36,468 nucleotides of DNA. Source: an uncultured Actinomycetes bacterium. GTDB taxonomy: Bacteria > Actinomycetota > Actinomycetes > S36-B12 > UBA5976. The DNA lies in assembly GCA_903892635.1 (NCBI GenBank), contig CAITJH010000064.1, positions 1 through 36,468 on the forward strand, written 5' to 3'. The translations under genes were made by a program, and so were the position numbers. Below, in pieces: positions 1 to 36,468 of this stretch (the stretch's first letter is position 1; each line of letters starts with the position of its first letter). The notes under the pieces were generated by a model that did not search any database, had not been told where the DNA came from, and was given only the letters and a program-made list of their open reading frames with translations.

Positions 1-78
1 GACCACGCGCAAATGACTGGCGTTGCAGCGTCCCACGTTATCTACGAGTTGCTCAGCGCAATGGCACCGAAGTCATAA
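1..78 (+). CDS. C-terminal fragment of a CDS truncated by the window edge; product unknown
   Basis: Frame 1 is open from base 1 to TAA at 76-78 (DHAQMTGVAASHVIYELLSAMAPKS*); converges on the amidase gene. Confidence 0.4.
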   Translation, partial: DHAQMTGVAASHVIYELLSAMAPKS

Positions 79-82
79 GTAA

Positions 83-1495
83 CTAATCCAAGAAGGAATC
101 GAACGGCTCATACCCTGGCGCAGTAAGTTGCCAGGGGTGAGTCGTTTCCCATTGCTGGGCAACGTCAATCAACAGTGAGTCGCTCAATCGCGGTCCAGTG
201 ATTTGCAATGAGCCTGGAAGTCCATTCGACATTCGTCCCCACGGCACTGAAATTGCTGGGAGTCCGACTACATTTTGCAACGCTGTTGAATACACTTCCG
301 GCGGCAGCGAGCCGGGCACACTTTCGTCACTTAGACGCCCATCGGCCAGCCAACCTATCTCGGCAACAGTCGGTGTTACTAGAAGCGATGGGCCTGTAAG
401 CAACTCATCCATAATTCGTACATAAGAGAATCTGCGCCGTCTGGCCTGAATGTAGTCGTCGATTCTGACGCTGAGACCCTGAGTCAGAAATTCTTGACTA
501 GATGCATGCAGTTCATCGAAGTGCTCTGCGATCCAAGCACGACCGAGTGAATTCACATGCTCGGCGGTTGCCACTGTGAACCAATCGACGTCGGGATCAT
601 CCGAACCAAAGAGAGTTCCCGGCTCAATCCAACTCACAGGAAGATTTAATAGATCGGCAAGTGCAGAAACTCCAGCCTCAAAGTGACCTTCTAACTCCGC
701 AGGAAGTCCTCCAAAATCTGACGTTCGATACGCAGCAAAGATTCGAGTTGGACGCTCTCGTGAAAAACTGGTCAAGTCACTTCGCAGAAATGCACCTGGA
801 TCTCCTGCAACAGGACCGGCAAGAATTTCCATCAACAGTCGAAGATCCGACACAGTTGTTGCGAATGGCCCATCGGTCGACATGTCGATCCAGTCCGGCG
901 TAGGCCAACGACCGATCACACCATTAGTTGGCTTAAGTCCAACCAACCCGCAAAACGCTGCCGGAATTCGCACTGATCCACCGCCATCAGTAGCTGTTGC
1001 GATCGGTACTAGCCCAGCGGCTATGGCCGCAGCGGATCCGCCACTGGAGCCACCAGGTGAGAGTTCAGTGTTCCAAGGGTTGCGAGTTATTCCGGTCGCT
1101 CGACTCGCGGTGTATCCCTCAAGAGCGAACTCGGGAAGTGTTGACTTGCCAACAACAATTGAGCCGGCAGCCTTCAATCGAGAAGTCACTACTCCATCGC
1201 CCGTAGCAACAGGAAGTCCTTCGAATGCCAAACTGCCCTTGCGAGTTGGTAACCCTGCAACATCTTCGAGGTCTTTGATTAAGTTGGGTACGCCAGCGAG
1301 TGGACCGGAAACTTCATGTCGATCAACAAGCGATGCCTGCTCCAAAGCTTCATCTGCGCATACCAACACGACTGACTGTAAATCACTATCAAGACGTTCA
1401 ATTCGCTCTAAAGCTTCACTAACGACACTAACTGCACTGACCTGTCCGCTTGCGACAGCTTGTGCAACTCGTTGAATCGGACCGACAGTCGCCAT
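83..1495 (-). CDS. Amidase, amidase signature (AS/GatA-like) family
   Basis: 470 aa ORF with the AS core: K73-like 'NLIKD', 'GKSTLPEFA', Gly/Ser-rich 'NPWNTELSPGGSSGGSAAAIAAGLVPIATATDGGGSVRIPAAFCGLVGLKPT'. Confidence 0.93.
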   Translation of the reverse strand: MATVGPIQRVAQAVASGQVSAVSVVSEALERIERLDSDLQSVVLVCADEALEQASLVDRHEVSGPLAGVPNLIKDLEDVAGLPTRKGSLAFEGLPVATGDGVVTSRLKAAGSIVVGKSTLPEFALEGYTASRATGITRNPWNTELSPGGSSGGSAAAIAAGLVPIATATDGGGSVRIPAAFCGLVGLKPTNGVIGRWPTPDWIDMSTDGPFATTVSDLRLLMEILAGPVAGDPGAFLRSDLTSFSRERPTRIFAAYRTSDFGGLPAELEGHFEAGVSALADLLNLPVSWIEPGTLFGSDDPDVDWFTVATAEHVNSLGRAWIAEHFDELHASSQEFLTQGLSVRIDDYIQARRRRFSYVRIMDELLTGPSLLVTPTVAEIGWLADGRLSDESVPGSLPPEVYSTALQNVVGLPAISVPWGRMSNGLPGSLQITGPRLSDSLLIDVAQQWETTHPWQLTAPGYEPFDSFLD

Positions 1496-1497
1496 TA

Positions 1498-1902
1498 CTA
1501 CGACGCGGTGTAGGTCGGGTCAACACTTAAGTGTTCGTGAACACCAAGCCACTGACCTGCAATCAACGAAAACACGATTGTTTCGCGCTCTCCCGTTTCA
1601 ATCGTTCCACCCTCGCCATCAGCAAGTTGGGTGCGCACTGTGTGAGTGAATACGGCAGTTTCAGAATTGAGCACATCAACACGACCATTGCTTGACTGGC
1701 AGCCAAGAACTTTAAATCCGTCGACTTCCCAAGCACGCCATTCTTTTTCATACTCAGAGCGACTGCCTAACAGCGCTGGCGCATTGTGAAAAAGAAAAGT
1801 TGCCGAAGGCGCAAATGATGCAAAATATTCTTCTGAATTATGAGAGCCGAAGGCTGCAACGACCGAAGCCGCTGCAGCCTTCACTTCTTGCTCGATACTC
1901 AT
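1498..1902 (-). CDS. SnoaL-like / DUF4440-type NTF2-fold protein
   Basis: 134 aa, alpha+beta cone-fold pattern (VVAAFGSHNSEEYFASFAPSATFLFHN ... HTVRTQL ... ETIVFSLIAGQWLGVHEHLS); packed between amidase and permease. Confidence 0.7.
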   Translation of the reverse strand: MSIEQEVKAAAASVVAAFGSHNSEEYFASFAPSATFLFHNAPALLGSRSEYEKEWRAWEVDGFKVLGCQSSNGRVDVLNSETAVFTHTVRTQLADGEGGTIETGERETIVFSLIAGQWLGVHEHLSVDPTYTAS

Positions 1903-1905
1903 TGT

Positions 1906-3345
1906 TTAGCGCGCTGATCCAGTGGCGCGCAATGTTGCTTCACTGGCTTCGATTGCTGAAGCTTCAGAAGTTACATCGAGCGAACGGGTCAATGCCCAGT
2001 AAACGAGTCCACCAACCAGCAGACCCAGCATCCACGAAATATCCACGCCGTTGAGCTTTGTTGCACCTGGGGATTCGTAGTACCCAATGACATAGATGAA
2101 AGGCAACTCAAATGCGATACCAACCGCATAAGCGATTAGGCCATTTTTGCCCCAGTTTCCGTAAATGCCCTTGGGGGTGAACAAATCAGTAATCGCATAC
2201 TTGCCGTGACGAACTGAATAGAAGTCAATCAAGTTAATTGCGGTCCAAGGAGCCAGCAAGTACAACATGATTGTTAACGCAGCGTAGAGCGCTGTAATGG
2301 CGTTATCAAGAACAAGCGCAAGTCCAAGTGTGACAACAGTCAGAAGAATAATCACAACGATGCGAAGGCGGCTGCCGGTGGATACCGGCTTGAACGAGTC
2401 AATTGCCGTAACGATAGACAACATACCGCTGTAAGCGCCCATACCCATTGTTGCAACAAGTGCCAGGACCGAGAGAATCGACAGAACGGTACCTAAGTTA
2501 CTGATGTATTGATTGCCTGCGTCATGCAAACCGACAAGCGCATCTGTTGCACCGAACTGGATTGCCAACCAAGCACCGAGTGGAATCAACCATGTTGGCG
2601 AACCTGCTGCACCCCAGAAAACTGAATTGATAACAGCGCGCGCTGGAGTTTCTTTTGGAAGGTAGCGCGTGTAATCCGATACGTACGGTGCATATGTGAT
2701 GTTGTACGACGCAACCGTGGCAAACATCGCAATGAATCCTGTGAAGTTGTATCCCAAAGGATCAGTCATCGGGGTTCCATGAACTTTGCCCGAAACAACA
2801 CCAATAGTGAGCAATAACCAGCATGGGACAGAGAGCCAGAACAGCACGATGAATACGCGGTGCACCCAATCGTGGCCGTAGATGGCAAGTAGTCCTGATG
2901 CAACTGACAAAACCACAGCGACAAGTGTCTTATTCCATCCGAAGATGCCGTTGATACCTAGCTTGATGAGCACTGTGTCGACAACAAGGAATCCCGCAAA
3001 AGTGAATGTAGTCGCGATCAAGGGAATAAGAACACCGCTATAACCGAACTGTGCTCGCGATTGAATCATCTGTGGCAAGCCAAGCTTTGGACCCTGAGCA
3101 GCGTGCGCTGCCATGAACAATGTTCCAAAAAGCATTCCAGCAACAGTTGCGATAAACGTCCACAATAAATTCAGTCCAAAAACGGGACCAAGTAGACCAA
3201 TCGCCAAGGTGAAAGTCTGGAAGTTACCAAGGAACCAAAATGGTCCTTGTCGCCATACTTTTCCGTGACGTTCAGATTCTGGAACATAATCGATGTGACG
3301 ACTTTCTATAGCCGACAATGATGTTTCATTCGATGGTGCTGACAC
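1906..3345 (-). CDS. NCS1-family permease (cytosine/purine/uracil/allantoin type)
   Basis: 479 aa polytopic protein with N-terminal 'ESRHIDYVPESERHGKVWRQGPFWFLGNFQTFTLAIGLLGPVFGL' and 'SYNITYAPYVSDYTRYLP' typical of NCS1; GTG start. Confidence 0.88.
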   Translation of the reverse strand: MSAPSNETSLSAIESRHIDYVPESERHGKVWRQGPFWFLGNFQTFTLAIGLLGPVFGLNLLWTFIATVAGMLFGTLFMAAHAAQGPKLGLPQMIQSRAQFGYSGVLIPLIATTFTFAGFLVVDTVLIKLGINGIFGWNKTLVAVVLSVASGLLAIYGHDWVHRVFIVLFWLSVPCWLLLTIGVVSGKVHGTPMTDPLGYNFTGFIAMFATVASYNITYAPYVSDYTRYLPKETPARAVINSVFWGAAGSPTWLIPLGAWLAIQFGATDALVGLHDAGNQYISNLGTVLSILSVLALVATMGMGAYSGMLSIVTAIDSFKPVSTGSRLRIVVIILLTVVTLGLALVLDNAITALYAALTIMLYLLAPWTAINLIDFYSVRHGKYAITDLFTPKGIYGNWGKNGLIAYAVGIAFELPFIYVIGYYESPGATKLNGVDISWMLGLLVGGLVYWALTRSLDVTSEASAIEASEATLRATGSAR

Positions 3346-3535
3346 AGCAATACTCCAATAGTTAGCCGTAAATGGAACCTTGCCGAAACACTACCCGAAT
3401 GTCCGAATTTTGCAGTGGCAAACTCAAGGACACGCAGAAGCGATTCTCTAGGTATTCCCTGCTCAGTAGCGACTTCACTTCGAAATGGTGGATTTTTCTC
3501 CCACGTGAATCGCGAGGCTACCGTGAACTTAATAG

Positions 3536-4705
3536 TTAATTAATGAGTCCATCGACAAAGGCAATCGGATCGAATACGGCGAGATCATCAGGACCTTCAC
3601 CAAGCCCAACGAGCTTGACTGGGACGCCAAGCTCTTGTTGAACCGCAACAACGATTCCGCCTTTTGCAGTGCCATCGAGTTTTGTCAGAACGATGCCCGT
3701 GACGGGAACAACCTCACTGAATACTCGTGCTTGAGTCAGACCGTTCTGTCCCGTCGTTGCATCAATAACAAGCAGCACTTCGTCTACTGTTGCTGCTTTG
3801 GATGCCACTCGATAAACCTTTCCGAGTTCATCCATCAAACCTTGCTTAGTGTGAAGTCGGCCAGCGGTATCAATCAACACAACATCGACCTCACCGTCGA
3901 CGCCTGCGTTAACTGCATCGAACGCAACAGATGCTGGGTCGCCTCCTTCGGGACCACTAACAACTATTGCGCCTACACGTTCGCCCCACGTTTGCAATTG
4001 GTGAGTTGCGGCTGCGCGGAAAGTGTCGGCTGCGCCCAAAAGAACTTCTTTATCTTGGGCAACAAGCAGTCGCGCAAGTTTGCCGGTAGTCGTTGTTTTT
4101 CCAGTGCCATTCACCCCGACCGTCAACACAACAGCTGGGCGATCTTCATGACGTGTTGTGGCTAATTCCCGCGAGAAACCACCATCGATGAGGCGAACTA
4201 GATGGTCGCGAACTACGGACTTGATGTCTTCGTTGGGGCCGGCTTTTCGAAGTGCCTGCTTGAGTTCATCTACGATCTGGGTTGCAGCGCGCGCACCAAG
4301 GTCAGCGATGATGAGAGTGTCTTCAAGTTCTTCCCATGCGACATCGTTGTCGACACCACTTGAGAACACTTGTCTAAATGCTAGAGAAATACTCGACTGA
4401 GACTTGCCAAAACGATCTCGCAATCGTGAGGAACGCTCAACCACACTCTCCGGTGATTCTGTCGATAGTGGCCGCTCGATAGCCGATTCCGGCGCTGGAC
4501 GCACTTCAGATTCAACGATGTGTGAATCAAACTTGTTCGAAGCAAGTGAAGCGTCGTCCTGGTTCGATGACTGAGACTTACCAATTTGTCGGATCGAAGA
4601 ATAAGTTGAATCCTTCTGAGTGCCGCCACGCTTACCAATTACGACAGCGATTCCACCGATGGCAAGAATGCCAACGGCAACTTCACCGATAAATGCCGCG
4701 CTCAT
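3536..4705 (-). CDS. ftsY: Signal recognition particle receptor FtsY
   Basis: NG-domain GTPase motifs GVNGTGKTTTTGKLA, DTFRAAA, DTAGRLHTK, TKLDGTAKGG; N-terminal membrane anchor and variable linker. Confidence 0.97.
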   Translation of the reverse strand: MSAAFIGEVAVGILAIGGIAVVIGKRGGTQKDSTYSSIRQIGKSQSSNQDDASLASNKFDSHIVESEVRPAPESAIERPLSTESPESVVERSSRLRDRFGKSQSSISLAFRQVFSSGVDNDVAWEELEDTLIIADLGARAATQIVDELKQALRKAGPNEDIKSVVRDHLVRLIDGGFSRELATTRHEDRPAVVLTVGVNGTGKTTTTGKLARLLVAQDKEVLLGAADTFRAAATHQLQTWGERVGAIVVSGPEGGDPASVAFDAVNAGVDGEVDVVLIDTAGRLHTKQGLMDELGKVYRVASKAATVDEVLLVIDATTGQNGLTQARVFSEVVPVTGIVLTKLDGTAKGGIVVAVQQELGVPVKLVGLGEGPDDLAVFDPIAFVDGLIN

Positions 4706-4711
4706 GAGTTG

Positions 4712-7700
4712 TTAGTTATTCGCCATTGCAGCATCGGCTGCTTGTTCAGGCGTTTCACGTCCGGCTCGATCTTCGACGGTGATCCGCTGACTTATTACCT
4801 GAGTTACACCATCGCCACGCATCGATACGCCGTACAGTGCATCGGCGATCTCCATTGTTCGCTTTTGGTGCGTGATGATGATCAGCTGTGAACCTTGGCG
4901 CAGTTCGGCCAAGATTTCAAGCAAACGACCGAGGTTGACATCATCAAGCGCGGCTTCAACTTCGTCAAGGATGTAGAACGGACTTGGACGCGCCTTGAAT
5001 AGAGCAACAAGGAACGCTACGGCCGTTAATGACTGCTCGCCACCCGAGAGCAGCGACAAGCGCTTGTACGTTTTGCCCGGTGGGCGCGCTTCGATTTCAA
5101 CGCCTGAATTCAGCAAGTCGTTAGGATCTGTGAGCACCATGCGTGCTTCACCGCCTGGGAACAAGCGTGAGAATCCACTTTGGAATTCGCGATGGGTATC
5201 TTCGAATGCTTCGGCAAATACTTGTTGAACTCGATGATCGACATCTCGAATAACAGTCAGCAAGTCAACTCGTGACTTACGCAAATCTTCAAGTTGTTCA
5301 CCAAGGAACTTGTGACGTTCTTCGAGTGCCGAGAACTCTTCCAATGCCAATGGGTTGACTTTGCCCAAAAGTGCCAGCGAACGTTCTGCTGCAGCCAGTC
5401 GGGTTTCTTGCTGCGCTCGCACAAACGGGTACGGTTCTGGTTCGGGAGCATTGGGATCGATGTCGTCGCCAGGTGCTGCCGGAGAAGGTGGCACCAGCAC
5501 GTCAGGACCGTATTCTTCAAGCAATGCGGCTGGGTCAACACCGAAGTCTTCAAGCGCCTTGTTCTCAAGCGCTTCGATCCGCAAACGCTGTTCAGCTCGA
5601 GCAACCTCGTCGCGATGCACACTATCGGTCAATACTTCGAGTTCGCTGGAGAGTTCGCGCATGCGATCGCGAATCGACTTCACTTCAGTTTCTTGACTGC
5701 GACGAGCTGTTACCGCTTCATCCCGTCGGAACTGAGCCAAATTGATCGACTGAGTCAACAATTCGATTGCAGTTTCAGAGGCCGCGACAACTGCACGAGC
5801 AATCTGAGCCTCTCGCAAACGTCGTTCGCGAATTTCTAGTGCACGAGCTCGTGCCGTGCGTTCAAGGTTTGCTGCATGTTCGAGCTGCTCGGCTTGCGCA
5901 GTTAACGCGCGCGCACGTTCTTCGCCAGTGCGAACGAGGAGTCGCTGATCCAATTCACTTTGGCGAATTGTCTCGACACTGATGAGCAGAGCATTTCGTT
6001 GCTCTTCGTCAAGATCGATATCTTCAACAGACTCGTTCTCGGCGGCAGTTTGTCTCGCCTGCAATTCTTGTACGTTGCGAAGGTCATCTTCACGCGCTTT
6101 TGTAGCCGCTGCAATCGAGGTCTCTAAAGTTTCGGCGTCATTCTTGGCATTACGTACTACGGCCTGCAATGCACCGAGCTGCTCAGCAACAGCAGCCATA
6201 CCTGCATCAGATTCATGCAAGCGCTCGAGAGCATGAGCGACCTTGATTTCAGCATCTGCAAATGACTGAGTTGCTGCGGCAAGTGCGAAACGTGCACGAT
6301 CAAGACGATGCACAGATGCTTCAAGTTTTGCCTGCGTTTCATCGAATGCGGCTTGGATTTCGATGAGGCTGTTGCTGGTGTTGGAACCACCCTGCACAAA
6401 GCCTGTTCCAAGCACATCACCATCACGAGTCACTGCACGCAACTGTGAACTACTAGCGACGATTTGTTGTGCTTGATCCATTGACTCAGCTACGACAACA
6501 CGGTTGAGGATGCCGCGCAGACTGGTGCGAAGTGCATCGTCACACGAAATTAAATCGATTGCATAACGCTGACTAAATGGCAAAGTTGGCCATGGCGAAT
6601 TGTCCGCTTGCTCTTGCCCAACAACGACCAATGCTGCGCGACCAGCTTCATCACGGCGCAACATCCGGACTGCGTTGTGAGCAGCTTCAGGTGAAGCAAC
6701 CGCGACTGCATCGGCAGCTGCACCAAGAGCTGCAGCAATCGCTGTTTCGTAGCCAGCTTCGATTTGCATAAGTGCTGCGACAGAACCAAGAATTCCCGAC
6801 ATTGAATTAGTAGCTGCAAGTACTGCAGCGCCACCATCACGTCGAGCCATGCCCTGCTCAAGAGCTTCGAGTCGTGCAACTAGTCCGATTCGATCTCGCT
6901 CAGAGTCATTTTCTTCGTTCTTTGCAGCGGCAATGCTTTCTTCAGCTGCATGTAATTCGGAGAGCGCACGTTCATAGGCAGCATCAAGGCCTTCTTCGCC
7001 TTCTGCCAAGCCTGCAACTGAACCTTCGAGTACTGCGAAATCAGCCATTGCTCGTTCTTCGCGAGCGCGCGCATCAACAAGCGATTCCTGCAAACGTGCA
7101 ATTTCAGATTCTCGAACCTCAACGCGCGACATAGCGGCATTTACTTGACCAGCAAGCCGAGCTAAACCTTCACGACGATCGGCAACCGCACGTGTTGCAT
7201 TTGCTAAACGTAATTCCTCGGCAGCCAGTGAGGCCTCGGCGGCCACACGCTCGTTGATCAAAGTTGCGAGTACTGCGCGATCTTGTTCGTTCTTTGATTG
7301 CAACTGTGATTCTTGGCCACGTAATTCGCGGGCTTCACGATCAATTTCTTCCGGATCGCGACCTCGCTGAGTTTCTTCGTCTTCGACTTCACCCATGCGA
7401 ACTCGTTCACGCGCAAGCGCCAAGGTTGAACGCATGCGCTCTTGCAACGATCCAAGTTCGTAGAACGTGTTATTTGCAGCGTCGACTGCTGGCGCCGAAG
7501 CGGCAATTTGAACTTCGAGGGCCGCTTCGCGAGCCTGCACTGCAGCCAGGTCGGCTTCGACTTTTGCACGACGCTCTCGAATTGCAGTTTCATCCGCAAT
7601 TTCAGCTTCGAGAGCAACCCGCATTGTCGCTAGATCATCGGCAAGAATACGAAGTCGCGCATCACGCACATCAGACTGAATAACGTTGGCGCGACGAGCT

Positions 7701-8332
7701 ACCTCAGCTTGGCGACCAAGTGGCTTTAGTTGACGACGCAATTCATTCGTAAGGTCCTCAAGGCGATTGAGGTTGACTTCCATTGCTTCAAGTTTGCGAA
7801 CCGCTTTTTCTTTACGCTTGCGATGCTTGAGAACTCCCGCAGCTTCTTCGATGTAATGACGACGAGTTTCGGGAGTCGCAAGAAGAACTTCGCGAAGTTG
7901 GTTCTGGCCGACGATTACGTGCATCTCGCGACCGATGCCCGAGTCGCTCAGCAGTTCTTGAATATCGAGAAGGCGTGATGGAGTTCCATTAATTGCGTAT
8001 TCCGAGCCGCCATTACGGAACATCGTTCGCGAAATTGTCACTTCGGCGTAGTCAATTGGCAAGGCGCCATCAGAATTATCGATTGTAAGCAGCACTTCTG
8101 CACGACCAAGCGGAGCGCGTCCCGAAGATCCAGAGAAGATAACGTCTTCCATCTTGCCGCCACGAAGACTCTTGGCGCCTTGTTCACCCATTACCCATGC
8201 AATTGCATCGATAACGTTTGATTTACCGGAACCATTTGGTCCAACAACAGCTGTAATGCCCTGTTCGAAATTAAGGGTCGTGGACGACGCAAACGACTTA
8301 AAGCCGCGGATCGTCAAACTCTTGAGGTACAC
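4712..8332 (-). CDS. smc: Chromosome segregation protein SMC
   Basis: 1206 aa: Walker A GPNGSGKSNVIDA, hinge, coiled coils, signature LSGGEQSLTAVAFL and Walker B YILDEVEAALDD. Confidence 0.97.
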   Translation of the reverse strand: MYLKSLTIRGFKSFASSTTLNFEQGITAVVGPNGSGKSNVIDAIAWVMGEQGAKSLRGGKMEDVIFSGSSGRAPLGRAEVLLTIDNSDGALPIDYAEVTISRTMFRNGGSEYAINGTPSRLLDIQELLSDSGIGREMHVIVGQNQLREVLLATPETRRHYIEEAAGVLKHRKRKEKAVRKLEAMEVNLNRLEDLTNELRRQLKPLGRQAEVARRANVIQSDVRDARLRILADDLATMRVALEAEIADETAIRERRAKVEADLAAVQAREAALEVQIAASAPAVDAANNTFYELGSLQERMRSTLALARERVRMGEVEDEETQRGRDPEEIDREARELRGQESQLQSKNEQDRAVLATLINERVAAEASLAAEELRLANATRAVADRREGLARLAGQVNAAMSRVEVRESEIARLQESLVDARAREERAMADFAVLEGSVAGLAEGEEGLDAAYERALSELHAAEESIAAAKNEENDSERDRIGLVARLEALEQGMARRDGGAAVLAATNSMSGILGSVAALMQIEAGYETAIAAALGAAADAVAVASPEAAHNAVRMLRRDEAGRAALVVVGQEQADNSPWPTLPFSQRYAIDLISCDDALRTSLRGILNRVVVAESMDQAQQIVASSSQLRAVTRDGDVLGTGFVQGGSNTSNSLIEIQAAFDETQAKLEASVHRLDRARFALAAATQSFADAEIKVAHALERLHESDAGMAAVAEQLGALQAVVRNAKNDAETLETSIAAATKAREDDLRNVQELQARQTAAENESVEDIDLDEEQRNALLISVETIRQSELDQRLLVRTGEERARALTAQAEQLEHAANLERTARARALEIRERRLREAQIARAVVAASETAIELLTQSINLAQFRRDEAVTARRSQETEVKSIRDRMRELSSELEVLTDSVHRDEVARAEQRLRIEALENKALEDFGVDPAALLEEYGPDVLVPPSPAAPGDDIDPNAPEPEPYPFVRAQQETRLAAAERSLALLGKVNPLALEEFSALEERHKFLGEQLEDLRKSRVDLLTVIRDVDHRVQQVFAEAFEDTHREFQSGFSRLFPGGEARMVLTDPNDLLNSGVEIEARPPGKTYKRLSLLSGGEQSLTAVAFLVALFKARPSPFYILDEVEAALDDVNLGRLLEILAELRQGSQLIIITHQKRTMEIADALYGVSMRGDGVTQVISQRITVEDRAGRETPEQAADAAMANN

Positions 8333-8460
8333 GCCATTCTTTCGTCTAGCAGGTGTGGATCAGCGGGGAATTCTGATGCCTGTAAGGCACTGTCAGTCTA
8401 CCTTTTGCCCATTTCCAATTCACACCCGGTCTAGAACTCGCGTGGGAGTCCGCTGGAGCG

Positions 8461-9333
8461 CTAATCCAACTGGATTCCCCGTGGTTTGGGTTGGCATCGA
8501 GGGCAACGAAATGACGAACGGTTGGCAAAGGATTCCCTCACCATGATCGAACCGCATCGGTCACAGGGTTCACCTTCTCGGCCATAGGCGTTGAGGTCTC
8601 GTGAAAAATAGCCACTTTCGCCATTGACATTGACATACAAGGAATCAAACGATGTCCCGCCTTGGGCCAGCGCCTCACTCATCACATCGATGGAGTTTCT
8701 CAGTAACGTTTCCGCTTGCACCTTCGTTACTCGCGATGTTGGCAGCGCCCAGTGAATCTCGCTTCGCCAGAGAGTTTCGTCGGCATAGATGTTGCCAATG
8801 CCACTGATCAAATTCTGATCTAAAAGCGCTCGCTTCACTTGCGTATTCTTCGCCCGAATTCCATCGACGAAAGTTCGAGGATCAAATAGCGGATCAAGAG
8901 GATCGCGAGCAATGTGCAAAACGCTGACTGGAATTCGCTGCCCATGTTCAACTTCAACTAACTCTTCGATGGCCATACCACCAAAAGTTCGCTGATCAAC
9001 AAAGTGCATTGCTCGGCCACCGTCTTGGAAAGTGACGCGAATGCGCAAGTGTTTTTCTCGTTCGGCTTCTGGCTCTTGAACTAGTACCTGCCCGCTCATA
9101 CCAAGGTGCGTCACGACAGCATGGTCGTCGTCCAACGCAAACCACATGAACTTTCCGCGGCGGCTAACTGCATTGATCGTTCTGCCCGACAACCGACGGC
9201 AAAAATCCTTACCGCCAGCCAGATGATTTCGAACTGCACGCGAATGCAGTACTTCAACTGATTCAATCTGACGGTGAGTCACCCATTGATCAAGTCCGCG
9301 TCGAACTACTTCAACTTCAGGTAACTCGGGCAT
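8461..9333 (-). CDS. mutM: Formamidopyrimidine-DNA glycosylase (Fpg/MutM)
   Basis: Starts [15 protein letters not shown]2TH region [10 protein letters not shown]-terminal zinc finger CDRCGS...CPRCQ. Confidence 0.97.
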
Positions 9334-9345
9334 AGAACAAGTCTG

Positions 9346-10056
9346 TTACTGAACGATCGAATCGGCGACTTCGCGTTCGGCTTTGAGTTCAGCGTATGCA
9401 GAAGCTGCAGCATGTTGCTCTGCTTCCTTTTTGTTGCTTCCGGCACCGTGACCATAATGCTGATCGCCAAGGACAACTTGAGCCTCGAAAGTTTTTGCGT
9501 GATCCGGACCATCTTCAGTGATGGCATACGCAGGCACACCGAGACCGTACTCGGCAGTGAGTTCTTGCAGTGAAGTTTTCCAGTCCAAGCCAGCGCCCAT
9601 CGTGGCTGAATCGGCCAGCATCTTGTCAAAAAGTTCGAGAATGACTTTGCGCGACACATCAATTCCGTGCTGTAAATAAATAGCACCAAGAATGGCTTCG
9701 AAAGTGTCTGCCAAAATCGACGACTTGTCACGACCGCCGGTGGTTTCTTCACCTTTGCCTAGGAGCAGGTATTCACCAATCCCAATTTCTCGGGCCAGAC
9801 CTGACAGGGCGCGCGCGCTCACGACTGCGGAACGCAGCTTGGCTAACTGACCTTCGGAATAATCAACGTGCCGGTTATACAACGCATCGGTAATAACAAT
9901 GCCGAGAACTGAATCACCAAGGAACTCAAGGCGCTCATTAGTTGGTAGTCCACCTGACTCGTAGGCGTACGACCTGTGTGTGAGCGCGAGCTCGATGAGT
10001 GAATCATCAAGCGCGATACCCAGCCGCGCGAATAGTTTTTCGTACGACTGTGACAC
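9346..10056 (-). CDS. rnc: Ribonuclease III
   Basis: [21 protein letters not shown] signature and C-terminal dsRBD ([17 protein letters not shown]); GTG start. Confidence 0.96.
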
Positions 10057-10061
10057 GGGAA

Positions 10062-10235
10062 TCAGACGCTAAGAACCTGGTGCTTGTTGTAAGTGCCACA
10101 TGTTGGGCACGCAGTGTGCTGCAACTTTGGCGCACGGCAACGATCGCATGTTGCCAAGTTGGCAGCAGTTGTCTTCCATGCCGAACGGCGGTGACGGGTG
10201 TTGCTGCGTGAAGTCTTTCGCTTTGGAACGGCCAC
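10062..10235 (-). CDS. rpmF: 50S ribosomal protein L32, zinc-ribbon (C+) form
   Basis: Manual translation from GTG at 10235: [57 protein letters not shown]; not in the supplied ORF track (57 aa). CxxC...CxxC zinc ribbon. Confidence 0.95.
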
Positions 10236-10278
10236 GGTCTGCCATCCTTCTTTCTCAGGTTGAACCTTGCGGTCTCAA

Positions 10279-10851
10279 CTATTCCTCTTCGTCGCCATCC
10301 TTGGCAACCAAGTCAGCAAGTGCAGACCAACGAGCGTCGATCACATCATGCTTATGTTCCGGTTCGTCATTCAGATTAGCGCCGCATTCGACACACAAAC
10401 CTAAACAATCCGGTTGGCACAACGGTACTGGCGGTAGGGCCAGCACAACTGCATCGCGTAACGTCGGCTCGAGATCCAATAAATCAGAATCAAGCTTCGG
10501 CAACTCGTCATCGTCGAGCGATCCTTCGATCGTTCGCCCACGTGAATCTGTTTCAGGATGTTCGAACAGTTCTTGAATGTCTACTTCCATATCGAAAGCC
10601 AACGGTTCCAAGCACCGTGCGCATTCCCCTGCCACTGTGACTAACGCAGTTCCAGTAACGAGGACCCCATCCATCACCGATTCGAGTCGAATATCGAAAT
10701 CGATTTCAGATCCGGGTGGGACCGCAACCATTGCAACGCCAAGATCAGCCGGTGCTGCCACCGAGAATTGCATCTGCTTCATCGCGCCCGCGCGTCGACC
10801 GAGCTCTCGAGTATCGAGAACCAACGGCGAGCGTGGGTCGAGGGAAGTCAT
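10279..10851 (-). CDS. DUF177 / YceD family protein (23S rRNA accumulation)
   Basis: Conserved CARCLEPLAFDMEVDIQELF and CQPDCLGLCVECGANLN motifs; directly upstream of rpmF as is usual. Confidence 0.92.
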   Translation of the reverse strand: MTSLDPRSPLVLDTRELGRRAGAMKQMQFSVAAPADLGVAMVAVPPGSEIDFDIRLESVMDGVLVTGTALVTVAGECARCLEPLAFDMEVDIQELFEHPETDSRGRTIEGSLDDDELPKLDSDLLDLEPTLRDAVVLALPPVPLCQPDCLGLCVECGANLNDEPEHKHDVIDARWSALADLVAKDGDEEE

Positions 10852-10960
10852 ACAAATCCTCGCTGGAAGTCTGGCTCATTTGGCCTTGCAAAGACCAAGT
10901 GCAAGATTAGCAAGGTTTTTAGGCCCTACCCAAATCGGGAAAATCCCGAGAAATCAAGGC

Positions 10961-11446
10961 TTAAGCAGGACGATTGGCCGAAAAGTGCGCTTTTAAGGCT
11001 TCGTTGACGTTCGCAGGCACCATTGCCGAGACGTCGCCACCGTATTTTGCGACCTCTTTAATCAGGCTGGAGGACAAGAAGCTGTACTCCGGATTTGTTG
11101 CAACAAAGAAAGTCTCGACGCCTAATTGCGAGTTCATCTGTGACATCTGTAGCTCGTAATCAAAGTCTGAAACTGCGCGTAGGCCCTTGACGATTGCTCC
11201 GACGCCTTCGGCTTTGCAGTAGTCGGCAAGCAGCCCGTGAAACGAATCAACTGTGATGTTTGGATAGGCGGCCGTTGCTTCGCGAATCATGTCCATTCGT
11301 TTTTCAACAGAAAAGAGTCCAGCCTTGGTGCTATTTATCAAAACAGCCACGGTGACTTCGTCAAACAGTACGGAAGCGCGAGTGAAAACATCGAGATGAC
11401 CGTTCGTGACCGGATCAAACGATCCAGGGCAAATTGCTTTGGTCAT
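10961..11446 (-). CDS. coaD: Phosphopantetheine adenylyltransferase
   Basis: MTKAICPGSFDPVTNGHLDVFTRA...; likely start is the internal ATG at 11446 (overlaps the rsmD stop), not the track's upstream start. Confidence 0.95.
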   Translation of the reverse strand: MTKAICPGSFDPVTNGHLDVFTRASVLFDEVTVAVLINSTKAGLFSVEKRMDMIREATAAYPNITVDSFHGLLADYCKAEGVGAIVKGLRAVSDFDYELQMSQMNSQLGVETFFVATNPEYSFLSSSLIKEVAKYGGDVSAMVPANVNEALKAHFSANRPA

Positions 11447-12018
11447 GGCTTCTCCACTTCGCTTCCAATGAAATGACCGTACCAAATAACTGTATCGCCG
11501 TACGAACGTTGTTCAACGTCTGAATATCCAAACGGCCAGTGCGTCACACTGCGCTTGCTCCGTTCGATAACAACGACAGCATCCTCAGTAAGCCAATTCT
11601 TGTCACGTAATAGTTCGAGCAAATAAGTGATGCGCTCATCCGTGATGTCGTACGGAGGATCAACGAACACTACGTCGAATGGTTCACCCGAAGGACCACT
11701 TGCAAGATGTGAAAATAAATCGCCGCCAACTATTTGCGCGTGTGCAGCAACTGCCTTCACATTGTCTTTGATGACGGCGATTGCTTTAGCGTCGTTCTCG
11801 AGAAGTTCGGCATAGACGGCACCACGAGATAGCGCCTCGATCGCAAGTGCTCCCGATCCAGCAAACAGATCGAGCACTCGCATGCCCTCGAGTCCCCCGT
11901 GGGCATGTTCAAGGCTTGAAAAAACTGCTTCGCGCACTCGACTTGAAGTGGGTCGCGTTACTGATGGTGGAACTTTAAGCGATCGACCTTTCAAGGTTCC
12001 GGCGATGATGCGTGTCAT
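11443..12018 (-). CDS. rsmD: 16S rRNA (guanine(966)-N(2))-methyltransferase RsmD
   Basis: MTRIIAGTLKGRSLKVP...TRPTSSRVREAVFSSL...DLFAGSGALAIEALSRGA...VFVDPPYD. Confidence 0.95.
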   Translation of the reverse strand: MTRIIAGTLKGRSLKVPPSVTRPTSSRVREAVFSSLEHAHGGLEGMRVLDLFAGSGALAIEALSRGAVYAELLENDAKAIAVIKDNVKAVAAHAQIVGGDLFSHLASGPSGEPFDVVFVDPPYDITDERITYLLELLRDKNWLTEDAVVVIERSKRSVTHWPFGYSDVEQRSYGDTVIWYGHFIGSEVEKP

Positions 12019-14186
12019 GACTTCTTCACATACTCCGCTCGATCGTTATTAACCAGTGACGAGATCGCACGCTCTAAGGCTGAGTGTTGTTCCAAGTGTG
12101 GATCACTGTCAAAAATCTTTTCTGCTTCACGACGAGCCTCGTCAAGCAATTCCTCATCCTTTAACACGCTCACTAAGTGCAAACTTGAACGAACCCCAGA
12201 TTGATCACGCCCCAGAATATCGCCTTCACGTCGTTGTTCAAGATCGAGCTCGGCGAGTTTGAAACCATCGGTAGTCGAAGCAACTGCATCAAGACGCTCG
12301 CGAGACGAACTAAATTTCCCAGCTTCAGATACAAGCAAGCACAATCCCGGCGCAGAGCCACGCCCTACACGTCCACGCAATTGATGCAACTGACTGATGC
12401 CAAATCGGTCTGCATCCATGATGATCATCATCGTCGCATTAGGCACGTCGACGCCGACTTCGATCACGGTCGTTGAGATCATGACGTCAATGCCATCTGG
12501 TGATGATGGTCCAAGAGCAAAGCGGCGCATCACATCGTCTTTATCCGCACCAGAAAGTCCACCATGCATGATTCCAACGCGGACATCTTTTAATGGACCT
12601 TCCATCAACGCAGGTGCAAGGTCTTCCAATGCAATCGCTGGCCGTTGGTTCTTATCAGCCGGCTTATCTTCTTGAGAAGCGATTCGCGGGACAACAACGT
12701 ACACCTGATGGCCATTCTTTACTTCTTCAACAGCTCGTTGCCAAGCACGATCGAGGTGGGCAGGTTTTTCAGCCGCGTACACAACATGAGTTGTGATCGG
12801 CGAGCGTCCACCAGGAAGTTCCTTCAATGTTGAAATGTCCAATGCGCCGAAAGCAGTCATCGCTACCGTGCGCGGAATCGGAGTCGCAGTCATCACGAGC
12901 ACATGAGGTCGCCGATCGCTACCTGCTTTAGCAACCAATGTCGCGCGTTGTTCGACGCCAAAGCGATGTTGCTCGTCAATCACAACTAGGCCCAGATCAA
13001 AAAAATCCACGCGATCTTCGAGCAACGCATGTGTGCCGATAACGATGCCGGCTTGTCCCGTAGTGATATCCAAAAGCGCTTGTCGTCGGGAAGCCGTATT
13101 TAATGACCCGGTCAGTAAAGTCACGCCGGTGCCTTCGTCATGAGATCCGAGCTTGCCCCGTTCAGCAAGCGGGCCGAGTAATTTCGTAATCGCCCGATAA
13201 TGCTGGGCGGCCAGCACTTCTGTTGGTGCAAGTAACGCCGCCTGACCACCGGAATCAACCACGGTGAGCATTGCTCGCAAAGCCAAAACGGTTTTTCCGG
13301 AACCCACTTCACCTTGCAAAAGGCGGTGCATTGGATGTCCAGCAGCAAGTTCAGCACTGATAGTTGCAGAAACATCTTGCTGACCCTGAGTCAACGTAAA
13401 CGGCAAACTCGCGTCAAACGCAGCCAGAAGACCGTCTGATTTTTCAACACGGGGCACCGCCGGCCAACTTCGCTCTTCGTGTCTTTGCTTTGCCAAAACA
13501 ATCTGCAGAGCCAGCGCTTCATCCCATTTCAATCGAATGCGAGCTTGCTCGAGCTGTTCATCGTTTGACGGTTTGTGGATCCATTGCAAAGCGTCTCGTA
13601 AATCAATCAAATGACGTTCTTTTCGCAACGATTCTGGAAGCGGATCCGCAGTTACTTCGAGACTTGCTAATACCTTGGCAACACATTTTGCGATTGTCCA
13701 CGACTGCACTTTTGCAGTTGCGGCATAAACAGGCAAGTACTCGTCCACGTAATCATTGGCATCAACCTGATCAGTTGCTCCTAAGAGTTCATAGTCGGGA
13801 TGCGCAAGTTGACGTTTGTTATTAAAGACTGTGATCTGGCCAGAGAATAATCCACGCGCACCTTCGGTTAACTCGTTTACGCGCCAATGTTGGTTGAAAA
13901 ATATGAGCGTCAGTTTTCCAGTGCCATCGGTGATGATGACTTCTTGTCGAGTTCCAGCTTTTGATTTATTTTTTAACGACGTAAAAGATACGACTTCTGC
14001 CTGAACAGTGACGTGATCGCCAACCTGAAGCCGCGCAAGATCCGTTAAGGCACCTCGGCGGTCGTAACGTCGCGGATACGCACGGACCAAGTCTTCAACT
14101 CGGCGCATGCCGAATGAAGCTTCTAAGGCCTTTGCCTCTTTCGCGCCAAGTACTTGAGACAGTTCGTCATCGAGCGTCGTCATCAT
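12015..14186 (-). CDS. recG: ATP-dependent DNA helicase RecG
   Basis: Wedge domain, GEVGSGKTVLALRA, DEQHRFGVEQR, MTATPIPRT, QLRGRVGRG. Confidence 0.96.
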   Translation of the reverse strand: MMTTLDDELSQVLGAKEAKALEASFGMRRVEDLVRAYPRRYDRRGALTDLARLQVGDHVTVQAEVVSFTSLKNKSKAGTRQEVIITDGTGKLTLIFFNQHWRVNELTEGARGLFSGQITVFNNKRQLAHPDYELLGATDQVDANDYVDEYLPVYAATAKVQSWTIAKCVAKVLASLEVTADPLPESLRKERHLIDLRDALQWIHKPSNDEQLEQARIRLKWDEALALQIVLAKQRHEERSWPAVPRVEKSDGLLAAFDASLPFTLTQGQQDVSATISAELAAGHPMHRLLQGEVGSGKTVLALRAMLTVVDSGGQAALLAPTEVLAAQHYRAITKLLGPLAERGKLGSHDEGTGVTLLTGSLNTASRRQALLDITTGQAGIVIGTHALLEDRVDFFDLGLVVIDEQHRFGVEQRATLVAKAGSDRRPHVLVMTATPIPRTVAMTAFGALDISTLKELPGGRSPITTHVVYAAEKPAHLDRAWQRAVEEVKNGHQVYVVVPRIASQEDKPADKNQRPAIALEDLAPALMEGPLKDVRVGIMHGGLSGADKDDVMRRFALGPSSPDGIDVMISTTVIEVGVDVPNATMMIIMDADRFGISQLHQLRGRVGRGSAPGLCLLVSEAGKFSSSRERLDAVASTTDGFKLAELDLEQRREGDILGRDQSGVRSSLHLVSVLKDEELLDEARREAEKIFDSDPHLEQHSALERAISSLVNNDRAEYVKKS

Positions 14187-15751
14187 TCGACTCCGATGAG
14201 ATATGTGTGTGTCGTTTGATCGGCACGCAAAACGTTGAACTCAATTCCGGGGTACTCCGCAGCAAGCCGATCACCAATCAGATCGTCGCCGCCTTTTCCA
14301 ACAAGTACCGTAACTAAGTCCCCACCGTGGTCAAGCATCTTGTCAACGACATGCGCTGCCATGTCATGCACCGAAGCTGTCGTCGAAATTTCTACCGGAA
14401 CATTTGAGATCAACCCAATGATGTCGCCTTCGTGACACAATCCGGCAGCCGTCATGCTCGAACGCGTGGAAACTTTGACTGCACCTTCGCGAGTTGTTTG
14501 GGCAGCCTTGGTCATCGCATCGAGCGCATGTGCCACATCAGAAGTAGCATCACACACGGCAAGCGAAGCAAGTGAACTTGGAACGTTTGACGTGCCAATC
14601 ATGTGGACCGTGATTCCCTCGGCTCGCACTTGATGCGCCGCAAGCGCGACACTGGCATGGCAATCGAGATAACTCGGCAACACAATCACATGAGCGCAAT
14701 TGGTTTTTCTGATTGCTCGTACAAAATCGATCGTCGATAGCGCGCTCATGGGTGGCTTAGGAATAAACGTCGCTCCTGCAGCCTCCACAATTCGTCCCAA
14801 ACCGCGGCCTTCGCCGGCCATGACTACTCCGATACCAGAAAGTTCGCCATTGGCGGCAACATCACTTGTTCCAATTAGCTGTGTAATTGAAATGCGATAC
14901 GCACGCCCGTGTCGCATTGCTTCACTGAGTGCCTCACCTGGGTGATCGACATGAACGTGAACATTAAATGGATTCGCCCGACCAGTAATCGTTACTGACT
15001 CACCGATCACTCCAAGTTCGTCACGAAGTGAGTCAGCATCGCCATCGAATAAGAACATGACCTCGTGTGATGGACCTAGATATTCAATGGCTGTGACATC
15101 GCAGGTTCGCTGAGCAAGTTCAATGTCAGGAATTTCAAGACCTGCAAGTTCATTGGCCACTGCTTCATGAAGGTACGACAGCGCCAAGGCGCCAGAGTCC
15201 ACCACACCTGCAGCCGTCAGTTCAGGTAGTTGCTCGGTCGTGCGCGTGACAGCTTCGCGAACTGCAAGTGCAATAGCTGACACATATTGCGCAAAGTCTG
15301 TACCTGGAATTTGTTCGGCAGCAGCTCGGGCAATCGACAGCATCGTGCCATCACGTGGCACCGAAACAGATTCCCCTGCCATAGTCGCTGCCGTAACGAG
15401 TGCTTCATGCCATTGATGCGCCGACATCGTGGGTTCGCTGCGAGACGCAAAACCATGGAGGTACTCAGCCAAGATCACCCCAGAGTTTCCGCGTGCGCCC
15501 ATTCCAACTTCGCGGGCCAGAGCGTTACTGACCACCGAGAGATCCGATCGACCCTTCTCGAGCACCCCAAGGCCAGATTGGATCGTCAGGACTGAATTGG
15601 TGCCGGTATCGCCATCTGGCACTGGAAACACGTTCAAATCATTGAGCAACTGCTCATTTGCCTGCAAAAGGGCGTAAAACCGCCGAATTATCCGGCGAAA
15701 CATAGGTGCGTCAATGACGCTGACCTCACTGGCCGATCCCTTGTTTCGCAC
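14183..15751 (-). CDS. DAK2 domain protein, FakA/YloV-like (fatty-acid kinase family)
   Basis: NVFPVPDGDTGTNSVLTIQSG, ARGNSGVILAEYL, C-terminal DUF-type domain; syntenic with recG and rpmB. Confidence 0.9.
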   Translation of the reverse strand: MRNKGSASEVSVIDAPMFRRIIRRFYALLQANEQLLNDLNVFPVPDGDTGTNSVLTIQSGLGVLEKGRSDLSVVSNALAREVGMGARGNSGVILAEYLHGFASRSEPTMSAHQWHEALVTAATMAGESVSVPRDGTMLSIARAAAEQIPGTDFAQYVSAIALAVREAVTRTTEQLPELTAAGVVDSGALALSYLHEAVANELAGLEIPDIELAQRTCDVTAIEYLGPSHEVMFLFDGDADSLRDELGVIGESVTITGRANPFNVHVHVDHPGEALSEAMRHGRAYRISITQLIGTSDVAANGELSGIGVVMAGEGRGLGRIVEAAGATFIPKPPMSALSTIDFVRAIRKTNCAHVIVLPSYLDCHASVALAAHQVRAEGITVHMIGTSNVPSSLASLAVCDATSDVAHALDAMTKAAQTTREGAVKVSTRSSMTAAGLCHEGDIIGLISNVPVEISTTASVHDMAAHVVDKMLDHGGDLVTVLVGKGGDDLIGDRLAAEYPGIEFNVLRADQTTHTYLIGVE

Positions 15752-15868
15752 ATCTTTAGGGTATCTGCTTGAGCCTCTTGGACCTCGTCCCTGAGCTCAA
15801 ATTGAACTTTTGCCCTATTCGCAGGTATTCTTAGCGGGCTATCTAATCTTTCTATCCAAGGAGTCAAA

Positions 15869-16057
15869 GTGGCTGCTGTATGTGACGTCTGCGCCAAGGG
15901 CCCAGGCTTTGGCCACAACATTTCGCACTCGCATCGTCGTACCAATCGTCGATTCAACCCAAACATCCAGTCAGTGCGTGCGTTGGTCGGCAAGACACCT
16001 AAGCGTCTGAATGTATGCACCTCGTGCATCAAGGCCGGCAAGGTCGTCCGCGCTTAA
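15869..16057 (+). CDS. rpmB: 50S ribosomal protein L28, zinc-binding (C+) form
   Basis: MAAVCDVCAKGPGFGHNISHSHRRTNRRFNPNIQSVRALVGKTPKRLNVCTSCIKAGKVVRA; GTG start after AAGGAG. Confidence 0.97.
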   Translation: MAAVCDVCAKGPGFGHNISHSHRRTNRRFNPNIQSVRALVGKTPKRLNVCTSCIKAGKVVRA

Positions 16058-16067
16058 TTACGAACTT

Positions 16068-16104
16068 AAAAAAACCCGCCTTATTTCCGAGGCGGGTTTT
16101 TTAT
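16068..16104. terminator. Bidirectional intrinsic terminator between rpmB and thiL
   Basis: AAAAAAACCCGCCT ... AGGCGGGTTTTTTATT: GC stem flanked by A- and T-tracts. Confidence 0.93.
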
Positions 16105-16114
16105 TGCTTTGAAA

Positions 16115-17068
16115 CTAATGCGAAAAGTGATCCCAGCCACCGGCACTCTTGAGTTCACCATCGACATAAACGCCAGCCATCTGATCAGTCACGTGACCAA
16201 TGATGTGCCAACCTGAGGGAACCTCAAGAGCGTTGCCAAACGTAGCCACGAACGCATGATCTTCTCCCCCAGTCAAAATCCACTCCATCGCATCGCCTGC
16301 GAACGCCGAAGCAGTAGCCGTAAGTTCTTCTGGGACCTCAAATGACGAGGTGTCGATCGTGATTGCAACGCCAGACGCTTTGGCAATATGACCAAGGTCT
16401 GAGATCAATCCATCACTGACATCAATCATGGCGTGAGCATTGCGTCCTGATTGTGCGAGCGCGTATGGCGGAGTTGGCACACGATGAGCCGCCACCAGAT
16501 TACGCGGTGAACGAAATCCGCGTTGCAACATCAACAGTCCAGCTTGCGCAAAACCCAATCGTCCGGCAAAAGCCACAACGTCACCGACTTGAGCACCGCT
16601 GCGGACAATTGGTTCACGGCCTTCAAGTTCGCCAAGGGCTGTCACACTGATTGTGATCGCTTCGCCACGAACAACATCGCCACCCACAACAGAGACGTTG
16701 ACTTGCTCAGCTTCGGCACTCAAACCGTCTGCAAGTTCGAGCACCCAGTTCACCGGCGTGCTTCCAGGCAAACTCAGACCAACCAACAATGCGGTTGGCG
16801 TTGCTCCCATGGCATAGATGTCTGCCAAATTTGCCGCAGCTGCTTTTCGACCAATGTCATTAGCGCTTGACCAATCCAGCCTGAAATGAACGCCTTGGCT
16901 CAACATGTCTAAACACGCAACAACGTGGTTTCCGCGCGCTCGCACCACAGCGGAATCATCACCAATACCTACTGGAACGGTGTTTGAATCTGCCGTGCGC
17001 AATCTCGAGGCAATCAGTTCGATCAGCGCAAATTCGCCGATCTCTGCAATGGTCTGTTCGCCGCTCAT
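16115..17068 (-). CDS. thiL: Thiamine-monophosphate kinase
   Basis: PVGIGDDSAVVRARGN, ANLADIYAMGATP, VVGGDVVRG, IDVSDGLISDLGHIA, LTGGEDHAFVATF. Confidence 0.95.
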   Translation of the reverse strand: MSGEQTIAEIGEFALIELIASRLRTADSNTVPVGIGDDSAVVRARGNHVVACLDMLSQGVHFRLDWSSANDIGRKAAAANLADIYAMGATPTALLVGLSLPGSTPVNWVLELADGLSAEAEQVNVSVVGGDVVRGEAITISVTALGELEGREPIVRSGAQVGDVVAFAGRLGFAQAGLLMLQRGFRSPRNLVAAHRVPTPPYALAQSGRNAHAMIDVSDGLISDLGHIAKASGVAITIDTSSFEVPEELTATASAFAGDAMEWILTGGEDHAFVATFGNALEVPSGWHIIGHVTDQMAGVYVDGELKSAGGWDHFSH

Positions 17069-17134
17069 GCCTTAACGCTAGCCTGTCGATTCCATTGCCG
17101 GTTGGTGCGGGCTCACGGTGTTCGACACTAATGC

Positions 17135-17617
17135 TTGAATAGTCACGTGCACCTGAAACCGCGAATGACCATGCTTGCTGTGGCTGTTGCTGTATGCAGT
17201 TCAGTCCTCACAGGGTGCGGTGCTCCAACAGTTGCCATTGATGATTACTCAATCGCAGCAAGCGATACCGCGCAATGTAGGTCGTTGATTGCCGCGATGC
17301 CGGGCGAGGTTGCCACGCAAGGACGCCGAGTTGTTGAGCCAACGACTTCACACATTGACGATTATTCAGCGGTGTGGGGAGATCCAGTAATTGCAATGAA
17401 GTGTGGGCTAGCCGCACCTGCCGGATACATTCCAGTCGATGGTGATCTTGTGGTTGACGGCATCACATGGCGACCACTACAGCTCTCGCATGGATACCAA
17501 TTCTTCGCACAAGGGCTTGTTGTCCCTTTATCTGTCACAGTTCCTTCAGAATATGCACCTGAAACAAATGCACTCGCCGACATTTCGCCAGCACTTGCAA
17601 AGTACGTGAAGCCTTAA
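17135..17617 (+). CDS. DUF3515-family lipoprotein
   Basis: Signal peptide with lipobox (LAVAVAVCSSVLTGC); DUF3515-like 'CRSLIAAMPGEVATQGRRVV...VWGDPVIAMKCG'. Start uncertain (17135, 17147 or 17165). Confidence 0.8.
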   Translation: MNSHVHLKPRMTMLAVAVAVCSSVLTGCGAPTVAIDDYSIAASDTAQCRSLIAAMPGEVATQGRRVVEPTTSHIDDYSAVWGDPVIAMKCGLAAPAGYIPVDGDLVVDGITWRPLQLSHGYQFFAQGLVVPLSVTVPSEYAPETNALADISPALAKYVKP

Positions 17618-18708
17618 CGAAGACCAGTGCCTCGACGAATCGCATCTTGAATCAATTCATCAACGAGTTCTGAGTATGACTTCCCGGTGCTCTGCCACAT
17701 TCGAGGGAACATCGAAATTGGAGTAAAGCCAGGCATCGTGTTGATTTCGTTAACGAGCAATTCGCTTCCGTTAATGAAAAGGTCAACTCGGGCTAGGCCT
17801 TCGCAATCAAGTGCAGTAAATGCTTCGCAGGCAATTGCACGAATCTTTGTCGACAATTCCTCTGGCAAATTGGCAGGGACTACTAATTCAACTGAATCAT
17901 CGACGTACTTTGCTTCGTAGTCATAGAAATCATGTCCTTCACGAACCACAATTTCAGCGACAACGCTTGCTGATGGTCCATCGATTCCACCCAGCACGCC
18001 ACATTCAATTTCACGATTGCCTTCGATACTTGCTTCAATGACAACTTTTGGATCGTGATGTCGCGCTAACTCAATGGCATGTTCAAGTTCTAACCAGTCC
18101 TTCACCTTGGTGATACCCACCGAAGAACCGGCGCGGCTCGGCTTCACAAATACTGGAAGTCCAAGTTGGTGAATACGTTCTAGCGAGCTTTCGCGTTGCG
18201 TCTTCCATTCGTGGTTGGTAATGACTTCGTAAGGACCAACAGGCAAACCTGAAGCTCGCAACATGGCTTTCATGTGCGCCTTATCCATGCATGCGGCGGA
18301 CGAAAACACGCCAGAACCTACATAAGGAATTCCTGCAAGCTCGAACAAACCTTGAATCGTTCCATCTTCGCCAAACGGACCGTGCAGAACAGAAAACGCA
18401 ACATCAACTTGAGTAAGCACGCTAGGTATTTGGGACTGAACCACAAGTTCTTGCGCCGTGGGATCTGGGGTAAACAAAATCGGATCCGCAGCATCGTTGA
18501 CTTGAGGAAATACTCCATCAATTACCGAGAGTCGATCAGGATCATCGGATTCGAGCACCCATTGACCTTGCTTGGTGATTCCGATCGCTACAACGTCATA
18601 CGCGTTTCGATCTATCGCACGCAGCACACTACCTGCAGAAATACATGAAATTTCATGCTCGCTACTGCGGCCTCCGAAGATTACGGCAACGCGCAGGCGA
18701 TTTGTCAT
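17614..18708 (-). CDS. ddl: D-alanine--D-alanine ligase
   Basis: VAVIFGGRSSEHEISCISA, LHGPFGEDGTIQGLFE, FVKPSRAGSSVGITKV, EINTMPGFTPISMFP. Confidence 0.97.
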   Translation of the reverse strand: MTNRLRVAVIFGGRSSEHEISCISAGSVLRAIDRNAYDVVAIGITKQGQWVLESDDPDRLSVIDGVFPQVNDAADPILFTPDPTAQELVVQSQIPSVLTQVDVAFSVLHGPFGEDGTIQGLFELAGIPYVGSGVFSSAACMDKAHMKAMLRASGLPVGPYEVITNHEWKTQRESSLERIHQLGLPVFVKPSRAGSSVGITKVKDWLELEHAIELARHHDPKVVIEASIEGNREIECGVLGGIDGPSASVVAEIVVREGHDFYDYEAKYVDDSVELVVPANLPEELSTKIRAIACEAFTALDCEGLARVDLFINGSELLVNEINTMPGFTPISMFPRMWQSTGKSYSELVDELIQDAIRRGTGLR

Positions 18709-18815
18709 GACTCAACGCTATCTGACGCAACGGTAAATGTAGTTGAAGCAACCACCGCAAGGCATCTTGAGGCTCATTAAACTGATGCCAGCACAGCAAT
18801 CGCAAAGGACAACAA

Positions 18816-19445
18816 ATGACACACGATCTAATCGGGTTCGCTGTTCTTGCTGGATTGCTCACTATGTTGCCGGGTATCGATACCGCTCAGATTTTGCGTG
18901 CCGCTACGTTAAACGGACCACGTTCGGCTTATGCAACTGTTTTTGGAATCATGGCCGGCGTGTGGCTTTGGGGAGCCGCTGCTGCAATTGGAATTAGTGC
19001 ATTGCTCTTAGCGTCCCACGTGCTCTATCAAGGCTTTCTAGTAGTCAGTGCGAGTTACCTGCTCTATCTAGGCACTCGCATGCTGTTGGACTCGCGACAC
19101 ATAGAGCCGCTGGTAGCACCTAACCACAGCATCGACACTGGACGAGGCCGCCGCGAATTTAGTCGCGCATTTTTCGTTACATTTACCAATCCAAAGAACG
19201 GTGCTTTCTACGTCGCCATACTTCCGCAGTTTTTGCCCGAGGATTTAAGTCCCATCGCAGGCGGTTTGCTCTTGGCGACCATTCATAATCTTGAATGCTT
19301 AGTCTGGTTCAGTGTCCTCATTTGGGGAACCAACTTGGCCCGTGAGTTTTTTGCTCAAACAAACGTGCGAACGTGGCTCGAACGCATTTCAGGTATTGCG
19401 CTAATCGGATTTGGAATTCGTATGGCGCTGGAAGCGACCTCGTAA
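18816..19445 (+). CDS. LysE/RhtB family amino-acid exporter
   Basis: LLTMLPGIDTAQILRAATLNGPRSAYATVFGIMAGVWLWGAAAAIGISALL... SASYLLYLGTRML; FTNPKNGAFYVAILPQF. SD AAAGGA upstream. Confidence 0.93.
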   Translation: MTHDLIGFAVLAGLLTMLPGIDTAQILRAATLNGPRSAYATVFGIMAGVWLWGAAAAIGISALLLASHVLYQGFLVVSASYLLYLGTRMLLDSRHIEPLVAPNHSIDTGRGRREFSRAFFVTFTNPKNGAFYVAILPQFLPEDLSPIAGGLLLATIHNLECLVWFSVLIWGTNLAREFFAQTNVRTWLERISGIALIGFGIRMALEATS

Positions 19446-19448
19446 CGA

Positions 19449-20468
19449 CTACTCGTGCTCCATCGCTTCTGGATCAGCTTCAGCTCGTGCAGGTCGAGCC
19501 ATAAAAGCAGTTAAAACAAGTTCAGGACTCAATCCGGAATGCACGACGTTCACAACTTGCTCAGTGATCGGCATGTCTACGTCATAGCGCTTAGCCAGTT
19601 CGAACAATGGCTGACAACTCTTCACACCCTCGGAAGTGGTCTTAGTCTTTTCGACAGCCTGATCAATCGTCATGCCGCGGCCAAGATATTCACCGATCGT
19701 TCGGTTTCGTGACAATGGCGATTGGCACGTTGCGACAAGGTCGCCAACGCCTGCAAGTCCGGCAAACGTCAACGGGTTCGCGCCAAGAGCAACACCAAGG
19801 CGAGTCATTTCAGCAAGCCCGCGCGTCATTAAAGCCGACTGAGAATTTTCACCGTAACCCAAACCAACAGCCATACCGTTAGCAAGGGCAATGACGTTTT
19901 TCACCGCGCCTGCAATTTCTACGCCCGTCACATCAGTTGTGTAATAAGGGCGGAAGTAATCAGTCGTGCACGCATCCTGCAATCGCCGTGCTGACTCGTC
20001 GTCAATACAGGCAACCGTTGTCGCTGCTGGTTCGCGAGCAGCGATTTCGTGCGCCAAGTTGGGGCCGGATACAACTGCAATGCGCTCGGGACTAACACCT
20101 GCAACTTGCGCAATTACTTCACTCATACGCATTGTTGTGCCCAACTCAATACCCTTCATCAACGATGCCACTACTGCAGTTGATGGAATTAAGTCTTTCC
20201 ACTGTTCTAGGTTTTCGCGCAGACGCTGGGCAGGGATTGCCAGCACGACGAGTTCAACATCGGCCAACACTTCGGCGGCATTCGTTGACGCAGTAATTGA
20301 TGCAGGCAACGCCATGTCATCGCAATATTGTGAGTTTGTGTGTCGCGAATTGATTTCATCCGCAATGGCTTCGGAACGAGCCCAAATTGCGACGTCGCAA
20401 CCAGCATCAGCCAAAATCATGGCAAAGACTGATCCCCATGATCCGGCACCCATAACAGCAGTACGCAT
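19449..20468 (-). CDS. gpsA: Glycerol-3-phosphate dehydrogenase [NAD(P)+]
   Basis: GAGSWGSVFAMILADAG, SGPNLAHEIA, GAVKNVIALANGMAVGLGYGENSQSALMTRGLAEM, GLAGVGDLVATCQSPLSRN. Confidence 0.97.
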   Translation of the reverse strand: MRTAVMGAGSWGSVFAMILADAGCDVAIWARSEAIADEINSRHTNSQYCDDMALPASITASTNAAEVLADVELVVLAIPAQRLRENLEQWKDLIPSTAVVASLMKGIELGTTMRMSEVIAQVAGVSPERIAVVSGPNLAHEIAAREPAATTVACIDDESARRLQDACTTDYFRPYYTTDVTGVEIAGAVKNVIALANGMAVGLGYGENSQSALMTRGLAEMTRLGVALGANPLTFAGLAGVGDLVATCQSPLSRNRTIGEYLGRGMTIDQAVEKTKTTSEGVKSCQPLFELAKRYDVDMPITEQVVNVVHSGLSPELVLTAFMARPARAEADPEAMEHE

Positions 20469-21214
20469 TACGAGTTCTCCTCTGGCTTCTTAATTCCCAG
20501 TGCTTCGTCGCGGTTCAAAATCTCGGTTGGTGCTGTTTCGCCACGAATCTGCGCCAACAACTCGATGATCGCAGCCATGATGCGATCGGTTGCTTCCTTA
20601 AGAACTGTTGCCGTCAATGGTTGGCTGCGCAAATCATCCAGATTGACTGGAGGCCCTGCATGCACATGCATAGTTTTGCGCGGGAAGAGATGTGGCATTT
20701 TGGAATACGGACTGAGCACCTCTTGAGGTCCCCATTGCGCAGCTGGAATCACAGGAGCACCGGTCGTGAGCGCAATGCGCGCAACACCGTTTTTAGCCGA
20801 CATTGGCCATAGGTTTTTGTCGCGCGTCAAAGTGCCTTCGGGGTAGATGACAACACATTCGCCCTTGTTGACTGCTTCGATAGCAGCGTGCAACGACGAG
20901 ACTGCTGCTGCTGTTCCCCGAGACACGGGAATTTGGCCAGCATTAAGAAGTAGCTTGCCTAAAACTGGAATCTTAAAAATCTGAACTTTGCCCAAGAATC
21001 GAGCTGGACGACCGTTGTCATGAACAAAGTGGCCCGCTGCAAATGGGTCGAACCACGAAAGGTGGTTCATCGCGACAATGATGCCGCCCTCGCGATGCAG
21101 GTATTCGCCGCCTTGCCATTCGCGCTTGGTCAACCACATCATGAATGGACGCAGCACAGTAGTCACAAAGGTGTACGAGCCACCTTGCTTTGACTGGGCT
21201 TTGCGTTTGCTCAC
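20468..21214 (-). CDS. plsC: 1-acyl-sn-glycerol-3-phosphate acyltransferase (PlsC-like)
   Basis: NHLSWFDPFAAGHF (NHX4D) and YPEGTLTRD motifs; 1-nt overlap with gpsA. Confidence 0.9.
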   Translation of the reverse strand: MSKRKAQSKQGGSYTFVTTVLRPFMMWLTKREWQGGEYLHREGGIIVAMNHLSWFDPFAAGHFVHDNGRPARFLGKVQIFKIPVLGKLLLNAGQIPVSRGTAAAVSSLHAAIEAVNKGECVVIYPEGTLTRDKNLWPMSAKNGVARIALTTGAPVIPAAQWGPQEVLSPYSKMPHLFPRKTMHVHAGPPVNLDDLRSQPLTATVLKEATDRIMAAIIELLAQIRGETAPTEILNRDEALGIKKPEENS

Positions 21215-21280
21215 GGGGTCAATCCTGACATAAAAAATGTTGCGGCTTTTGCGGCCGCTGGTAACTCAAGGGAAATGAAG

Positions 21281-21316
21281 AAGCGGTCGGACCCGATTTC
21301 TCGAGCCCGACCGCTT
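21281..21316 (-). terminator. Probable terminator of hup
   Basis: AAGCGGTCGG ... CCGACCGCTT inverted repeat just 3' of the hup stop codon; weak T-rich tail. Confidence 0.7.
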
Positions 21317-21328
21317 AAACGCTTTGGC

Positions 21329-21607
21329 TTACTTGCCTGAAACGATCTTCTTGAATTCAGCGCCAGCGCGGAACTTTGGAACCGAGGTAGCTGCGATGGT
21401 TACAGGTGCACCAGTCTGTGGGTTGCGGCCTGTGCGAGCTGCACGGTCTGACTTTTCGAAGATGCCGAAGCCTGAGAGTGAAACCTTGTCACCCTTAGCA
21501 ACAGCGGACTTTACGCTGTCTAGTACTGCATCTACTGCTGCGGTTGCGTCCTTCTTGCTGATGTCGGCACGCTCGGCCACTAGATCAATTAGTTCTGCCT
21601 TGTTCAT
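21329..21607 (-). CDS. hup: HU-family nucleoid-associated protein
   Basis: MNKAELIDLVAERADISKKDATAAVDAVLDSV... GFGIFEKSDRAARTGRNPQTGAPVTI; start set at ATG 21607 behind GGAGG (track start 21634 is in the leader). Confidence 0.96.
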   Translation of the reverse strand: MNKAELIDLVAERADISKKDATAAVDAVLDSVKSAVAKGDKVSLSGFGIFEKSDRAARTGRNPQTGAPVTIAATSVPKFRAGAEFKKIVSGK

Positions 21608-21839
21608 TGGGTCCTCCATGTTTAGGCCCGACATTTCCGCTAAGAAAGCCGGAGGGCTATAAAACGCTTTGCCTTATAGCTTTGTGAGTTGTTCCAGACT
21701 TCCCCGTCTGGCTCATCACTCACTTTATGGCGCAAAATCAAGGGTTTATTGGTACGCCACGCTACGACACGCCGAAAAATGCCCAAAAAAGGCTGTTTAT
21801 TTCCAAAATCGTCCCCAAAGGCAACTTATCCACAGCACA

Positions 21840-21871
21840 AAGCCCGCCAACCGCAAGGCTGACGGGCTTCG
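21840..21871 (-). terminator. Probable terminator of leuCD
   Basis: AAGCCCG...CGGGCTT inverted repeat just downstream of the leuD stop on the minus strand. Confidence 0.65.
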
Positions 21872-21886
21872 AGTAAGGCACTTATA

Positions 21887-22474
21887 TTAGGCAGTTGCAG
21901 GCTTGTACGCCGGGCGTTTGCCCTCGAACTCGGTAATTGTGTCCACGTGCTTCAACGTCAGTCCGACATCATCCAGACCCTCCATCAAACGCCAACGAAC
22001 GTATTCATCAACGTCGAAGGTTGCGGTCAGGCCACCTGCGGTGATGGTGCGAGATTCCAAATCAACCGTGACTTTAGTGTCTGGGTGATTTTCAATCTCT
22101 TTCCACAACTGATCTACGACATCTTGATCGACAAGCGCGGTCAGTAATCCCTGCTTACCTGAGTTTCCGCGGAAAATATCGGCGAATCGTGACGAGATCA
22201 CTACCTTGAATCCGTAATCCATCAACGCCCACACTGCGTGCTCACGTGAGGACCCAGTACCAAAGTCCGGTCCTGCGATCAAAACTGATGCACCATCAAA
22301 TTGTGGTTGATTGAGCACGAAGTCTGGATTCTTGCGCCAAGCCGAGAACAAGCCATCTTCGAAACCATGTCGCGTAATGCGCTTGAGGTATTCCGCTGGA
22401 ATGATCTGGTCGGTATCAACGTTGCTGGCACGCAATGGGACTGCGGTGCCAGTGTGAACTGTGAACTTATCCAT
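21887..22474 (-). CDS. leuD: 3-isopropylmalate dehydratase small subunit
   Basis: [41 protein letters not shown]. Confidence 0.97.
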
Positions 22475-22484
22475 CAAGTGCTCC

Positions 22485-23885
22485 TTAGTTCAGATCTGCT
22501 GGTGACGACAGTGTGCCGCGCACTGCTGTAGCGGCAGCGACTGCTGGGGATACAAGGTGAGTACGACCACCAGGGCCCTGCCGACCTTCGAAGTTTCGGT
22601 TTGATGTCGATGCGCTGCGTTCGCCAGGGGTCAACTTGTCTGGGTTCATCGCCAAACACATTGAGCAACCAGCTTCTCGCCATTCGGCACCCGCTTCAAC
22701 GAAGACCTTGTCTAAGCCTTCGGCCATTGCTTCAAGGCGAACACGTACTGATCCGGGAACTACAAGCATGCGTGTTCCTTCGGCAACCTTGTGACCCTTC
22801 AACACTGCAGCTGCAGCACGAAGGTCCTCAATGCGGCCGTTGGTGCACGATCCAAGGAATACGGTGTCGATCTTGATGTTCTTGATCGGAGTACCAGCCT
22901 GAAGGTCCATGTACGCGAGCGCCTTTTCAGCCGCAAGCTTTTCCGAAGCATCCTCAAAGTCATCAGGACCAGGGACATTTGCCGTTAGCGGCGCACCTTG
23001 ACCAGGGTTTGTTCCCCATGTGACAAACGGACTCAACGTTGACGCATCAATGACGACTTCGGCGTCAAAGCGAGCATCGTCGTCAGTATGAAGGGTCTTC
23101 CAGTAGGAAACCGCAGCATCCCAGTCAGCACCCTTCGGCGCGCGATCGCGACCTTCGATGTAATCAAAAGTTGTTTGATCCGGTGCAATCATGCCGGCGC
23201 GTGCGCCTGCTTCGATGCTCATGTTGCAGATCGTCATGCGACCTTCCATCGATAGCGCGCGAATTGCTTCACCGCGATATTCGAGCACGTAGCCTTGGCC
23301 ACCGCCGGTACCGATCTTGGTGATGATGGCAAGGATGATGTCTTTCGCCGTGACACCTGCTGGCAAAGTGCCATTGACTGTGATTGCCATGGTCTTGAAC
23401 GGCTTAAGCGGAAGTGTCTGAGTTGCCAGTACATGCTCAACTTCGCTCGTGCCAATGCCGAATGCCAAAGCACCGAACGCACCGTGAGTCGAGGTATGTG
23501 AATCGCCACAGACAACTGTCATGCCCGGCTGAGTCAATCCGAGTTGAGGACCAACAACGTGCACGATGCCTTGTTCTGCATTTCCCAATGAATAGATTGG
23601 GACACCAAATTCTTCGCAATTCTTTCGGAGTGCATTCACTTGAGCTGCACTGATTGGATCAGCGATCGGTTGATCGATGTTCAACGTTGGAACGTTGTGA
23701 TCTTCAGTGGCAAGTGTGAGATCTGGGCGACGAACTTTTCGGCCGCTGTCGCGCAATCCATCGAATGCCTGTGGACTCGTGACTTCGTGCACGAGGTGCA
23801 AGTCGATGTACAGCAGGTCTGGTTCGCCATCGGCGCTGCGCACAACGTGATCGCGCCATACTTTTTCAGCCAGGGTCAGTCCCAT
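22485..23885 (-). CDS. leuC: 3-isopropylmalate dehydratase large subunit
   Basis: [61 protein letters not shown] 23885 behind GAGGAG. Confidence 0.97.
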
Positions 23886-23911
23886 GGGCACTCCTCTTTG
23901 AGTTCCTGTTG

Positions 23912-23930
23912 CATCTCGAATTGTGAGATG
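23912..23930. promoter_or_regulatory. Candidate IclR/LtbR-type operator in the leuC-iclR divergent intergenic region
   Basis: Perfect inverted repeat CATCTC-N7-GAGATG (context TTGCATCTCGAATTGTGAGATGGCAA). Confidence 0.5.
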
Positions 23931-23943
23931 GCAATATCACTAC

Positions 23944-24663
23944 ATGGACGATAGTAGTAGCGGTGTAGGTGTCCTTGACAAGGCTGCCCACATTTTGGAC
24001 GCACTCGAAGCCGGCCCAATGACGCTCGCTGCACTCGTTTCTGCCACTGGACTAGCCCGCCCCACCGCGCACCGCTTAGCCACCGCCTTAGAACACCATC
24101 GCCTCGTGACGCGCGACCTGAACGGTCGATTCGTGCTCGGCCCTCGTATTGCAGAGTTGGCCGTATCCGCTGGCGAAGACAAACTTCTCGCTGTTGCTGG
24201 ACCCGTATTAATTGCACTTCGTGACGCAACGAAGGAAAGCGCACAGCTGTATCGCCGACAGGGTGACCAGCGCATCTGTGTCGGTGGCGCCGAGCGCATG
24301 ACAGGGCTGCGCGACACAGTGCCGATTGGTGCAGTGCTTACTATGCACGCTGGATCCGCGGCACAAATTTTGCTCGCATGGGAAGAACCTGATCGCATGC
24401 ATCGCGGAGTTCATGGTGCGAAGTTCACAGCCGTTGATCTCGCCGGAGTTCGACGACGCGGCTGGGCACAATCGGTTGGCGAGCGTGAAGCAGGTGTCGC
24501 ATCGGTGTCAGCGCCAGTGCGTGGCCAAGGTGGCAAAGTGCTCGCCGCAGTATCTATCTCTGGACCGATTGAGCGACTCACTCGTCAGCCCGGTCGACTT
24601 CACGGTCCAGCAGTGATGGCCGCTGCAGCCAAGATCAGTGAACTTCTCGCCGCTCGCGGTTAA
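23944..24663 (+). CDS. IclR-family transcriptional regulator (LtbR-like)
   Basis: N-terminal wHTH (VLDKAAHILDALEAGPMTLAALVSATGLARPTAHRLATALEHHRLV) and IclR effector domain; divergent from leuCD. Confidence 0.92.
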   Translation: MDDSSSGVGVLDKAAHILDALEAGPMTLAALVSATGLARPTAHRLATALEHHRLVTRDLNGRFVLGPRIAELAVSAGEDKLLAVAGPVLIALRDATKESAQLYRRQGDQRICVGGAERMTGLRDTVPIGAVLTMHAGSAAQILLAWEEPDRMHRGVHGAKFTAVDLAGVRRRGWAQSVGEREAGVASVSAPVRGQGGKVLAAVSISGPIERLTRQPGRLHGPAVMAAAAKISELLAARG

Positions 24664-24691
24664 CACTTCTCACATGTAGCTGTCGTTAAAC

Positions 24692-24732
24692 ACTGCCCCC
24701 GACTTGTCGTGGGCTACAAATGAAAAAGCCAC
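24692..24732. repeat. Copy 1 of a ~40-bp direct repeat (ACTGCCCC(C)GACTTGTCGTGGGCTACAAA...AAAGCCAC)
   Basis: Near-identical to 24805-24845; start-to-start spacing 113 bp. Confidence 0.85.
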
Positions 24733-24770
24733 GAACCCGTAAGAAAACGTTCACAGTCGTAAAACAGGAA

Positions 24771-24795
24771 CGAGAAATTCACTTGGAATTTCTCG
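24771..24795. repeat. Perfect 10-bp inverted repeat, 5-nt loop
   Basis: CGAGAAATTC-ACTTG-GAATTTCTCG. Confidence 0.9.
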
Positions 24796-24804
24796 CAAAT
24801 AAAT

Positions 24805-24845
24805 ACTGCCCCGACTTGTCGTGGGCTACAAAACACAAAAGCCAC
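24805..24845. repeat. Copy 2 of the ~40-bp direct repeat; also inverted relative to the tRNA-Glu 3' end
   Basis: ACTGCCCCGACTTGTCGTGGGCTACAAAACACAAAAGCCAC; 24823-24835 is the perfect reverse complement of 24864-24876. Confidence 0.85.
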
Positions 24846-24858
24846 TCCGAAGAGTGGC
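24831..24858 (-). terminator. Intrinsic terminator downstream of tRNA-Glu
   Basis: Minus strand GCCACTC-TTCG-GAGTGGC-TTTTGTGTTT. Confidence 0.88.
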
Positions 24859-24870
24859 AGATATGTTTTG

Positions 24871-24943
24871 TAGCCCCGACGGGATTCGAACCCGCGCTAC
24901 CGCCTTGAGAGGGCGGCGTGCTAGGCCACTACACAACGGGGCC
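24871..24943 (-). tRNA. tRNA-Glu (anticodon CTC)
   Basis: Cloverleaf: GGCCCCG acceptor/CGGGGCT, D arm GTGT/GCAC, anticodon arm CCGCC-CTCTCAA-GGCGG, T arm GCGGG-TTCGAAT-CCCGT; no encoded CCA. Confidence 0.96.
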
Positions 24944-24948
24944 CTAGC

Positions 24949-24972
24949 AAAAAGGACCCCGGAGGGATCCTT
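24949..24972 (-). terminator. Terminator between tRNA-Gln and tRNA-Glu
   Basis: Minus strand AAGGATCCCTCCGGGGTCCTTTTT hairpin plus T5. Confidence 0.75.
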
Positions 24973-24978
24973 CTTTCG

Positions 24979-25050
24979 CTGGGGTACCAGGACTCGAACC
25001 TAGACTAAATGAACCAGAATCACTTGGGCTGCCAATTACCCCATACCCCA
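24979..25050 (-). tRNA. tRNA-Gln (anticodon CTG)
   Basis: TGGGGTA...TACCCCA acceptor, anticodon arm AGTGA-TTCTGGT-TCATT, T arm with GGTTCGAGTCC; no encoded CCA. Confidence 0.95.
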
Positions 25051-25131
25051 TTTGGCATTTCACGCTTTCGCGCTTGACGATTGTAGCCCAGCACCTGCAG
25101 TTGGGTGAAATCGCCGAAAACCAACAATTCC

Positions 25132-26613
25132 TTAGGCGAGTGCCAATTGCAGGCGCGAGAGCGCACGCTCACGGCCCAAGATTTCAAGGGATTCAAAGAG
25201 CGGTGGCGACACTCGGCGACCGGTGACTGCAACTCGAACTGGGCCAAAAGCCAGCTTGGGCTTGAGCCCGAGACCGTCGATCAACGCCACGCGCAAGGCT
25301 TCCTCAATTGCTTCGGTGGTCCACTCGCCTACGGCGTTGAGCGCATTCATTGCTTCTTGAATTACTGGCCGCGCATCATCAGTCAAGACCTTTGCGGCTT
25401 CATCAGGATCAACCGAGAATGCCGGACTTCCTGCATCGCCATAGAACAAGAAAGCTGTCATCGCGACACCTTGCTTCAACGTTTCCATACGCTCCTGAAC
25501 ATGTGGCACAGCAGCGCGCAAAGTTGCAAGCTGAACGTCAGTTGGATCCGCCGTCAATACGCCTTCGCTCTTGAGGTACGGAATGAGTCGCTGTGCTAAA
25601 TCTTCAGGGTCGAGCGCACGCATCCATTCTGCGTTGATCGCTGTGCACTTCTTCAAATCAAAGCGCGCTGGATTGGCGTTGACTCGAGCAACATCAAAAC
25701 GCTCTGCCATCTGCTCTTTCGAGAAGAATTCAATGTCGTCACCAAACGACCATCCAAGCAATGCCAGGTAATTAATTAAACCTTCAGGCAAATAACCTTC
25801 TTCGCGATACATCATCAAACTTGATTCAGGATCACGCTTGGAAAGCTTTTTGTTACCTTCGCCCATGACGTACGGCAAGTGGCCGTACATTGGTCGCGCA
25901 CCCTTGGCAACGCCGATCGCAAGCAACGCGTCGTACAACGCAAGCTGTCGAGGTGTGCTACTCAAAAGATCTTCACCGCGAAGAACGTGAGTGACTTCCA
26001 TCAACACGTCATCAACTGGGTTGGTCAACGTGTAAAGCGGTTCACCTGTTGCACGAACAATCACATAATCAGGAACATGCTCGGCAGCGAAAGTGACATC
26101 ACCGCGAACGAGGTCATTCCAAGTCCAGTCGGTGTCTGGCATGCGCATACGAATAACAGGCTTACGACCTTCAGCTTCATACCCTGAAATTTGCTCGTCA
26201 CTCAAAGTGCGACATGCACCGTCGTAACCAGGTGTCTTATTTGCAGCACGCGCAGCTTCGCGACGCTCTTCAAGTTCTTCCTGCGAGCAGTAACAGCGAT
26301 ACGCATGACCAGCGGCAAGCAACTGAGCCGCAATGTCGGCGTAAATCTCCATGCGCTGTGACTGGCGATATGGTCCGTGCGGGCCACCTACTTCGGGGCC
26401 TTCGTCCCAATCCATTCCGAGCCAACGCAAAGACGCCAACAGATCGTTGTACGACTGCTCACTATCGCGCTGGGTGTCAGTATCTTCAATCCGAAAAATA
26501 AATGTGCCGCCTGTGTGACGTGCGTAAGCCCAGTTGAACAGTGCGGTACGCACCATGCCAACGTGCGGATTACCGGTTGGCGAGGGACAGAATCGAACGC
26601 GAACGTCAGACAC
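25132..26613 (-). CDS. gltX: Glutamyl-tRNA synthetase
   Basis: [31 protein letters not shown] (HIGH region), KLSKRDPES (KMSKS region). Confidence 0.97.
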
Positions 26614-26632
26614 AAGACTCCTTGAAAGTGGA

Positions 26633-27397
26633 TTATCGCAAGACTACTGGATTCGACAGTGTGCCAATTCCTTCGATCGTGACATCAACAACGTCACCGT
26701 TCGACAGTGGTCCGACTCCTGCTGGCGTGCCTGTCAAAATCACATCACCTGGCAACAGCGTCATGACCTGCGAAATCCACGCCACCATTTCGTGAGCCGA
26801 TCGCACAAGCTGACTCGTATTGCTTGACTGCTTAACTTCACCATTGACTTCGCACGAGATGTCAAGATTAGTTGGATCTAACTCCGTTTCAATCCATGGT
26901 CCAAGTGGGCAAAAGGTATCGAAACTCTTTGCTCGAGTCCATTGTCCATCCGAGTGTTGTAAATCTCTTGCGGTCACATCATTAGCGATTGTGTAGCCCA
27001 AGATCACTTCGCCTGCGCGCTCGACTGCGACGTTCTTACAGAGAGCGCCGATCACAATTGCTAGCTCTGCCTCGTAATGCACATTGTTCGATTGCGGTGG
27101 CAAAACGATGGCATCGCCCTCGCCAATCACAGTTGTTGAAGGCTTAATGAAAATCACTGGCTCAGCTGGAACTTCTCCACCCATTTCAGCGGCGTGATCA
27201 GCATAGTTTTTACCTACGCATACAACTTTGCTGGGAAGCACTGGCGACAAGATTTTGACGTCATCTAATTCCAGCGCAACGCCTACCGGGTCAAGATCCC
27301 CATAGGGATGTCCCTTTAAGAGGGCGATTTGAGTGCCGTTCACAACACCAAATACAGGACCGGGAACATCAGGCACGGAAACTCGAGCAATACGCAT
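26633..27397 (-). CDS. Fumarylacetoacetate (FAA) hydrolase family protein
   Basis: [75 protein letters not shown]. Confidence 0.95.
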
Positions 27398-27539
27398 AGA
27401 AATAGCCTACCGAAACACCGAAAGGCGCTTTTATCCCCGTTTGGAACCCACCCACTTCACAGCCGGAAAATTCCTCGCACCATCTCGATTCATAAACGGG
27501 GAGTTAATGGCACACGACCGCAGGGTAACTGACATAGTT

Positions 27540-28796
27540 ATGTCCGTGGATTTGATTCTCATCGCAACAGTTGTCACCGTCGGTCTTGCTCTACTTTTCG
27601 ACTTCACGAATGGCTTTCATGATGCAGCCAACGCGACGTCAACAGTTATCGCAACAAAGTCGTTGACACCGCGCCAAGCTGTCATCGTTTCGTCGATCTT
27701 CAACTTCTTGCCAGCCTTTGTTATCGGCACCGCTGTAGCGAACACAATTTCTAAGACTGTGTCGATGGACAAGCTTGCTGCAGTTTCTACTGGTGTCATA
27801 CCTGTTGGCATCAAAGTGACGTTGGCGGCGCTCCTCGGTGCGATTTTCTGGAACTTTTTCACGTGGGCACTCGGAATGCCATCATCGTCTTCTCATGCCT
27901 TGATCGGTGGATTAATCGGTGCAGGTATTTCTGCTGGTGGCACGAGCGTTATCTCGTGGAGTACAGTGCAAAAAACTGCAATTGCTATTTTTGCCTCTCC
28001 CCTCATTGCATTCCTCATTGCTTACTTGGCAACGTTCATCGTCAAAGGAGTTCAAAAGGCATTCAAGCTTGATGAAGATCATGAAGTTTTCCGCTGGGGA
28101 CAAATCATTTCAAGTGCATTCGTGTCGTGGGGTCACGGAACAAACGACGCACAAAAAACAATGGGCGTTATTGCAGCCACTCTCTATTCAGGCGGCTACC
28201 TCGTGGCAAGTGACAGCGCGAAACTGACCCCACCAACATGGGTAATCTTCGCTGCGCAGATTGCCATCGCAATTGGCACCTTTTACGGCGGTTGGCGAAT
28301 CATCGAGACAATGGGTATTCGTCTCACACGAATTACTCGAGCTTCAGGACTTGCAGCTAACCTTGGCGCGATCACCTCTATCAACGGTGCAACACACCTC
28401 GGTATCCCAATTTCAACAACTCACGCAGCTGCATCATCAGTGATTGGTTCAGGCGTAGGTTCGGGCCACAAGATCCATTTCCAAACAATTCGCAACATGG
28501 TTGTGGCTTGGGTCTTCACGTTGCCAAGCGCAGCGATCGTCGGCGCCATTGTCTACAAGGCAACGGCCATTCCCGGAGTCTTCGGCGGAATTATCACCAC
28601 AGCAATCATCATCGCCCTGTTGACCTACGGAGTTCGCCTCATGGTCCGAGCAGATAGCGCCGATGACATCGCCAAGCGTGTTGATGAAGAGAAGGAACGT
28701 GTTCGCCTAGAGCGCCTCGAAGCCAAGTTGCCAACAGATGCGCCAGATTCAGTGGATGAACTTATCGAAGAGATCTGGCCAGATTCTTCACAGTAA
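27540..28796 (+). CDS. pit: Low-affinity inorganic phosphate transporter (PiT family)
   Basis: FDFTNGFHDAANATSTVIATKSL, GMPSSSSHALIGGLIGAG, SWGHGTNDAQKTMGVIA, GIPISTTHAAASSVIGSGVG. Alternative start ATG 27507 with a GGGGAG SD-like sequence. Confidence 0.95.
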   Translation: MSVDLILIATVVTVGLALLFDFTNGFHDAANATSTVIATKSLTPRQAVIVSSIFNFLPAFVIGTAVANTISKTVSMDKLAAVSTGVIPVGIKVTLAALLGAIFWNFFTWALGMPSSSSHALIGGLIGAGISAGGTSVISWSTVQKTAIAIFASPLIAFLIAYLATFIVKGVQKAFKLDEDHEVFRWGQIISSAFVSWGHGTNDAQKTMGVIAATLYSGGYLVASDSAKLTPPTWVIFAAQIAIAIGTFYGGWRIIETMGIRLTRITRASGLAANLGAITSINGATHLGIPISTTHAAASSVIGSGVGSGHKIHFQTIRNMVVAWVFTLPSAAIVGAIVYKATAIPGVFGGIITTAIIIALLTYGVRLMVRADSADDIAKRVDEEKERVRLERLEAKLPTDAPDSVDELIEEIWPDSSQ

Positions 28797-30395
28797 TTAC
28801 TGTTTAATCTGCTTACCGAGCAAGCCGTACGAAATCGCGTCCTCAAGCGCCAACCACGAAGCAGCAATAACGTTCTCGTGAACACCGACTGTGTTCCAGC
28901 GACGTCCCTTGTCGGCTGTTTCGATCAGAACACGAGTGACCGCGCCTGTGCCTTGGCCGCCATCAAGAATGCGCACCTTGTAATCAATTAGTTCGAGATT
29001 AGCTAATTCAGGGAAACGTTGAACAAGTGCCGAACGCAATGCGTTATCAAGCGCATTCACTGGGCCATTACCTTCGCTGGTGGCGATCAAGCGTTCACCA
29101 TCAACGTACAACTTCACAGTAGCTTCACTAACAACTAGGCCGTCTTCACGCTGTTCGACAATTGTTCGCCATGACTCGACAGTGAACTTGTTGACAGCGT
29201 CACCTGAAATCGCAGAGAGCAACAACAGTTCGAACGAGGCGTCAGCAGCCTCGAATGACCAACCTTTGGACTCAAGATTTTTCACTTGCTCGACAACCTT
29301 GCCGATTGCTTCAGGTTTTTCAGTTAGGTCATAACCAAGTTCTTTACCCTTGAGTTCAATCGAGGCACGACCGGCCATCTCGGTAACCAGAACGCGCATA
29401 TCGTTGCCTACGACAGATGCATCAATGTGGTTATACAGTTCAGGGCTCACCTTGATCGCGCTAGCGTGCAAGCCTGCTTTGTGCGCAAACGACGAGACTC
29501 CAACATACGGCTGATGCGTATCTGGTGGCAGGTTGGCAATTTCAGCTAAAGCATGCGAAACGCGCTGCATGTCCGCCAACTTTCCTTCAGGCAGAACATG
29601 CATTCCAAGCTTGAGTTCGATGTTGGCGACAACAACAAAGAGGTCGGCATTTCCGGTGCGCTCACCATAACCATTTGCAGTGCACTGAACATGAGTAGCG
29701 CCAGCTTCAACAGCAGCGATTGAGTTGGCGATTGCACATCCCGTGTCGTCTTGGCAATGAATACCAAGACGAGCGCCAGTACGCTCTTTCACATCGGTCA
29801 CGATTGCGCTAATTCCACTTGGCAACATACCGCCGTTTGTGTCGCACAATACGGCTACATCGGCCCCTGCATCGATAGCCGTTTTTACGGCAGCGACACC
29901 GTAATCAGCATCATGCTTATAGCCATCGAAGAAATGTTCGAAGTCCACGAATACGCGACGACCTAGTGCAACGAGAAGCGACACCGTATCGCGAATCATC
30001 GCGAGGTTTTCTTCCTTAGTCGTCTTTAGAGCCTGCTCAACGTGCCACACGTCGCTCTTAGCCACCAACGTGATGACCGGAGCCTGTGAATCAATAAGTG
30101 CGCGAACCTGCGGATCGTCCTCAGCTGAGATGCCAGCCTTGCGAGTCGCGCCGAAGGCGACCAACTTCGCATTCTTCAACTGAACTTCGCCAGCTGCCAT
30201 GCGCGCGAAGAATTCAGTGTCCTTTGGTAATGCTCCGGGCCAGCCACCCTCGATGAATCCAACACCGAAGTCATCAAGAATTCGCGTTACGGCAAGCTTG
30301 TCTTCGACTGAGTATGTGATGCCCTCACGTTGAGCACCATCGCGAAGCGTGGTGTCGTAAACGTGAAATGCGTCAGTGACGCCAGTGTTAGTCAT
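28797..30395 (-). CDS. cimA: Citramalate synthase (LeuA-superfamily, CimA)
   Basis: HVYDTTLRDGAQREGITYSVEDKLAVTRILDDFGVGFIEGGWPGALPKD, HCQDDTGCAIANSIAAVEAGATHVQCTANGYGERTGNADL, C-terminal allosteric-type domain. Confidence 0.9.
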   Translation of the reverse strand: MTNTGVTDAFHVYDTTLRDGAQREGITYSVEDKLAVTRILDDFGVGFIEGGWPGALPKDTEFFARMAAGEVQLKNAKLVAFGATRKAGISAEDDPQVRALIDSQAPVITLVAKSDVWHVEQALKTTKEENLAMIRDTVSLLVALGRRVFVDFEHFFDGYKHDADYGVAAVKTAIDAGADVAVLCDTNGGMLPSGISAIVTDVKERTGARLGIHCQDDTGCAIANSIAAVEAGATHVQCTANGYGERTGNADLFVVVANIELKLGMHVLPEGKLADMQRVSHALAEIANLPPDTHQPYVGVSSFAHKAGLHASAIKVSPELYNHIDASVVGNDMRVLVTEMAGRASIELKGKELGYDLTEKPEAIGKVVEQVKNLESKGWSFEAADASFELLLLSAISGDAVNKFTVESWRTIVEQREDGLVVSEATVKLYVDGERLIATSEGNGPVNALDNALRSALVQRFPELANLELIDYKVRILDGGQGTGAVTRVLIETADKGRRWNTVGVHENVIAASWLALEDAISYGLLGKQIKQ

Positions 30396-31585
30396 TAAAC
30401 GATCCGATGCATCCAGTTATGAGTATCCGCAGCGCGGCCAGTTTGAATATCGACAAGTGCCTTACGAAGCTTCATTGTTACTTCGCCAGGTTCACCATCG
30501 CCAATTGTCCAAGCGCCACTGTTCTTACTATCAACGCGACCAACCGGAGTGATAACCGCAGCCGTGCCACAGGCGAACACTTCACTGATCTCTCCTGATG
30601 CGCATCCTTCACGCCACTCGTCGATGGTCAAGGTACCTTCCGAGGCTTCGTAGCCAAGGTCGTTTGCCAGCGTGAGCAGTGAGTCGCGCGTAACACCCGG
30701 CAACAAAGTGCCAGTCAGACGTGGAGTAATAAGGCGAGCATTTGCACCAGTTCCATAGACGAAGAACATGTTCATTCCGCCCATTTCCTCGATGTACTTT
30801 CGTTCGATTGCATCGATCCACACAACTTGGTCGCAACCGTTTTGTGCCGCTTCAGTTTGTGCAAGCAAACTTCCGGCGTAATTACCTGAGCACTTTGCTT
30901 CGCCAGTTCCACCCGGAGCCGCCCGCACAAAGTCATCCGAAATCCACACCGAGACTGGCTTTACTCCTTGCGGGAAGTAAGCGCCTACAGGTGATGCCAA
31001 CAGGACATATGCAACTTCTCCAGATGGCTTTACACCAAGTGCAGGTTCAGCGCCGTACTCGAACGGGCGAAGGTACAAAGACTTTTCAGGGTCCTCTGAG
31101 ACCCACGCTTGATCCTGTCGAACCAACGCATCGATCGAACCGATAAATAAATCCGTTGGAACCGGAGGCAGCGCCAAACGATAAGCAGATCGTTGGAATC
31201 GAAGAGCATTTGCTTCTGGGCGGAACGTGTAGATGCCACCATCCTCGAAACGATAAGCCTTAAGGCCTTCGAAGATGGATTGGCCATAGTGCAGAGCGTT
31301 CATGGCATAACCACCAGCAGACGCATCGCTTGCGACGATTTCTGCGTTGTGCCAACCCTTGTCTGCATTCCAAGACACGCGCGCGACGTGATCGGTGAAG
31401 TACTTTCCAAAACCTGGAGCGGCAAGAATCTCGTCCCGAGCAGCCTGGCTCGCAGGATGGTCACTGACTTTTACATCAAATGCACCTGTGTTACTCACAC
31501 GCTCTACGGCTGGGTAAAGCGGAGCACCTGAATTAACAACCTCAGCTGCTGTGACATCGAGACCGGGATGAATGTACTGACTCAT
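30395..31585 (-). CDS. ilvE: Branched-chain amino acid aminotransferase
   Basis: HYGQSIFEGLKAYRFEDG, EMGGMNMFFVYG, LLPGVTRDSLLTLA, EVFACGTAAVITPVGRV. Confidence 0.96.
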   Translation of the reverse strand: MSQYIHPGLDVTAAEVVNSGAPLYPAVERVSNTGAFDVKVSDHPASQAARDEILAAPGFGKYFTDHVARVSWNADKGWHNAEIVASDASAGGYAMNALHYGQSIFEGLKAYRFEDGGIYTFRPEANALRFQRSAYRLALPPVPTDLFIGSIDALVRQDQAWVSEDPEKSLYLRPFEYGAEPALGVKPSGEVAYVLLASPVGAYFPQGVKPVSVWISDDFVRAAPGGTGEAKCSGNYAGSLLAQTEAAQNGCDQVVWIDAIERKYIEEMGGMNMFFVYGTGANARLITPRLTGTLLPGVTRDSLLTLANDLGYEASEGTLTIDEWREGCASGEISEVFACGTAAVITPVGRVDSKNSGAWTIGDGEPGEVTMKLRKALVDIQTGRAADTHNWMHRIV

Positions 31586-31624
31586 GGCTTAACGCTACCT
31601 GCTCTTACTCGTTGCTTGAAATGT

Positions 31625-32668
31625 TTAGCCCGTAACGAGCGCAGCGAGCGCATCGCCAATTTGGCTTGTGGATCGGGTGCCGGTGCGAGCAGCAAGGTCA
31701 GTGGCGACCGCGTACTCGACTTTCTTTGCAGCATCTGGTTCACCGATGTGGTCAAGCAGCATGGCAACACTGAGCACTGTTGCTGTTGGGTCCGCCTTGC
31801 CTTGACCAGCGATGTCAGGTGCACTTCCGTGGACTGGCTCGAACATGCTTGGGTTCTTTCGACTTGGATCGATGTTGCCTGAGGCTGCTAGGCCAATACC
31901 ACCAGCAATTGCTGCGCCGATGTCGGTCAAGATATCGCCAAACAAGTTATCAGTAACAACAACATCAAATCGCTCTGGCTGAGTCAAAAAGAACATGCTT
32001 GCTGCATCAACGTGGCAGTAGTCAGTTTCGATGTTTGGATACTCCGAGGCCACATCAAGAAACGCGCGGTTCCACATATCACCGGCGTACACCAGCACGT
32101 TGGTCTTGTGAACCAAAGTGACTTTGCCACGACGACGTGATGCCCGCTCGAATGCATCGCGAATAATACGCTCGGCTCCGAAACGGGTATTCAAACTGAC
32201 TTCAGTAGCCACTTCATGTTCTGTGTTCTTGCGTAGGTAGCCACCGGCACCAACATATGGTCCTTCGGTTCCTTCACGGCATACAACGAAGTCGATGTCC
32301 TTCGAAGTTTTTCCGGCAAGCGGAGATTCGACACCTTCGAACAACTTCACTGGACGAAGATTGACGTGATGATCAAGTTCAAAGCGCAATGGCAACAACA
32401 CTCCGCGTTCGAGAATGCCAGGCTTGACTGATGGATCGCCGATAGCTCCGAGCAGGATGACGTCTTGTTGCTTCAACTCGGCAATAACGCTCTCTGGCAA
32501 CGTTTCACCAGTTGCGTTGTATCGTCGAGCACCGAGGTCGTATTCCGTCGTCGAGAACGTCAGACCGACACTTGGGGCAACTGCCTCAAGAACTTTAAGA
32601 CCCTCGGCCACTACTTCAGTGCCGATACCGTCGCCAGGGATTACTGCCAATTTAATGTTGCGTGCCAT
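31625..32668 (-). CDS. leuB: 3-isopropylmalate dehydrogenase
   Basis: [84 protein letters not shown]. Confidence 0.97.
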
Positions 32669-32771
32669 GCGTTCAAGGCTAGTGCCACCGTCTCATCTAG
32701 TGAAAACCCATCTTGCGATGTGGAACGGGACGAACTTGGGCGAAATCCCTTGCGCTGCTAGGCTGGAAGCA

Positions 32772-32813
32772 ATGTACGCGAGCCTGCTCCTTCGCAGCCG
32801 CAACGAGGCCTAA
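32772..32813 (+). CDS. leuA leader peptide MYASLLLRSRNEA
   Basis: 13-codon ORF with three consecutive Leu codons (CTG CTC CTT), stop inside the following RNA hairpin, ~100 nt upstream of leuA. Confidence 0.8.
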   Translation: MYASLLLRSRNEA

Positions 32814-32854
32814 GACAACCGGCCCTCTCGTTGCGGTGAATCTCTGCTTGCCGG
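32798..32854 (+). promoter_or_regulatory. leuA leader RNA pseudoknot (LEU-element-like)
   Basis: 10-bp stem CCGCAACGAG (32798-32807)/CTCGTTGCGG (32827-32836); loop CCGGC (32819-32823) complementary to downstream GCCGG (32850-32854). Confidence 0.75.
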
Positions 32855-32910
32855 ATGCGCTCACAATTGCTCCACCCCACATCGCTCGTACATCACTAAA
32901 GGATTCCTGA

Positions 32911-34659
<1,749 letters not shown>

Positions 34660-34681
34660 TTGCAAAACTTATTCAATTGCC

Positions 34682-34716
34682 AACGATGCCTAGGTCAATT
34701 CGACCTAGGCATCGTT
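34682..34716. terminator. Strong 15-bp perfect hairpin between leuA and the NIL gene
   Basis: AACGATGCCTAGGTC-AATTC-GACCTAGGCATCGTT; no long U-tract, so the terminator role is provisional. Confidence 0.65.
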
Positions 34717-34727
34717 AGTATTTAGGC

Positions 34728-34970
34728 ATGCAGCATCACCGTTATCGCCTGACCTTTCCTGAAACTCAAGTTCAGGAACCTGTGATCTACAAGATCGTCA
34801 AAGAATTCGATGTCGTCCCGAGCATTCGTCGCGCATCAATCGAAAATCACTTTGGCTGGATGATCATGGACTTACAAGGTTCACACGAGCAGATTGATGC
34901 AGCAATCGCTTACCTCGAAGGTCTCGGCATTGATGTTGTGAACGCTGAAGGCGATTTCGTCGCAGGTTAA
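34728..34970 (+). CDS. Stand-alone NIL-domain protein
   Basis: 80 aa MQHHRYRLTFPETQVQEPVIYKIVKEFDVVPSIRRASIENHFGWMIMDLQGSHEQIDAAIAYLEGLGIDVVNAEG; NIL-domain pattern as at the C-terminus of MetN. Confidence 0.85.
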   Translation: MQHHRYRLTFPETQVQEPVIYKIVKEFDVVPSIRRASIENHFGWMIMDLQGSHEQIDAAIAYLEGLGIDVVNAEGDFVAG

Positions 34971-34990
34971 CCTATAAGAGACTTAATGAA

Positions 34991-35545
34991 TTACATCTCA
35001 ACTATGACTTCAGGAAACTTTGCAAACATCACTGCATCAGTCTGAGTTCCATCACGTCGCGTCATACCTTGACGCAATACAGTCTCCATCTCAAAACCTG
35101 CTTTGAGCAAGACCTTTTGCGAACCAACATTCTCTGGAAGTGTCACCGCCTGAACACGGCGAAATCCAATTGAGAATGCGAAACTCGTGGCTAACTTTGC
35201 TCCAAGATGCGCATAGCCGTGTCCTCGAGCATCCGGTGCGATCCAATACCCAAGTTCACAAAAGTGATCGAAGTGGATGCAGTGATGCAAGGCAAAACTG
35301 CCAACTACTTCCCCATTGACTATGCCTGCAAATGAAATGGAATCTTGCAGATCAAATCCACGAGCTTGATGCACAAAGAAATCATCGGCGGTTGAACGCT
35401 CATATGGAACAGGCACTGTCGTGAGTAATTGAATTGTTGGATCCTGACAAATCTCAAAGACAGAATCCATGTCTGACTCTGCCCATGGGCGCAGCATCAA
35501 TTCGCCATCCATCAAGGTCGGAACACTGCTTGGCCAAGAAATCAT
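34991..35545 (-). CDS. GNAT N-acetyltransferase (RimJ/RimL-like)
   Basis: LMLRPWAESDMDSVFEICQDP, ELGYWIAPDARGHGYAHLGAKLATSFAFSIGFRRVQAVTLPENVGSQKVLLKAGFE. Confidence 0.93.
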   Translation of the reverse strand: MISWPSSVPTLMDGELMLRPWAESDMDSVFEICQDPTIQLLTTVPVPYERSTADDFFVHQARGFDLQDSISFAGIVNGEVVGSFALHHCIHFDHFCELGYWIAPDARGHGYAHLGAKLATSFAFSIGFRRVQAVTLPENVGSQKVLLKAGFEMETVLRQGMTRRDGTQTDAVMFAKFPEVIVEM

Positions 35546-35695
35546 AGAGCGAGCCTATTAGGTGTATTCATCAAATCGTCACGAGATCTGCACTCTGTCG
35601 TAACACCCCTCTAACAATTGAGAGTTATCCTGATTGTGAAGGCTAGGTTTCGCTGCTTCATCGGCATAAGTAGCGGCACCGAGCCTTCGCCATTA

Positions 35696-36468
35696 CTAGC
35701 GGAAAATTCCGGTGTGACCGAGCGAGTATCGCCCAGGTTGCGGATAGAACGACAAACCATGTGGGCCAAGACCCACTTTGATTTTCGCCAAGAGTTTTCC
35801 GTCAGATAGTTGAATGACATACACAACATCGGAATAGCGTCCCGAGACCCAAAAATCTTTGCCATCTGCGCTAATGCTTCCCATGTCAGGTGAGCCGCCG
35901 CCAGGAATCTTCCACTTATGGACAATCGTGTTGTCTGAGAAACGAAGCATTGAAATGCTTCCCTCTTCACGATTTGAGATGACGAGCTCCTGCGAATCGC
36001 GAGTGACATACAAGCCGTGCGCGCCCTTACCCGTATGTATGTAGGTGAACTCACCAAACTTTGCTGGATCCGAACTCATCACCCAGAGACCATCCGACAT
36101 CATGTCCGCGATGTAATACGTCTTGCCATCTGGAGAAATCTTGACATCCTGCGGCATTGGAGTCGGATGCATCGTGCTGGGCTTCAGGTAAGTCGTCGGA
36201 ATCTTGGCTTCCTTCAGCACCTTCATATTGACGGTATCCACCAGTAAAAGTGAGCCGCTGAATTCGCACGACACTACAAAGTACTTGCCATCGGCTGACC
36301 AATCTGCGTGATTCACGCCTTGGCACGGAACTGGCACAGTTTTATCTACTGCCATAGTGTGCGGATCGCGAAATACAATCTGGCGATCGGCGCTTGCCAT
36401 GACAACTGCATGCTTACCATCCGGCGTGAAGTACAAGTTGTAAGGATCATGAACTTTTACTGTTGCTC
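35696..36468 (-). CDS. YVTN/lactonase-like beta-propeller protein, truncated by the window edge (5' end missing)
   Basis: Repeated blades (YFTPDGKHAVVM, DWSADGKYFVVSCEFSGSLLLVD, KISPDGKTYYIADM, SISADGKDFWVSGRYSDVVYVI); frame stays open to 36468. Confidence 0.88.
   Translation of the reverse strand, partial: ATVKVHDPYNLYFTPDGKHAVVMASADRQIVFRDPHTMAVDKTVPVPCQGVNHADWSADGKYFVVSCEFSGSLLLVDTVNMKVLKEAKIPTTYLKPSTMHPTPMPQDVKISPDGKTYYIADMMSDGLWVMSSDPAKFGEFTYIHTGKGAHGLYVTRDSQELVISNREEGSISMLRFSDNTIVHKWKIPGGGSPDMGSISADGKDFWVSGRYSDVVYVIQLSDGKLLAKIKVGLGPHGLSFYPQPGRYSLGHTGIFR

Follow-up and report, generated by a model that had tools for sequence, protein, structure and literature searches.

The closest described counterparts of the elements considered here are the rtT/RttR repeats (Rfam RtT, RF00391), which stand as tandem units behind the tyrT-tyrV genes of Escherichia coli. 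The distal repeats of this locus (L301, with rttR and tpr annotated) comprise three units 178 nt apart, each of the order R′-core-R, R being a direct and R′ an inverted copy of the tRNA 3′ end, with 19 nt of tRNA-Tyr. In each rtT repeat of E. coli K-12 tyrTV, an imperfect inverted tRNA-Tyr end was seen beside the known direct copy. The rtT RNA was reportedly studied around 1990, and to our knowledge the repeats behind tyrT are without explanation so far.

In the window, that is, the whole stretch of 36,468 nt analyzed here, tRNA-Glu(CTC) adjoins tRNA-Gln(CTG) (ARAGORN). The pair is flanked by a glutamyl-tRNA-synthetase-type gene and a convergent IclR-type gene, the latter followed by aconitase-family (leuC/leuD-like) genes, and no integrase or recombinase domain was found among the nine neighboring proteins scanned. 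CCA is not encoded in tRNA-Glu(CTC), because the Rfam match ends at 24871. The sequence-only reading had described a long imperfect palindrome in the trailer of this tRNA, and re-reading of the window sequence confirmed both the palindrome and its coordinates: GTCG-t-GGGCTACAAAACA (24818-24835) on the plus strand pairs with TGTTTTGTAGCCC-CGAC (24864-24880) over 13+4 bp, and the stem GCCACTC/GAGTGGC sits between the two arms. A terminator scan identified this stem as an intrinsic terminator on the minus strand, a GC stem-loop (24841-24858) with a T-tract behind it. A repeat search of the window returned the palindrome as a pair of 25-nt arms with 84% complementarity. The run touching tRNA-Glu is 13 bp long, whereas the longest in 3000 dinucleotide-preserving shuffles of the trailer was 10 bp; about half of the observed run is the A/T-rich flank of the terminator, which is paired in relatives too, and the unusual part of the palindrome is the 11 nt of tRNA-Glu sequence.

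Two features of the trailer had been missed in the sequence-only reading (Table 1). The arm recurs 112 nt away at 24697-24727, as a 31-nt direct repeat that is 90% identical to 24809-24839, and a further copy of GTCGGGGC stands directly behind the arm on the minus strand, so that local pairing of the arm is possible. The trailer thus reads on the minus strand as terminator, TGTTTTGTAGCCCACGAC (the inverted tRNA end), AAGTCGGGG, CAGTATTTATT, and a hairpin, with the inverted end again 112 nt on. A search of the genome for the arm, which the same reading had proposed, found the exact arm only twice. A mobile repeat with many genomic copies was rejected, the arm having two copies in the genome and none in 43 family genomes.

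Table 1. Features of the tRNA-Glu(CTC) trailer in the window, from the tRNA gene outward
Feature	Positions	Strand	Basis and remarks
tRNA-Glu(CTC)	24870-24943 (ARAGORN); end 24871 (Rfam RF00005, 62 bits)	-	last 11 nt (GTCGGGGCTAC + next base) are one palindrome arm
Intrinsic terminator GCCACTC-TTCG-GAGTGGC, then TTTTGTGTTTT	24830-24858	-	terminator scan and folds; between tRNA and inverted copy
R′ number 1, inverted tRNA-Glu 3′ end and first trailer bases	24818-24835	.	sequence, repeat search, shuffles
GTCGGGGC, local pairing with the R′ end possible (mini-hairpin CGAC-AA-GTCG)	24808-24815	-	sequence, folds
Core motif CAGTATTTATT	24798-24808	-	present exactly twice in the genome, here and in the trailer of tRNA-Gly(TCC)
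Core hairpin GCGAGAAATTCCAAGTGAATTTCTCGT, also terminator-like	24770-24796	-	terminator scan
Possible direct-copy remnant: CGGGTTCG (T-arm, 24732-24739) and GTGGCTTTTTCATTTG (second half of terminator)	24717-24739	-	inferred from sequence comparison
R′ number 2, second inverted tRNA end	24706-24720	.	genome search for the arm, repeat search
CAGTGTTTA, degenerate second copy of the core motif	24687-24695	-	sequence

Copies of a tRNA end in its own trailer are found behind other tRNA genes as well. When tRNA ends were compared with their own downstream DNA, with the upstream DNA as control, about 19 of the 176 tRNA genes in five same-genus genomes were found to have their own 3′ end repeated just downstream around a hairpin, as a direct copy (R) and usually also as an inverted one (R′). 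No comparable copy was found upstream of the 176 genes, where scores reached at most 9 (direct) and 10 (inverted). In the window's genome such copies lie behind the genes for Phe, Pro(GGG), Ser(GCT), Ser(GGA), Gly(TCC), and Ala(GGC), as well as Thr(CGT), where the contig end cuts the element off; in G008, G010, G018, and G019 they lie behind various tRNAs. As a rule, the tRNA is followed by a terminator, R′, the core hairpin, and R, in this order, and often by a copied terminator; the copies often lie well beyond the first terminator.

The tRNA-His gene of G010 (L217) has a full 30-nt direct copy of its 3′ end 117 nt downstream, together with a duplicated trailer hairpin segment. Several contigs of G018 and G019 (L233, L244, L262, and L287) stop only a few bases away from the 3′ end of a tRNA, as would be the case if assemblies were interrupted by repeats downstream of tRNA genes. 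Behind tRNA-Ser(GGA) in the window's genome (contig C7, L162:1331-2210), two identical units of ~125 nt, each of the order terminator-R′-core-R, lie on either side of ~520 nt containing an ORF of 120 aa that has no match in Pfam; the arrangement between the tRNA-end copies resembles a cassette. Integron-like gene cassettes were rejected as a general description, this being the one clear case; the other arrays have no gene between the tRNA-end copies, apart from one distant copy behind tRNA-Gly(CCC) in L311.

One version (type 1) has the order R′-GGGAGGAG-hairpin-CGACGGCTCC-R and is present in two actinobacterial classes. The type 1 pattern was found in 41 stretches of bacterial genomes and in 10 of the 43 family genomes; the pattern used for the bacterial genomes contained ATTT and favored one T-loop class, which the family pattern and the covariance model did not. 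Several of the same-genus loci coincide with public contigs of Nanopelagicales or freshwater actinobacteria (L148 and L161, for example, are identical in sequence around the element), and the window very probably derives from a bacterium of this kind. An intact tRNA gene lies on the same strand within 300 nt upstream of 59 of the 74 elements with context, typically at 55-76 nt, in some cases at 19-51 nt, and farther away for second array copies. The remaining 15 have the same flanks with no intact tRNA called, several of them at a contig end or behind an intervening array. The basal stem of the hairpin is conserved, and the upper stem covaries, with 62 pair changes on both sides as compared with 18 in shuffles (alignment and model). 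When 297 genomes of the phylum were searched with the model, 20 further type 1 elements were found in five other genomes from two classes; all 20 adjoin tRNA genes, including one for selenocysteine tRNA, or, in places without an intact tRNA call, have a copy of a tRNA end.

The flanks of type 1 elements fit the local tRNA. In 58 of 59 elements, R′ is complementary to the T-loop of the local tRNA, and the match of R to its own tRNA extends over 14.2 nt on average, versus 3.9 nt with other tRNA species. In one metagenome-assembled genome, an identical hairpin stands behind Ser(GCT) and Ser(CGA) (L134 and L137) with R and R′ fitted to each, which suggests that the element may have spread within that genome. 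A phage origin of the type 1 core was considered and rejected: the 28 matches in viral contigs are without an R′ flank and many resemble coding sequence, and one recurring match adjoins a phage tRNA cluster, again without R′ or R. In the window, the type 1 model R1 (the GGGAGGAG-hairpin-CGACGGCTCC core) has no match up to E = 10.

A different layout (type 2) comprises R′, a short hairpin that the end of R′ forms with the bases following it, CAGTATTTATT, a hairpin, and R. It was seen behind tRNA-Gly(TCC) in G000, G005, and G020, with a variant in G010. The window follows the tRNA-Gly(TCC) trailers of the former three genomes in its order of R′, mini-hairpin, CAGTATTTATT, and hairpin, the counterpart of its mini-hairpin in the tRNA-Gly elements being GAACC-TAC-GGTTC. 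Both exact copies of CAGTATTTATT in the window's genome are in tRNA trailers; in the genus, the motif is found within coding sequence as well, and a few palindromic arrays remote from tRNAs contain it, so that the link of the window to type 2 rests on a short motif and its order, and the assignment is probable, not certain. The inverted local tRNA end occurs twice in the window, in two tandem units with a period of 112 nt, and CAGTATTTATT and a hairpin are present. No R closes the unit, however: an intact direct copy behind the core is absent from the window, with CGGGTTCG as the only possible remnant, while almost all other members have an intact R. We therefore regard the window as at most a degenerate relative, and probably one, of the rtT-like class, not as rtT itself.

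Behind a proC-like ORF of G019 (L354, G019:C2:24221-24395), with no tRNA near, tandem palindromic units of the form GCCGAGTTGTTTT-CCTAC-GAGCAGTATTTATTGCGCTC-AAAACACTCGGC carry the same 11-nt motif as the window trailer, and short arrays with this motif away from tRNAs also occur in G014 (L363) and G020 (L355/L356). The elements resemble REP-type and other palindromic repeats in being short non-coding hairpin repeats and in the presence of CAGTATTTATT in palindromic arrays elsewhere in the genus. Unlike REP-type repeats, they are low-copy and tied to tRNA ends, with flanks copied from the local tRNA.

The likeness to rtT extends to the tandem arrangement behind a tRNA gene, to a unit made of the inverted and direct tRNA 3′ ends around hairpins, and to the start of the direct copy at the border of T-loop and T-stem. 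The E. coli repeats differ in being confined to one locus, with 178-nt units, a 19-nt direct copy, and a long core, whereas the actinobacterial elements occur behind many tRNA genes, have units of ~70-145 nt and other cores, and have a terminator between the tRNA and R′. The actinobacterial elements gave no match to the Rfam RtT covariance model (RF00391), and the window has none up to E = 1.

At tRNA-Glu(CTC) itself, the region with its palindrome is absent from the 43 family genomes searched, and a pattern search of these genomes gave two other matches, neither resembling the window trailer. The sequence-only reading had held that the pairing would be irrelevant if relatives lacked the palindrome and the precursor ended before 24835; the former half of this is what was found. 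The same-genus genomes have ordinary terminator palindromes, many of them long, which begin with the last base of tRNA-Glu or close to it and of which none extends into the acceptor strand. In G011 and G013 (L014 and L016), tRNA-Glu(CTC) and tRNA-Gln(CTG) are convergent with one shared terminator, as compared with the tandem order in the window. In the sister genome G022, ~115 nt are inserted exactly at the 3′ end of tRNA-Glu relative to G005. The insert consists of a new terminator, an element homologous to one in G010, and a second end copy (GTTCGAATCC-GGGCTAC) displaced downstream, and it is followed by the trailer and flank that join tRNA-Glu directly in G005 (219 nt aligned). The two genomes thus provide a direct occupied/empty comparison for insertion at the tRNA-Glu gene. 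The core of the G022 insert differs from that of the window.

The palindrome could instead be an over-long bidirectional terminator between the convergent tRNA-Glu and IclR-type genes, with its right arm perfected by replication template switching that copied the conserved tRNA end and its second copy a later duplication. The convergence of the two genes, terminator-like patterns on both strands, and the palindromes of relatives that begin at or near the last tRNA base all fit this explanation, and the stem-loop with T-rich flanks on the tRNA side resembles known bidirectional intrinsic terminators between convergent genes. In the window, however, the outer arm extends into the tRNA, and an element core and a second arm copy come after it. 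The explanation also fails to account for CAGTATTTATT and a hairpin immediately after the arm, for the recurrence of this order at tRNA-Gly, and for the many other tRNA genes with copies of their own ends, often well past the terminator, and we consider it unlikely. We regard as very improbable that a conventional tyrosine-integrase element (phage or ICE), with tRNA-Glu as its attachment site, once left the palindrome as a scar. The 3′ ends of tRNA genes are common attachment sites, and the G022 insertion, with its second tRNA end copy displaced downstream, resembles the duplications left by tRNA-targeting integrative elements. Those duplications are direct, though, and the copies in the window inverted; the related inserts measure just ~100-150 nt, the nine neighboring proteins are without an integrase, and the viral-contig matches to the type 1 core are without the element layout. 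The combination of a direct tRNA-end repeat and an integrase gene, which marks an integrase attachment site, was thus not seen in the window copies and the nine proteins scanned. The suggestion in the sequence-only reading that the palindrome is a scar of duplication or integration comes closest to our own, given the G022 insert and the direct and inverted end copies at many tRNA genes, but not in the form of a classical integrase scar.

That reading had also proposed that the trailer competes with the 5′ acceptor strand of the tRNA. Folding of the tRNA-Glu precursor gave z = -6.6, with a disrupted cloverleaf in the structure of minimum energy. Transcripts of growing length were folded with and without the cloverleaf enforced. 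Intermediates ending at 24855-24845 have a weak alternative fold (~2.6 kcal/mol), and in transcripts that end where termination is likely (24840-24830), the cloverleaf is either the best fold or no more than 0.5 kcal/mol above it. The invaded fold wins from 24825 on, and for transcripts to 24820 it is ahead by ~12 kcal/mol (-65.7 vs -53.4 kcal/mol with the cloverleaf enforced). The competition is therefore energetically possible only for transcripts that extend past ~24820; the U-tract of the terminator precedes the inverted arm and the native fold is favored in the likely termination zone, so that the pairing matters mainly in read-through RNA. According to these folds, the palindrome could unfold the tRNA only in transcripts passing the terminator, and folding and processing of the tRNA would normally precede invasion by R′; the effect on tRNA processing is thus probably minor. 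A regulatory switch may be imagined, in which R′ in read-through RNA would capture the acceptor strand and unfold the tRNA, GTCGGGGC would release it, and the supply of tRNA-Glu would follow the speed of termination or processing. The gain in energy once R′ is transcribed and the alternative pairing partner directly behind R′ are in line with such a switch. Its terminator and U-tract, however, come before R′, the arrangement is not conserved at tRNA-Glu(CTC) in the genus or the family, and the presence or absence of such elements varies at orthologous tRNA genes, all of which makes a switch improbable.

The explanation we prefer, with a probability of roughly 60%, is that the palindrome is a worn two-unit insertion array of the rtT-like kind, in which R′ is part of a short tRNA-trailer element repeated with a 112-nt period. 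It draws on the anatomy of the trailer, the recurrence of own-end copies, the way R and R′ match the local tRNA, the covariation in one core type, and the single occupied/empty pair at tRNA-Glu. Such elements would arise by insertion or duplication at a tRNA 3′ end that leaves the tRNA intact and an end copy downstream; tandem duplication would then build arrays, and decay would leave remnants such as the window trailer, whose copy we take to be a decayed member of the tRNA-trailer elements. The palindrome would accordingly owe its existence to insertion at the DNA level and not to selection on the tRNA precursor. Against this stand the lack of an intact R and of a type 1 model match in the window and the different core of the G022 insert, and a gene that moves or builds the elements was not found.

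The scattered family of short hairpin repeats behind actinobacterial tRNA genes is apparently undescribed; no description of such tRNA-trailer elements was found in the literature searched, older work lying outside that search. More tentatively, it is possible that tiny elements, widespread in Actinobacteria, insert at tRNA genes, build their inverted and direct flanks by copying the target tRNA, and carry only a conserved hairpin core. If true, this would imply an as yet unidentified target-copying recombination or reverse-transcription activity and would explain E. coli rtT too. The locus also cautions that a palindrome in a tRNA trailer need not regulate that tRNA. With a layout common to rtT and many actinobacterial tRNA loci, what was a curiosity becomes a comparative problem with many natural replicates.
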